Part shown: one piece after another, positions 1-64,000 of the stretch
Position numbering within the stretch: position 1 is the first letter of the stretch
Layout of the letters: the number at the start of each line of letters is the position of its first letter
NCBI GenBank assembly: GCA_012862575.1
Contig: BLSF01000023.1
Span: 248,001-312,000, forward strand
Length of the DNA: 64,000 nt
From: Parietichytrium sp. I65-24A
Taxonomy: Eukaryota > Sar > Bigyra > Thraustochytrida > Thraustochytriidae
Direction of reading: 5' to 3'
Translations under genes and position numbers: made by a program
Notes under the pieces: model-generated
Told to the model about the DNA's origin: nothing
The model's database searches: none
Seen by the model: only the letters and a program-made list of their open reading frames with translations

Positions 1-97
1 GGTGCACGCCCGCGACCACGCCGCGGCGCAGCAGGCCGTCGCTCCTGCGCACGCTCTCCACCACGTCGCCTTTCTGCAGCGTGCCCGGCGGCAACAT
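1..97 (-). CDS. N-terminus of an unidentified gene, cut by the left edge
   Basis: An ATG at 97 on the minus strand opens a frame that runs 32 codons to the window edge without a stop. It begins MLPPGTLQKGDVV. The segment is G/C-rich and uses charged and aliphatic codons much like the real genes here. A copy of the AGTACTCAGTACT motif, which recurs upstream of other genes, lies about 65 bp upstream of the ATG. Too little protein is visible to name a family. The overlapping plus-strand frame (2-211) is less convincing because it runs into a TGATTGAT microsatellite. Confidence 0.35.
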   Translation of the reverse strand, partial: MLPPGTLQKGDVVESVRRSDGLLRRGVVAGVH

Positions 98-1232
98 TCT
101 TCGACACCCGGCGAGGACACGCAGATGACGCAGATACTGTCCTCGAGTACTGTTCTGGGAGAGTACTCAGTACTGAGCCCTTTGCTCCCTTTTCGACGAA
201 TGATTGATTGATTGATTGATTGATAGATTTGTTGTGTTTCGAAGGTGAGTGAGTGAGTGATAGTGAGTGAGTGGAAAGTAAAGCACGCGCTGAATGGTTT
301 CTTTCTTTGGCGTTTTGATTGATGTGATGTTTCAATGAACATGAACAACAATCAATCAACGATAAGGATCTTTGTTGGATTTTGTTGGGTGTCTTGTGAC
401 TTCACTGCTGCAAGTTCCATCTCAAAAAAAAACAAAAACAAAAAAAGGCAATCTTTTGTAATCTTTGGTAGCACTTGGTATCACTTGGTATGTGTTGTGA
501 AGTCTTCCGTCGATTGCGTTCCGCAGAGGGAGGGCTAGCGTTCGTGAATGCACGTGAATGCACGCGCTGTTCATGAATGATGCGGAACGCTTTCTCCGCA
601 ACGGTCACATTCCCCAACGAGGTAATGGGGTAAACATGGGTAAACATGGGTAAACAGGGCAAAACACATGGTATAACGGGGTTAACGGGGTTGACGATGG
701 TTGACGGGGCTAATGAGGCACAACGGCAGCAGAGTAAGGTCGTTCGCTCGACACGTTGACTATCGTTGACTCGACTGATGGACAACTTCGAAAGCCCCCA
801 AGAGCCCCCAAAGGCGGTAAGCTAAGGCGCCGGAGACTCGGAGACTGCAAGGAAGGCGACGAATAAAGGCGGTTGACGCTTCCGCATTTGGTCTTGGGTC
901 TCGGAGAGTATTTATTAAATATTCCCTTGTACGAAACTCAGAGTCTGTTGATTGACGGCGAATTTTGGTCTGTGATTCAGCTGACAGTCAAGTAAGAACA
1001 GCAAGCACACACGACCTGTACGAGTTGCTGTCGGGAAGAGAATGCTCGCTGGTATACCTTAAGAATCTGCATCTCTCAATAGGCTGCGGCCATCCCGGAC
1101 CTGCAGCAAGGCTGAAGGGCAGGCACGGAGCCCGCCAGTCAACCCCACTGTGTGCAGGAACGGCCGCCGAAGGCTGCGACTTATTCGATCCCGCGCGCGC
1201 GGGCTGGCAGTGGCCGCACAAAGTCCGGCAAG
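98..1232. other. Spacer with microsatellites, between two divergent genes
   Basis: No convincing gene. It contains a palindromic AGTACTCAGTACT at about 162-174, a TGAT microsatellite at 201-224, a GTGA run at 245-272, and three imperfect 11-bp units (taaacatgggt type) at about 630-658. These are followed by related GGGGTTAACGGGGTTGAC-like copies to about 710. The last few hundred bases should hold the promoter and 5' UTR of the ion channel gene. Confidence 0.6.
201..272. repeat. TGAT and GTGA microsatellites
   Basis: About six tandem TGAT units at 201-224, then GTGA units at 245-272. They are plain simple-sequence repeats in a spacer. Confidence 0.9.
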
Positions 1233-3293
1233 ATGGACAATTCGCAAAAGTTGCACCGCTCCACGAGCTTGAAGAAAACAAGGTCGTTCCTTCATGACAA
1301 CAGCGAGACCTCCGCCTTGACTTTCGAGGCCAATGGCGTCGTTCTTCGGAGTGACTCGTTTCAGATGAGTAAAAAGCCCTCGTTCAAGATGCACGCTGCT
1401 AGTCTAATGGATGCGTCCATGGCAGAGGCGAATTCTCCAAAGTCTCCCTCGCTCAAACAAAGCGCTTCAAGTGTAATGCTCGCACAGCTGTCCAAAGAGA
1501 CATCTTCCAAGGTCGCTGACCCTAGAAAACCTGTGATTGTCTCTGATCGCCACGCGAAAGGTCAAGTCGAGGAGGAGAAAAAGGAAGGTGAAGGCTCAGC
1601 GCTTTTTCCGCCTGATATGCCCGACCGTGACCTGGGCTCCATTGGCGGATTCCAAATGGGCGGAACGTCGCTCGGGGGGACCAAGAGCAGTCACACGAAT
1701 CGCTCTTCAAGAGTCTCGTTGGGTAGCATGAATTCCACGGACGCGAGTTTCCGATTTGGGATACGCAAAAGGACAAGCTCTAGCCAGGTCACCGTTGACA
1801 ACCTCCTGACGAAACAACGTGACCGCGCGGTCCAGAAGCAGCGCGAAGACGAGCTCTTGGGAGGAACGACCAGGCGGAAAATATTCTTCTCTCCACCGGG
1901 TGAAAATGAAAACGAGCCCCTCCCGAGAGAACGTCAGCAAACCACGACTCAAAACAACTTCAACCGCCTTCGTCAATGGGCAAGCGCCGCAGAAAAGGAA
2001 GCAGAGGCAAATCGATTCGCAGCACTCCAGAAACGCATCAATCGCATTCACTCTAACACGGACCCCGTCAACTTTTACGATGTGGTGGAAGCAGAAGCCG
2101 AGCCTCAAGCCAGTACTACTGATTTCTCTGATCGACTCGCCGGCAAAATCACTGAAAGCGTGATTTTTCAGCGGTTCATTCTCATCTGCATCATCATCAA
2201 CACCATCCTCTCTGTTCTGTACACGGATTCGTATTTTGAGCAGAATTACGGCAGAGTGATTGACCAAGCTGATAGCGCCTTTCTCACGATCTTTTTCCTG
2301 GAAATGGCACTGAAAATCAAATACCAAAAGCAGGGGTTCTGGTATGACAATTGGAATCTCTTCGACTTTTGTCTAATCCTGGTGTCCGTGCTCGGAATTG
2401 TCGTGCGAGACATTGGCACTCGAAAAACTGTCAGCGGAAGAGCGCTTCGCTTCTTGCGTGTGATGCGTGCTTTCCGAACACTTCGCATTCTCGGAGCTCT
2501 GCGCAGCTTGCAGATTGTTGTGAACACTTTCCTCAAGTCGCTCGTGGAGCTCACCAACATCATAGCGATGATTCTGCTCCTCATTTTCATGTTCTCGATT
2601 CTTGGCTTGCAGCTCTTTGAGCCGCTGGTTCCTGAAAAGTTTGGAACGCTCACTCTGAGCTTCCAGTCGCTTTTCATTCTAATTACGCAGGATGGGTGGG
2701 TCGACATCTGGGCAGATGTGGAGGTCGCCAGCGCAGAGAACGAGGTGTCCGTTCTCATGGACTTCATCAACCACTTTTACTTTATCCTCTTCATCGTTAT
2801 TGGAGCCTGGGTGTTCATTAACATCATTTCTGGTGTGACTGTCACAAACTGGCAATTGTACGTTTCTGAAATGAAGCAGATGGAGAGGGCCAAGTTTCAC
2901 GATATTGAAACATCCACAATGCGCAGCTCCGCCTTCCTGCAAGAAGCTCGAGCAATCACCCCGGCGAACGTCCCACCCGAGATTTGGAAGAATCAAATCC
3001 CTCTTTCCAGTGCGTCAAGTCTGGGCCGGATTTCCGTGCAAAAACTTGAAAATTATTTGCTAGTTCTCTTTGCGCTGGAGAAAAATCTAAAGGAGTATCA
3101 AGGGCTCAAGCGCGCCTTGTATAAACACCTTGACGTTGTGCAGCGCACAAACTCCCTGATGGACATGGACGAGCTCGATGAGCACATCGGATACGAGGAC
3201 GAGGATGGCGAGGAAGAGCTATTACAGGGCGACGTGCTTTCTGTGCTTCAAACTCAACAATCCCGACTCAGCATATCAAGTCTGAGAGACTAG
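1233..3293 (+). CDS. Single-domain six-TM voltage-gated cation channel, CatSper-like filter
   Basis: A 686-residue channel subunit with one ion-transport domain, so four copies would be needed per channel. The first in-frame ATG (1233) is used; the open frame extends upstream only to a GTG. Residues 1-300 are Ser/Lys/Arg-rich and probably disordered and cytosolic. S1 starts near residue 310. S4 carries six arginines at every third position (R403, 406, 409, 412, 415, 418), a complete voltage sensor. The pore loop reads TQDGW at residues 485-489, fitting the T-x-D-x-W filter of CatSper subunits rather than the GYG of potassium channels or the EEEE/DEKA of four-domain Ca/Na channels. S6 ends near 545, and an acidic tail (DEDGEEE) closes the protein. 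Known: CatSper channels carry calcium into sperm or zoospore flagella. Inferred: this is a flagellar calcium channel. It could instead be another protist single-domain Ca/Na channel. Confidence 0.85.
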   Translation: MDNSQKLHRSTSLKKTRSFLHDNSETSALTFEANGVVLRSDSFQMSKKPSFKMHAASLMDASMAEANSPKSPSLKQSASSVMLAQLSKETSSKVADPRKPVIVSDRHAKGQVEEEKKEGEGSALFPPDMPDRDLGSIGGFQMGGTSLGGTKSSHTNRSSRVSLGSMNSTDASFRFGIRKRTSSSQVTVDNLLTKQRDRAVQKQREDELLGGTTRRKIFFSPPGENENEPLPRERQQTTTQNNFNRLRQWASAAEKEAEANRFAALQKRINRIHSNTDPVNFYDVVEAEAEPQASTTDFSDRLAGKITESVIFQRFILICIIINTILSVLYTDSYFEQNYGRVIDQADSAFLTIFFLEMALKIKYQKQGFWYDNWNLFDFCLILVSVLGIVVRDIGTRKTVSGRALRFLRVMRAFRTLRILGALRSLQIVVNTFLKSLVELTNIIAMILLLIFMFSILGLQLFEPLVPEKFGTLTLSFQSLFILITQDGWVDIWADVEVASAENEVSVLMDFINHFYFILFIVIGAWVFINIISGVTVTNWQLYVSEMKQMERAKFHDIETSTMRSSAFLQEARAITPANVPPEIWKNQIPLSSASSLGRISVQKLENYLLVLFALEKNLKEYQGLKRALYKHLDVVQRTNSLMDMDELDEHIGYEDEDGEEELLQGDVLSVLQTQQSRLSISSLRD

Positions 3294-3528
3294 TTTTGCG
3301 GTTCGCAGAGTGAATCTGCAAGCAGACTCGTCTCCCGAAGATAGGCACAGTCGCTGAGGGGAAGATATTGATTTGTAATGGTCGGAAATATAGAAACCGA
3401 GTGGAATTATAAAGAGAGAGAATAGACATCGTGTTCGCATACTTGCATAATTCTAGATTCGACTCTATTCGCAGTGTTCTTCCGTTGCATTTCTACTTGA
3501 TTAAAACATCAACTCTTCAAGAGCAACT

Positions 3529-3831
3529 TCACCGTCCTTCAAGCTCGACAATGCGCTTCCTCAGTGCCTTCTGGCTGTCCAGCGTATCGCGTCTGAGCTC
3601 CGCGAGCGACAGCTCAATGCTGCGCGTGGCCGCGGTAATGTCCTGCGACAACTGAAAGTATCCTGCTCCCAGGCTCAACCCCGCGCCGATTACGAACCAG
3701 CGCACGCTCTGCATGGCGCCGCCGCCTGGCGCCTTCTTCGTCACCTCCGTGGAAACCGCGCTGGTCGTCGACTGCAACCTCACCTGCGTGCGTACCACCG
3801 CCTTACATAGTCCTGCCCGAGCACCCAACAT
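3529..3831 (-). CDS. Small mitochondrial-type single-pass membrane protein, unidentified
   Basis: A 100-residue protein from the first ATG (3831). The N-terminus is rich in Arg, Ala and Ser with no acidic residue in the first 27 positions, a typical mitochondrial presequence (MLGARAGLCKAVVRTQVRLQ). One hydrophobic glycine-zipper-like segment follows (WFVIGAGLSLGAGYF). The C-terminal 40 residues form a charged amphipathic helix or coiled coil (LAELRRDTLDSQKALRKRI). The layout suggests an inner-membrane protein with a soluble helical tail, as in small subunits or assembly factors of respiratory complexes. I do not recognise the family. It is convergent with the channel gene, their stops being 235 bp apart. 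Confidence 0.65.
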   Translation of the reverse strand: MLGARAGLCKAVVRTQVRLQSTTSAVSTEVTKKAPGGGAMQSVRWFVIGAGLSLGAGYFQLSQDITAATRSIELSLAELRRDTLDSQKALRKRIVELEGR

Positions 3832-5374
3832 TCTCGCAGCCAAATCCCTTCCTGTACTGTGCTTTCCTTGTGCTTAGCTGTGCTGTGCCTCCGAACAAAC
3901 CTTGACCGACCGAGAACGCTCACTCGGATAGATTACTGAATTCACGCTCCTTCCTAAGCTGGATGCTAAGACTGCGCAGAATGGACTGTTACGCCAAGTG
4001 TGGGGTCCTCGCGGATGTTGTCTTAGCGGCGGATAGACTGGAGAGATAGAAGTGGAGCTACCTCGCTTGCATAGGCGTGGAGTTAGGGGAATGGGGAGTA
4101 TCCACTTAGGAGTTACGAGATTCACGCGGGGATGTCTGGGTGGGAGGAGCCATAGGTGGTGTGGTAAGGGAAGATAGCACTGGGTGGATTTCATCAGGAT
4201 TGGCTTTATTTAGAGTGAGATGTTTTGCACCTCGTTCTCGGGGTGTATGATCGTCATGACAAAGAACTGTTCTTTATAATGTTCGATACGCAAATATAGA
4301 CAGATTTATATTTCATACGCTGGGACGTTTTTTTCCCCAGCTAAGGTTTACTCTTACCTGCTTCCAGAACGAACATATAAAATCGACGTTTCGCGTCACT
4401 AAGGCGTACACGTGACGACTATTGGCTGTCTATTTGTGAGATCGGTGCGTCAACAACGTCCCAGTAGTTTTCCACCCGCCGTGACGGTTGTTCTAACGGT
4501 TGGCTACTGGTTGGCGTAATACGAAAACCGCACAAACCGAAAACCAATTCGAAAATGTTATAGCGTTGATAGGTGGTCCTACGTTCCGAACTTTGACGGG
4601 TAGAAAAAATATCCACAACCCTGCAAAAATGACGCGGAAAAACCAACACGATTCCCAGATCCCAATTACCACGTCACCTAGCGAACAACACATATTCCTT
4701 GGATAAATGCCGGCCCTAACTCCCACCACTCCTCACTTACCCCGCTAGCAACTCACAATAGGTGCAAGTCCCACACTCCTACTGTAACCAAACCTAACAC
4801 TTATATATCTGTATCTACACTCGTACCGGCACACATAAACTCAAACTATAATACCCATCGGACCCTCTTAGCACCGCCAATCTTAGCGTCCCCAATTAGA
4901 AGTGCGTCTTACCCCAAAGTCCATCACTCTCTTAGCTAACACCTTGAAGACGTTGGTAGGGAGAGATAGACCATGCAGATATGTTAGCCACACTACCCAA
5001 ACGCTAGCGCGAGGACTTTGAAAAAGCGGGGCTAGACGGAATGTGTAGGAGGTGGTACACAGGCGAATAGATCGATGTCGATGGAGAACAGAGACAACAT
5101 GAACAACAAGCATAACAAACAGGGATAGATAGATAGATGGATAGGTAGATAACAGCAAGAGAGAGCAGAGCGGCAGACAAGTGGATAGAGACAGAGAGAG
5201 AGACAGAGACAGAGACAGAGAGCGTAGACCCAATAGGTTTAGTTTGGCAGAGCACGAACGCGCAGTGGAAGGAAAGAAGGAAGGAAGGGAGAAGGTTTCA
5301 TTGTGGATATCTGTGCGAGACGTGGAGGTTGAAGTGCCAGCAGTGAGAGAGAGAGAGTGAGAGAGAGAAGAGAG
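3832..5374. other. 1.5-kb spacer with GATA and GA repeats before CCT4
   Basis: No convincing coding frame. The left part is low in G+C. From about 5120 the plus strand becomes a purine tract with GATA, GACAGA and GA repeats that reaches the CCT4 start codon at 5375 and so forms its 5' UTR or promoter. Confidence 0.6.
5125..5374 (+). repeat. Purine-rich GATA/GACAGA/GA tract in the CCT4 leader
   Basis: GATA units near 5127-5147, alternating GA/GACAGA at about 5189-5222, GGAA units at 5270-5290 and GA runs at 5346-5374, directly abutting the ATG. Several other genes here (carrier, cyclin, lectin protein) also have GA on the sense strand just upstream. Confidence 0.8.
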
Positions 5375-7142
5375 ATGGCGCGAGCAGAGACATACAAGCG
5401 GCGGGAGAAGGAGGCGGACGTGCGCGAGTCGAATATCGTGGCCGCGAAAGCAGTGGCAGATGCCGTGCGGACTAGTCTGGGCCCAAGGGGCATGGACAAG
5501 ATGATCCAGGGAGACGACGGCGAGGTGATCATCACGAACGACGGAGCGACGATTCTGGAGAAGATGAAGTGCCTGCACCCTGCTGCCAAGATGATGCAGG
5601 AGCTGTCAAAGTCGCAGGATATTGAGGCCGGGGACGGAACGACCTCCGTGGTGGTGCTTGCAGGAGCAATCTTGAACTCGACCCACCAGCTGCTGGCAAA
5701 AGGAATCCACCCTACCTTGATTGCAGAGGCTTTCCTCGAAGCGGCTCAGGAGGGAGAGCGCATCCTCGAGTCCGTTGCGCGTCCGGTCGCACTGTCCGAT
5801 CGCGAGTCTCTCATCAAGGCTGCGGTCACTTCGCTTAGCTCCAAGGTCGTTAGCGCAGATTCAGAGATCCTTGCGCCTATTGCTGTGGACGCAACTCTCC
5901 GTGTGATCGACCCAGAGACTGCTTCCAACGTTGACATCAACGAGAATATTCGTGTCGTCCAGCAGATGGGAGGCACTGTAGAGGACACCGAGCTCATCGA
6001 AGGCCTGGTGTTCAAGAAGAAGGGTGTGTCTGTCTCTGGAGCGCCAAGCCGTGTTGAAAATGCAAAAATCGGACTGATCCAGTTTGTAAGTTGCCCATTT
6101 GTTTGAGATGCTCGCAACAGAAAAATTTGCGCTTGTGTGTATTAACAGTCAACCTTGATGATCTACTTTACGACAACAGTGCCTTTCCGCGCCAAAGACT
6201 GACATGGAGAACAACGTTGTTGTGTCCGAGTACGCGGCAATGGACCGCATTCTTCGCGAGGAGAGGAAGTACATCTTGAAGCTATGCAAAAAGATCAAGG
6301 ACAGCGGATGCAATGTACTGCTTGTTCAAAAGTCCATTCTCCGTGATGCCGTGAACGACCTTTCTCTGCACTTCCTGGCCAAGATGAACATCATGGTCAT
6401 CACCGATGTGGAGAGGTCGGATGTAGAATTTATCAGTAGGACCGTTGGCTGCTTGCCTGTTGCCCACGTAGACAGCTTTGTGGCAGATAAGCTTGGAAGC
6501 GCTAAGCTTGTAGAGGAGGTGTCCATGGGATCTGGACGCGTCGTCAAAGTCACCGGCTGCGAAGCCAAGCAGAACACTGTTACCGTCCTGGTTCGCGGAG
6601 CGAACAATCTCATTGTTGGCGAGGCAGAGCGGTCTCTGCACGACGCCTTCTGTGTTATTCGTTGCTTGGTCAAGAAGAAGTTCCTTATTGTCGGTGGAGG
6701 CGCCCCCGAGGCGGAGCTTGCTCTCAGACTCAGCAAGTTTGCCAAGACCCTTGCAGGCCAGAAGCAGTTCTGTGTTAAGGCGTATGCAGATGCTCTGGAG
6801 GTGATTCCTTACACCCTCGCAGAGAACGCAGGACTCAACCCTATTGAAGTAGTCACCGAACTTCGTCGTCAACACGCTCTCGGAAACACCACTATGGGAA
6901 TCAATGTCAAAACTGGGCAGTAAGTTCAAAATGTGTGGCCTTTTGTTTGAACATGTGTGACTTGACTAACGTCTTTGGGACTTTCAACCTTGAACTTTTG
7001 TCCTTTCCTGCGCAACAGAATTACCGACCTTGCTGAAGAGAATGTATTCCAGCCCCTCCTAGTTTCTTCCAGTTCCCTAGCCCTCGCTAGCGAGACCACT
7101 CGCCTCGTTCTCAAGATCGATGATCTTGTGGGTGCTATTTAG
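5375..7142 (+). CDS. CCT4: T-complex protein 1 subunit delta (CCT4), three exons
   Basis: Delta subunit of the cytosolic chaperonin CCT/TRiC, which folds actin, tubulin and other proteins using ATP. Exons are 5375-6085, 6180-6919 and 7019-7142, giving 524 residues against about 540 in animals. Both introns (94 and 99 bp) begin GTAAGT and end CAG. Their removal restores the conserved stretches [13 protein letters not shown] and KTG-QITDL found in known CCT4. Visible group II chaperonin motifs are NDGATIL, the nucleotide-binding GDGTTS (G86-S91) and GGGAPE in the third domain. The strongly conserved central region ([28 protein letters not shown]) identifies the delta subunit. The start follows a GA tract and gives [10 protein letters not shown]. 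Confidence 0.95.
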
Positions 7143-7939
7143 ACTTTCTTGCAACTTTTACTGCAACTATTTTCTTTTCTTTCCCGACTCTTCTCCAATG
7201 TGCTTTGTATCGTTCCATATCCATATTGGGTGTTGCAATGATGCTCCCGGCCAATCTGGAAATGGTGTCTTGCTACTAACTAGTCCAAGTCAAAGCTGCT
7301 CGTGACTCTGTGCGTTTCACTGAAATTGTATTGGATATTCCTCTTCAGCTCTGGTGTCTCTGGTGACTGCGAACCGAGGCGAATTGATAAAATCTTCTTG
7401 TGAGTTCCCAACTCAACCTAAGGCAGCAATGATTTGCAGGCACATAGCCACGTCGTGTAAGCTACGCTCGTGAAGATACACTCTAATAAGACTATACATG
7501 ACTATACACAACAACCCTTGCCAGGGGCAGGATTGCCAAGGAGACCCAAGGAAAAAAAACGCAAGCAGAATTCGTTGACAGCGAATGCATGCACCCGACA
7601 CTAAATAGGAGCGCTGGCCTCGTTCGTCTTCATCCTTCACAGCGCATCTCATCGAAGGTATCCATCCGAACTGTGAGTGCTCGTTGAAAAGTGGGCCACC
7701 TAAGCTCGCTTTGCTTTGGTGGATCCGTCCAAGTTCAACTGTATCAGCGTTAGTCGACCCGGAAGGAAAGTAGCAAACAACGCAACACGTTCTGAGTTTC
7801 AGGGCACCGTCAGGTGCCGAGCCAGCGTGGCCTGGACGAACGAACCGAGCATAGTCGAGACGTTCGGTGCTAGTACGGAATCCAACCAAGCGGGCGCTGA
7901 GGGAGAAGCGCCGCAAGCAGCTTTCAAGGGCGAGCGGCT
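7143..7939. other. Spacer between CCT4 and the glycosyltransferase fusion
   Basis: I see no supported gene. A 167-codon minus-strand open frame (7413-7916) has atypical composition and no recognisable domain. The region should hold the 3' end of CCT4 and the promoter of the next gene, both on the plus strand. Confidence 0.55.
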
Positions 7940-10900
7940 ATGGGTCTCATACGGCGATGGAGCATAGTGTTGATACTCGCGCTGGGGTCGCTTCTTTGGT
8001 CTGGTCAGGTGCGGTGTGTCGCGAGCGTAGAGGCGAACAAGCAGTCGCAGCCTGTGGGTGTGAACTCTGAGCAAGATGTGAAGGCGTACACGCTGTTCAA
8101 CGAAGGTGTCGTGCTGATGGAGCGTGGACAACGAGAAGAAGCCTACTCTGTATTTGCCCTGGCGTTGGGGATGAAACCGGATCTGCACGAAGCAAAGCAC
8201 AATATGGGGAATCTGCTTCGGGCGATGGGAAAAATCGACCAAGCTAAAGAAACTCTGCACGAGGTTCTCGCCGAGGCGCAACACGCCAATAAGAAAGCGC
8301 TTGAAGCAGGGATCCTCAATAACTTGGGCCTCATCGCAATTATTGAGGGAACAGCGAGCTCAAGTGACTCCAAAGCGCAAGAAAGCCAGAATGCAAACAA
8401 CGCGCAATTGCTTCGTAACTCGGCCATCCCAACACTTCTAAAAGCCATGCAGGTTGACCCGATGCTACACGACGCGCCTTACAACCTGGGCAATGCGTAT
8501 GCGGCCCTTGGTGAGATTGGAAACGCAATTGCAGCATATAAGAAATCGCTTCACATTTTCCCCAAGAATCCGCCTTGTCTTTTGAATCTCGGGAACCAGC
8601 ACATGAGATTGGGACTCTACGCGGAATCGGAGCGATATTACACATTGGCAGTCGAGGCAGCATCAGAAAAACCGAATAGAGATGGACACATGCTCCTCGG
8701 AGCCCTCAACAATCTCGGACAGACGCTTCGAGAGGGCGGCAACCTCATCGGTGCTGTTGAGCGGCACGAGCAAGCTCTTCTAGAAGACAAAACATCTGTC
8801 GTAGCCATGGTGCAAGGACTTGTGGCGAGAAGGTCGCTTTGCTATTGGCGGGAATGGGAAAAGAGGCACTTCTCGTTATGGAGGACGCTCAGTGACCCCG
8901 CCTTTGGAAGGCTTGGCGATCTTACGCCATATGACTCGCTTTTGATGCCGCCGTCACTATTTATGGATGCACGATTTATTTCCTTGGCCCAAGTCAGCAG
9001 ATACGCAATGGCCATGCTCAGCCAAGACAACTCGCGGCTCGCTCTCTTACCAAACCACTCCATCCCACCTATTTTAAATCTCGGCTACCTTTCATACGAC
9101 ATGCGAGACCACCCAATGGGCTATCTTATGCGAGGCCTCTATGAATTGCACGACCGTTCCAAGTTCAGAGTTTCGATTTTCATGTACGGTCCAAACGATG
9201 ACCCGGCAATCCGGCAATCCCTCATACAAGCATCTGACGAGTTTGTTGACCTGTACAATGTCCCTTCGGACGCAGCAGTAGCCAGAATCAAGGAGTCAAA
9301 GATCGACATTTTGATCGACTTGATGGCACACACAAGAGGAACTCGGTTGGATTTAGCAGCAAGCTTTCCTGCGCGCACATACGTGAATTATCTCGGATAC
9401 CCTGGGACCAGTGGCCTCTCCGCGAGCGGAGCCTTTATAATCGTTGATGCCAAGGTTCTTCCTCCGGAAACTATTTGGAAACGAGTCGAGGTGACGGAAT
9501 CGGTCGTTTTGCTGCCAGAATCATACCAGGCAAACGACTGCAACCTAACAGAATCATTTTGCACCCCGGCGGCAGGATTGCACCGATATTGGGCGTGCAG
9601 AGCTCGAACAGAAATTTTTCAAGACGGACTATTTGCGGACCTCCCTACGACGCACCAACCGTTTCGATTCGCAAATCTCAATATGATTACCAAGATGGAG
9701 CCTCGTGGTTTACAATCCTGGTGCAGAATCCTAACACGAGTCCCGAAGAGCGTCCTCTACCTGCTTTCGCCAAAGTCGGCTTCACCCGGCTTCGCCAACG
9801 TCACCGAAAACATCTTGGCCCAAGTGGCCGCTCACGGAGTTCATCCTAGTCGAATTATTTTTCTTCCTCGCACCAAACGCGGGATGCACCTCGCAAGACT
9901 CCCCGGCGTCGACCTTTTTTTGGACTCGCTTGGCTACGGAGCTCATTCGACTGCGACCGAGGTATTGTGGGCCGGAGTTCCGGTTCTCACGCTGCGTGGA
10001 ATGACGTTTGCAAGTCGAGTTGGCGCGAGTCTTCTTTCTGCACTAGATCTATCCGAGTTAATTGTGGATGGCGTAAAAGAGTACGAAGACCTTGCTGTAG
10101 AGCTTGCTCAGCGCCCGAGCATAATGCACTCCATTCGTGTGAAGCTCGGGCAAGCGCTTTTGCAAAAGTCGCTCTTCAACACGGAACGCATTGTTCGGCA
10201 CCTGGAGAATGGTCTGTTGACAACGCAGCATCGCTGGGCTCGAGAAGCCGAAGCGATTCTGATCTCTCCTTTGGAGGAAGCAGATCTTGCGAGTTACCAC
10301 TCTAAACTCCGCAACTTTCTTGAGACCGGATTGTATTATCATCGCAATGGGGCTAAGGCGGAAGCAGCGAATGTATATTACAGAGTTCTGGCTGCAATTC
10401 CGCAAGGGGGTGGTTCGGAGTGGGAAATTCTTCGCGGTGATTTGTTCCACTTAATAGGGCTTCTGGAAGACGACCTTGCGTTGGTGGAGCAGGCTCTGCA
10501 GCTCCTTCCCAAGTCAGCCCTTGTCGCAGCAAATCTCGGGCATTTGTTTCTTGCAAAAAAGGAGGTTTCAAGAGGCTGGGGCCTTTTCCTTCGCTCGCTT
10601 GACCTAGCTTTGGAGGACCGACAGGTTGACAAGTTTGTCTCTTCGTTTCAGACGCTGGAACACGTCTTGTTGACTAGTTTTCCGGGGCCGGATATGAGGT
10701 TGGAGAGGCGAGCGAGAGCGCTGGAGATGCTGGAAAAATTCGAAAGTTTGATGCAATCTCATGGCACTAGTCTTCTTGCCGGGGCGGAAACATCGCTGGA
10801 GCGATCATGGAACGCAATTGAGGAGATTTTTGTCTCAAATGATCTTCGGTTTGCGATTCTCCTCTCGGAGAGGGTTCTTGCTCAGACGTCAATTTCCCCC

Positions 10901-12205
10901 AAAGTGCGCTTTCGTCGAAAGTATCGGCTCGGCGCATTCTACACGAGCCTAGGGGACCCCGCAAACGCCCTGAAAGTCCATCTACAGACCGTTGCCGAAG
11001 AAAACAAAGAGGATTTTCAGCCACAAGTGCTCGCTAATATTCGGGTTGGGGTGCCAAGTGCCGGCACAGATTCTCAGGGCAAGAGAATTGTATTCTATTG
11101 CAACGAGTATGGTCAAACATGGTGGCCCAACTGGGGCCCTTCCAGCCCGAATAGGAACGGGGCTGGAGGTTCTGAAGAGGCAGTGATATTCTTGTCTAAA
11201 GAGCTTGTAAAGTTAGGCTACTCTGTGGAAGTCTACGCGGACCCATTGCCGAACGAATACGGAGTGACTGCAGCGTCTGGGGGAGTGGTGTGGTTTCCGC
11301 TTCATGCGTTTGATGCAAGCGCATCTGATGTGGACCTCTTTATCGCATGGAGGTATCACATCTCATTGGCGCTTGGGGTGAATGCGCGTCAGAAAATGTT
11401 GTGGCTCCAGGACATGGTGACAGGTATTAGCGACCAAATCTTGGCGCTCGTGAATACGAAGTACTTGGATGTGGTGCTAGGTCTCTCCAAGTTTCACATA
11501 TTTTCGATGCCATCTCAGGTTCGAGCGTCATCGGCGATTCTTCCGAATGGGATTCAGGAAGAATACCTCGTTGCGGGGCCGAACTCCAACACGGAATTTT
11601 TATATTTGAGCGCGCCAAATAGAGGCTTGGAGCAACTATTGGCGATATGGCCACAGATCCATGCCGCTCTCCCGGGCTCGTCACTGCGGATATACTACGG
11701 TTTCTCCAACTCTTTCCTCAAATGGGGCGCCGGCGCAATTCCAAACTTTGACGACTGGCTCGCCGGCATGAAACAGCGAATCGCCGAGTTGGAGAGATCG
11801 GCAAATGTAAGATACGTAGGTTTAGTTGACCACGTAGAGCTTGCAGCTGCGCTCGCCAGGTCGGGCTTCACTCTGTATCCGACGTCTTTCCCAGAGACAG
11901 GCTGTGTTGCGCTCATGAAAGCGATGGCGATGGGAAGTATACCGATCACTAGCCGATACGAAAACTCGACACTGCCAGAGCTCACAGCAAATTGGGATCT
12001 CGGGCCGCCAGTGCGCCCAGGGAGAAAGAGCATTGCGGAAGACCCCCAGTTCCTTCAGGAGTACGCTGAAAGTGTAATCGCAGCGGTGAAGCACCATAGC
12101 GAGCAGGATCTCCTGAATCATCGACGGGGCATGGTAGCTTGGGCCAAGCGAACCTTGCTCTGGTCAGCTCGTGCAAGGCAGCTCGAGGCAATCGCATTTC
12201 CTTAA
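7940..12205 (+). CDS. Secretory TPR protein with OGT-like (GT41) and GT4-like glycosyltransferase domains
   Basis: An uninterrupted 1421-residue protein. Residues 1-30 form a signal peptide or anchor (Arg-rich start, then WSIVLILALGSLLW). TPRs fill about 45-290. Residues 373-755 match O-GlcNAc transferase/SPINDLY: SYDMRDHP with H391, the near-invariant LGYPGTSG, K585 in NLNMITKMEP (aligning with the OGT catalytic-site lysine), and H669 in GAHSTATEVLWAG. A second helical TPR-like region (790-1030) leads to a GT4-like domain (1048-1380) with NGAGGSEEAV near 1073 and FPETGCVALMKAMAMG near 1317. In that GT4 motif the first Glu (E1319) is present but the second acidic residue of E-x7-E is Lys (K1327). 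Known: most OGT/SPY enzymes are nucleocytoplasmic. Inferred: this one glycosylates proteins in the ER or Golgi, perhaps adding two sugars in sequence. The donor sugars cannot be read from the sequence. Confidence 0.88.
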   Translation: MGLIRRWSIVLILALGSLLWSGQVRCVASVEANKQSQPVGVNSEQDVKAYTLFNEGVVLMERGQREEAYSVFALALGMKPDLHEAKHNMGNLLRAMGKIDQAKETLHEVLAEAQHANKKALEAGILNNLGLIAIIEGTASSSDSKAQESQNANNAQLLRNSAIPTLLKAMQVDPMLHDAPYNLGNAYAALGEIGNAIAAYKKSLHIFPKNPPCLLNLGNQHMRLGLYAESERYYTLAVEAASEKPNRDGHMLLGALNNLGQTLREGGNLIGAVERHEQALLEDKTSVVAMVQGLVARRSLCYWREWEKRHFSLWRTLSDPAFGRLGDLTPYDSLLMPPSLFMDARFISLAQVSRYAMAMLSQDNSRLALLPNHSIPPILNLGYLSYDMRDHPMGYLMRGLYELHDRSKFRVSIFMYGPNDDPAIRQSLIQASDEFVDLYNVPSDAAVARIKESKIDILIDLMAHTRGTRLDLAASFPARTYVNYLGYPGTSGLSASGAFIIVDAKVLPPETIWKRVEVTESVVLLPESYQANDCNLTESFCTPAAGLHRYWACRARTEIFQDGLFADLPTTHQPFRFANLNMITKMEPRGLQSWCRILTRVPKSVLYLLSPKSASPGFANVTENILAQVAAHGVHPSRIIFLPRTKRGMHLARLPGVDLFLDSLGYGAHSTATEVLWAGVPVLTLRGMTFASRVGASLLSALDLSELIVDGVKEYEDLAVELAQRPSIMHSIRVKLGQALLQKSLFNTERIVRHLENGLLTTQHRWAREAEAILISPLEEADLASYHSKLRNFLETGLYYHRNGAKAEAANVYYRVLAAIPQGGGSEWEILRGDLFHLIGLLEDDLALVEQALQLLPKSALVAANLGHLFLAKKEVSRGWGLFLRSLDLALEDRQVDKFVSSFQTLEHVLLTSFPGPDMRLERRARALEMLEKFESLMQSHGTSLLAGAETSLERSWNAIEEIFVSNDLRFAILLSERVLAQTSISPKVRFRRKYRLGAFYTSLGDPANALKVHLQTVAEENKEDFQPQVLANIRVGVPSAGTDSQGKRIVFYCNEYGQTWWPNWGPSSPNRNGAGGSEEAVIFLSKELVKLGYSVEVYADPLPNEYGVTAASGGVVWFPLHAFDASASDVDLFIAWRYHISLALGVNARQKMLWLQDMVTGISDQILALVNTKYLDVVLGLSKFHIFSMPSQVRASSAILPNGIQEEYLVAGPNSNTEFLYLSAPNRGLEQLLAIWPQIHAALPGSSLRIYYGFSNSFLKWGAGAIPNFDDWLAGMKQRIAELERSANVRYVGLVDHVELAAALARSGFTLYPTSFPETGCVALMKAMAMGSIPITSRYENSTLPELTANWDLGPPVRPGRKSIAEDPQFLQEYAESVIAAVKHHSEQDLLNHRRGMVAWAKRTLLWSARARQLEAIAFP

Positions 12206-12230
12206 GTAAATATGAATTAAAATCCCGAGC

Positions 12231-13191
12231 TCAAAATCCGAAGAGGTCCCCGAGATCCTCAATAATTTTGATGTCTTGAGGACCGCACAGCGGGGAGTTC
12301 CGACACGCATCTATCCACTCACTCTTGTTGACCGACTTCCTCCACTCAGTACTCTCTTGATGTCCAACGATATCCAAAGTGTCGCTGTACCTCGCATCTT
12401 TGGGTATTGCTTTGTGTGCAAGACGAAAAACTGTCCATTTGGAGCTCCCACGCATGGAAGGCAGCACGAGGGTGGCCGCAATCAGCTGATAAGGGCGGTC
12501 ATCGCATCCAAACTCCGTTTCTGCTGCCCAACGTTTCACCGCCTGAATGTCATTTTCGGCAAATGAGACGTGCGCCCAAGCGCCTTCGATTACCTTGGCC
12601 TTGTATTCCTGGAACTTTTCAGCATAAGCTTGCACCCTCGTGCTGGGCTGCTTTGCCCACTGGCGAGCAATGTCTTCCAGCACTGCAAGTGAGCAAGCGC
12701 ACGCCAAAACTTCCACAAACGGGTGCACCACGCGAGGATCCAGGAAGACGTGAAAGAGCTCATGCCCAAGCTGATAAACCAGCTGGTTAAACCTCCTCGT
12801 CCCCAAGCATGTGAGGGCCACCATATACGCCTCCGGCAAGCTGTTGATCACCGCGCGCGGCACCCGGCCCTGCACCACCTTGCAAGCCTTCCACCCCAGC
12901 GTCGGCCCTTCCTGCTCCCATCGCCCGGTGTGCGCTCCCACGTCGTCAGTTTCCCACCCAGGCAACCAGTCCGCAAGCTCCCTCCTGCCTCCGAGCCTCG
13001 CCACTCACCGCTATCCGCCTTCCCAGCAAGTCCGCCACCTGCTGGCACACCGCGCTGCACTCACGCCAACACGCCGACTGCGCCGCCGCCAAGCTCTCTT
13101 CGGAGAGCGCTTGCTCTGCTCGCTCTGCTCTCTCATGCACCTCCTGCTGGCGCTCTTGGACAGGGCCGTCGAGCAGCATGACCAAGCTCAT
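12231..13191 (-). CDS. Unidentified HExxH protein, putative zinc metallopeptidase, two exons
   Basis: The ATG at 13191 opens an Ala/Glu/Gln-rich helical first exon (13009-13191, 61 codons). It ends at a GTGAGT donor; the acceptor CAG precedes 12911, and exon 2 (12231-12911) keeps the frame, giving 287 residues. The 97-bp intron matches others here in size. Without it, the exon 2 frame would have to start at a GTG. The key motif is QLGHELFHVF: H111-E112-x-x-H115, followed by E128 in a hydrophobic helix (FVEVLACACSLAVL). HExxH plus a downstream helical Glu is the gluzincin zinc-site pattern, also seen in ImmA/IrrE-type peptidases. The rest (WAHVSFAENDIQ, KRWAAETEFG) is unfamiliar. No signal peptide or TM is visible. 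Its stop is 25 bp from the fusion gene's stop, so the 3' UTRs probably overlap. Peptidase activity is inference. Confidence 0.65.
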
Positions 13192-13514
13192 GGCGCGTGC
13201 TGCCCTTTGCTTTCTGCACTCTGCACTCTGCACTCTGCCGCGACGCGATGCTTGGCCTGTGCTCTGTGCTCTGTGCTCTGTGTGCTCTGTGCTCTGAGGT
13301 TTGCGTTGTGGTTGGAGAGCGTTGTTTCAAGTTTAGGCTTGGGCCAAGTATGTCAAGTATGGCCAAGTTGGGGAAGGAGACGCGGTTTGGAAGCGAGACA
13401 AGGAAGGAGCGCGTGCGGAAGAGGATGAGGTGGGTTGAGGTGGATGGATGGATGGATGGATGGATGGATGGACGGGGTTTGTTGTTGTGTTTCAGAGTTT
13501 GTTTGGAGTTGAGA
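13192..13514. repeat. Spacer with CTCTGCA/GTGCTCT tandem units and an ATGG microsatellite
   Basis: Tandem CTCTGCA-type units at about 13207-13237, GTGCTCT units at about 13258-13298, and eight ATGG units at 13441-13472. This is the upstream region of the HExxH gene and the downstream region of the CREG-like gene. Confidence 0.85.
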
Positions 13515-14195
13515 TTAGTAGTTGTCCAGGTTGCCGAGGCAGTCGCGAGCAGGGTCGAGCTTGGCGCTGAAGTAGTCGCTGAGGGAGATGTGGTGCGCGC
13601 CGCCGTACCAGTCCAGGAGGAAGATTTTTTGCACGTCCATGCGCATCACCGTGAATGAGTGGTCGTCTGGCCAGGATTTCATTTCTGAGTGCTTGGAGAA
13701 CAGGTATCTCTTCGCGTCGCCCAGTTCAACGTCGTCCGTGACCTCCGTCACTGGCCCAATGATGGACACGCGCCAGCAGGTGGGGTCCTCAGGGTCTTTG
13801 GCGCACGATCCTTGCATCAACTCGGACACGGTGAACGAAGCCCACGCATTCTTGCGCAAATCCTGCATGGTCGCGTCCAGCGGCGTCAGCATAAAGTACG
13901 GCGTTCCTGTCGTCACCAAGTCCAACCCGGTCCCGTCGGTCCCGTCTGAGAAAGACACGACATTACCAAACGGAATCGAGTCCGTCGCGTTCAAATCCGT
14001 GTTGGCCGCAGACCCGGACGTGGCCATGACGCCCCATCTGTTCGTGGCGAGCAGCCACCGGCTGGCTTTCGCATACTCGGTGTGTGGTGGTCTCTTGGGA
14101 CCGCACCTGTTGTCGCTCGTCCGCAGCGAACCTTCCCTCGCGTTCACCGATGCCGACGCCACGGCCGCTGCAAACAGGAGTATCCGCACAAACAT
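13515..14195 (-). CDS. Secreted CREG-like protein (pyridoxamine-phosphate-oxidase-like fold)
   Basis: A 226-residue protein with a clean signal peptide (MFVRILLFAAAVASASVNA) from the ATG at 14195. It matches the CREG family along its length. Markers in order are the Ala-rich RWLLATNRWGVMAT, PFGNVVSFSDG, GTPYFMLTPLD, the acidic DPEDPTCWRVSI, FSKHSEMKSWPDDHSF and near the end FLLDWYGGAHHIS. Known: CREG proteins are secreted or lysosomal glycoproteins with a flavin-binding split-barrel fold that usually do not bind FMN. They influence growth and differentiation in animals; the protist role is unknown. The minus-strand motif GTACTCG lies about 190 bp upstream. An open extension upstream starts only at GTG and is ignored. 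Confidence 0.88.
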   Translation of the reverse strand: MFVRILLFAAAVASASVNAREGSLRTSDNRCGPKRPPHTEYAKASRWLLATNRWGVMATSGSAANTDLNATDSIPFGNVVSFSDGTDGTGLDLVTTGTPYFMLTPLDATMQDLRKNAWASFTVSELMQGSCAKDPEDPTCWRVSIIGPVTEVTDDVELGDAKRYLFSKHSEMKSWPDDHSFTVMRMDVQKIFLLDWYGGAHHISLSDYFSAKLDPARDCLGNLDNY

Positions 14196-15294
14196 GGCTT
14201 TCACGCAAGTCTCTAAGTCTCTGAGTCCAGTCACGATGGCAATGTTGGCAACGTTGGCAACGATGTCAAAATCTGAGCTTCTTGCACGATGTATTTGTCA
14301 CTGGGGAAGCTGCCCGTTTGGTGTACGTGTGTTGCGACCGGACTGAATTGTGCGATGCTTTTGCTTCTACTGTAAAAATAGTGTACTCGAGGATGCTTTC
14401 ATGAACGTATGTTTTTGTTGACTGCGAGTACACTTTCTCTCACTGTCATTGGTGGAAAGACATGTGTGTTGCCAACCAAAGATAGGAAAAGCGAAGAAAA
14501 GTCTTTTACTCATACCTATTGACTTCCCTAATGTATGATTACGTGTTGTTCATAAGCCTCTTCGTTCAGTCTGGGTTTACCTGCAGAATGCAGGTCTCTC
14601 TCTGGTGGCTAATTCCGCTCGACCTTGGAAACTCAATTTCTTAAGAGCAAAATTGTTTTGTTACAAGACTGGATAGTATTGCGTATACAAGACACGGGGA
14701 GGTCTTTTCCTTTTTCGTTTCGAAAATTTTTGGAACTTTGATTGACAGTGAGTCTATTTCTATTTATTATTTTGTTTTTTATTGTCGTCGTGCATCGTGT
14801 TTTTTGAGAAGTCACGGCGTGCGGCCTGGATTTCTCGCAACGCTCATCCACTGCCCAGATTCCGTCAGAATTCAGAATTCAGAATGTCCGGGACTTGGGT
14901 CCGTCAAGCGCATTACGTGCGAATCTTTGCTTCCGAGTCTCAAACAGTACTTAGGACTATTCCAGGTCCTAAACTCAGGACGCGTCTCATCATTTCTCAT
15001 CGCTCTTTCGTTGCTTTTAAAATCCCATCCAGTCTTCTCACACGAAGATTCGAGCTGGTCCGAGACCGCGACGCTACTCTCGCGCGTATCTCTCTCCACA
15101 CACATGCACCTGTGGTCGCAGGCCTTACACCCTCATTTCGCCCTCCCCTAAGGCTGGATGGAGTAAGTTTATGCAAGGAAGCCAGAAAAGTCAAGCAGGA
15201 CTTGAACGAGTAGGAACATAGGGGTTTTGATAGCTTAGCCGGCGTGAAATCGATTGAGCGGAGAGAGCGGAGGGGATTGTGGGAGCATTGCTGT

Positions 15295-15324
15295 GCCAGC
15301 GGATGCCAGCGGATGCCAGCGGAT
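15295..15324. repeat. Three tandem GCCAGCGGAT units
   Basis: Three perfect 10-bp copies in a gene-free spacer. Confidence 0.9.
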
Positions 15325-17383
15325 GGCTTGACCAACGGGTCCAGTCCAATAGTGAAACGAACGGGGAGACTCGCGAGTCTACAGTTCCCGGTTCAAAACA
15401 TCTTCTTTAGAGAGGTCTCCAAGCACAGCAGCCTGAGAGCAATCGGGATCGAAACTGTGGCGAACCAAGTGTGTGCGAGAATTGGGGCTGCTGCAACTGC
15501 TGCGCTACGTAGCTGTACTACCGGTGCCGCAGTGCCTCCATCAATTTGTCACAACAGCAGCAGCGCAGTTTACGCAGTTTGGTCTGAAGCCTCTAAAGCC
15601 TCTGTGACTCTTCTTCCTTGGGCCACACGAGGCGACACAAAGATCACGTCGGACCTCCTCCCGCAGATCTCTCTGGAATCAAATCTGGCAAGCTGGAGAT
15701 TACTGGATCGAAGGAGTGTTGCGGCAAGTAAGCATGAAGAGCTTTGACAGCAAACTGTGCCAGAGTTGCCAGGGTTGAGAATTGAGAGCGATCCTCTTGT
15801 TCAAAATTCAAAATTCAACAAACAACAAAGCCCCCGAGACTTCACAGTTGTCACGCAGAGACGTAAGTATGGCCAGTATGGGCTCTCTCGCAAGCAAGCG
15901 AGAAATGAGAACTTGAAGAGGGATGGATGGATGAATGGATGGATCTGCTTTCACAATCTCTAGAAGCGTGCGATGCGTGCGATGCGTGCGGGGCTCGCGC
16001 TCGAGCAATTTTAAAAGAGCATGATTAATTAAACCTCTCACCTAGCGGAGCCAATTCTTGTCTCGCGCATCTCGGCAGCTCACAAAGCGATGAGACTTTC
16101 GGGGTAGCAAGGTAAAGAAAAAAAAGAAGAAACTGTCAAGCACTTTTAGCCAAATCCTCCTCCACCCATCACCATACTGCTGCCATTAAAACCTATCCTA
16201 ATCATCATCCATCAACACATCGCAATAGTTACGAGTACTACACATTGGCTATCACAACGCTAGTAGAGTACCTACTCAACCGACTCCTCGCGCTCCACTC
16301 GTTCATCTTCAGGACGCTTTCCACCCTCCTTCTTTACGCAAGCCTCTCTGTTGTACGGTAAAGTGACGTCATCTATCCCGCTACCTTCGGATTATAGTGG
16401 CATGCGCTAGCCCTGGAGCGTTACAGTCAGGCCATGCTTAGTAGAGTGGCTTATTCAGTGCTAGTGGGCGGCTCCTTCCTCCTCCATTTTCGGAAGTCAT
16501 TTTCAAGTCACTGTGTACGCTGTGTCCTGTTATCATCTTTCGACGTTTGGGATGGACTGCGAAACAAAACAACAGGAGTTCCGAGATTGGAAAAGAGGAG
16601 AAAAAGAGTCTGAACTCTGCATTCATCCATTTTTTTCAAACGCAGGAGTTCTGAGTTCTGAGTTCTGCCCAGAACTAATTATTTCATTCTCGGGACTCTC
16701 GGGACCAGTAAGTTTTTTGTGCTAGGCCAGGCTCTTTAGTTTGTGGTTATTATGTGAATTCTGCATCTGCAATCTGAGTTCTGCAGATCATCCGACTGCA
16801 GAAACCCACCGTAGTCAGTATCATTGAAGTGGTGCTCTGAACACTCTGAATCTTTTCACTGAGGTCGAGATAAGTTATTCCATGATATTCCACTCGATGG
16901 CCGTTCATGAAACATTTTGCGAAAAACGTTGGTTTCGGAGCTTTCGGACCACGACGCAACTACTTCTACCGGCAGTGGTAGGCAGACCTACGGCAGGAGG
17001 TGGTGAAGTTGAAGAAGCAGCTGTGCCCACACGTCCTCAGACTAGGTGCCACTCTCCCTCTCTGCCTCTCTCTCTCTCTCTCTTTTTCGAAATTGAAAGG
17101 TTCCAGTCCTGTCGCAAATCATCACTGACGCACAATGAATTAACTGTCAAATTTACAACAGTTGACTCGCTGTCTATGTTCGTTTTCGGAAAGCCCAAGA
17201 AAAGTTGATTTGATCCACTGTGTGACAGGCGACGTGCACTCAGTGGCGGAGTTTTCTTGCTTTTTTGTTTTCGTTTTTCTTTCGATTTTTTGATTCAAGT
17301 TTTGGGATGTTGGAAGAAAGGGTTGGAAATTGCGTGAGAAAAGAGAAGAGAGAAAAGAGAGATGGCCCGCAAACCCAAACTTT

Positions 17384-17472
17384 GCACTGAGCACTGAGCA
17401 CTGAACACTGAGCAATGAGCACTGAGCAATGAGCGCTGAGGGCTTAGTGAGAAAGAGAGAGAGAGAGAGAGA
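17384..17472. repeat. Degenerate CACTGAGCA array followed by a GA run
   Basis: Seven to eight imperfect 7-9 bp units built on CACTGAGCA or AATGAGCA, then about ten GA dinucleotides. It is simple sequence in the spacer upstream of arginase. Confidence 0.85.
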
Positions 17473-18097
17473 GGCAGAAAGAGCGCAGGTCCGTGCGAAG
17501 TTTCTTTTTTTCCTGTGCACTGCGCTGACTCGATTCTTACAAACCATGAACGATGACTGACTGTTCAGTAATTAGTCACAGCCAATGAACATATTGACTG
17601 GCTAACTGTTTATGTCCACATTGCTGAATGACACGTGAGAGCGCGAGAAAGAGGACAGAGGACATCAGAGGACAGAGAGAGAAGAAATGAAAGATGTTGG
17701 GAAAGTAAGGTACTGAGTACAGTCAGTAGAGAAACCACTCCCTCTCCGTCCCTCTCTCTCCCCTTTTCCCTCCTCTCCCGTCTTCTCCTCTCTCCTCTTT
17801 CCAAACAATCGGAGTCCACACTCTCCACACCGGTAATGTCGAGAGCCTTTGCTCAATGAGCTAGTCCTAGTACCAGTCGACGCGAGCGCCTCGTACAACA
17901 GTGATTGATATAGTGAGTGGACCAGATCCCAAATCACCCCATCCATCTCTCAACAAACACATCCAAAGACAAAAAGGACGAGACAAAAGAAGGAAAGCAA
18001 GGTCATCGAAACGGTGGAAGTCATCCAAACCTAAAACACTAAAACACCCAAACACACAGAGCAGCGAGAGCAGCGAGGAGCAAAGGGAGCAGCGGAG

Positions 18098-19345
18098 ATG
18101 GCGTTTGCAGCAGTGAGAAGAGCGACCAGGTCCCTCGCAGGGAAGCAGGTGGTGGCGGAGCAGCGTCGGGCGCGCACGACACAGGTGTTCAAGCGCAGCG
18201 ATGTGGGCAAAAAGCGCGAGAGCAAGGAGCAGTTGAGGACCAGCAGCGCGCTCAACCCTGCGCTGTCCACGTTCACCGAGAGCGGGCAGGGAGAAGGCGA
18301 CAACGCCTTTCACCCTGAAGCCCCTGGTTTTGGGTCTGCGCCAATCCACGGCCATTACGATCGCCTGGGAGCGCATGTCAAGGTGCCAGAGTTCCTCAAG
18401 GTGCCGAAGACCGCATGTGTTATCGGCGCACCAATGTCCTGGGGCCAACCGCGCGCTGGAACTGATCACGGCGCACAGATCCTCCGCGACTGCGGTCTCG
18501 AAGGAACCTTGCTGGGCCTCGAGTGGCGCATTGACGACGTTGGCGACCTCACTTTCGACCCGCCAACCCGCAATGACCCAGTGATTGACAAGAAGAAGAT
18601 CCGCGGTCGCGCGAAGAACAGCTACTGTGTCGGAAAAGGCCTTAAGAAGATCCACGATCAAGTGCACAAGGCAACCAAGGCGGGCGAGTTCTGCCTCGTT
18701 CTGGGTGGAGACCACTCTATCGGCGCCGGGTCCGTGTCCGCCATCCTCCGCGAGCGTCCGGACACCGGAATCATTTGGGTCGACGCACACGGCGACCTGA
18801 ACACTCCAGAGTCGTCTCCAAGTGGCAACATGCATGGTATGCCTCTCGGGCTTCTTTTGGGCCTCGTAGACCCGACCCTCATCCCTGGCTTCGAGTGGTT
18901 CAAGGACGTCCCAAGACTCAAGCCAGAGCAGATCGTCTTCGTCGGACTCCGTGACTTGGACGCCGCAGAGCGCGACATCATCCTGGACCTCAACATCAAG
19001 GCATTCACCATGCAACACGTTGACAGGTACGGCATTGGACAGGTCATGGAGAAGGCGCTCAACCACCTGCGCCTTCCGGACGGCTCTATGCGCCCACTGC
19101 ACTTGAGCTACGATATCGATGCTGTCGATCCTGAGCTGGCTCCTTCGACTGGAACTGTCGTGCGCGGAGGGTTCAACTTTAGGGAAGCTCACTACATCGC
19201 CGAAGCAGTTTCTGAGACCAAGATGCTCGGATCCATGGACCTCGTGGAGGTGAACCCAAAGCTCACTGCAGGACCAGAGTCTGAGATGACCGCTCAGCTT
19301 GGAATGGCGCTCATCGCTTCTGCAATGGGAAGTCGCATTCTCTAA
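18098..19345 (+). CDS. Arginase with mitochondrial-type N-terminal extension
   Basis: Hydrolyses L-arginine to ornithine and urea using two manganese ions. The 415-residue protein carries all metal-binding motifs of the ureohydrolase family: GGDHS with H206, DAHGD with D229, H231 and D233, and DIDAVDP with D339 and D341. SSPSGNMHGMP matches the substrate-binding loop that is SGNLHG in animal arginases. SYDIDAVDPELAPSTGT favours arginase over agmatinase, though specificity is ultimately inferred. The first 100 residues are extra relative to the roughly 320-residue core. They begin MAFAAVRRATRSLAGK, rich in Arg and Ala without acids, as in a mitochondrial presequence. The start (18098) sits in GAGATGGCG, the same context as CCT4. 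There are no introns. Confidence 0.93.
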   Translation: MAFAAVRRATRSLAGKQVVAEQRRARTTQVFKRSDVGKKRESKEQLRTSSALNPALSTFTESGQGEGDNAFHPEAPGFGSAPIHGHYDRLGAHVKVPEFLKVPKTACVIGAPMSWGQPRAGTDHGAQILRDCGLEGTLLGLEWRIDDVGDLTFDPPTRNDPVIDKKKIRGRAKNSYCVGKGLKKIHDQVHKATKAGEFCLVLGGDHSIGAGSVSAILRERPDTGIIWVDAHGDLNTPESSPSGNMHGMPLGLLLGLVDPTLIPGFEWFKDVPRLKPEQIVFVGLRDLDAAERDIILDLNIKAFTMQHVDRYGIGQVMEKALNHLRLPDGSMRPLHLSYDIDAVDPELAPSTGTVVRGGFNFREAHYIAEAVSETKMLGSMDLVEVNPKLTAGPESEMTAQLGMALIASAMGSRIL

Positions 19346-20000
19346 GCAGGAGTCAGTCACGACTTTTTTCGGGGTAGTTTGCAGTTCCTTTTTTAATTAT
19401 TTGCGTCATGGCGCGCTAATCTCGCCAGAATTTAGAATCAAAACGTGCCACCCTTCATGGTGAGTACCAACCAACATCCATCAAACAAAAACACCACCAA
19501 TTTACTTGAGGAAAGAAAAGATGCCTCGTTTAGTTTGCCTCTGAAGGGCCACCCCCGCGAGTCAGATTAGATTACTGGAGCGAAGGGATTCATTTCTTTT
19601 TGGTACCGGTACCGTAGTTGTTAGCACATATAGAAAACTCGGCTTCGTGGAGGCTTTCACTTGCAATAGGAAATTTAGTTTTGCTGTTCTTTCTGATCTT
19701 TTGTTTGTAACCTGTCTCGCAAAATCTCTCCCGATCTCGAGCTGGTGGAGAGGATTTCTCCTTCGCCCCATACCCAACAACACAATTCTAAGATGCCAAG
19801 TTTGTGAATTCAAAGGGAAAGGGAGAGTGCTGCAGTGAGATGAGGACGTTGATGGGAAAGTTCGAATTGAAAGGTAGAAGCAGAGTGTAAGTTTGTATTC
19901 CTAAAATCAGTCCGTCCTCCAAAGCTAAGGCGCGATGCTTTTTGTGAAAGGCGTACAATTGATACTATTCTTTGGTTTTAACAAATATGTTCGACTCGGC
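19346..20000. other. Convergent spacer between arginase and PLAA
   Basis: A tail-to-tail region expected to hold two 3' UTRs. A short GGTACCGGTACCG run lies near 19600. I see no gene. Confidence 0.6.
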
Positions 20001-22464
20001 TCACTTGTGAGCTTTGGACATTGCTCGTTTGACCGTTTTGGCTACAGAGGCAATCGCATCACTGCCAGAACCCGCCGCTTTGTCTACGACTTGCTCGGCA
20101 CTTCCCGCGTCCAGTCGCCTGAAAATAGGTAAGCAACTCATGCAGCCGATGGCGAGTAGGCATCGGCGACTTGCTTCGGCCTCTGCGGCCCCTTGATCGA
20201 GGCATGAGGTGCAGAGGGAGGCTGCTAAGTTGAGCAGCTCCATGCCCAGGTCTTCGGAGACGTCGTTTCTAGCCACGTGGTAAAGTCCATTGGAAGCATT
20301 CAAAAGCCACGTCGCAGCCGCCAGTCTCACGTTTTTATTCGGGAAGCCGGAGAGATCGCTGAATGGCTTGACGACTTTACCAAGACCGCCTGGGCCCACA
20401 AGATACTCGGAGCACGATTTTGCTGAGGGCAGGTGTCTGTAATAATTGGCCGCCAGCCTCGCAGAAATCAATACTACAGCGAGCGTGGCCCCGTCCGCTG
20501 ACGCTCGTTGCAGAGCATGAGGGAGTACGTCCTTCACACTGGCAGCAAGCTGTTCGGCGCCATCTGGGTGAGTTAATAGGACCCGAATCAGATCCAGGCC
20601 AGGGAAGGCAAGGTCGCCGGCAAAATTGCACGCTTTTCGAATGGCGCGAACCCCTTCTTTTTCTATTTGGGACGAGTGGTACCGCGAAGTGTTTTTCAAA
20701 ACCTCAACGGCGCGCTGGACGGCCTGGAGCTCCTTCTCTCCAAGCGAATCCCCGTCATCAGTGCGACCGTTAAATTCCTCAAGCTTTGCCATGACCTTGT
20801 CAAGATCTACCGCATCGAACATCATGCCAGTTGCAGCAGGAAGTGGAAAACCTCTATCCTGATCGACTTCCATCGGCTCCGCGCCTTTACTCTCGCTGAA
20901 GCCCCCACTCGCCGAAGCAGAAGCAGATCCACCAGACATGTCGATCATTGGCGTGGAGCTAGTGCCGCGCATTCTCTGAATAAAGTCTACAATGTCCTGA
21001 GTATTCTCTTCGTTCAATCCATTCTTCTGAATGAAAAGCTGGGCGATCATGTACGGATTGTCGCCGTTGTTAAAACCAAGCTTCAGATTGCGGATGCCGC
21101 CCGTGGCTGGATCCTCAATTTCGACGGGGACAACCTTATCATAGTATTCGCCGTCCAATTCCTCCTTGTCCCCGGCGTCGCCCATGACCTCGCCCACTTC
21201 GACCCAGGTTCCAGATATCTCTGACCATTGGTAAACCCACGCCTCCCCATTTTTATTAAACATTCGTACATCGCCATCAACTGTTCCGGGTGGCGCTTCG
21301 TAAAATTTTGTGAGTTTTGTGGGGTCCATTTTGTTTCCCCCATTCGAAGCCTTTCTGGCGATAGCTTCGCGCGTTCTTTGGGACTGCTCCAAGTAGGTCT
21401 GTCGGACCATCTCGGGAGCCTCTCGCGATGAGTCGTTCGTGAAAACTCTCAGGAAACCATCGGAACCACCTGTCACAATATCGCCATTATCAAGAGAGGC
21501 GATGCACCATACCGTGCAGGGATGCGCAATTTCCTGCGCCAGACCGCCATCTTTCAAATCCCACACTCTTACACAGCAATCATCGCACGCCACCCCTACC
21601 TGGCTGTGCTTTCCCACAGACGCTACGTAAAAATTGAAGGCTGGGGAACCCTCCGGTCCAGGGGGGTTTTGCATATGTAGAATCTCCTCAAACGTTTCCG
21701 AGGACCATACCTTGACCGAGCCATCATTCGAAGTACTGGCGAAAGAAGAGCCGTCCTCAGCCGCCAAGCAAAGGCACCGAATGGCACCAGTGTGGTTCTT
21801 CATAGACTTGACCACCTTCCCATCCCTCCAAACACGGATCTGAAATCCTTCGACACGATTCCCGACTTGCATACCAGCAGACCCTGTTACAATGTCACCG
21901 TTCGGAAGAGCCAGCACGCCTGAGGACAACAAAGAAACCATACGAACAAACAGAGCCATCGTTAGACAGCCCACCTCGACAACAGGAAAGAAAAAACAAA
22001 AAGACTTTCAACTTACAAGCTCCATTTTCGTGGCCCTTGAGAACGCTGGTCCCCATGTAGCTCTTCGCGTCTTCATCCAGCGCCCATGTTCTCGCCGTTT
22101 CATCCCAGCTTCCCGAGACTAGCTCCTTGGTCGCAGAATTCCACGCCAGCGATGTCACCGGTCCCTCGTGGCCGGTCAGCGTGGACAGCAGCTTCCCATG
22201 CTCGTCGTACCACCGAATCTTGTTGTCTTGGCAGCCCGTCACAAAGCCTAGTCCTGATGGGAGTCCCAGCAGGCAGCTGACCCAGTGCTCGTGCTCGTAC
22301 AAAGTGGGCCCTTCCACATAAGACTTGCCTCCCGCGGCAGGATTCCACACCTTCCCCAGACGGTCCCTGCTACCCGAAGCGAAACTTCCCGCCGATCCTA
22401 CGCTGCAAACGCTGCGTACGTCGCCCTGGTGCGCGAACACCTCCGTTACCAGCTCGAACGGCAT
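20001..22464 (-). CDS. PLAA: PLAA/Doa1 (Ufd3), WD40-PFU-PUL ubiquitin-binding Cdc48 cofactor, two exons
   Basis: Exon 1 is 22017-22464 and exon 2 is 20001-21919, with a 97-bp GT-AG intron (GTAAGT...CTCAG, with a CTAAC branch-like site). Splicing restores the WD repeat joint GHENGA-CVLALPNGDIVTGS. The product has 788 residues, close to human PLAA (795). Seven WD40 repeats occupy about 1-300 (SGSRDRLGKVW, TGCQDNKIRWYD, SGSWDETARTW, TSNDGSVKVW). A PFU ubiquitin-binding domain follows at about 375-475 (YDKVVPVEI, LKLGFNNGDNPYMIAQLFI). A PUL armadillo-like domain covers about 515-788 (FPLPAATGMMFDAVDLDKVM, PNKNVRLAAATWLLNAS). Known: PLAA/Doa1 binds Cdc48/p97 through PUL and controls ubiquitin turnover, ERAD and mitochondrial or lysosomal quality control. 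The GGTACTCGAGTACT motif is 161 bp upstream of the ATG. Confidence 0.95.
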
Positions 22465-23033
22465 TCTTCTTTCTAACTCTCTCAATCTCTTTCAATCTCT
22501 CAATCTCACAGTCTAGAAATCTCTCTCTCTTTCCTTCTTCGTGTCTCTGCGCTTACGAGTCGTCGCAGTGAGCCTTAGTTAGTCGTGCGTGTTCGCGGCC
22601 ACTTGTTTCAGTGTCCTCGGTAACGGTACTCGAGTACTACTCGAGTGTGATTCGCAAATGCTCTCCTCGCTCACTCCCGACTCGCATAGCCCTCGGCTAG
22701 GTTATACGGTAGGGATATGCGTGAATCTTCCTTCCTTCCTTCTTGCTCGGCTTCTTACCCGCCCGTTTAGGACATGCAGTAGAAATCGCTATAAGTGTTG
22801 TAGATGTATCTTTTGGGTTCTTTTCGTTCCGCAGCGAAAGTTATCGAAGTGCTACCTCACTGTTAACGACAAAAGCAAAAGCAAAAGCCAAGCATGACAA
22901 CCCTCGAGCTGAAAGGTGAGCTTCAACGGCTGTGAAGAGTACAGCCATGATGATAAAATGGAAAAACCGAATGGTCATAAATTCCTTGCGAAGATGTACT
23001 CGAAGGAAGAAAGAAGAGAGGTTCCAGTTTCCC

Positions 23034-23115
23034 GGTTCCGACATCTGGGTTCCGGTCGGGTTCCAGGTCCCACCTCCCCGGTCCCGGGTCCTGGGTCCTG
23101 GGTCCCGGTTCTATT
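23034..23115. repeat. Degenerate GGGTCCTG / CCCGGTTCC array
   Basis: About ten overlapping 7-8 bp units of the type GGGTCCTG, GGTCCCGG or GGGTTCC, including three nearly perfect copies in a row at about 23081-23110. It is unusually G+C-rich for a spacer. Confidence 0.8.
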
Positions 23116-23527
23116 CGGGTTCTCCAAGGTCCCCTCCCGTCGCTTAGTTGCGAACCACAGATCACTAGGTTAGCACCCTCGCCAGTGCTACGGCCAACCT
23201 CTAGTCGTGGGTACTGAGTACTGAGTACTTCTGTGAGCGTGTCGTCCAGTGGCTAGTGGCATACGTGCGCACGTCCGCGCGTAAGGAGCGTACGCTATAT
23301 AGTCGGCTTGGTGCGGTGGGCGCGGTGGGCGCGGTTAGAGCGAGGGCGTAGGCGTTGTATGAAGGGATCTTTCTTTTTTGGCGAGGTGTTAGGGCTAAAA
23401 TTGAACAAATTACTGACGTGCTCTCCTGCATTGGCGTGCGTTGGAGGGCTGGGCGGACGATCAGAGAGAGAGAGAGGGAGAGAGAGAGGGAGAGGGGCGG
23501 GTAGGTTAGAGGGAAGATAGGAAGACA

Positions 23528-23555
23528 GGACGTGGGACGTGGGACGTAGGACGTA
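23528..23555 (+). repeat. Four GGGACGT units immediately before the cyclin ATG
   Basis: Tandem 7-bp GGACGTG/GGGACGT/AGGACGT units ending one or two bases before the start codon at 23556, so they lie in the 5' UTR or core promoter. Confidence 0.85.
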
Positions 23556-24428
23556 ATGTCGGGGCCGGTGGGTGCCACGCTCGAAGATGAGAAGGAGACG
23601 TTGAGGCGATGCACGTGCGCGTATATAAAGAACCTCTCCAATCTGCTCAACTTGCAGCTGTTGGCGCAGTCCACGGCGCTGGTGTACTTTCATAGATTTG
23701 CGGCGGTGCAGGAGATGGGCGAGCATGACAGGTTTGCGTTGGGTACGGCGTGTGTGTTCCTGGCGTCCAAGGTGGAAGAAGACTCCCGTAAGCTGGACCA
23801 AGTGGCTAAATGCGCCATGTCTTTGCACGAATTTGGCGATACGGAGGTGGAAACCACGGCACCGAAAAAGGCTGTGCCCTCATCGACAGAGGGGTCGGCG
23901 CCCGCGGCCTCTGCACCGAGCAGTGGCAAGCTGAAGGCGGTGCAGGAAAAGGTGCTGTTATGCGAGCGGGTGTTGCTTCACAGCCTCTCTTTTGACGTGA
24001 GCGTGACACATCCTCACGTGCATGCTTACTCTGTGCTGGAGCGCTTTCGTCTGCAGAACGGCACCAAGGCCTTGCAAGAGCTGCGGACGTGTGCTTGGAA
24101 TTTTTTGAATGACTCACTCTTCACCGATGTCTGTGTGCGGTACCGCCCGGAGCAGATCGCCGCAGCTGCTGTCTTGCTCACATTCTATTACTTGCGAGCG
24201 CGACAAGGCGATCTTAATCCACTCACAGTCAAGGTTCTGGAGGCGGTTGAGCGCGATTTGAGGGACAAGCCGCGGACGTTTGATCAGGAACCTACGATTG
24301 TGCAACTCATCGTTCGCGAGATTTTACAGGTTTATGAGGAACCGGCTCCGGTCTCTAGTGGGCTCGCTTCTGCGGACACTTTAGAAGGTGGCGTGGCCAA
24401 AAAGCCGCGCGTGGAGGGCTCTGTATAG
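23556..24428 (+). CDS. Cyclin K/T-like transcriptional cyclin
   Basis: A 290-residue protein with two cyclin boxes. Box 1 has ALVYFHRFAAVQEMGEHDRF and GTACVFLASKVEEDSRKLDQV, the signature of the cyclin T/K/C/L group rather than mitotic cyclins. A low-complexity insert (about 94-126, Ala/Ser/Thr/Pro-rich) precedes the LLCERVLLHSLSFDV helix. Box 2 contains CVRYRPEQIAAAAVLLTFYY. The C-terminus ends KKPRVEGSV, a likely nuclear localisation signal. Known: cyclins T and K activate CDK9 or CDK12/13 to phosphorylate RNA polymerase II. Inferred: this is the P-TEFb-type cyclin. Cyclin L or C cannot be fully excluded, but the length and KVEE/HRF pattern fit K/T best. It is a single-exon gene transcribed divergently from PLAA. 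Confidence 0.85.
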   Translation: MSGPVGATLEDEKETLRRCTCAYIKNLSNLLNLQLLAQSTALVYFHRFAAVQEMGEHDRFALGTACVFLASKVEEDSRKLDQVAKCAMSLHEFGDTEVETTAPKKAVPSSTEGSAPAASAPSSGKLKAVQEKVLLCERVLLHSLSFDVSVTHPHVHAYSVLERFRLQNGTKALQELRTCAWNFLNDSLFTDVCVRYRPEQIAAAAVLLTFYYLRARQGDLNPLTVKVLEAVERDLRDKPRTFDQEPTIVQLIVREILQVYEEPAPVSSGLASADTLEGGVAKKPRVEGSV

Positions 24429-25132
24429 TGTGGTATGTCAACTTGCCAATGTGGCCTTGTAATTGTCTCTTTTTCCTTCCCCTTCCCCTCCTCATCCACC
24501 GTTGTCTTTGTCAATTTCCTCACGTTGTTTGACCGAGAGTAAGTCAGAAAGAGAGCAAGCTAGCTTAATCCGTCTCCCGAAAAGCAGATATAGAGATGGC
24601 TGCCGGCTCCTCTCATGAGCTTGACTGATCCTTTCTCTCCGAACCTTCTCAATGTCAACTCCCGAGATGTAACATGGAACTGCATCCAGAGTCTTGGGCA
24701 AGTTTGGCCCTGAAAAAACAAACAGCCAGAACCATTATTTTGAGAAGGACAAGATAAGGAAACAAAAAGAAAATTCATTTACTTGTACATACAGTTGGAT
24801 CGCAAGGTGGACTGGTTTGTTATGTATCGAGAAGGGACGACTAGGATACGGATTCAGCCATCCCAGGAAATTCCTTCCCGCTTCTCCCAAATGCTGAGTA
24901 AACAAGACTGACAATTTACCTGTTGTCCTTGTGCAAAATTCCATGAAACACAAACACACTAGGAAACTTAGCAAAGGAGGGAGGGGGTTTTGACATGCGT
25001 TAGATGCCACAAGTTCCCCGACCGAGAACGAATGCGTGACGACTCGGCAATTGCAACTACACCAAAGTCGAAGGTTTCGAGTCTGATGACTAAAAAAAAA
25101 AGCAAGGGAATGAAAGTGTTTCGTCGGAACAC
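24429..25132. other. Convergent spacer, cyclin / GRK
   Basis: No gene seen. It should contain the 3' UTRs of both neighbours. Confidence 0.55.
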
Positions 25133-26971
25133 TCAGGAGATGGTGCAGCACCCAGCTAAATCAGGCTTTTCCAGGTGCGAAAGTTTGCCATCGTCTTGAA
25201 GCTTCAACACATTGACCATGTCTTCTTGGTGACCGATCGTACTGATAAAGTCAAAGTCGTGGATCTGATCCGTTTCCTCCAACTTGAGCTTGCGATAGTC
25301 ATGCTCATTGCTCTTTCCGTCAATGTCCGACTGATTAAAGGCATTAATGGCTTCACGGGGTCTGAATGGTGGCTGAATTTCTTTGCGGGCGAGCCTTGAC
25401 CAGTTCACACCTGCAAAGTAAGGGTCGTCTTTAACGTCCTCGGCGCCCCGCTCACTGGAACCTAGGCGAGTAGTCTTGTCGCGGTCCAGGAGACTGGCAA
25501 TAAACCTTTTGGCATCATCAGGGAAGGGCCTTCTTTCCCCATTGATTCCAAATCCGAGTCTCTCGGGAAACGCCAGAGACCACTTTAGGGTTGCGTCATC
25601 GCGCTCCATCCTCGTATTGAGCTTGGAGTATGGGCAACGGCCTGAGAGGAGCTCGTACAGAACACAGCCAAGACTCCACCAATCGGTCGGATATGAATAT
25701 CGTTTCCTAGTAATCATCTCTGGGGACCAATACCCCGGGGTTCCTGCTCGGCCACGTAGAGGCTTGCCGTTTGTTACGATAGCAAGGCCCATGTCAGAAA
25801 TACGGCAGTGGCCTTCTTCGTCTAGCAGGATATTGTCAGGCTTGAGATCTCTGTACAGGATACCGAGACCATGAAGGTGCGCTAGACCAAGAACAACCTC
25901 CGCGATGTGAAATTTGGCCCGCTCAGCATCGAAGTATCTATCGATGGCAAGGTGGTACTGCAGGTCACCACCAGTGCAAAGGGGCAGGGCCAAATAGAAT
26001 GTGTCCTTGTCCTGAAAAGAGTACTGCAGAAAGACCGTGAAAGGGCTTGGGCGTTCTCCGAGCCTTGCCAAGACTTCGCGCTCGGCACGCACTAACTTGA
26101 GGGCGTTCTTCCCCTTGACAAGCTTCTTATTCATGCACTTGAGAGCAATAAGAGCTCCTGTGGTGCGGAATTTGGCACCGGAGACAACACCGAACGCACC
26201 TCTGCCGAGGTCACGGAAAATATTAAATGAATCCAACGTCACTGGCTGCTCGCAATACCAGAGCACCTTGACCAATCGGACAAAGCCTTCGGATTCACGG
26301 AAGGCCTTCCAAACATTGGTTTGGTCAGCCACCAGTCTACCTCTGAGGTCGTTAAAGAGCTCAACGGCTAGCTGCTTGTTCTCCTTGCGGTGGCGATTCA
26401 TGCTTTTCCTCTTGCGCGCAAGCTCCTGCTCTGCTCGCTCGCTCTCATCATTGTTGTCCAGGTACTCGATCTGGTCGTCAGAGATCGTTTCCACCGGACC
26501 CAAATCCATGTCGTCGAGCTGCAGAGGGCCGACCGGGATGGTATTTCCGGAAATGTTTTCCATTTTCAAAATCGTCATGCTGGGCGTGCTTCGAATCTGT
26601 GGCAGGATCTGATTATTGAGTCGGTACATGATCTCCTCCAGCTGCTGCCTGTACCTGGATGGAAGCTTCCTAGCTCGGCCCATCAGCGTGTTGTATGCTC
26701 GCGCATCCGGGTTGTCCATGCGCTTAAAGTCGTTCAGTTCGGCCAAAAATGCATACACGGGCTTGGACTCCTTGCTGAACCGCGTGAGCAGGTACACCCC
26801 GACGGGCTGAGACATGACGAAGTCAAAGTCAATCATGCGCTGCTCGGCAAATCTGTACACATCAAAGTCCGACGGCGGGCTCGGGATCCTCAGGTTCGGC
26901 CGCGTCGTCTCGCGGCCCCTCAGCACCTCCCCGAACTGCGCATCGGCGATACAGTCCTGAATTTCGTCCAT
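25133..26971 (-). CDS. GRK-like AGC kinase with RGS-type N-terminal region and predicted CaaX box
   Basis: A 612-residue protein from the first ATG (26971). An all-helical region at about 35-230 (FDFVMSQPVGVYLLTRFSKE ... VYAFLAELNDFKR) resembles the RGS homology domain of GPCR kinases. It is followed by a long helical, charged linker including KQLAVELFNDLRG. The kinase domain (about 248-520) has GRGAFG, ALKCMNKK, YRDLKPDN with D375, SDMGLA with D393 (GRKs also use a non-DFG DLG motif here), GTPGYWSPE and DWWSLGCVLYEL. The AGC tail contains FDFIST. The last four residues are CTIS (609-612), a canonical CaaX box ending in Ser, preceded by C608. Known: GRKs phosphorylate active GPCRs, and GRK1/GRK7 are prenylated. 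Inferred: farnesylation anchors this kinase to the membrane. The open frame upstream of the ATG translates a GA/GACGACA repeat and is not used. Confidence 0.9.
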   Translation of the reverse strand: MDEIQDCIADAQFGEVLRGRETTRPNLRIPSPPSDFDVYRFAEQRMIDFDFVMSQPVGVYLLTRFSKESKPVYAFLAELNDFKRMDNPDARAYNTLMGRARKLPSRYRQQLEEIMYRLNNQILPQIRSTPSMTILKMENISGNTIPVGPLQLDDMDLGPVETISDDQIEYLDNNDESERAEQELARKRKSMNRHRKENKQLAVELFNDLRGRLVADQTNVWKAFRESEGFVRLVKVLWYCEQPVTLDSFNIFRDLGRGAFGVVSGAKFRTTGALIALKCMNKKLVKGKNALKLVRAEREVLARLGERPSPFTVFLQYSFQDKDTFYLALPLCTGGDLQYHLAIDRYFDAERAKFHIAEVVLGLAHLHGLGILYRDLKPDNILLDEEGHCRISDMGLAIVTNGKPLRGRAGTPGYWSPEMITRKRYSYPTDWWSLGCVLYELLSGRCPYSKLNTRMERDDATLKWSLAFPERLGFGINGERRPFPDDAKRFIASLLDRDKTTRLGSSERGAEDVKDDPYFAGVNWSRLARKEIQPPFRPREAINAFNQSDIDGKSNEHDYRKLKLEETDQIHDFDFISTIGHQEDMVNVLKLQDDGKLSHLEKPDLAGCCTIS

Positions 26972-27118
26972 CTCGCCGCGCCCTGCCCACCTTCGGCGGC
27001 CTCCACAAACTACTACCTCTGATTGATGCCCCCTTTCCCCTTTCCCACTTTGCTTGCTAGCCCGCTCGCCCGCTCGTGCACTTTTGCCGCCGACCCGCTC
27101 GCACAGCCACTGCGCGAC

Positions 27119-27475
27119 AGTGAGAGTGAGAGTGACGACAGTGATGGCAGTGATGACAGAGACGACAGAGACGACAGTGACGACAGTCACGAGAGAGAGC
27201 GACCCCGCAGACACACAACACAGCTCGCTGCACACAGAGAGAGACAGAGAGGTAGAGATGGTAGAGAGACAGAGAGAGAGAGAGACAGAGGCGCACACTG
27301 ATGATTATCATACACACACTGCCGCAGAGACAGAGAGAGAGAGAGGAAGGAAGAGTGAATGAAATGAAAGGTCTATGTAGTAAGTTAGTTCATGTTCATG
27401 TGAAATGTAATGGAAGAATAGAGAGAGAGAGAGAGAAAAAGAGTGAGAGAAAAAGAGAGAGAGAGAGAGAGACCG
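27119..27475. repeat. GACGACAGT, GACAGA and GA microsatellite region
   Basis: Tandem GTGACGACA/GAGACGACA units (27119-27195), GA/GACAGA runs (27236-27292 and 27330-27352), and another GA run (27418-27472). They lie 150-500 bp upstream of the GRK start codon. Confidence 0.85.
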
Positions 27476-28749
27476 GGATGCTCGGAGTGTACTGAGTACT
27501 CACTGTCAGAACTAGTACTCATTCTCACAGCGATTAATCTGCAATTAGTTCATTCATTCCGCTATGCTTGCCATGGTAACTTCCCGCTACCCGTCGCTAA
27601 CACCCTCTCCTTCCAGACTGGTAACTTCTTCCTACTCGAGTAGTGTCCAGATAGTCAGAACTACTGTGCAGGTGTTACGTGGTACTAATATTACGTGGAA
27701 TAGTAGCTCGGGAGTCGTGGACTTGTGAGACTTGTGCATCAGAGTGGATGGTACTTATTCATAGTGTTGACTAATGGGGGATAGGTGGAACCCTAACGCC
27801 TGCCGACTAATGCCGAAGGTGTGAGGGGGCGGGCGAGCGAGAGTAGGGATTGTATAGCAAGGTTATACGACTCCGCGAGTGAGTGTGCGCTAGTGTTTGT
27901 TATAGTGAGCTTAGTAGATAGTATTTTTCATTTGTGCGTGTTCGTAGATAGGCTTTCTATTAGGTGTTGGCAGTGAACAGGCCTAACTGTTTGGTATCCA
28001 CTCCTAGTGCAAGCAATTTGCTGGCGGCGAGAGCATCGTGTAAACAAAGTAATGTTTATAGTTCAGAATTCAGAATTCAGAATTTCAGGTGATAACTATC
28101 ACTCACTCACTCACGAACCTCCAGGGTCAGCTACCTGGCTAGTTGAGAGTTTGCCACTCAAAGACCATCGAGAGCACTTAAAACTACCAAATGGAAATGC
28201 AGCAGAGATGGTCTCAGGGAAACCGCTCTTGCGCGAACTAACATTACCGGTACTGCTGTGCTGATCGCAGCTCAATTTTTTAGAATTTAGAAAAAAGGAA
28301 AGGAAAGGTGAAAGGAAAGAAGGTGCACACGCCTTCGTGAGCCAGTAGGACTCCTACATCCTGCAATAGAAAAGACTCGCGTTGGGGCGTAGCGTTATAG
28401 CTAAGAGTAAGTAAGGTGGTCCAGCGAGTGTGAGAGTGTGCACGAGTTTACCGAATTCTGTTACTTGGTTAGGCGCAGTGGAGCAAGTCGAAGGGCAAGA
28501 AGGAAGTCGAAGGCAAGAAGGTGGACACGGAAGAGCAGAATGAACAATGTTAAAATGAGCAGTTTACGAGTCGCCGAATTGTGTACCAGGTACTCTTTTA
28601 CAAAGAAGAAAATGTGAATGAGTCGTGGTGTGGATAGGCGGAGCATGACGATAATCTCAAGTGATCGATTGACATGCGCGCGTTGTGCATTATGGCATCA
28701 TGATTGACGTGACCATCATCCCAGCTGCCCAAGTCATGAACTACATCAG

Positions 28750-28769
28750 TACCGGTACCGGTACCGGTA
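28750..28769. repeat. ACCGGT tandem units
   Basis: Three or more head-to-tail ACCGGT hexamers, each itself palindromic. A shorter GGTACCGGTACCG copy occurs near 19600. Confidence 0.85.
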
Positions 28770-29770
28770 TTATACTATACTCGCTCATCACATTTTCATT
28801 CGAACCAGCGTGAACCCATCAGTTGAATCAGTTGGATTTTGATATCACAGTTCATACCCTCACAGGTCTCGGAGCAGATTGCCCATGAGTAGCTGCACGC
28901 GACCACGGGGATTGGTAGGTAGATTCGATGCAATTGAGAGGAAAACCTGCTGTGATTTGAAATAGACTCGAACTTGAACTTGAATTCGTGATTGACAGCG
29001 CCTAAGTTGTGAATTACGCACAGTCACTCAGAAGTCGTGGTCTGATGATAAGCTCAGAGCAAGGAAGATCATGGAAGCTTTGGCGTTTTGGCTCAGGACG
29101 CAAGTTGACAGCCAGAGCGAATGCGAATGTGAATGTGAATTTCCAGACACGCGCGATAGACTGCGCCCTATCTGTGACTTGCTGGACGTGAGTACGTTTT
29201 AGTGCAAGTGTCTCAAGTTGTGATGGAGCAAGGGCTGCCATCAGACCCAGCTTCTCTGGAGACTCTGGGAGACACCAAAGTCCCAGGCTTCGGAACAGCG
29301 CGTCCAGCAGGCGCAAGGTAAGAATGCCTTGTGCTTATTCCCCCCGAATACCTCGATTGACACTTGTCGCCGTTGAGTTACAACACAAAGGCACGGGACG
29401 AATACTGCCGAGTGCCGAGTTGGCATTCTGGCGCGTTTAGTAAAATTTATTAGCGCACGTGCGGTTCCATCAGACTAGAGGTCAGACATCGCAATGCAAG
29501 GGCGTAACAGAACGTATGCAAGAATAGCGAGCGGACGTGGGGGGCGTAACCACGCGATTTCGTGCAACGCGGTCTTCACCCCCCCCATCTTCTCCTCGTT
29601 CCCTGGTTTCCTCGTTCTTGCCACTTGATCTTGCTCTTGCTCTTGTGGGTAAGTCTTAGAGGCTGAGCGACTCTGCTGACCCGTACAAACTCTTGCATAC
29701 AAGTTCATTCGTGCTCCCTTCCGGTAGTTTGCTTGCCGAATCGGATCCTCTTCGCGGAGTAGCTAGTTCT

Positions 29771-29818
29771 CTGTCGGTCTCCACATTCTCGAGACTGTCG
29801 GTCTCCACATTCTCGAGA
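29771..29818. repeat. Perfect 24-bp tandem duplication
   Basis: Two exact, adjacent copies (29771-29794 and 29795-29818) of a unit beginning CTGTCGGTCTCC. Perfect identity implies a recent event. Confidence 0.95.
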
Positions 29819-31056
29819 CGAGTGCATATTCGACTGTCAAGCAATATCCCGCAAAAAGTTGCACTGCGCAGGGAACGAAAACTCCTTGGTTCCACTTTGC
29901 ATTCGCGTTCACTTTCGCAATGTCCGCAATGTCCGCAATGCACGCACTTCAGCCCACTCGCGAGACCTTGTTGTGAGATTCGCCCTCTGATCAGGAAGCG
30001 TCGAGACGAACACCACAACTTCCAAACGGCGCGCCGTTCTTCACGCAATCCTGAGAGAGCATTGCCCGGGCCTGTTCGCTCTGCCGGTCCCAGGGCAATA
30101 GCTCAGCATAGTCAGACGCTGGCGGGTCATAACGTGCTGGTAGCGGCCGCTCGCGTTACGCCGCGCTCTTAGTGTAAACGCTGCGGGAGCTCGTCATTTC
30201 CCCACGCCTCGGACGCCTTGGACGCCTCAGCGTTCATGTTGGCGCCATTCTATTCCGTTCGTCCAGCTGTGCATGTCATGCAAGCCATTATAAAAGGCCG
30301 CGAGTGCAGTGCGCTACAGAGCATTCCGATCTCGAGCGCTCTTGAGAAGTACTGATGCCCAGCCAAGCAAGCAAGCCCGCGTCCCACTTTTGCTTTGGCA
30401 TTCAATTGAAGAAAGTCGTTCGCAAGTAACTGTTGTCGCTTTTGCACATTGGTGTGTTCGTAGATCAGTATCATAATGGAAGAAAACAAGAAAGAAATCC
30501 AGAGTCGAGCACAAGAACGAACTCCGCGTGTCATCTCAACTGGGACTGCTTTTGCTATCTCCTTTCACTTTCACGATTGATAAATAGATAAATAAATAGA
30601 TTAGATAGATCGATCTTGATCATGATCAACCAAAATAAATCAAAAAGTTGAGGGCTGGCTACGAGCAACGCATCATCTACGCAGGCGTACCCTGCTGCTA
30701 TCGCGGCTTACTCAGACCGCCACCAATGGTCAAGGCTAGCGAGAGACTCGCGCAGGTCAAGGCGAAGGAGCAGCAAGTTTTGACTTGAGCGAAGACCCCC
30801 TCGCGACCCACAAGGAGAGCCGAGTTTGGAGCGCCGCGATTGTGATTGTGGACTGCTTTTGCGCTCGCGTTACGCCGTCGCAGCACGGGTGTTCAGGGAC
30901 AGGTGAGTTAGCTGGGCCTTGAGGTTGAGTTCTAGAGATGAGCGGACTGAACGACTGACGGTGGCGTTGAGGTGCTCGCTGTCGCGAGGAGCTGTTTATT
31001 GTGCAGGTTTGGGAGCTCGGTGGGACCAAATAGAGAGAGAAAGCAAGAGAGAGAAA

Positions 31057-31998
31057 ATGGACATCTTGCAATCGAGGGCAGCGCTCAGCAACGCGCTGAG
31101 CGGAGCTGCAGCAGATGCGTTTTCGACTGTAGCGCTCTTTCCTCTGGACTCTATCAAGATGAAGGTCCAGGCGGACTCGGAGCTCGGCGCGGTCGAGGTA
31201 CTGAAGGATATGTTGAAGGAGAACCCGATGACGTTATTTCACGGAATTGGGTCCAAGATCGTGCAAGGTGTACAGCAAAAGTTCCAGTACTTTTACGTCT
31301 ACGCTCTTCTCAAGGAGTTGTATGTTCGCAAGAATGGCTCCAAGCCGACCGTCCCCGTCGACTTGCTCTTCGGGTACATTGCGGCCGTGGAAGGGCTCTT
31401 CACTACGCTCCCTATTGAAGTCGTCAACACACAGATGATTACCTCGAAAAAGAGCGGTGACAAGAAGTCCAGTCCCGGCTTCTGGCAGACCTTCCAGGAG
31501 CAGCTGAGCACCGATGGGTTTGCCAGCTTTTACCGCACCTTCACAGCAAGCGCGATCCTTTGCATCAACCCTGCCATCTCGTTTACCATCTTTGAGGACA
31601 TCAAAGCGAAGCTCATCAAAGGTCGGAATACTGATGTGTTGTCCACTTTCGAGGCTTTCTGGGTGGGTGTGGTTAGCAAAGCCATCGCCACCGTCATCAC
31701 CTTCCCGCTCATTCGTGCCAAGGTAATGATGAGCATCTGGAAGAAAAGGCAGATTGAGCGCGCGAAGACTGACTCAACCATTGACGTTGAGAATCTCAAG
31801 CAGCCTGGCATGCTGGAAACCTTAAAGTCTATCATGGACAAGGAAGGCTTTCGCGGGCTCTTTGTGGGACTGGAGCCGCAGCTGATCAAGGCTGTCTCAA
31901 ATGCCGCCCTTATGTTGGCAATGAAGGAGCGTATCTACGAAGTTGTAAAAGTACTTGTCATGGGCAAAACTGCGACCATCCAAAAGAAAACTGCATAA
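31057..31998 (+). CDS. Mitochondrial-carrier-family protein, probably the peroxisomal adenine-nucleotide carrier
   Basis: A 313-residue three-repeat solute carrier with six predicted TM helices. Carrier signatures are PLDSIKMK (P29), PIEVVNTQ in repeat 2 and PLIRAKVM in repeat 3. The NPAISFTIFEDIKAKL motif and the TLPIEVVNTQ/ITSKKS loop resemble PMP34/SLC25A17, PXN and yeast Ant1, which exchange ATP, CoA, NAD or FAD across the peroxisomal membrane. There is no cleavable presequence. The third repeat lacks the acidic residue usual in Px[DE]xx[KR]. Inferred role: supplying ATP or cofactors for peroxisomal fatty-acid metabolism. A mitochondrial location is possible, and substrate specificity cannot be read here. 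The ATG (31057) follows a GA-rich leader; the open frame upstream has no ATG. Confidence 0.85.
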   Translation: MDILQSRAALSNALSGAAADAFSTVALFPLDSIKMKVQADSELGAVEVLKDMLKENPMTLFHGIGSKIVQGVQQKFQYFYVYALLKELYVRKNGSKPTVPVDLLFGYIAAVEGLFTTLPIEVVNTQMITSKKSGDKKSSPGFWQTFQEQLSTDGFASFYRTFTASAILCINPAISFTIFEDIKAKLIKGRNTDVLSTFEAFWVGVVSKAIATVITFPLIRAKVMMSIWKKRQIERAKTDSTIDVENLKQPGMLETLKSIMDKEGFRGLFVGLEPQLIKAVSNAALMLAMKERIYEVVKVLVMGKTATIQKKTA

Positions 31999-32323
31999 AC
32001 ATCTTTATTAATTAGAGTTCCAATTTTTTTCCCAACTGTGGTGCGCAGACGCGTCGTGGCAAGTCGCAAAACGACGACGCCGAGAAAGCAGCTCGTGCTA
32101 GGATAGTGAATAAAGAGCTTGTGAATAAAAAAGAGTTCTACTTTCACGTTTTTCTATTACTGTAAATGAATGAGGCTGAGAGAATCCGCCGCAGCTGGAA
32201 CTCGCAACGCACTGCTGTAGGCATAGAAATATATTGTAAACTCGAGGACCTAGGTATGTCACTTGCATTAATGCGGGAACGCATGGGTCGTTTCCCAGAA
32301 TCCCAGAATAGCAAATTAAGCAT
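31999..32323. other. Convergent spacer, carrier / EF-hand protein
   Basis: A short tail-to-tail region with A/T-rich stretches and a GAATAAA near 32108 that could serve as a polyadenylation signal. No gene is seen. Confidence 0.55.
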
Positions 32324-33517
32324 TTACTTTCCGCGCCTTCCGTACAAGCGCTTCTTCTCCTCGAGATCGCGGTTCATCCACCAGACAGAGCCATCAGTTG
32401 GCTTGCGATGGACTTCAGTGCCATCGGCAGAAGGAGCGTGCACCTTGCCATCACCAAATTTGCGAGTGGCAATGCGCACCGCAGCCTCTGCGGTAATGAG
32501 GGACTTGTTCAACTGCTCTGCCAGAGGAGAGGCGCCAAGAATGGCAAGCTGGTGAGTGGCACCAAGACCCTTGACACCAGGCTTCTTGGCCTCCTCCTCC
32601 AGGCGGTGCTTCTCAGCCTCGTACGCCTGAATTGCCTTGTTCACCTCCTCGAGAGCCTTGCGAGCCTTGACGATTTCAGGGTGTTCCTCGAGATCCGCGG
32701 TCTTCATGGCGCGGAATGTAAAATCCGCAGGGTTCGCAAAGTCGCGGTACTGGTACAAGAGGTACTCCAAAAAGGAGATGCGGCCATCAAAATTGACATC
32801 CACCTTCTCGCGCAACTCGATTTTGCGCTTGATAGCGGTCATCATCTCTGGCATCGACGGCTTCCACTTTGGGTCCTCCCTCCACTTCTTGCCTTCATCG
32901 TCGTCAAGAACCTTCTTGCAGAGCTTCTCATAAAAGTACAGGCCAATATTGAAGTCGAGGTCATTTCCCTCTTCGTACAGATGCACGTATTGCACTCCCT
33001 TCGAGTGCATGTCAGCATACTGCAAGGTTGGCCAAGCCACGGCAAAGATGAACTCTGCCTGGTCAGAAACCTCTGCCCAGTAGGCGTTTAAGAACGCAAC
33101 GGCCTGCTCTGAGAAAGGCTTGTTGCAGAGGTCGTTAAAAAAGGCAAGCGCATCTGGATCCAGCTTCTCAGTGAATGCAGTTCCAGTGTGCTTCTCCTTG
33201 AGAAAATCTGGAATATCCTGTGGCGCAGAGTTCTTCCTTGGCGCGGTCTCGGCCTTGATTGGCGCAGATGCTTGCGGCGCCATCTTGACTTCGGGTGCAG
33301 GCGGTGCGGGTGGGGCCTCCTCGCTCTGTTCGGCAGACTCGCTGGCAGCAGGTGCTTCTTCTTGCGCGGCTGGCTCTGAAACACTCAAGTTTGACACTTG
33401 CTCTTCGACTCCAGTTTCAGTGTTTGCCTCGCCTGAATCTGCGCCAGCGAATTGGCTCTTGTTGAAAGGATCAGAGGCATTCTCCTCTACGCCGGAGGTA
33501 TCCCAGTCGTCGGACAT
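32324..33517 (-). CDS. EF-hand, coiled-coil protein of unassigned function
   Basis: A 397-residue protein with a clear ATG (33517). Residues 1-110 are acidic and Pro/Ala/Glu-rich and probably disordered. A globular helical domain (about 115-300) includes FLNAYWAEVSDQAEFIFAVA and an ideal calcium-binding EF-hand loop, D240-x-N-x-D-G-x-I-S-x-x-E251, followed by YLLYQYRDF. A charged coiled coil comes next (KALEEVNKAIQAYEAEKHRL), then an Ala-rich helix and a basic tail ending KKRLYGRRGK. Only one canonical loop is evident. I believe related proteins with this EF-hand plus coiled-coil layout occur in other protists, but I cannot name a characterised member. Inferred: a cytosolic calcium-responsive, possibly cytoskeletal, protein. 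Confidence 0.8.
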   Translation of the reverse strand: MSDDWDTSGVEENASDPFNKSQFAGADSGEANTETGVEEQVSNLSVSEPAAQEEAPAASESAEQSEEAPPAPPAPEVKMAPQASAPIKAETAPRKNSAPQDIPDFLKEKHTGTAFTEKLDPDALAFFNDLCNKPFSEQAVAFLNAYWAEVSDQAEFIFAVAWPTLQYADMHSKGVQYVHLYEEGNDLDFNIGLYFYEKLCKKVLDDDEGKKWREDPKWKPSMPEMMTAIKRKIELREKVDVNFDGRISFLEYLLYQYRDFANPADFTFRAMKTADLEEHPEIVKARKALEEVNKAIQAYEAEKHRLEEEAKKPGVKGLGATHQLAILGASPLAEQLNKSLITAEAAVRIATRKFGDGKVHAPSADGTEVHRKPTDGSVWWMNRDLEEKKRLYGRRGK

Positions 33518-34021
33518 TTTACTTTTTCACCAACCAAACTAAACTTAATGTAACTTAAGCACTCAAATCTCTGAACCGCACGCTCCAGAATCTTGACACT
33601 TTTCTCACCATCAGCGGACATCGCGAATGCAATCGGAACAAATTTCCACAGAAAAACCGCGACGACAAACGAAGACGAAACACTTCCCAACGTCAGTCAT
33701 TCCCTCAATGCTTGCAAATTCTTCCCACCTCCAGCCAGCCAACCAACCAACAATCTATCCATCCATCCATCCATCCATCCATCCATCATCCAGCCAGCCG
33801 CACAGCTAGCTCTCACATTCTCAACTCTCCACCTCATCACTGCCTTTTTTCCCGACACACATTTACACACACAGACACACACATATGCAACCTGTGGTGG
33901 GACAATTTTCACTTCCCACACTCCCATCTCTCCCACCAACAACCCAATCCTCTCCTCGCGCCAAGTATCCTCCTACGCTACCTATCATCCTCCATTCCGC
34001 GCGCAAGACGCCGGCGCTTCG

Positions 34022-34055
<34 letters not shown>

Positions 34056-34234
34056 ATCTATCTTTTCGCGCTCCCAATCCCGTCCAAACCGCCATTCCTC
34101 CCTTCTGCCCATACCCAAAACTACCTCACACTTGACACAACCAATCCGCCGCGAACACCGCGCGTTACGCTTGAGGCCCCCTTTATTTCAGCGGGGACAG
34201 GCGCGAGGACACTTACCTTTCCTTCTCCCGAACT

Positions 34235-34274
<40 letters not shown>

Positions 34275-36236
34275 TTTTGTTTGCAGAGAGAAGAGAAAGA
34301 TCGTTGGAGGACTCAGATTACTCAGATACTCAGATTCAGATACTTTTTCTTCTCTTTACTGCGTGATTAGTAAGTATTCGTTAGGACTCTTATGCAAACG
34401 GGTAGGACGCGCCAACCCAACGGTAGGCACCCTGTAGATTAGTGTTTAGCGTAGGTTGAGTGTGGAGGTAACGCCCTAACGGTCATGGTAAAGGTGGTAG
34501 GGAATGGACTGAGGGTAGCGCGTAGAAGTTGGAGTAAGTGGGACCGGTAGGTGTTTGTTTTCAGTGGTGAATTTTGGTGTAAATTTTGGTGTACTGGTAC
34601 ATTTTTGGTGCAGTTAATTTGTTTTACAGTTAATTTATTCTTTTTCGTCACGGTCCGTCGGTTTCTGTTCTTCTTCACAAGCAATGAACATGTCGCCGTC
34701 AGCCAATTGTTTAAGATCTTCTCTTTTGGAATCACCTTCTCCTTCATTTGTGAGATAAGATCGCTGATCAGAAAAGATGGGCGGTGACACGTTGAAGCGC
34801 CTTCGTGGGGTTCGTTTGCTGTGCAGATATCATATGATCATATAATATGCGGCTCGAAAACTCGAAGAGAACACAGGCAATGACTGCTTTGGTCAAGTCC
34901 AGCTTTGCGCGACGACTCGATGAGGACATTGGATTTACGTCAAGCTTGTACACTTGTTTGTGTCTCAACCCCGCTTGACGCGGCGGGCAAACGCGGCAGA
35001 AAGGCAAGCGGGAAGCTGATCAGACTGATCAGCGTCCATGTATGCTGTCAAATACGAGCACCATTGCCGTGACGATGATGACGCATCTCAGAGGGTTGGG
35101 ATCGTTTTGACGAACACGCACATCTATACCTTCCTACCAGCCTACCAGCGAAACGGTTCCCTCCGCAACGCGCAACTTTGGACGTGAGAAAGCCCTCGAA
35201 GAGAAGGCTTTGTTCATTCGTCTTCTTTTGTCTGTTTTTTCAATGAACATTTTCATTTGTTTCTTCGTCTCTTTGTCTCTTTTTGGCTCTTGGCTTTCCA
35301 AATGACAATTTCCTTTCTTTCAGTTCAAAGTTTCTACCACGCTTAACGCCTATCTGCCTCTGACTAGAACGTTTGTAATAATGGTTAGTGTAGAGCTGAC
35401 TAGCTGAACTGCAAACTGATTGGTGGAGTAGTGAGGGTCCACAAGTAGACACTATGGTAGTATAGCATCACGAACTTACATAAGTCACTTATCGACGACT
35501 CTTCCACGAACTAGTCTGTTAGTAGAACTCGTTATCTGCTAGTACTAGGTGACATAGGCGATCATAGGCGTGTCGTTCCGGAAAAGGTTGTTGGACTCCT
35601 ATTGGATTACCTAAAAAGTAGTGTACTTCATCGGACCCACATCAAAAGTTGACTGGAAGTCTGTGAGGGAGGAAAAGCAGGTTCATACGGACCCTACCGT
35701 ATTATCTATCCACGGCTTATTGCGGGGACCTGTGCGGTAGGAAGAAAGCGTACGCGCGGACCACGCGTCATTTTAGGTACTAGCGTTGCCGCCTGTTCAT
35801 AACGGCTAGCACGCGGCGTTGTGTCCTCGGCGAAACGGCGCGGAACGGTCAACGCAGAGGAGATCCTGTCGTGCAGGTTGACACTCGGTCGTGAGAGAAA
35901 CGCAGCACACTAGGAGCTGTCTGTACGTAGCTGTACGCGAGGACTTTGTCCTGGACTCGAGGACGCAGCCAATAGTAGGAACGAAGCGGACGAGTGTACA
36001 GGGCTCTGATTCTGAGCTATCGGATGCCGCGGCGCACAGCAGGAGGTGTGAGATTTTGCAAGACAGAGTACGTGTTTGCCCTGTTTGCCCGGACTGGTCT
36101 CGGCAAAAAGAACAAAGGTCGTCCAAAGACGCAAGCGGTAGAGTAGTCGATTCGGTTGAATTTGTGTACGTTTGCAGCGGCGGAATTGGTGCATGTATCG
36201 ACGGGGCAGCTCAGGTGAAAAGCTGGTTGCCTCGCG
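33518..36236. other. 2.7-kb divergent spacer, EF-hand protein / glycosidase
   Basis: It holds ATCC units (33757-33787), CT/ATCT runs (34019-34066), a CT run (34238-34275), a degenerate ATTTTGGTG repeat (34565-34605) and several open frames that are only translated microsatellite (33593-34135 and 33712-34437). No gene or RNA is recognised. Confidence 0.55.
33757..34275. repeat. ATCC, ATCT and CT microsatellites upstream of the EF-hand gene
   Basis: About eight ATCC units, then CTCT/ATCT alternations and a run of about eighteen CT. On the sense strand of the minus-strand EF-hand gene these read as GGAT, AGAT and GA. Confidence 0.85.
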
Positions 36237-39188
36237 ATGGCAGTTCCCCGAGCCTATGTAAGACTGGGCGAAGATGGAGGTGGCTCTGTCCGCGCTGGCG
36301 GTGCGACCCTGGCTTTACGGGTGCGGGTTCTCGTGAGGACGGACGGAGGAATGCAGGTTCCAGTACCTTTAAATGCGGCAAGGAGGGTTCGCGTTGCCCC
36401 CACGACTCTATCAACGGCACCTTTGGCTCCGAAATCTAAACCAAAGTCTGGCGATGCTCTTGCGAAAACCAGCCCTTCAATACGCGCAAACAACGCGGCG
36501 GAAGACAGCTTGGCCAAGAGTATCAAAGGACCCGACAGTTTAGATGAAAGCACCTCCAGCTCGGCGAAGGAAAATTCGGTCGCCCCTGCAACAAGAAATG
36601 CAGCAGAAGATGTTGCCAAACCCGTAGTAAGCCATGAGCGTGAATCGAATCAGATCCAGTCACAGCCGCCTGTACGAAACAACGCCACAGATCCCTCCGT
36701 CAACATTTCAAGTAATATGCCTGCAGAATTGACACCACATGTTTTGCCGGCGACTAAAGACATGTCAAAACCGGGGCCGCCTCTCTCACCGCGCGCAAGC
36801 GGCCCCACACCATCAAGTCCTTCCCCGGGTAGTGGGATGCCCAGGTCTCTACCGGGATCTAGAATACGTGGAGAAAACTTGGGGAAATTACCTGGTTCAG
36901 TTCCCGGCTCGCTTCCCGTGACCTCTCCGAAAAGCCGGAATTCCATAAGCAATGTTTGGGGGGTAGAATTCCGGTCCAGCGACGGGCTGAATCGCGTAAC
37001 ATTCAACAACGAAGATGGCAGCTTTGCTGCGTCCACATGGCCAAATAGTACGGTGTGCAGCGTCAACCTTAGGTTTGTAGCTGAGCATGAACAATTTGCG
37101 GACTGTTTTGTGCATGGGTGGCAATCGGCTAGTTTGAGCTGTGCAAGAACTGTTGGTGTGGACAAGAGGCAGCCACGATCTTTGGTGAGCCGATTTGTGC
37201 CCGCCCTCGCTCAAGCGGATGCTGGGAGTCCGTTCGCTGGTCGCACGGAAGATGGCGTGGAATCTCACGGGTTTGTTTTGTTCGAGACTGCTTTGGGTGA
37301 GTTTGTCTTGATCGGAGCTCTCCGAGGAGATAGAGCTTGCACGGCATTCTGGATGTTTAAGGAGGAAGAGCACACTGTCATTGAATGTGCTGTAGATTTT
37401 GGCCCAGAGGGTGTACCGGCAAAGAAGTGCGCAGAGTCTATTGTCTATCTCGTCGGAACGAGCGCCAATCAGGTGCTCGAGGAGTACACCCAACTAGTGC
37501 AGCAACAGGCGGCTGCGGACGCTGTTCAAATTGAGAAGGACACAGCCTTGCTCAAAGCGTCACCTCTCTATGCTTTGAAACGCCCCCCTGTCGGATGGGA
37601 TTCGTGGCACGAATTTAACACCAAGGTCACGGCAAGCAGACTACTGAAAGGAGTTGCCGAAGTGAATGCCGACCCCGCGCTGGCACGAACCGTTGACGTC
37701 ATTCTCTTGGGGGATGGCTACCAGCGGAATGTTGGCGACTGGCTTGAAACCCGGACCTCTTTCGGGGAAAAGTCACTCGATGCTTTGGCTCAAAAGGTGA
37801 CAGTTGCAGGCTTCACTCCAGGGATCTGGCTGGCACCTTTCCTCGCTTCCAAGACGTCTACTCTGTTTAGAACGAGACCAAACTGGTTTTTGAGGCGAAG
37901 AGACAAGCCCAACAAATACGTGGTGGGCCACTTCAACTCTGATTGGCGAAGAGGAGGCTTGCGCTCGATGCGTATGTACATCCTTGACCTTAGTAACCCG
38001 GAGGTTCTCGTGCACTTAGAGTCAACCTTTCGTACGCTCGCCAAGCATTGGAAATATTTCAAGATTGACTACCTGCAAGCTGGGATTCAGGATGGTTTAA
38101 GATTAAGGGCAAGTACAGAGACTCGCGCGGAGTCCTTCATCGCAGGTCTCCGCGCGATCCGCAGAGGAATTGGTTCCGAGTCTTTTCTCGTTGGATGTCG
38201 CGCTCCAATCTTCCCGTCAGCTGCGTCTCGTTGCTTCGACGCCATGAGAGTGAGTTGCGACACCGCGATGCACTGGAAACCCTCGTGGTTTTCCAATTTT
38301 TTGGCGGCTGATAGCCCATCACCGTGTGCTTCGAAAGCCTTGTGGGGGGACATTACCCGCTCATTTATGTCGAGTCACCTTTGGGCGTTCAACGACCCTA
38401 ACTGCCTCATCGTTCGCAAGGCTCACAATGGCTTGTGCCACGATCAAGTTTTATTTCAGACGACTGTTCTTGCTCTCACTGGCGGGCTTGCTATTCTCTC
38501 TGATAATCTGAGCAGATTGGAACCTGAGCGACTGCAAGTAGCACTGAGTGTACTGCCGCCCTCGCATCTGCACGGTCGCGCTGAAGGCGACTTTATGCGT
38601 ACGGACTCTCCGCCCACGTTCTTTTCAACGAGTGACTGGATGGACCATGACGAGAACGTCGTTGTCGCGTTGTTGAACTGGACCGACGAGGATGAGACCC
38701 TCACCCTACCGCGAGACGCATTCGATTTCTGGGCTCATAAAGCCTATTCGAAAGGCGATCAAGTTGTCGTTCACAAATGCTCGGCCACTGCTTTACAATG
38801 CTGCAGGTATGGGAGTGCTTTGGTGGGATCAACATTTCATCTCTTGGCTCTTGCTGATGGAAGAATACGAGAGACTGTAGCAAATGGCGAGATTCAGATT
38901 TCTGGGGATTTGGAGTCGCTGGCTCTGAGTAGAGGTTATATTGTTATCGCTCAAAGCATGGTGGATGAAAACGGTGGGCCGATCCTCAGCAACTTGGAGC
39001 TGTGCACCACACTTCGAGCACAAGATGGGCTACTCTGGGCTGACGTTCAAATTTTGCATCCTGGAGAGTGGAGCATTACCTTTAAGGAGTCTGAGATACC
39101 CTATGACCCGAGATCAGAGGATGAGGTTAGGTTGTTAGATTGCTTTTCAATTCCCGCCGAAGATGAGACAAGCTCTGAATGTTCATAA
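36237..39188 (+). CDS. GH36-like (alpha-galactosidase clan) glycoside hydrolase with long disordered N-terminus
   Basis: A 983-residue single-exon protein. Residues 1-240 are Ser/Pro/Lys/Ala-rich and disordered. A beta-rich domain (about 245-440) precedes a TIM barrel starting at RPPVGWDSWHEF. The usual clan GH-D landmarks follow: ILLGDGYQRNVGDW, GFTPGIWLAPFL, the probable nucleophile D611 in FKIDYLQAG, and the probable acid/base D675 in VSCDTAMHW. HLWAFNDPNCLIVRK and TGGLAILSDNLSRL are also characteristic of GH36. A C-terminal beta domain completes the protein. Known: GH36 includes alpha-galactosidases, raffinose or stachyose synthases and alpha-N-acetylgalactosaminidases. The substrate here is not determinable. 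Oddly, no signal peptide or TM is visible, so it is either cytosolic or an N-terminal exon has been missed. AATAAA lies immediately after the stop. Confidence 0.85.
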   Translation: MAVPRAYVRLGEDGGGSVRAGGATLALRVRVLVRTDGGMQVPVPLNAARRVRVAPTTLSTAPLAPKSKPKSGDALAKTSPSIRANNAAEDSLAKSIKGPDSLDESTSSSAKENSVAPATRNAAEDVAKPVVSHERESNQIQSQPPVRNNATDPSVNISSNMPAELTPHVLPATKDMSKPGPPLSPRASGPTPSSPSPGSGMPRSLPGSRIRGENLGKLPGSVPGSLPVTSPKSRNSISNVWGVEFRSSDGLNRVTFNNEDGSFAASTWPNSTVCSVNLRFVAEHEQFADCFVHGWQSASLSCARTVGVDKRQPRSLVSRFVPALAQADAGSPFAGRTEDGVESHGFVLFETALGEFVLIGALRGDRACTAFWMFKEEEHTVIECAVDFGPEGVPAKKCAESIVYLVGTSANQVLEEYTQLVQQQAAADAVQIEKDTALLKASPLYALKRPPVGWDSWHEFNTKVTASRLLKGVAEVNADPALARTVDVILLGDGYQRNVGDWLETRTSFGEKSLDALAQKVTVAGFTPGIWLAPFLASKTSTLFRTRPNWFLRRRDKPNKYVVGHFNSDWRRGGLRSMRMYILDLSNPEVLVHLESTFRTLAKHWKYFKIDYLQAGIQDGLRLRASTETRAESFIAGLRAIRRGIGSESFLVGCRAPIFPSAASRCFDAMRVSCDTAMHWKPSWFSNFLAADSPSPCASKALWGDITRSFMSSHLWAFNDPNCLIVRKAHNGLCHDQVLFQTTVLALTGGLAILSDNLSRLEPERLQVALSVLPPSHLHGRAEGDFMRTDSPPTFFSTSDWMDHDENVVVALLNWTDEDETLTLPRDAFDFWAHKAYSKGDQVVVHKCSATALQCCRYGSALVGSTFHLLALADGRIRETVANGEIQISGDLESLALSRGYIVIAQSMVDENGGPILSNLELCTTLRAQDGLLWADVQILHPGEWSITFKESEIPYDPRSEDEVRLLDCFSIPAEDETSSECS

Positions 39189-39528
39189 TAAAGAGATTTT
39201 GTGTATACATTAACATCGTTTGCTAATTGAACTGATGCGCATAGATGGATAGATAGATAGATAGGATGATACCTGTGGCGCCGGTCTTCTGAGTTTTGGA
39301 AATCGATGGCTCGCTCCTTACTTTTAAAAGATGGTTGGGAATTGTACGTACAACAAAAAGAATCCAGGCAAAACCCGTGGTACAACAGGACGTATCTCTT
39401 ACTAGTTTATTCCTTTATCGCTCTACGATGTTTTTCCCCATGGCTTAACATTTTTCAAGATCAAAAATGGCAGGCTTTGACTCCCAAATTTTTGATTTCG
39501 AAGAGTTCAGCTCCAGAGAATAAAATAT
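39189..39528. other. Convergent spacer, glycosidase / NDUFS4
   Basis: It contains a GATA run (39242-39264) and A/T-rich sequence. No gene is seen. Confidence 0.55.
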
Positions 39529-40533
39529 TTACTTGCCAAGCTTGCGAGCAAGCTCCTCCTTGTCAGACAAAGACTTCATGTACCAGTTCTCAGCCTTGTG
39601 GTTCTTCGGGTGTGGGTCACTCCACTGGGTTCCCGAGACAGTTTTCGACTCCTTCGATCCGAAATTAGTGTGCTTGAGGTTCACCCAGCAGGTCTGGCCG
39701 CGCTCAGGATGCTTGAACTGCCCCTGTGAAAGCTCTTTTGGAGACCAGCGAGCTCGTCTTGCTTGAACACTGTAGTTCAAAAAGTTTGCAGCATACGACT
39801 TCTTTCCTTCGGTACTCACGTGCTCGTTCTCGAGAGGCTCGTCGACGTAAAAGTTCCAACCTTGTTTCTCGGCAAACTCTACAGCTTGCTCGCGGGTGTT
39901 GAAGAGCATGTTCTTGATTCCGGTTGCACTGAGAGGATCGCCAGTGGACCAGTATCCCTGGAGCATGTTCATCCAGCGCTCGTTGTTGTGCTCAGGTTCG
40001 AATGCCCAAAACCTTGTGTCCTTCCTCGAGTTTTTCATGGCATTCTTCGCTGGCTTGAAGATCCTCACCACCAGCTTTTCCTTGACCTTCTCTGGCATGT
40101 ACGAAATGAGCCCTTCAGCCTCCTTCATGCTGCCAGGAGGCGCCGGGTCAGGCCTATCTGGCTTCACCGCTTGGTGATCCATGAATCCAACCACTTTACA
40201 ATTCACACCGTCAGTCGCCATCTCCATTCATCCACCGCCTCCCCCATATCATATGCAACAAGCACACGCCAAATCAAGCAGACACGAACAACGCCCCACG
40301 CCAAGACCTACGCCCAAACAACATCAACCACGCCCCCACATCAAATAAACACGAACATAAATATACATATGAACATGAACATGTCACTCACCTCCTCTGT
40401 TCACATATTTCGCGTTCGCCTCCTCCGGAGTCATGTACGTTGGCGCAGGCGCAGGAGGCTTTGTGCACATTCCCGCAGCTCTGCTCGCCACAGCCGCTCT
40501 CGCTGTTGCTTTCCTCACGCTCTGGAGCATCAT
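39529..40533 (-). CDS. NDUFS4: Complex I 18-kDa subunit NDUFS4, two exons, C-terminally extended
   Basis: An accessory subunit of mitochondrial NADH:ubiquinone oxidoreductase at the N-module/Q-module junction. My model has exon 1 at 40392-40533, encoding a presequence rich in Arg and Ala (MMLQSVRKATARAAVASRAA). A 198-bp intron follows (GTGAGT donor, TAAAG acceptor, ACTGAC branch-like site about 18 nt before it). Exon 2 is 39529-40193. The spliced frame gives 268 residues. The family domain contains VRIFKPAKNAMKNSRKDTRFW, YWSTGDPLSATGIKN, FNTREQAVEFAEKQGWNFYV and KKSYAANFLNYS, aligning with human NDUFS4. About 70 residues follow where the animal protein ends. If translation began at the ATG at 40227 there would be no targeting peptide, and a stop lies just upstream in that frame. 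A CGTACTGAGAGTACTGAG motif lies 183 bp upstream. Confidence 0.9.
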
Positions 40534-41237
40534 CTTGTCGTGCTTTTTCTTTTTTAACCTTTCTTCTCCTTTTTCTCTTCAGGATCCCGTGACTTTTTTT
40601 TTAACTTATTTTTTTTTCTTCCTCCCCCTCAAACAAAGCTTTCCTCAGTTACCGTCAGTGCTAGTGTACGCGGTGTACTCAGCCAAGTGCCAGGAACGGA
40701 AGAAGGTGTCCTCGCGTACTGAGAGTACTGAGAGCTTGTGAAGTGTGGCTACGGCGTTGGGTAGGAGTGGAGTAGAGGGTGGCTGGTGCAGACGAGGGTT
40801 GAGTCAATCTGGGTTAGGGTGTGATGAACAAGGAATGGTTCGGTGGGTCGTGCACCTCTATACCTCTAAATGACTGACACCTTCTCACCTCTCAAATGAG
40901 GCGACTTGCGATGTTTTGTTTTTCTGTTTTATATATAACTCACTGTCGGTTTCAGTTAATTTGCAAAACAAAAACGAAAAAGAACACGAGTCTTTTACGA
41001 CAAAGCGATACAGGCGTTTGGGTCCATAGCTGTGCATGAGAGAGCACACGCGAGCACACGGATGGCTTATGAATGAGAACTGGAGTTCCTGGGCTTCTCC
41101 TCTAAAAGAGGTTTGATGGGACGACGAGTTTTGGAGGCCCTCGAAGACAAGAGTCAAGCTAAAAAGAGGTAAAAGAGTTTTGCATGGGGTTTCAGTCAGT
41201 CATTACGGATTTTCGGGGTTGGGTGTGGGGAATACGT
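40534..41237. other. Spacer upstream of NDUFS4 and downstream of uL22m
   Basis: It includes a poly-pyrimidine stretch (40555-40630) next to the NDUFS4 leader and the CGTACTGAGAGTACTGAGAG motif (40716-40735). No gene is seen. Confidence 0.55.
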
Positions 41238-42050
41238 TTACACGCTGCCTGGTTGCTGCGGGGTTGGCGCACGAGCGACGCTGCTCAGGTCTTGAACTGG
41301 CACAGGTTTCACAGTGCCGCGAGTCTTCTTCTTGTAAGCCGAGACGGCCGACCTGAAACCCGGCTGGCGCAGTCCAGGCAACGTCCACGGATCTTTATCG
41401 TTTGGATCAATCTCTCTAAGGGTCACAAACAGATGGCAGAATCGCCGGCGGATGATACCAGACCTTCCTCGACCTTTGATGTCCAGACGCTTGAGCATTG
41501 TCGCGTTTCCGATACGGGCCACAGCAACCTTGAGCTGGCTGGCTCCAAGTCCGTACCTGTCCTCGGCCCGCTTCACTCCTTCTGTAATCTGCTGCATGAG
41601 GTCGGCAGACTTAATTTTTCTGCAATAACGGAGCTGCACCATGGCCTCTGGCACGTCCATGTTCCTAATCAGCCGTGTCAGCAACTTGAGCTTCTTCGTG
41701 CTGGTCGGCATGCTCTCGCGGACCACTTCTACCTCGCGCATCTTCAGCGCGTACCCTCCTCTGCGCAATTTAATCAGCTCGCGGCCCTGCTCGTCGAACA
41801 GCGGATCCCTGTTCGGCGACTGCTTGTACTTTACGTTCCTATTCCCCTCAACCGCGCCAGCCGCCGCGGTGGAGAGTCCGCGTACACCCGTACTCAGCGC
41901 GTACTGCGCCCATTTCGCCGATGCCGGCGCGTACGCGGGAGGGCAAAGGGACAAATTTGCCGCGCACAATGGTCTCGCGGAGAGGGCCATGGAGCGCGCC
42001 AGCAGAGGCGCGCTGCTTGCGACGCGCAGCCGCGCAAGGTTGGAAAGCAT
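41238..42050 (-). CDS. Mitochondrial large-subunit ribosomal protein uL22m
   Basis: A 270-residue precursor of the mitoribosomal L22 protein, which lines the peptide exit tunnel. The ATG at 42050 starts an Arg/Ala/Ser-rich, nearly acid-free presequence (MLSNLARLRVASSAPLLARS). The L22 fold is recognisable at about 115-235. It shows STKKLKLLTRLIRNMDVPEA (bacterial equivalent: SPKKARLVADLIRGKSV), AMVQLRYCRKIKSADLM, a conserved AEDRYGL-type turn, the long beta-hairpin segment LKVAVARIGNATMLKRLDIK, and GRGRSGIIRRRFCHLFVTL. The C-terminal about 40 residues (PVPVQDLSSVARAPT) are extra. It is a single-exon gene. I am confident of the family; mitochondrial rather than plastid assignment rests on the presequence and the absence of plastid signs. 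Confidence 0.85.
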   Translation of the reverse strand: MLSNLARLRVASSAPLLARSMALSARPLCAANLSLCPPAYAPASAKWAQYALSTGVRGLSTAAAGAVEGNRNVKYKQSPNRDPLFDEQGRELIKLRRGGYALKMREVEVVRESMPTSTKKLKLLTRLIRNMDVPEAMVQLRYCRKIKSADLMQQITEGVKRAEDRYGLGASQLKVAVARIGNATMLKRLDIKGRGRSGIIRRRFCHLFVTLREIDPNDKDPWTLPGLRQPGFRSAVSAYKKKTRGTVKPVPVQDLSSVARAPTPQQPGSV

Positions 42051-43189
42051 TTTTTTTCTTTCTTCCTCTCCTTCTCGCCGGGGAATTGGGCCGTAGCGAG
42101 GACACCCTTTTTTTTAATTTTTGGGCCGCGAGGACACTTGTGTTACGGCAGTACGCTCTTGACCACCTCTTTTGGCGCTGCGACAGTGAGTACGAAGAAT
42201 CACGAGAGTTCAAGAGAGGTCAAGACTCCAGCGTGCTGACATCATCGTGCTATTGTCGGTATAGGAAGAGCGTCAGCGAGGGTGGTGACGACAGACGGTC
42301 GCGTTAATGTCATGCATGACGTCATTGGCGAGGAACATGTGGCCGCGCAAGATTAAAAAAGGTGGATGGTGTTCTTCTGAGAGTTGCTATCATAAATGAT
42401 GGTATTCAGTGCGGTGCACCTTAATCGACGTAATCTATTATATAATAATTGTAGCTCTCAATAATATGGCGTCACCACGTCGCAAGTGTTTGTTGGCACT
42501 CGATTCCTCGGAACAGCACCCAAAACTCCTTCTCTGCCCCCCAATACCCCACCACCTCCTCTCACGCACCCTAACCCATTCTCTCCTCAGGGGTACATCC
42601 AGCACCTCATCCCCACCCCTACTAGCTCACCATCACCACCAGCTACCGAAAACCAAGTCCTACCCCATCTACAGCGTAGCCTAATCACCCGAGCCTATAA
42701 AAAACAATACTCTCTCGTGTAAGAATACCAGTGAGACCCAGATAGGCAAAACAATAAACTCCATGGCGCAGAGCACACTCACTGCGAACAGGAACGCGCG
42801 CGGAAGAGAGAGAGAGAAGAGAGAAAGAGTAAGTTGCGCGAGGACACTGGGACAGTGGGACGCGGGGACAGTGGGACAGTGGGACGAACGGTATGAGCGG
42901 TATGAGCGGGACAAATGGGGCGCGCGGAGCGGGCGGATGCTAGGGATGGGAGGTAGTAGGAGTCGCAACTGGCGCGAATGTGTATGCGTGCGACGGCGTT
43001 GCGGATTGGTGGAAGAGATGTGTGAGGCCGCTCGCTCTCCCGTGTGGTGATTTGTTTTGTTTTGTTTGCGTGGCTTGTAATAGGAGCAAGGAAGTCTGAC
43101 ATTTTTGTTTTGTTTTTGTTATTTTGGGGGTATGTTGAACTGTGTTTTGTGGTTGGGTGTTGGGAAGAAAACAAGTCAGATAAGAAAAA
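42051..43189. other. Divergent spacer, uL22m / COX7A-like
   Basis: It holds a GA run near 42800-42826, GGGACAGT units at 42848-42882 and GGTATGAGC units at 42890-42909. No gene is seen. Open frames here are short or repeat-derived. Confidence 0.55.
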
Positions 43190-43453
43190 ATGATCGGTCA
43201 GGTCGCTCGCCGCTCTATGCCTGCTGCACGCATGATGCAGCGCCGCACACTGTTTGAAGGCCCAAACACCATCAAGCAGCAGCAGCAAAAGTTCCAGAAG
43301 GGATCCACCCCATACCTTCGCGGAGATGCTGACCCAACTTACCTTCGCAAGTCTTCCGATGGCGCTCTTGTTGGCACCATGGTCTTCGTTGGAGTCAGCG
43401 CCTGGTTGGTGATTGGCTGGAACCACTTCCGCATGTGGAATGACAAGAAATAA
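43190..43453 (+). CDS. Small mitochondrial inner-membrane protein, probably cytochrome c oxidase subunit VIIa
   Basis: An 87-residue protein. The N-terminus (MIGQVARRSMPAARMMQRR) is a strong mitochondrial presequence. The mature part has QQKFQKGSTPYLRGDADPTY, then one TM segment (GTMVFVGVSAWLVIGWNHF) and a short charged tail. COX7A proteins share this order: a short soluble N-terminus with a Q-K-x-F...L-x-G-x-x-D pattern, a single TM starting with GT, and a very short C-terminus. The similarity is weak and length-based, so other small subunits of complexes I, III or IV remain possible. It is a clean single-exon gene whose codon use matches abundant proteins (CGC, AAG, GTC). Confidence 0.6.
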   Translation: MIGQVARRSMPAARMMQRRTLFEGPNTIKQQQQKFQKGSTPYLRGDADPTYLRKSSDGALVGTMVFVGVSAWLVIGWNHFRMWNDKK

Positions 43454-43575
43454 ACTGCGCAAGGTTTCTCTTGTTGCCCATCGTACGTACAGACAGTTTC
43501 ATACTTTTTGTTTTTCTTGGATTTCTTTTCTACATAACAATTAAAGAAAAACAACTTCGCGAATAATAGATGGGC

Positions 43576-44592
43576 TTATTTTTTCACGCTGCGCGTGTTC
43601 TCGACTGTGGGCACAAGCCTTGTCTGAAACTGCTCTTGTCGCTCCTCCATCCGCTTCTGAGACCTCTCCCTCAGCTCCTTTCTCCTTTGCGCAAAGGACA
43701 ACTTGGCTCTCTCACGCGTGTTTGAGCACATTGTTTCGATCTTGTTCATCGCTGCCTCAAGCATGGCATCAGATCGGCTCACGGCAGACGTGGGTCTTTT
43801 GCTTGTTCGCGCTGCTCGGTCTAGCAACGGGGAGCGATAGTTCTCCTCTTCTGTTGCTCCACCAACGCACGAGTCATTGACCTGCTCAGAAACCTGCTCC
43901 TTCTCCTCCTCGGAGACCAAGCGCTGGTCATCCACGATGACAAGCCCTGGGAGCCTCTTTTGGAGTTTCTCGATATAGTTTGGCTTTTGCGCGCAAGGGT
44001 TACCTGAAAAGTCTACATTGCGAAGGCTTTCCGGCAGCTCTTGTGTATCCAAGACTTCAATCTTGTTGTTGCTCAAGTCGAGTACTTGTAGTTTCTCTAA
44101 GTGTACAATATTTTCAATCTTTTCGATGCAGTTGTTTCTGAGGCAGAGGAACTTTAGTCTTCTGTGAAAGTCCAAATTCTCAATTCTCTGAATCAAGTTG
44201 AACTGCAAATACAGCTCCTCGATGGAGGTGAGGGCGTCGAGCCCCTCAATACTGGTAAAACCCTGCCAGTCGAGCCGCGCGATTTTCACACCAAGCAACT
44301 TGTCAGCCACCGCATCGGGGTCTCCTTGGTGTTCCGCGAGATACTCTGGCGTGAGACACAGCTCCGTGATCCTCCGAAACCCCATTCTCACAGGCTTTAG
44401 CTCCACCTCCAGCTCCTCCGCGGCCTCGGCCTCAGCCTCAGCATGCTCCTCTACATCTTTCTCTTGCCCTTGCTTGTGCTCTTGCTCGTCTTCCTCTTCC
44501 TCTTCCATCTCGCATTTCGAGTTGCCCTCCAGATCGGAGTCCACTTCTGGCCTGCTGCTCGTCTCTTGCAGCCCTTCTTCCGAGCTAGCCAT
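43576..44592 (-). CDS. Leucine-rich-repeat protein, LRRC46-like
   Basis: A 338-residue protein from the first ATG (44592); the open frame beyond it starts at GTG. An acidic coil (about 20-68, Glu/Ala-rich) precedes RMGFRRITELCLTPEYL. Four to five SDS22-type LRRs cover about 100-195: TSIEELYLQFNLIQRIENL, LKFLCLRNNCIEKIENI, LQVLDLSNNKIEVLD and LRNVDFSGNPC, with an LRR cap (NYIEKLQKRLPGLVIVDDQR). A basic coiled coil follows (AKLSFAQRRKELRERSQKR). The order ITE-x-L, LRRs, NLSGNPC-like repeat and LD-x-Q cap parallels animal LRRC46, a ciliary/flagellar protein needed for sperm tail integrity. Inferred: an axonemal or flagellar function. Another SDS22-like LRR protein is the alternative. Confidence 0.75.
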   Translation of the reverse strand: MASSEEGLQETSSRPEVDSDLEGNSKCEMEEEEEDEQEHKQGQEKDVEEHAEAEAEAAEELEVELKPVRMGFRRITELCLTPEYLAEHQGDPDAVADKLLGVKIARLDWQGFTSIEGLDALTSIEELYLQFNLIQRIENLDFHRRLKFLCLRNNCIEKIENIVHLEKLQVLDLSNNKIEVLDTQELPESLRNVDFSGNPCAQKPNYIEKLQKRLPGLVIVDDQRLVSEEEKEQVSEQVNDSCVGGATEEENYRSPLLDRAARTSKRPTSAVSRSDAMLEAAMNKIETMCSNTRERAKLSFAQRRKELRERSQKRMEERQEQFQTRLVPTVENTRSVKK

Positions 44593-45453
44593 TCTCCTCT
44601 CCCCTCCCGCGACCTCTCCAATGCGTCTACGTCTTGCGCTCCACTTCGTTCGCTCTCTTGGAAAAAGACACTCTGTCTTTCTTACACCGATAGACCAATC
44701 GTCGGCGGTCGACCACTGATGTTCGAGGGCGGTGACGGGTGCAATAAAAAACCCTGCGATGTCGAGTTTGCTTTCCACCGATCAAAGACTTGATCAATCG
44801 TTACTCTTCTTTCTTCGTTCTGGGGTCGTGCAGCGTGCAGCGTGGACTGGGTTGGATTGTGTTCGATGTGATCCGATTAGATCAGATTGAATTGCATTGA
44901 ATTGCATTGAATGGAATTGCATTGCATTGCATTGAATGGAATTGAACTGAATTGAATTGACAGTGAATTGAGTTCAAGTGGTTGGCGCAGCGTGACTTTG
45001 AGCGAAAACAAACCGCTTGCCACAACACGCGCGAGATACTGTGTGCTTGCTGCGAACTAACAGCAAGCTTGGAAAATATACCATTCCGAGTGCAGGGAGT
45101 AGTAGTACTGGGTGTAGTGCCACGCAACTCAATGTGTCCGTTAAAAGGAACAATAGAAGAGCTCGCTAAATCGACGCATGTTTGCTTTTGGCGGATGAAG
45201 CAGATGAAGTGGATGGATGGTGAAGGGATTGAGTTAGGTGCATGGAGCGCAAGTATTTATGAGCTATTCAAATGAAAGTGAGCTTAAAGGAAAGAGAAAA
45301 ATCGGGAAACGATTTCTACAGGTAGGAAAATAAGTTTAAAAGACTTCGGGAGAGTTTGTATGTACAGTACATGGCAGAGTGAGAACGGGCTCCGACCGGA
45401 GCACGCCGTCTTGTGTAGAATTCCGGGGAGTGAATACTCCACCATTTCCAAAC
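44593..45453. other. Spacer upstream of the LRR gene with an ATTGA/ATTGC array
   Basis: Nothing gene-like. The array at 44881-44965 is listed separately. Confidence 0.55.
44881..44965. repeat. ATTGA/ATTGC pentamer array
   Basis: About sixteen tandem 5-bp units, mostly GAATT, GCATT or GGAATT. It lies about 290 bp upstream of the LRR gene's ATG. Confidence 0.9.
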
Positions 45454-47220
45454 CTATTGAAGAAGAACGGGATCTTCAGCGTCAATCTCTTCGAGAAGCT
45501 CCTTGATCCTCTTCGCTGTGAGTCCTCTCAAAACGAAGTTCATCTCCTCGGAGATGGCGCAGTTCTCGAGAATTGACTGCACAAAGATGAGTTGGTTTGG
45601 GGATTTGTAAAGGACTGCTGCGTAGTTGAGGTAGTAGATCATGAGATTGATGAGCAGAGAGTATGCGAGCCGGTGAGTCTCAGCCTTCACATGGAAAATC
45701 GGGACTTCGAATTCCCGAGATCTGATCTTTCCGATATAGAAGAGACAAAACACTGCTACATAGGTGAAGCATCCAATAAACACGATAAGCCAACCGCCAC
45801 GCCGTTTCGTGTTGGGATGGCTGCAATCCAGAAAGCCTGACAAGACGCAAGAAATGGAAAAACAACCTAATGCAAACGCCTCCCACCAATTTTCAGTCGA
45901 GTATAGGATACAGCTGCACAGAAGCACGTTATTCAAACACTGATACAGACTTTCAACACCAGAAAGCTGCATTTTGAGCAAAGCAGTGTTAAAATTAAAA
46001 AATCGAATAAATGCCGGAATGACTCCCAAAATTGAGAATATGCTGACCTTTACAGCCCGCTCTTCCGACATATGCTTGCTCAAGCCTCCAGCTAGAGAGC
46101 ACGAGTTGCCCACAATCCAGGCAATGAGGATCAACAGTGCTTGGCTCTTGAAGACGTAAAAGAAGTAATACCCAACCTTCTTTCCAAAGAGGTTTGCTGC
46201 GACCGTTTCTTGGGCTACCACCCTGATTGGAGTGAATATCGGTACCAAGACTCGCAGGTTCTTACTTCTGCGCTTGGCGTGGGGATGAGTACTGCTGGTC
46301 GAGAGAGCCGCTTTGCTCTCAGGATTCGGCTCTAAGCCGCCAGGAGCCACCTGTGCAGAGCGCATTGCCTTCTTCGCATCACTGTCTTCTGCGAGGAGAA
46401 TTTTGGTGTAGTACTTGATAACAATCGTGACCCTAAAATCCACCCGGGCATTCGTCAACACTCCGGCTAGGGAGTGTAATTCATTTTTCCTCCGCATCAG
46501 CGTCCGGAGAACCACAGTCAAGTTGAACCAGACCAAGTTCGAAACTGACGACAACATGCGGTCCACAAGAAATTCGCCTGCGGATTCCATCAAAGAAAAT
46601 TTGTCCAAGAGCAGCCAGACTGCAATTGTCGTAAAAGCTATTGCACCGTACCAAATAGTCGAAAGAACAATTATACGTCTGCGCCGCATTGGAACCGCTT
46701 CGGTGAATATGCTCATGGCCATGCAAATCGCTACCATGAGCCCCCAGAGCTTCAGCGTGGCTCCACTGGCTCCATACGCAAAGCAGATTCCAAATTGTAG
46801 ACTGTTGTAAAATACAAATCCTATGTCAAAATGGCGTGCGAGGGCTTTGGAGGTCGCCCACACGGCACAAAGCCGGTAGAAAATTGTCAGGATTACGAAG
46901 CAAAGTGCAGAAATCATTGCATACGTGTTCATTTCTTGCGACGGACCGATTAATATCCCTAAGGCGCTGAAAAGGTAAAGCAGGGTGCATATTCCCAACA
47001 CTGGGACAGAATTGTACACAGCATTTGAAATCCATGCGACCCATTTTGACTTTGTCATCGCTGCGATGGTTTTTTTCTCGTCGACAATAAGTAACTCCTC
47101 TTCGCAAAATGCATACCTCTCATCGGTCGCGGGCTTGCCTTCTGATCCAGCTTCTTTCAGGGCATCTCGGATGAGCTGCTTTTGCAGCTGCGCTCTGTGC
47201 AATTCGTCGCCAGACGCCAT
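45454..47220 (-). CDS. Orphan polytopic membrane protein
   Basis: A 588-residue protein from the ATG at 47220, with a short charged N-terminus (HRAQLQKQLIRDALKEAG). I count about eleven hydrophobic segments in two blocks. The first (about 60-235) includes VLGICTLLYLFSALGILIG, FVILTIFYRLCAV and IAFTTIAVWLLL. A charged loop (about 240-330, with an HPHAKRRSKN basic patch) separates it from a second block (about 335-550) including ALLILIAWIVGNSC, CFSISCVLSGFL, WLIVFIGCFTYVAVFCLFYI and LLINLMIYYLNYAAVLY. The C-terminus is amphipathic and acidic (KRIKELLEEIDAEDP). No transporter, channel or receptor signature is recognised. The two-block layout suggests an internally duplicated transporter or scaffold, but this is speculation. 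Confidence 0.85.
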   Translation of the reverse strand: MASGDELHRAQLQKQLIRDALKEAGSEGKPATDERYAFCEEELLIVDEKKTIAAMTKSKWVAWISNAVYNSVPVLGICTLLYLFSALGILIGPSQEMNTYAMISALCFVILTIFYRLCAVWATSKALARHFDIGFVFYNSLQFGICFAYGASGATLKLWGLMVAICMAMSIFTEAVPMRRRRIIVLSTIWYGAIAFTTIAVWLLLDKFSLMESAGEFLVDRMLSSVSNLVWFNLTVVLRTLMRRKNELHSLAGVLTNARVDFRVTIVIKYYTKILLAEDSDAKKAMRSAQVAPGGLEPNPESKAALSTSSTHPHAKRRSKNLRVLVPIFTPIRVVAQETVAANLFGKKVGYYFFYVFKSQALLILIAWIVGNSCSLAGGLSKHMSEERAVKVSIFSILGVIPAFIRFFNFNTALLKMQLSGVESLYQCLNNVLLCSCILYSTENWWEAFALGCFSISCVLSGFLDCSHPNTKRRGGWLIVFIGCFTYVAVFCLFYIGKIRSREFEVPIFHVKAETHRLAYSLLINLMIYYLNYAAVLYKSPNQLIFVQSILENCAISEEMNFVLRGLTAKRIKELLEEIDAEDPVLLQ

Positions 47221-48510
47221 TGTGACACGCCGTGCTCATGCACGGCACGAGACGGCCGAAGGCGGGGGGAGGATGCCCTTGGCGCAGCGCGCGAGCATAC
47301 TTTCGCCCGCTGTTCACAGGAACAGGTTGCGCCCTTGGCCGGCGAGCTGAAGCTTCGAGGTCTGAGGCAGTGCGGTTGTGGAAGCAGAAGCAGACACAGA
47401 CACAGACGCAGACTGAGACTGAGCTCCCTTCCTCTTAAATGAAGTATACACGCCAAATGGTAGGACTGTGTGCTCTTCAAGTACTTTCCGCCCCTCACAC
47501 TTACAAGATGTCCGGTTTAAAGGGGTGTTTACAGAGAACACTTGCAAGCAAAGCTTTGGCAAGACCTCGTCACTGGGGCCCACGATATATAGCCAGCCCC
47601 TCGTCACATCATGCACAGAATGTACAGGATGGCCGATCTGAGCGCCGACACTAGTCGCCTTCAGTCCACTCTGTGAACTCTGCTCATCCACAAACGTGCT
47701 TTGCCCTTACTTGTCGTAACGTGTTTACCTGTTAACTGCTCCCGTGACTGTTTTCACTTGCGAATGACTCGGATTTTGGAACGCCGCAATGCTAACACCC
47801 AGTTGAGTAGCACTTCCCACGTTCTCGTTCCTATTGATCTGCTGTGCGACCAGCTCACGAATTTGTTTCTTTGAGCGTTGGCAGTGGTGTTCTCGACAGC
47901 TTTCTTTGTTTCTTTGTTTCTTTTTTACTTTCCTTTCCATTTACTTCCTCACCACGCCGCGCGACTCGAGCCCACGCAGATACAACTCGACCTTTCATAC
48001 TGTTTGTCCTGGTATATGAATGTGGCTCGTAGTCACTTGAAAACTTGACTCGGACACCGGAAGTTAAAAAAAAAACGGATACATGTAGCGAATGTGATAG
48101 GTGGCAATGTAGTGTGGCCAGGTCACCGCGACGTCCATTTTGATTCTGGGCAAACGCATGGCGGGACTGAATTGCTAACGAAAATTGAGCAAAGTATTTT
48201 CGTTGGTGACCAACTGCGGCCAATATGATTGGATTGAGTATTGTTCCTTTTGTTAATTTTTTTTCCCTATTTCGGTAAAATTAAATTAAAATAGATACGA
48301 ACGTATCGGTGAAGGAAAGGAGAGGGTGTTTTTTAATATATAATAGGAAAATAGTCTGGGGATGGTCCACTGGTGAGTTTGTGGGTGTTGGAAGAGTATC
48401 ATGCACAATGTTGCCAGTGAGAATTGTTTGTTTTGTTTTACTTACTTCCAGAGTAGCGCCTATATTCGTCGTCAAAGAAATATGGGCAGCGAAATACCCG
48501 GCAAAGTTGG
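47221..48510. other. Spacer between SGT1 and the orphan membrane protein
   Basis: It contains GACACA units (47389-47413, GACACAGACACAGACGCAGAC) and A/T-rich sequence near 48250-48300. No gene is seen. Confidence 0.55.
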
Positions 48511-49650
48511 TCACTTTGTGTTATCATCTTCGCCTTCAACTTCGAGTTTGTCACCTTCCCAATTCTTCCACTCCATGCCTTTAGGAGCGGGTCTGTTTTT
48601 CTCATAATCTTTCGACGAAACTTCTGACCAATTGGTGGAGAGCACTGTGCCGCCAGAGGTCTGGAAGCTCTTGATCATTGCCCGGCGCGTATCCTCGCTA
48701 GCGTTTTTGTAAATATCCCGAAACAATTTGTTAAGTGCTTCGTCTCCTTCGGGCTTTTCGTCTTCATCAAGCTCCTTTTCGATAGCATCCCAATTTTTCC
48801 CGCTAGCATATGCGCTGGGCTTTTTTGCAGCTGGGGTAGGAGCGCTGGCAGCGGACTTTGTGGGCACAAATGCGGTTGCGCTCTTGCCCTCCAGGGTGGG
48901 CCACTGTACAGCTTCGTTGACTTTCTTCAGCCGCAGCTCGATTTTAAGCGGCGAGACCCTAACCGAGCTTGCTGCTGGGTCAATTTGCGCGAACAGATCC
49001 CAGTCAAAAGACACCGTCTCGTTAGACGAGTCTGTCTCAATCTCCAGGCTCACGCTCGAGGCCTGAATATCGCTCTGTACTTTCTCTTCCGGTACGTTCT
49101 TTGCGCGAATTTCGATGGTGATGTGCGACAAAGATTGGTACCAGTCGATCGCGTAGCGCGATGGTTGCTTTGGTGCCGCTGCCGCCAAGTCCAGCGCTTT
49201 TGAAATCTCTGCCTCTTCCGAGCCTGCATTCGACTTGGCTTTGGTACCAGCTTCCGGCTCACTTTGCATTTCCGCACGGCATTTCCGCACCCACTTCCTC
49301 GCCGATTCCTCCAACATGCCGCACCCGTTCTTCAGGCACTCTTCCAACGACTGCAGCGCCTCTTTGGGCCGATCTTGTAGCAGCGCCGCAATGCCTTTCC
49401 TGTACAGCGCCGCGGCATCGTCTGGTCTCAGTCGCAGCGCCTCTGCCGCGCTCTCTTCCGCCGCCGCGAACCTGCCCAGCTTGAGCTCCAGCGCCGACCT
49501 GAGCGCCCACGCCTCTGGCGAAGATACCAGCGCCCCACTCTCAATCTTATCGCTGGCCGAGCTGCTACCGCGCGAAAGCTCCGCCAGCGCGCCTTCAACG
49601 TCGTCGTCAGCCAGCAGCTGACCAGCAAGAGCCAGCGCAGATGCCGCCAT
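48511..49650 (-). CDS. SGT1: SGT1 co-chaperone (TPR-CS-SGS)
   Basis: An adaptor between HSP90 and client complexes such as SCF ubiquitin ligases, kinetochore proteins and, in plants and animals, NLR immune receptors. The 379-residue protein shows all three SGT1 domains. TPRs are at 1-115 (SALELKLGRFAAAEESAAEA, LRPDDAAALYRKGIAAL). The CS domain is at about 165-250 (IDWYQSLSHITIEIRAK, VSPLKIELRLKK, WPTLEG). The SGS domain is at about 282-379 (NWDAIEKELDEDEKPEGDEA, LNKLFRDIYKNASEDTRRAM, KSFQTSGGTVLSTNWSEVS, MEWKNWE). The SGS motif is essentially identical to that of animals and plants, so the assignment is firm. It is single-exon and diverges from PIG-V with 382 bp between start codons. Confidence 0.96.
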   Translation of the reverse strand: MAASALALAGQLLADDDVEGALAELSRGSSSASDKIESGALVSSPEAWALRSALELKLGRFAAAEESAAEALRLRPDDAAALYRKGIAALLQDRPKEALQSLEECLKNGCGMLEESARKWVRKCRAEMQSEPEAGTKAKSNAGSEEAEISKALDLAAAAPKQPSRYAIDWYQSLSHITIEIRAKNVPEEKVQSDIQASSVSLEIETDSSNETVSFDWDLFAQIDPAASSVRVSPLKIELRLKKVNEAVQWPTLEGKSATAFVPTKSAASAPTPAAKKPSAYASGKNWDAIEKELDEDEKPEGDEALNKLFRDIYKNASEDTRRAMIKSFQTSGGTVLSTNWSEVSSKDYEKNRPAPKGMEWKNWEGDKLEVEGEDDNTK

Positions 49651-50032
49651 GGCGTCCGCTAGTGAACGACGCCAAGTTCAAGTTCGCCGACGAGTGTAAC
49701 GTGTAACGTGTAACGTTTACCGTGTACGCGTACGTACGTACGTACTTACGTACTTACACACACACGCGCGCGTCCTCAACAAGTGTACTAGTACGTACAC
49801 TACTCACAGTCAGTACGCGAAGCTTTTGACGGTTACTGAAGGGGCTACTTTGGCGCTAGCAGTGCCAGCTGGCCAAAGCAAGCGGGTACTCGCAGCGTAC
49901 GCGCGTTTGAGTACCTGAGTACGGATTTCGTAATTAAAAAAAGGGTGCGCGGGGACTGGTGTGGTGTCCCCGAGCGATCTTGATGTTGATGTTGATTTTG
50001 ATGTTGGTGTAGTACGAGTTGAAGCGCGCAGG
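49651..50032. promoter_or_regulatory. Compact divergent promoter SGT1 / PIG-V with TACGTACG array
   Basis: Only 382 bp separate the two ATGs, so both promoters must lie here. The stretch 49694-49773 is a composite array: GTGTAAC x3, then TACG x4, TTACGTAC, CA and CG dinucleotides. GTGTACTAGTACGTACAC (49783-49800) and GAGTACCTGAGTAC (49909-49922) resemble the palindrome seen upstream of other genes. Confidence 0.6.
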
Positions 50033-51211
50033 ATGGGCTCGAAGAGGCTGGTTCACGTCGCCAAGATGGCCTGTGCAAGCCGCTTTGCGGTGCTGGCGTG
50101 GAGCGCAGCGTCCAGAGTAGCCGTCGGCGGCTACGACTCGAGCGGGCGTGGACTTGGGTCGAACTGGGACGCCGAGTACTTTGCGAGTATCGGGGAAGAC
50201 GGGTACGCGCTGGAACAGATGCACGCGTTCTTCCCGCTGGTCCCCGCGGTAGCGAGAGCGGTAGCGGAAGTGGCAGCTGCTGCGTTTGGAGAGCACGTGG
50301 ACCGAGATCTTGTGGCGGCGGCAGGGGTTGGTTGCAGCAATGTGTTCTTCGTGCTGGCCGCGTGCGCGTTGTACGAGCTGGGAAGAAGCACGCTGCGAGA
50401 CGATGAGGACCTGGCGTTCAAGGCGGCCATTCTCTTTTGTTTCAACCCGGCAAGCGTGTTCATGTCGGCGTTCTACACCGAGTCGGCCTTCGCGATGCTT
50501 GGATTCGCAGGGATGCTCATTGTTGCGCCGGGTAGGCATGGCGAAATGCCATCGCAAATGGCACTCATCGCATCGGGGGCTTGCTTTGGGTTGGCGACGC
50601 TGGCGAGATCCAATGGGTCCACACTCGTTGGGTATCTTGGGTACAGCGTTTTGCTGCCGTTCGTGTCGGGCAAGCATTTGCTCACATGGCAAGCTGCCTT
50701 GGCTGGTGCATTGAGGCTGGCTGTGCCGATCCTGATCGCCGCGGTGCTCCCGCTCGCGGGTGTACTCGGCTATGCCTACAACTTGTATTGCACGAGTACA
50801 GAGCCACTTCAAAACCAACCTTGGTGCAACAACACCATCCCAAACGTGTACGGCTATGTGCAAGCTGAATATTGGAATGTGGGGTTCCTAAAGTACTACG
50901 AGCCCAAACAGATTCCCAACTTTCTGCTGGCGTCGCCGATGATCTGCGTCTGTGCAGGAGCGCTGTTGTGGACGGCGAAAGCGCAGAAGAATCATTTGAT
51001 TGTTCTCGCGCCGCATGCGATCCACCTTTCGTTCCTCCTTCTTCTTGGGCTCACCGTTGTTCATGTGCAGGTCCTCACCCGATTCGTGGCTTCGTGCCCT
51101 CTGATCTACTGGTATGTTGCATCGGTGGAAAAGGCATGGCACTCAGCTTACTTTGCTGTATACACGCTTCTTGGGACCGCTCTTTTCTCGTGTTTTTACC
51201 CTTGGACTTGA
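50033..51211 (+). CDS. PIGV: GPI mannosyltransferase 2 (PIG-V/Gpi18)
   Basis: An ER membrane enzyme that adds the second mannose of the GPI anchor from dolichol-phosphate-mannose. The 392-residue protein starts at the ATG at 50033 (upstream frame opens only at GTG). The luminal family motif is clear: LGSNWDAEYFASIGEDGY with W45-D46, followed by HAFFPLVP, matching the RWD-x-x-[YF]-x-x-I-A-x-x-G-Y...FFP pattern of PIG-V. Next comes FNPASVFMSAFYTESAFAML, another conserved PIG-V signature. About eight TM segments follow, including MICVCAGALLWTA and FLLLLGLTVVHV, and near the end CPLIYWYVASVEKA. It is somewhat shorter than the human enzyme (493), mainly in loops. Confidence 0.92.
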   Translation: MGSKRLVHVAKMACASRFAVLAWSAASRVAVGGYDSSGRGLGSNWDAEYFASIGEDGYALEQMHAFFPLVPAVARAVAEVAAAAFGEHVDRDLVAAAGVGCSNVFFVLAACALYELGRSTLRDDEDLAFKAAILFCFNPASVFMSAFYTESAFAMLGFAGMLIVAPGRHGEMPSQMALIASGACFGLATLARSNGSTLVGYLGYSVLLPFVSGKHLLTWQAALAGALRLAVPILIAAVLPLAGVLGYAYNLYCTSTEPLQNQPWCNNTIPNVYGYVQAEYWNVGFLKYYEPKQIPNFLLASPMICVCAGALLWTAKAQKNHLIVLAPHAIHLSFLLLLGLTVVHVQVLTRFVASCPLIYWYVASVEKAWHSAYFAVYTLLGTALFSCFYPWT

Positions 51212-53916
51212 GCAGAATGGTCAGCGACCAAATTACCGCATGTCGGTTTATCTGCGGAGCGCAACGTGCTTTGGACACGACTTTCGAGAGGAAGGTCTTG
51301 ATGACTTACAATCACAGCTCGCTGCCTGTGAGCTCGGTGTGTGTGTGTTCTCTTGCAAAAAAAACAACCAGCTTGAGACTCAGTGGCCTTCGTCATTTTG
51401 AACTTGTGTGATGCAAAGAAACGTGGTAGATAGGTTTTGCCTTTTCGCGATATAACATAGCCTTTCGCGAGCCACAGGCACCTGTTTTTAGATCTGAAAA
51501 CCTTTGTGAGGCCCCAACCTTGCTGGAGTTCTTGTTGTGGGACCGAAATCTCGAAAAGCCTCACCCTGGCTCCCCCTGGACTCACATGCGAATCGTAAGA
51601 GTCGTTCTCCCATCGCTTTCGAGTATAACTCACATTATAGAACAGTTGAAATTCTCGAGCAAGGCTGCCTCTTTTGTACATTTTAATCATTCACTTGTCA
51701 CCAAACCAAAAGCAGGCCCCACCTGCCGGCCACAGGTTAGCTTCACTCGACCTGGACCAACTTGCTACTAGCTACTAGAGAGCTGGATATCGCGCAAAGC
51801 TCCACTCTAGCCGGTTCGTGTCGTCCTATGTAGAGCAAAGCAGCATAGGCCGTGAACCTGTCGCCAACTTGAACTTGGACTTGGTGAGCAGCGTCTTCGC
51901 ATAGTCAGTCATGGGCCAAATGACTGCCCCTGTGCGCCAGAGAGTCCGTGAGCAAACCATAACCATTTCGCCGTGTTTATTTTACAAATAATCTGTTTCG
52001 ATTGAGAAATTGACAATGAATAAAATGTTTTAGAATGTTATGTTTGGGGGTGCACACCCCTGCAAAATGTCCAAGTATCGTATGCGTATGATGGACGCAT
52101 CAGCCTCGTGATGAGTAGTTTTAGGTGGTAACTTAGAGAGCAGTAAGTCTCCAGGTACATGGAGTCCATCTCATTATCTCATTTCTCATCTCTAATCTCC
52201 GACCTCTGCATCACTTAGCAGCGATGAGATCCAAGTTGTAGGCATTTCGCAAATGACTTTCTTCGCAGTCACTTGTTGTTCTTTTCTTTTTCTACGAATA
52301 AGTTATCCATAGAGCTGCGAAAACTTAGACCTAAAGAAGCTCGGAAGAGATTGGCGGACTTCGCTACGGTAATCAGATCAGATCTGACCAGTCCAGTCAG
52401 CACTCAGTTCCCGCCACCTCTGTGCACAGAATGCACGTAGACCTCCCTATGCGCGCCCTACCACTGCGAATGCACGTGCCCCCATCCGCTACTCACTGCC
52501 AGTACCAGCAGTAATGCACCTAGCATAGATAGCACTACACCAGTTAAGGGTTTCTCTTTGTCTCTTGTCTCTCTCTCTTCAGTCTTCAGAACACTTGCAA
52601 GCAGATAACTTCGACGGAGATGAGAGCCTCAGCGTGGACTGTGGTTCAAGTTTGTAGAATTTAGTTAGAATTTGGAATTTAAAATTCAGAATGAATTCCT
52701 ATTTCGTTGCTGAACGCTTCGTATTCGATGAGACCACGGCCGCGAAGCGCGAACTTCTTGAAAGGCACGCGTACTGACGGTACTCAGAGCAGTACTGACG
52801 GTATGGCGCGCGATGAGGGAGAGTAGGGAGACCAGAAAGAGAGAGAGTGGCCTGCGCTCACATCTGCAAGGCGACGTGTTTCAAGTTGTGAAGATTGTGA
52901 AGAAAGTGTCCGACTTGTGAGTTCTCGAAATGCGCAGGTTGTGCCACGGTCGCGATGCGCGCAGGTTCCGATTGTTCAGTTGTGCTCAGTACAAAACATT
53001 CAAACACAAGTGGAGAAACTTGAGCATGCGATTATGCGATTTTCCGAACATCAGGGGCGCCCTAAAGCGTACGCCTTTCCTTTCACTGTTTTCAACTAAA
53101 ATTTATTATTTTGCGTTCTGACACCAGAGGACCAAAAAAGGCCAAACACCGGCAGCCGATTTTGTTCTCCGCTCCTCCCAATTTTTGAACGAATTTCCTC
53201 TCTATCAATCAATCTTGATCAAAAAATAAGTAAATTCATACGATGCAAACCAACCAATGACTTCAAGTTAGAAAAAGCTGTCGCTGGCTATGAATGGCTG
53301 CGATCCAACACCATCCGGACATTGCTGCTCCTAGGCCCAGATAGAGCGCTGCTAGCTTTCTCCGGTTCGCACGACGAAGAGGTGCTTCCCTACGTTTCTT
53401 CTTCCTTTCATCCGGTTGTATTATTTTTTCATCAAATTCAATTAATAAAGTTGGCCGTATCGTATTCAAGACCCTCTTCCTCCTCTTCCAAACACGTTCG
53501 CACGGAGAGTCAAGGAAGGAAAGCTTTTCCTGAGTGACTGTGAGAACTAATTCCTCAGCACAGTGAGCTGCGAGGAGTGTACTTCCAATTTCACAGTCAG
53601 CTAAGTCCCTTTATTGCTTCGTTCGTGTATACTAGTAACACTTAAACTCAGTTAGTGCAAGAGCATCGATCACTGATCACAAGGCCTGAAACGACTTGCG
53701 CACGACGGGGCGTGCCTCTCCTACCTGCACTGTGAAATTATTATAATATTCTGTGAGGTAACTGCACCGTGTTGGTGAGACCAACACGCCCCCGTGCCGG
53801 GGGAGGGTGTGCGCCGTCATGCGTTTCATGGAGGCCATTGCCGGAGCTCAGATACCCCAAAGGGAGAAAAGAAAGAGAGAAAGAGAGACAATGCGCAGTC
53901 AAGCGTTCAGCCCGTA

Positions 53917-53984
53917 GAGGAGAAGAGGAGAAGAGGAGAAGAGGAAATGAGGAAATGAGGAAATGAGGAAATGAGGAGAAGAGA
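53917..53984. repeat. GGAGAAGA then GAGGAAAT tandem arrays
   Basis: Three to four GGAGAAGA units followed directly by four GAGGAAAT units. It is purine-only and could adopt triplex structures. Confidence 0.9.
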
Positions 53985-55934
53985 GCTCTCTGTCTCACAA
54001 AAGTGCTGGCCGAAGAGAGCAGAAACTCCATGCACCACCGATCGGTCACTCAGTACTGACGGGATCTGACGTTCCTAAACAGACCAGCCGCGGAAATTTG
54101 GGATTGAGGGAAGAGAGGAGAAAAAATATTTATCCATTACATTACATTGTGTCACATCGCATGTATCGCGATGGAAAATAGAGGACAGAGGATGGAGGAT
54201 GGTGATGATGCTCCCTCTGGCAACCAGCCGCTAGCTGTTGCGCAGCTTTCGAGTAAACCTGCTGACACGATATCGGAACCTTTTTTTTCAAACCAGGCAG
54301 CAGGACAGCAAATGAAAGTAATACAGAGAGGAGAAATAAAAGATAAATTTTAAATTTTCCGAATTATTATCATGGTAAACTTTCCCCACTTCCGAGTCAA
54401 TCTTCCCAATCCACAATGTCAATGAGCGCTGCACGGTTGGAGCTGTTTGGAGGTGAGAATCTTTGGAAGCAAGCCGAGGTGACGGCGGTGCAGTGGACTA
54501 CCCTACGCTTGCTGTGGAGGATGGCTGGTGCCAGTTCTCCTCCCACTAGTACTGTACCGCTCCGCTCCGCTGCGCAGTCTTGAGTCTGGAGTCTGAGAGA
54601 TTTAGTTTACCATGTCTCAGGCAAGCGCGTTCCAGTGACTCTTCCACGCCCTGCGCTCCACAAAATTCCATCTGCTTTGAAAGCTTTGAAAACCTTTCAT
54701 GTTTTCGCGTAGATGAATTACCACCAACGAATGAGCTTGTGACAACCTTTGCAATGCCAGAGTCTCAAATGCCCGTCCACGGACGACGGTATTTTGGAGA
54801 AAGAAATCTATATGCACCACGCTGCACCATGCGGCGAGGTTGAGCGCACTGTGCCTCTCTCGGCTCGTGTCTCCCTCCGACTGACTTGCGGCTTGTGCCA
54901 AATGCGACGTACCAGTACTCACAGTCAGCGGTCAGTGGTCAGTGCACAGCGCAAGTGTCTCGGGAGATCGAGAGAGACACAATGTACGAAGACAGGAATG
55001 AATGCAAGTCGGAAGGAAGGAAGGAAAGAAAGAAAGAAAGAAAGAAAAAAAAGAAGACGATAGGCGATAGGCGACCCCTTTCCTATCTTGGCGTCCTACG
55101 CCTGCGCTGCGCACTGTCAGCGTCACTGACTGTGGCTATGCAGTATGCAGTACATTGCCTGCCACACACAGCCGCATGGTCCGTAATATCGTCCATCCAG
55201 TCAAATTTGCCTTTCGTGTTCGCAAACGACACAGTTTGTTAAGTCACGCACGGGTAGGCTTGCGCACCTCGCCACCCGCCCTCTCCTCGGTCGTGCATTC
55301 TCCTCATTTTCCACCGCGTTTCTGCCCTCCAACTACTAGTGCAAGCTCTTCACTACACCTCCGGTGTGCCCGGGAGAGGGTATGAGACTGCCAATATGGA
55401 GCGTGTTTCTGTTTCTGTTTCTGTTCCTATTTCCATTCTTTCTACGTTCGCAATGCATGGCTTGCTGCACTGCTTCACCGGCCCTTGTCGGCAACGCGAT
55501 GCGATGAATGCGATGCGATGCGATGGCGACAATGAGCTGCTAACGTCTGCTCCATCCCAACATCTGTCGCAGCGATCTCGTTCAGAGACCGCCTTCATTC
55601 CTTCCACTCCTTCCGGCTGTTCAGCTTTGCATGTGCGTGGGACTATGTGTTTTACATTCTCAAATTCAAATCTTCAATGCCCTCAATGAACAATCAACGA
55701 TTTCCTCTTATCAACACTGTGAAGACAGTGAACGAATTGATTGACTGATTGATTCGATTGATTCATGTGAAAGTATTTCAATGTTCTGTTCAATGAAAAG
55801 GGAACTTGAACATGCTTCCCAGCTCCTCTCTCCTCTCTCCTCTCCTTCCTCCTCCCAGCCCTCTGAAATCTCTGAAACATCTCTTCCTGTCCATGCACGT
55901 AGCACGTCCTACTAAGTTTCACTATTTTTTGTTC

Positions 55935-56325
55935 CTCTCTCCTTCTCTCTCTCTCTCTCTCTCACTTCTATTCCCTGAAGCCACCATCCCTTCTTTCTTT
56001 CTTTCATTCCTTCCTTCCTTCCCTCTCTCTCAATCTCAATCTCAATCTCAATCTCAATCTCTCTCCGAATCTCTCTCTCTCTCTCTCTCTCTTCTCACAC
56101 TGCTACCCATGGCGATAACCTCAGTGCTAGTGCCTGTGGCACTCACTGGCAGTGCACAGCCCCACCTTCCTCCCGCGTACGGTCAGCTATGTGGTGCATA
56201 AGCCCTGTCGTGAGTCCGCAAATGGTGGCAAAGCGAAACAAAGAGTTGGCAAACTTGAACCAAAGAAAGAACGAAAGAAAGAAAGAAAGAAAGAAGTAGA
56301 GAAAGAAAGAGAGAAAGTAACTCGT
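55935..56325. repeat. CT, CTTT and AATCTC arrays and a facing GAAA array
   Basis: A CT run at about 55940-55962, CTTT/CCTT units at 55990-56018, CAATCT units at 56029-56062, a CT run at 56070-56091, then on the same strand GAAA units at 56264-56325. The pyrimidine and purine arrays could pair as an imperfect hairpin. Confidence 0.85.
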
Positions 56326-56742
56326 TGCAAAAGTCAAGGAAGGCGAGGTGTGTCGTGTGTTGTGTGTTCCGCAGATCGTCGGAGAATATAAGGTGCATGA
56401 GCACGGGAGAAGGGTCAAGCGGCAAGGTTTGTGCGTGAAGAAAGTTGGGTAGTGGAGACGTGTGTGTGGGAGCGTCGAAGGTGGTGCGGCGGTGAAAGTT
56501 TATTCGGACGGGCGGCTCGTTGAAGGAAGCGAGATACGGATTTGAATCTGCCGCGAAAGAAGTGCTGCGCGAGGATTGTGTGGATTGGAAGAGACTTGCG
56601 GTGCAGTGGAATTGCAAGGCGGAGGGCATCGACCTTGCGGGAGTCCTCGGTGGAAATTCTGTCCATCGAGGTCGGGTTTTAGGGCGGGCAGGACTGTTGG
56701 CATGGTCGACAGGAGCGACTGAACGGGACGCGGGCACGAGGG

Positions 56743-59445
56743 ATGTCGAACCTCTCGCGACGGCTCTCGCTCTCTGTAAAGCGGTTTTCGTTCAAGAATC
56801 GCCGAAAAAGCTTGGGCCGTAGCCTGTTCGGAACCCTGGAGCTGAATGACGCAGAGCAGAATGGGCTCTGCTCGTATTGCGGCGTTTCAGTTTCGTTTTT
56901 AAAAGAGTTTGCGACGCGGCTCTTGGCGAATGACCTCGCTCTCAATGTACAACTCTTCGTCTTCTTGCAGGACTTTGAGTGCGGGCCAATCCTGGTTGTG
57001 AAGGGCACCACAGCCACACGAAAGCGAAAGCTTGACGACAACAAGTATCTGATGCAGGTGCCGCACGTGGGGGAAGTCGTTGTGGACGCATACGTGGTCC
57101 GCTACAAAGACCGCGTGGACTGGAACATGGCCGACGTTTGCGAATACGTAGTCAAACGCAACCTTCGTGTGAAGACTAAGGACCTCCCATTTGTAAAGGT
57201 AGTCGCGGAGAAGCATCCTGAGTCAGTCGGAAAGCCTTTCCAAGGATCATATGTTAGTTACTCATCTGGCACCAAGCTCCGTGTCTTGGTGGAGGCGTTG
57301 GAGAGTCATTTTAAATCGCAAAACCTTCAGAAAAGCTTTGTGTGGCTCGACGTGTTTGGCACCAACCAGAATCACATTGCTCTCGGGGAATCCCCTTCAC
57401 AGGACGAATCACTTCGCGAAACATACACTCGGGAGAAAAAGCTCTTCATCCATGGTGAATTACTCAGCGCAGTGAATCGGTTTTCAGCACGCCTGCTTAT
57501 AGTCCCGGCAATCAATGATCTTGCCCCTCTTCGGAGCATGTGGTGCATGTGGGAGGTGTTTGCAATGTCTTTGCACGAGGCCAACTTTGAGGTCCTCGTC
57601 GGCGGCAACCAGTTGACTCCTGTTCAACTGGAAAGGAATTTTGACCCAGTCCTTGAAGCTTTCTCCGGTGTACAAATTGAGAAATGCGTGACGTACTTTA
57701 AGAGCGATTCTGCCGCAATTCTGTCCTCCGCGGAGGACCGCAGCTTCAGCACCGTGAACGAGAAAATAAGTGGCATGCTTTGCAACTGGCTGCTCTCCAC
57801 ACTGCGTCGCGCCGTCTCTGAATTGGAGATTTCGTGCAAGAAGGAGGAGAACCGCCCTGTGCTAGTGCTCGCCAAACTTTATGCTGCCATGGCACAGGTC
57901 TTGCGAGAAGAAAAGAGGTCTCTGGAGGCAGTGGATCTGTTTAGAGATTTACGACAGCTGCTCGTCCGGTTCGACTCTGAACAACTCGAGACGTCTCAAC
58001 ACTGCCTGCGACAGATTGCAAACATTGCCACCGAAGATTCGAGCGTGGACATTGAGGAACTACTGGCCCGAAACCCAGCCAAACCTCTCCGGGTGCAAAT
58101 ACCAAAGCCCAGAGCACAACCTTTAGCCCGGTTCCGTGACCTTAAATCCGAAAGGCACAGCGTTCGAAGTAACCAAACCTCCTTGACCTCCAATACCTCG
58201 GGCAGTGCCCAGAGCTGGAGTAGTTTGCGTAGTTTTCGGAGCTTTAGCAGCGCCTCGTCCAAGCGGTCTTCAACGGATGAAATGCTTCTTGGGCTGGCAA
58301 GAGGATCATACGAGATGGCACTTGAATTTTACGAGGAGTCCATCGCAAAAATCCGCGAAGGCGATTTTGATCGAGCCGTTAACTCTCTCAATGAATGCGT
58401 CAACATGCTACAAAGACTCCGAGACAACGAGAAGAATAAGTCCCTTGACACAAGAAGAGTCAGAGCCCTTCAAATCAAGGCCCTGAGGCAGCTCGCCAAC
58501 ATACACGAAGATCAGCAGCGAGATGCAGAGTCTCTTGACGCGTTGGCAAAGCTGGTGGTCGTACAAAAAGAGGTGCATGGCGAAACGAACTTGAAGGTCT
58601 GCCAAACGTTATCTCGCATTTCGGAGCTCCAAGTCAAGGCTGGGCTACTTGAAGAAGCCGTCGAGGTCGCCGAAGAGGCCCTGAATGGCTTCTATCGGTC
58701 AGGTGCGGAGCAAAATGTATTGGACGTTGCGCGCCTGCAACTTACATTTGGGCTTGCAAACCTCAAGCAGGGCAAATTCACACTTGCATTGGAGCGGTAC
58801 GAAAGTATTCTCGAGGTGTTCAAAGAAGAAGTCGGTAACAACCACCATTTTGTTGCTGAATGCTATGAGGCAATCGCCGGCGCCTACAAAGGAGCCGGGA
58901 TGTTGAAACTTGCCATAGAGGCGCAGCTTGAGGCGGTTCAAGTGTGGCAGGCCTTGGGAAATGCCAGCGCACTCAGCGCTGCGGATGCCCTCGTTTCGCT
59001 TGCCTCGTTGCTCGAAGAGGTCGGCAAGCTCGACAAAGCGTTGGAAAGCTACAACCGCGCATTACAAATTTTGAAAATTATTCACGGAAGTGAACACATT
59101 AAAGTGGCCCGCGTCATGTACCGAGCCGGATTGGTGCACAAGAGCTCACAAGAATTGGTCGAGGCAACGGAGAATTTTCGAGCGGCCTTGGAAGTGTTTT
59201 CCGCCACGAGTGAGCCGGAAGCTGGCCTGTGTCTGAGGCAGTTGTCATCTATCTACCTGAAGAGCGGCAAGTTAGACGAGGCCTATTTCGCCGCAAAGGA
59301 GGCTCTCAAGATCATTGAAGCAGCGTACGGCCGAACGCACCCAGACTCGCTGTCGACCCGTCGCAAGCTTCAGGAAATTACTCAGCTACGCGGAGAGAGA
59401 CTGAAAAATTCGCGAAGCGTTTGTAAACTAAAACCCCCCCGCTAG
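56743..59445 (+). CDS. TPR (kinesin-light-chain-like) protein with TIR-like N-terminal region
   Basis: A 900-residue single-exon protein. The N-terminus is basic and Ser-rich (RRLSLSVKRFSFKNRRKS). A globular region at about 95-370 contains GSYVSYSSGTKLRVLVEALE, FVWLDVFGTNQ (W201, D203), a segment ending SAVNRFSARLLIVPAINDLA, and RSMWCMWEVFAMS (W267, C268, W270, E271). This order (strand with W-x-D, a sensed helix, LLIV strand, then W-C-x-W-E) recurs in many large protist proteins and resembles TIR-fold domains. A helical region (about 375-450) and a Ser-rich linker (about 475-515) follow. About eight kinesin-light-chain-type TPRs fill 520-890 (ALERYESILEVFKEEVGNNH, ALESYNRALQILKIIHGSEH, AYFAAKEALKIIEAAYGRTH). 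There is no P-loop NTPase. Inferred: a scaffold or sensor. Function is unknown. Confidence 0.88.
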   Translation: MSNLSRRLSLSVKRFSFKNRRKSLGRSLFGTLELNDAEQNGLCSYCGVSVSFLKEFATRLLANDLALNVQLFVFLQDFECGPILVVKGTTATRKRKLDDNKYLMQVPHVGEVVVDAYVVRYKDRVDWNMADVCEYVVKRNLRVKTKDLPFVKVVAEKHPESVGKPFQGSYVSYSSGTKLRVLVEALESHFKSQNLQKSFVWLDVFGTNQNHIALGESPSQDESLRETYTREKKLFIHGELLSAVNRFSARLLIVPAINDLAPLRSMWCMWEVFAMSLHEANFEVLVGGNQLTPVQLERNFDPVLEAFSGVQIEKCVTYFKSDSAAILSSAEDRSFSTVNEKISGMLCNWLLSTLRRAVSELEISCKKEENRPVLVLAKLYAAMAQVLREEKRSLEAVDLFRDLRQLLVRFDSEQLETSQHCLRQIANIATEDSSVDIEELLARNPAKPLRVQIPKPRAQPLARFRDLKSERHSVRSNQTSLTSNTSGSAQSWSSLRSFRSFSSASSKRSSTDEMLLGLARGSYEMALEFYEESIAKIREGDFDRAVNSLNECVNMLQRLRDNEKNKSLDTRRVRALQIKALRQLANIHEDQQRDAESLDALAKLVVVQKEVHGETNLKVCQTLSRISELQVKAGLLEEAVEVAEEALNGFYRSGAEQNVLDVARLQLTFGLANLKQGKFTLALERYESILEVFKEEVGNNHHFVAECYEAIAGAYKGAGMLKLAIEAQLEAVQVWQALGNASALSAADALVSLASLLEEVGKLDKALESYNRALQILKIIHGSEHIKVARVMYRAGLVHKSSQELVEATENFRAALEVFSATSEPEAGLCLRQLSSIYLKSGKLDEAYFAAKEALKIIEAAYGRTHPDSLSTRRKLQEITQLRGERLKNSRSVCKLKPPR

Positions 59446-60424
59446 CTACTCTAGCCTACCACCACAATTCTATCTTTTGGAAACTCGACCAACCTTCAAC
59501 TTCATCACTCACTCACTCACTCACCAACCTAACCTCATCCGCCCCATCTGGAACCAACCTCACGAGTTCCCCATCGCCACGGTCTTGACAGACCTCACTA
59601 CCTCAACTACCTCCAACTTTCCATCCGAGTCACTTTATACCCAACTCCACCGCTTCCAAAGATTTCCAAAGCCAGCCAGCGCCTATTGCCAGTGTCGCCA
59701 TTGCCATATCGCCATCGCCATCACCCTCCTCTTCTCCAAGTTTCCATTTTCCAACTTGCAATCTTTGCAATCTTTTTGCAATCTCTGCAATCTTTGCAAT
59801 CATTCTTTCCTCTGTTTTACGTTGTCGTAATTTACGTTGTTGTAATTGGTCGCTTCCCCCGGCCCCTCGGTCTACTCTCCACCTACCATCTACAATAGCA
59901 CCACCACCCTCACTGATGGTGTGAATGACTGTGCATGCCACATGCCAGGCGCTTGCTAGTGTGGTCGCATAGGACTCCCTCTGTATCCTGGGTAGGAAGA
60001 CATGAATGTTCGCTATTGATTTACTAATTGCGGCTACGATAGCCACCGTCCTGTGCGTGAGCCATGTTTGCCAGTAAGCAAGTACTACCGTCACGGTAGA
60101 GAGTTCGCTAGACCTTTCTTACCAGGAAGATTTTGCAAACAAATTTCCTCACATTCCTCACTGTCAGTTCACAGTTCTTATTGCCTTCTACTAAACCGAG
60201 TAGCATTGAAAGAGAGAGAGAGAGAAAGATCAGAAGTTTTGATCGGAAGAGTGTCCCACTGTGAGTACACTAATACATACGTATACGGTGTCCGCGGAAG
60301 TGTACTCGAGTAACGGTCACTCCCTTCTAGGTAGCATACTGAGAGTGATAGCTGCTGCTGCTGTTTCCGGAAAGGTTCGTTGGTGGGCAGGATCGGGAGG
60401 CTCAAAGAGTGGAGAGGAAGAAGA
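59446..60424. other. Spacer between the TPR and lectin genes
   Basis: It holds CACT units (59506-59523), a TTGCAATCT array (59756-59804), a GA run (60209-60229) and GTACTCGAGTAAC (60302-60314). No gene is seen. Confidence 0.55.
59756..59804. repeat. TTGCAATCT array
   Basis: Five near-perfect 9-bp units with a slip (TTTTTGCAATCT) in the middle. Confidence 0.9.
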
Positions 60425-63064
60425 ATGCGGCGCAAAGTGGTAGAATGCGTGGTATTGGCGGTGGCAGTGGTGATCGCAATGGGTATGATGCCCGTGGCGC
60501 AGGGAATTGTGGGAGATGAGCGCACGAAGCTTATCGTTGACAAGTGGAAGCAAGTTACTTGCGAGAGAGCGAACTTTGGCGGTAGCATTGTGAGCGCCGG
60601 GGTCAAGGCGCCGTTGTACTGGAGCGAGGCGTGCAGTGCGTTTCAATTCCCCACCGAACCGTCGATTGTCATCGTGTCGTTTGGAGAGGACACGCCGCAA
60701 TGCGACCCGTACAGATGGCTCCTCACCTACTATGTGACCCATCGCCACGGAACTCTGGCGTTTGTGGTCGTGAATTGGGCGGGGAATCACACATGGGCGC
60801 TGAATGCTGGGTATTCCTCGTCTATTGCGCTTCCGCCAGTGTGTATGATTCCGGGTCTTGCTGGAAAGGAAATCAAGGACGTTTTGAGCAAAGCAGAAAC
60901 ACGCACCGGTACGCTTCACAATGGCGACACCGAAGAAATCATGTACGATGGGAAAAATGCGTTGATCACCGATCTCTACGTGGACGGTAAAGCATACGCA
61001 GATGGCGCCGTGCTGCACGACGACTACAAGCGAATCGCGCTAAGGGCCACTCGGTCAGGCGAGTATCCGCTAATCCGCGTTGGTGTCTCGGATGGGTACG
61101 GGACTGGGCGCTCCGGATGGTGGTGCACCGAAGACGCTCCCCCCACGAACTGGAGAACGGATGCATATGTCGCAGAGATGGACCACAAAACGAAGTGGAG
61201 TGAAGTGTCTGAATTGATAATGGATCACCACCATATCATTGATGACAGAAAGCCTATCAGGCACACCTTGTATAAGGGAAGACTCATGTGGGTGGCCAAC
61301 TCGAACGCCACGGAGATACATTGCTTCGGCGTCCGCAATCTGGGAGTTATTCGCAGGTATGGTTTTGAATATTTTGTGAATTCGACGCCATTGACGTACC
61401 AGGACTCCAAGGCAGCTTGCGAGAGCCGAGGGGCGAGACTTGCTTCAATTCACAGTGTCGCCGAGAATGAGTTGATTGGGCTCTTAATGCCACGCGTTGC
61501 GGCCGAGGAATTCTCGAGTGCTTTTGTTGGGCTCAATGATATCGACCTGGAACGGCACTTTGTATGGTCTGATGGTAGCACACTGGACTACCTAAACTGG
61601 GACGATGAGCACCCTTTGTACAAAGGCGAAAAATACGATTGCACCGCAATCAAGTCCTTTATCAAAGACGGTCAAGTTGAACGCATCAAGTGGCACAATG
61701 TGGACTGCTCGATAAAGAGAGCGAGCGTGTGCAAGAAATTCGTTGGTGGCGAAGGCAATGACCTTGGCGTCTATGCTGATGACAAGTGCTACATGTATCT
61801 GGACCACGATGTCACTTTAACATCCTTTGGCGCTGCGCCACGTGAGTTGGTGGGCACAAACAAGAGTATGTGCATGTTCTCTGGCCAGCCTTTATCATGC
61901 TGCTCCACGGCCTTTGTGAACGAAAGGATACTTCCGATGCACGAGAAGATGATCGAAAAGGTCACGTCGCCTGCGTGCAAGAGTGTTCTTGAGCAACTAA
62001 ACTGTTTTCAGTGCTATGCGAGCCAAGGCCGCTTCATGGAATTCAATGTCTTGCATGGCTTGAGGGCCAACATGTGCGATGATACTTGCTCGACTCTTCA
62101 TTTTGCTTGTCAGAATGATCCCGTTTTTGCTGGGCTTGACTCGTTGGCTCTCTGCAATAGGTACGTGGACATGTTTGCAGAAACATCAGGACTTGCAGGA
62201 AAGTTTTCTGTAAATATTAAGGAGGCGGACGAAGACGACTGCTTCCGCGTTGATGGCCAACCTCCGTTTTTGACAGAGCTCACCTTCAATTCGCACACCC
62301 ACAGCTTTGTGCTCCGATTTGATGAGCAGGTGAAGGTTGTCGGCGGCGAACTTCAGCTATGGGTCGGTGGCGACATTCGTCCTGGCATATTCACTGAGCC
62401 GGTTTACACCTTGAGCCTTTCGAACGCGACGCGAAGCAAATCGGTGTACGAAGGCGACACTCTCACCTTGGAGACGACACCTTCCGAGTGCGTGCCTCCT
62501 GGCCTGTACAAGATCTACCTGCCAAGTCTTTCTATTGTTGACATGGCAGGGAATGCATTCATGGGTAGTAACAGTTTGCTCGACACCTTGGAGATGGAGT
62601 TTCCGCACGGAATCAACTGCGAAAAGTCTGGCTCCAAAGTTGGTAAGATCTTTGGTTGGCTGTTTTTCTCCCTCTTCGTGGTTGGCCTGGCAGGGTTTGT
62701 TGTGGTACAGGCCAGGAAGCGCGGTTTTGGACGTGGTGCAGCGGACTCCTCGACAGTCTCTAGGTTTTTCGATTGTATCGGAGACTCGCTTAGTACTGCA
62801 GCTGCAAGCGCGGGTCGCGGTATCTCGAGCTTCACGTCCAGTACGAGAGCACGCGCGTCAGGCGCATTTGCTCCGTCTCTTCGAGGAAACAGCGACGACA
62901 ACGAGTTTGATGAGTCTCGGTATGTACCGCTAGACGCGAATGCAGCCTCCCGCCGCGATCGCGATGCCAATGACGACGACGACGAGAATGAGCAGACCAT
63001 TGCCGAAGGCTACCAAGCACCTTCGCAATCCGGGAGTGGGCGATCCGCGTTGCTCGAGGTTTAA
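60425..63064 (+). CDS. Type I membrane protein with a C-type lectin domain
   Basis: An 879-residue receptor-like protein. The first ATG (60425) gives a signal peptide (MRRKVVECVVLAVAVVIAMG). A Cys-containing ectodomain of unknown type spans about 30-300 and has a FRIALRATRSGEYP-like beta region and WWCTEDAPP. A C-type lectin-like domain covers about 311-440: YQDSKAACESRGARLASIHS, SSAFVGLND, FVWSDGSTLDYLNWDDEHP, KWHNVDCSIKRASVCKKF. The EPN/QPD sugar motif is not obvious; the WND site reads WHNVDC. A Cys-rich segment (about 455-600; CSCCSTAF-like, NCFQCYAS, CDDTCSTLHFACQ) recalls folate-receptor-like domains. Then come a beta domain (about 620-720, PPFLTELTFNSHTHSFVLRF), a TM (about 740-762, FGWLFFSLFVVGLAGFVVV) and a 115-residue cytosolic tail ending in acidic runs. 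Inferred: surface recognition or adhesion. Confidence 0.88.
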   Translation: MRRKVVECVVLAVAVVIAMGMMPVAQGIVGDERTKLIVDKWKQVTCERANFGGSIVSAGVKAPLYWSEACSAFQFPTEPSIVIVSFGEDTPQCDPYRWLLTYYVTHRHGTLAFVVVNWAGNHTWALNAGYSSSIALPPVCMIPGLAGKEIKDVLSKAETRTGTLHNGDTEEIMYDGKNALITDLYVDGKAYADGAVLHDDYKRIALRATRSGEYPLIRVGVSDGYGTGRSGWWCTEDAPPTNWRTDAYVAEMDHKTKWSEVSELIMDHHHIIDDRKPIRHTLYKGRLMWVANSNATEIHCFGVRNLGVIRRYGFEYFVNSTPLTYQDSKAACESRGARLASIHSVAENELIGLLMPRVAAEEFSSAFVGLNDIDLERHFVWSDGSTLDYLNWDDEHPLYKGEKYDCTAIKSFIKDGQVERIKWHNVDCSIKRASVCKKFVGGEGNDLGVYADDKCYMYLDHDVTLTSFGAAPRELVGTNKSMCMFSGQPLSCCSTAFVNERILPMHEKMIEKVTSPACKSVLEQLNCFQCYASQGRFMEFNVLHGLRANMCDDTCSTLHFACQNDPVFAGLDSLALCNRYVDMFAETSGLAGKFSVNIKEADEDDCFRVDGQPPFLTELTFNSHTHSFVLRFDEQVKVVGGELQLWVGGDIRPGIFTEPVYTLSLSNATRSKSVYEGDTLTLETTPSECVPPGLYKIYLPSLSIVDMAGNAFMGSNSLLDTLEMEFPHGINCEKSGSKVGKIFGWLFFSLFVVGLAGFVVVQARKRGFGRGAADSSTVSRFFDCIGDSLSTAAASAGRGISSFTSSTRARASGAFAPSLRGNSDDNEFDESRYVPLDANAASRRDRDANDDDDENEQTIAEGYQAPSQSGSGRSALLEV

Positions 63065-63810
63065 ACCCCTGTAACAATAGAAACTACACGCCGCCCTTTC
63101 CTCCTCCAGGGCAAAAGGAAGAAATCATTGGCAATCAAAACGTGCCTTTCGCCTGGAAGCGCTCCAGAAGGGCAAGGACCCACCATCCCCCAAAATTTCT
63201 CGAAGCTCGAGCAAATCATCAAACTTCAACAAACCAGATGGGATAGATATCAATAATTATACACCCACGACCACGACATCATAAATTTGCACAGCCTTAA
63301 GCCAACAAAGTTCTTGCGCACTGTTGCACCTTTTTTGAAGTGTGGTTTCGCTCCAAATCAAAGTACGTGTACCCAAACACTCGCGTGCTACGTACATGCA
63401 GTGCTTCGCTGTTGAGCACTCTGAGCACGCAGCATTCGCTCTCGATTCATTCATTCATTCACTCATTCACTCGTCCTTCAGATAACAAAGACTCCATGTG
63501 ATCAAACTACGTATCTTTGTCAGAAGCTGCTCGCGACCCCAATCGCAAAAAGAAGAGAAGAGATATAGAAATAGAAAGAAAGACAAAAGAGAGAGAGACA
63601 CGTCCACCTACTCGCCGGAGCAAACCTGCAAACCAGGTCGGCCGGCCACGCGCTCGGCAAAGGTGTGCAACAAGGAGGTCGCGGTTGGTGGCTACTTGCC
63701 GCGAAGACATTTCTTCGCGTGTGGTGGACTAGCCAGCCGACGAGGCTCGGCAGCGAGAGAGCAAGCTAGCCTAAGGGAAAAAAAAACAATCGGCTAGACG
63801 GACAGACGGA

Positions 63811-63841
<31 letters not shown>

Positions 63842-63877
63842 GGAGGGCATTGCGCGCGTCTGTGGGACGCGACGGAT
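63065..63877. other. Spacer between the lectin gene and the right-edge gene
   Basis: It contains CATT/CACT units (63445-63472) and a run of about fourteen CT at 63813-63841, 37 bp before the next ATG. No gene is seen. Confidence 0.55.
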
Positions 63878-64000
63878 ATGGTGCGGCGTCCGCAAGAAGG
63901 CGAGGCGACGGTGGCGGCCTTGGAGTTGAAGAAAGATGACGGAAGACAGGAGAATGGCGCGCTGTCCTCGTACCAGGCGGCGGTGGTGCACGCAGCGCGA
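63878..64000 (+). CDS. N-terminus of an unidentified gene, cut by the right edge
   Basis: The ATG at 63878 opens 41 codons to the window end without a stop (MVRRPQEGEATVAALELKKD ... SSYQAAVVHAAR). The composition is balanced and G/C-rich, like the genes here, and a CT microsatellite precedes it as in other leaders. It shows no signal peptide or recognisable domain. Confidence 0.45.
   Translation, partial: MVRRPQEGEATVAALELKKDDGRQENGALSSYQAAVVHAAR

What the first reader, a model, noticed from the sequence alone, without database searches (positions are those of the whole stretch)
7940..12205. Secretory-pathway fusion of an OGT/SPINDLY enzyme with a GT4-type glycosyltransferase
The protein has a signal peptide, TPRs, a complete-looking GT41 domain (H391, LGYPGTSG, K585, H669), more TPR-like helices and a C-terminal GT4-like domain. 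OGT and SPY normally work in the nucleus and cytosol on UDP-GlcNAc or GDP-fucose. A luminal OGT joined to a second glycosyltransferase could add a disaccharide to secreted or cell-wall proteins in one step. I know of no characterised enzyme with this layout.
Basis: partly seen in the sequence, partly recalled or inferred. Interest (0 to 1): 0.85.

Follow-up and report, generated by a model that had tools for sequence, protein, structure and literature searches.

The report
Secretory two-enzyme sugar transferase of stramenopiles
This gene encodes one long protein that appears to enter the secretory pathway and carries two different sugar-transferring enzymes, one of them related to O-GlcNAc transferase; the same fusion turns up in thraustochytrids, water moulds and several groups of brown-coloured algae, and its pocket residues suggest that it adds a sugar other than GlcNAc.

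Summary

It is not a one-off. 80 fetched proteins, this one included, have GT41 followed by this GT4. The 29 with an organism name are all stramenopiles. In the trees the fusions group together (75 of 75 for GT4, 74 of 75 for GT41), so one ancient fusion is likely. Hydrophobic N-termini are common among them (50 of 67, against 9 of 72 other GT41 hits).

The "luminal OGT" reading changes. The three published donor-selecting positions read OGT-like, OGT-like, SPINDLY-like (Leu, Arg, Tyr). I predict a UDP-sugar without a 2-N-acetyl group: neither UDP-GlcNAc nor GDP-fucose. A 2023 paper already notes stramenopile GT41s with mixed patterns, and secretome tables list GT41s, but I saw no account of the GT4 fusion. 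Building a two-sugar glycan on secreted proteins is plausible and untested.

The parts
7940..12205 (+). Whole gene (1,421 codons plus stop): TPR-GT41-linker-GT4 fusion protein
   Evidence: One open frame; full-length relatives
7940..8026 (+). Signal-peptide-like segment, aa 1-29
   Evidence: Hydrophobic stretch from aa 9, candidate cleavage after aa 26, 28 or 29; hydropathy rule only
8069..8893 (+). TPR array, aa 44-318
   Evidence: Pfam TPR models; paired helices in the model; N88, N128, N182 and N258 kept in 39-41 of 41 sequences
9074..10219 (+). GT41 catalytic domain, aa 379-760
   Evidence: Pfam E=4e-57; XcOGT/OGT/SPY fold
9110..9112 (+). H391, equivalent of human OGT H558
   Evidence: 41 of 41; 73 of 75 with 2 gaps
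9692..9694 (+). K585, equivalent of human OGT K842
   Evidence: 44 of 44; 74 of 75
9764..9766 (+). L609, base-recognition position (human OGT L866, SPY K689)
   Evidence: Leu in 67 of 75 fusions
9896..9898 (+). R653, base-recognition position (human OGT R904, SPY A731)
   Evidence: Arg in 74 of 75 fusions
9935..9937 (+). Y666, sugar-pocket position (human OGT C917, SPY Y744)
   Evidence: Tyr in 75 of 75 fusions; alignment to OGT
9944..9946 (+). H669, equivalent of human OGT H920
   Evidence: 75 of 75
10220..11074 (+). Linking region aa 761-1045, weakly conserved, possibly TPR-like
   Evidence: Weak TPR_7 stretch; found in 13 of the 44 other fusions when searched alone; not modelled
11081..12202 (+). 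GT4-type domain, aa 1048-1421
   Evidence: Model pLDDT 94.3; GT4-type matches; Pfam below cut-off
11894..11920 (+). E1319-x7-K1327, variant of the GT4 EX7E motif
   Evidence: E 77 of 77, K 74 and R 3 of 77 fusions

Best explanation
A stramenopile secretory-pathway protein glycosyltransferase with two catalytic modules. Shown by sequence and predicted structure: TPR array, GT41 domain with intact catalytic positions, GT4-type domain, one polypeptide, kept across stramenopiles. Inferred: the N-terminus takes it into the ER/Golgi lumen; the TPR groove holds a protein substrate, as in OGT; the GT41 domain puts a sugar from a UDP donor lacking a 2-N-acetyl group (for example UDP-Glc, -Gal or -Xyl) on Ser/Thr; and the GT4 domain adds a further sugar to that product. 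The last step is the least certain.
For: GT41 and GT4 folds. Catalytic positions conserved. Donor positions Leu/Arg/Tyr with His at H920 in 66 of 75 fusions, Arg 74 of 75, Tyr 75 of 75, read with PMC10027727 and PMC9715652; a brown-algal study also models a UDP-sugar site for some GT41s (PMC11468063 passages). Fusion order kept in 80 fetched proteins, single-clade trees. N-terminal hydrophobic stretch in 50 of 67 complete fusions against 9 of 72 other GT41 hits and 87 of 1,833 internal stretches. Conserved TPR asparagines.
Against: No enzyme, location or transcript data. 17 of 67 complete-looking fusions fail the N-terminus test at 2.2, Hondaea P0002 among them; a stricter rule gave 19 of 45. 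No ER-retention ending was seen and no second membrane segment in the query, so how it would stay in the Golgi is open. The GT4 Pfam scores are below cut-off, and the second Glu of EX7E is Lys or Arg in 77 of 77, which leaves the activity of that domain open. The Leu/Arg/Tyr/His code is not special to the fusions: 16 of 75 other GT41 hits have it. P0221 falls outside the GT41 clade.
Confidence: 0.5

Rival explanations
1. A luminal OGT or SPINDLY in the strict sense: the GT41 part adds GlcNAc or fucose to secreted proteins and the GT4 part extends it.
For: OGT-type base residues L609 and R653; good OGT and SPY fold matches; UDP-GlcNAc is a usual luminal donor (recalled).
Against: Tyr at the C917 position in 75 of 75 is reported to clash with GlcNAc; Arg at the A731 position and no Lys at the K689 position speak against GDP-fucose.
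Confidence: 0.2
2. Two transferases in one secretory protein that act on different acceptors or places; the fusion serves co-targeting, not a two-step reaction.
For: The linking region is weakly conserved, and in P0211-P0213 the same GT4 type is joined to TPRs and a GT2 model instead of GT41, so the GT4 has other partners.
Against: The GT41-GT4 order has been kept through the whole family.
Confidence: 0.2
3. The GT4-type domain is not catalytic and binds glycans or regulates.
For: Lys or Arg for the second Glu of EX7E in 77 of 77; Pfam below cut-off.
Against: E1319 77 of 77, G1076 and G1077 78 of 78, D1158 78 of 78; 71 of 76 aligned viral/prokaryote segments of stand-alone type share the Lys, so it is a subtype mark rather than decay; the fold is complete.
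Confidence: 0.12
4. A cytosolic enzyme whose hydrophobic N-terminus is not a working signal peptide.
For: OGT and SPY are described as nucleocytoplasmic (PMC10027727, PMC9715652 passages); the segment was judged by hydropathy only, and 9 of 72 controls pass too.
Against: Enrichment in the family; GT41 in predicted secretomes of oomycetes and thraustochytrids; the same genome has a separate OGT-like gene without such a segment (C45).
Confidence: 0.08

Closest known systems
Intermediate GT41 group of prokaryotes and stramenopiles (PMC10027727, 2023; section 7 read)
   Same: TPR-GT41 proteins of stramenopiles with mixed donor residues, neither OGT-like nor SPY-like
   Different: The passages seen mention no GT4 domain and no signal peptide; whether its stramenopile members are these fusions was not checked (its supplement was not available)
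Human/Drosophila O-GlcNAc transferase (OGT)
   Different: Tyr for C917; second transferase domain; signal-like N-terminus
Arabidopsis SPINDLY (SPY)
   Different: Leu for K689 and Arg for A731; His where SPY has T747; second transferase domain
XcOGT and other bacterial GT41 enzymes
   Different: No GT4 behind the GT41; three metagenome proteins with both domains (P0067, P0075, P0076) have the reverse order and a distant GT4
Phage and algal-virus GT4-type glycosyltransferases
   Same: Same GT4 subtype: Lys at the second EX7E position in 71 of 76 aligned segments; fold match to Heterosigma akashiwo virus 01 protein (TM 0.84) and an uncultured Caudovirales protein (0.81)
   Different: About 26-34% identity; not joined to GT41 in the 82 loci searched
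Two-domain luminal glycosyltransferases such as LARGE or EXT (recalled, not compared here)
   Same: Two transferase domains in one secretory protein
   Different: Other GT families; none recalled with GT41

Membership tests
GT41 (Pfam Glyco_transf_41) | Profile score over the curated cut-off | tested here: met
   194.1 bits against 25
GT41 (Pfam Glyco_transf_41) | Catalytic His and Lys (human OGT H558, K842) present | tested here: met
   H391 and K585; numbering from the chain offset and
O-GlcNAc transferase (OGT) | Leu/Arg/Cys at the three donor positions (L866, R904, C917) | tested here: not met
   Leu/Arg/Tyr
O-GlcNAc transferase (OGT) | Uses UDP-GlcNAc on Ser/Thr | not testable with these tools
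   Needs enzyme assays
SPINDLY O-fucosyltransferase | Lys/Ala/Tyr at the three donor positions (K689, A731, Y744) | tested here: not met
   Leu/Arg/Tyr
GT4 | Pfam GT4-type model (PF00534 or PF13692) over cut-off | tested here: not met
   22.1 against 26.4 and 17.3 against 27 bits
GT4 | GT-B fold of the GT4 type | tested here: met
GT4 | EX7E motif | tested here: not met
   E-x7-K; a variant shared with 71 of 76 viral/prokaryote segments. I therefore call it GT4-type, not a GT4 member
Secretory-pathway protein | Cleavable signal peptide | tested here: inconclusive
   Hydropathy rules positive for the query; no trained predictor and no localisation
Bifunctional (two-step) glycosyltransferase | Product of one domain is the acceptor of the other | not testable with these tools
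   Needs enzyme assays

The most novel reading that the evidence does not exclude
Stramenopiles inherited from an early ancestor a protein O-glycosylation route of their own in the secretory pathway: a luminal GT41 enzyme with a UDP-hexose or UDP-pentose donor starts it, and a GT4-type domain in the same polypeptide, of a type otherwise found here mainly in viruses, extends it.
Probability: 0.35. Interest if true: 0.85.

Novelty: new variant of a known kind. Interest (0 to 1): 0.62.

Why it matters
The GT41 enzymes best known in eukaryotes put single sugars on nuclear and cytosolic proteins. A conserved, apparently secretory GT41 joined to a second transferase would be a new way to start and extend glycans on secreted or wall proteins in a large eukaryotic group that holds seaweeds, bloom algae, thraustochytrids and oomycetes. 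The pocket residues give a donor prediction that a simple nucleotide-release assay can test.

Tried and rejected
Chance or mis-joined gene: rejected. 80 of 226 proteins examined (225 fetched plus the query) have GT41 before this GT4. The lists are capped (one search showed 120 of 376 hits; searches scored only the 7,990-7,996 candidates sharing most words), so 80 is a lower bound.

One-species oddity: rejected. 29 of the 80 carry an organism name, and all 29 are stramenopiles: Hondaea; oomycetes (Phytophthora, Nothophytophthora, Plasmopara, Pythium, Globisporangium, Lagenidium, Saprolegnia, Aphanomyces); pelagophytes (Chrysophaeum, Aureoumbra, Aureococcus, strain CCMP2097); Triparma; Scytosiphon, Discosporangium, Chrysoparadoxa. 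Lineages of eight were looked up; the rest are recalled. Guillardia theta, a cryptophyte (recalled), has TPR plus this GT4 in models without a GT41 match.

Whole fusion taken from bacteria: not supported. P0067, P0075 and P0076 have the reverse order and a distant GT4 on long branches.

Cellular prokaryote source of the GT4: one scan of 84,980 species confirmed 2 loci of 35 pattern matches; the viral scan confirmed 84 of 126, 80 kept. Patterns came from a eukaryote-rich alignment, so both are lower bounds.

Sequence searches of the GT4 part against PDB: phmmer gave nothing related; the profile's best glycosyltransferase was GlgA, E=3.5e-6. PHROGs: nothing for the query, phrog_2170 (glycosyltransferase) for P0121 at 3.1e-8. 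No Rfam match at gathering score and no tRNA in the window. No OGT or SPY chain stood in the 50 rows shown for the GT4 model; that list excludes no family.

Rows dropped: 13 of 80 fusions as N-terminally incomplete; 5 of 80 by length in each tree; viral/prokaryote rows 40 of 52 long enough. 38 of the 160 GT4-tree rows were in no group, and many lie inside the fusion clade. Trees are the quick kind, without bootstrap, with long branches flagged.

N-terminus rule: the first rule passed 19 of 45 (first 45 residues; internal control 8 of 1,192). I loosened it after seeing that, so its figures are indicative. In one search the paralogue C25 was tested from a wrong Met; from the right one it has a stretch of 3.18.

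Not done: a model of the linking region or whole protein (both jobs used); a tree with eukaryotic OGT and SPY sequences.
Full report
What is there. Window 7940-12205 (+) is one open reading frame of 1,421 codons with 13 further open codons before the ATG. The genome that holds it has 42.5 Mb in 172 contigs and no name. A neighbouring TCP-1 chaperonin gene lies in two separate ORFs that match profile positions 1-208 and 218-449, which looks like an intron. The nearest named relative of the protein is from the thraustochytrid Hondaea (42% identity over 97%), so a labyrinthulomycete is likely but not shown.

Catalytic positions. From the OGT alignments, with human numbering from a chain offset of 10, D387, H391, K585, L609, H650, R653, Y666 and H669 correspond to D554, H558, K842, L866, H901, R904, C917 and H920. 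In the first 45 sequences H391 is 41/41, K585 44/44, H650 and H669 45/45. In 75 fusions H391 is 73 with 2 gaps, K585 74, H650 75, H669 75.

Donor prediction. PMC10027727 (passages and section 7) names three residues that separate OGT (L866, R904, C917) from SPY (K689, A731, Y744), and says that some TPR-GTs of prokaryotes and stramenopiles form an intermediate group with mixed patterns. PMC9715652 (passages) argues that the Y744/C917 position sets pocket size; XcOGT has Y463, TtOGT Y419, and ApHMW1C, which uses UDP-glucose, F517. Here the code with H920 added is Leu/Arg/Tyr/His in 66 of 75 fusions; Arg 74, Tyr 75 of 75. Among 75 other GT41 hits 16 have that code, so it is an inherited GT41 state, not a mark of the fusion. 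I infer a UDP-sugar without a 2-N-acetyl group. PMC11468063 (passages) reports ten GT41 genes per brown-algal genome on average, none closely related to plant O-fucosyltransferase, and a site favouring a UDP-sugar in some selected sequences; which of its groups matches this family is unknown.

The family. Of 225 fetched proteins plus the query, 80 (query included) have GT41 before this GT4; 29 of them bear an organism name, all stramenopiles (eight lineages checked). In the GT4 tree (160 rows) the 75 fusions lie on one side of a branch (SH-aLRT 97) and the 40 viral/prokaryote rows on one side of another (99). In the GT41 tree (153 rows) 74 of 75 fusions form a clade (94), with the window genome's own C32 as sister (99); P0221 lies outside on a long branch. 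This fits one fusion early in stramenopiles.

Secretory signal. Of 67 fusions with a likely complete N-terminus, 50 have an uncharged 9-residue stretch of mean hydropathy 2.2 or more in the first 60 residues, against 9 of 72 other GT41 hits starting with Met and 87 of 1,833 internal stretches; at 2.5 it is 41 of 67, 3 of 72 and 13 of 1,833. A stricter first rule passed 19 of 45. GT41 is listed in predicted oomycete secretomes (PMC4316629, table passage) and in those of more than three thraustochytrid genomes (PMC6050695, one passage).

The GT4-type domain. G1076, G1077, S1078, E1079 and D1158 are 78 of 78, E1319 77 of 77, but the second EX7E position is Lys (74) or Arg (3); 71 of 76 viral/prokaryote segments also have Lys. 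One copy was found in the genome. Its best match among viral protein models is Heterosigma akashiwo virus 01 (TM 0.84 over the query), then an uncultured Caudovirales protein (0.81). Five phage records match by tblastn, three of them over 98% of the query at 28.7% identity. The direction of transfer is unknown.

Other GT41 genes of the genome. The search gave seven matches at four loci. C32 has a signal-like start, TPRs and GT41 with the same code, and no GT4 match. C25 has a signal-like start, a divergent GT41 and a C-terminal stretch without a Pfam match. C45 is OGT-like with many TPRs, with Tyr and Val at the H558 and H920 positions.

Literature. Seven searches showed no account of a GT41-GT4 fusion in the listings and passages seen. 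Three were capped lists (20 of 42, 15 of 81, 20 of 866), and the library holds open-licence papers only, so absence from print is not shown.

Verdict. A real, conserved GT41-GT4 layout with a probable secretory signal, apparently undescribed. By donor residues it is neither OGT nor SPY. The two-step mechanism is a hypothesis.

Noticed in passing
L009:1858-4812 (genome contig C45): The genome's OGT-like gene with many TPRs keeps the OGT donor residues (Leu, Arg, Cys) and the catalytic Lys but has Tyr and Val where human OGT has H558 and H920; it may be a pseudoenzyme.
   Followed up: partly
L003:634-2970 (genome contig C32): A second signal-peptide-like TPR-GT41 gene, with the same donor code as the fusion and no GT4 domain; sister to the fusions in the GT41 tree.
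   Followed up: partly
L010:2470-6438 (genome contig C25): A third signal-peptide-like gene: TPRs, a divergent GT41 (Phe at the Tyr position, Ser at the H920 position), more TPRs and a C-terminal stretch of about 300 residues without a Pfam match.
   Followed up: partly
P0211, P0212, P0213: Three metagenome proteins carry a GT2 model (PF00535) with TPRs and the same GT4-type domain, in place of GT41.
   Followed up: no
GT4-type domain, window 11081-12202: Closest fold match among viral proteins is from Heterosigma akashiwo virus 01, a virus named for a raphidophyte alga (host recalled); phage relatives are numerous in IMG/VR.
   Followed up: partly
window 5357-6923: TCP-1/cpn60 chaperonin gene in two ORFs, apparently with an intron between them.
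   Followed up: no
window 36237-39185 and 60380-63061: A 983-aa ORF with a melibiase match just over cut-off, and an 894-aa ORF with a C-type lectin domain.
   Followed up: no
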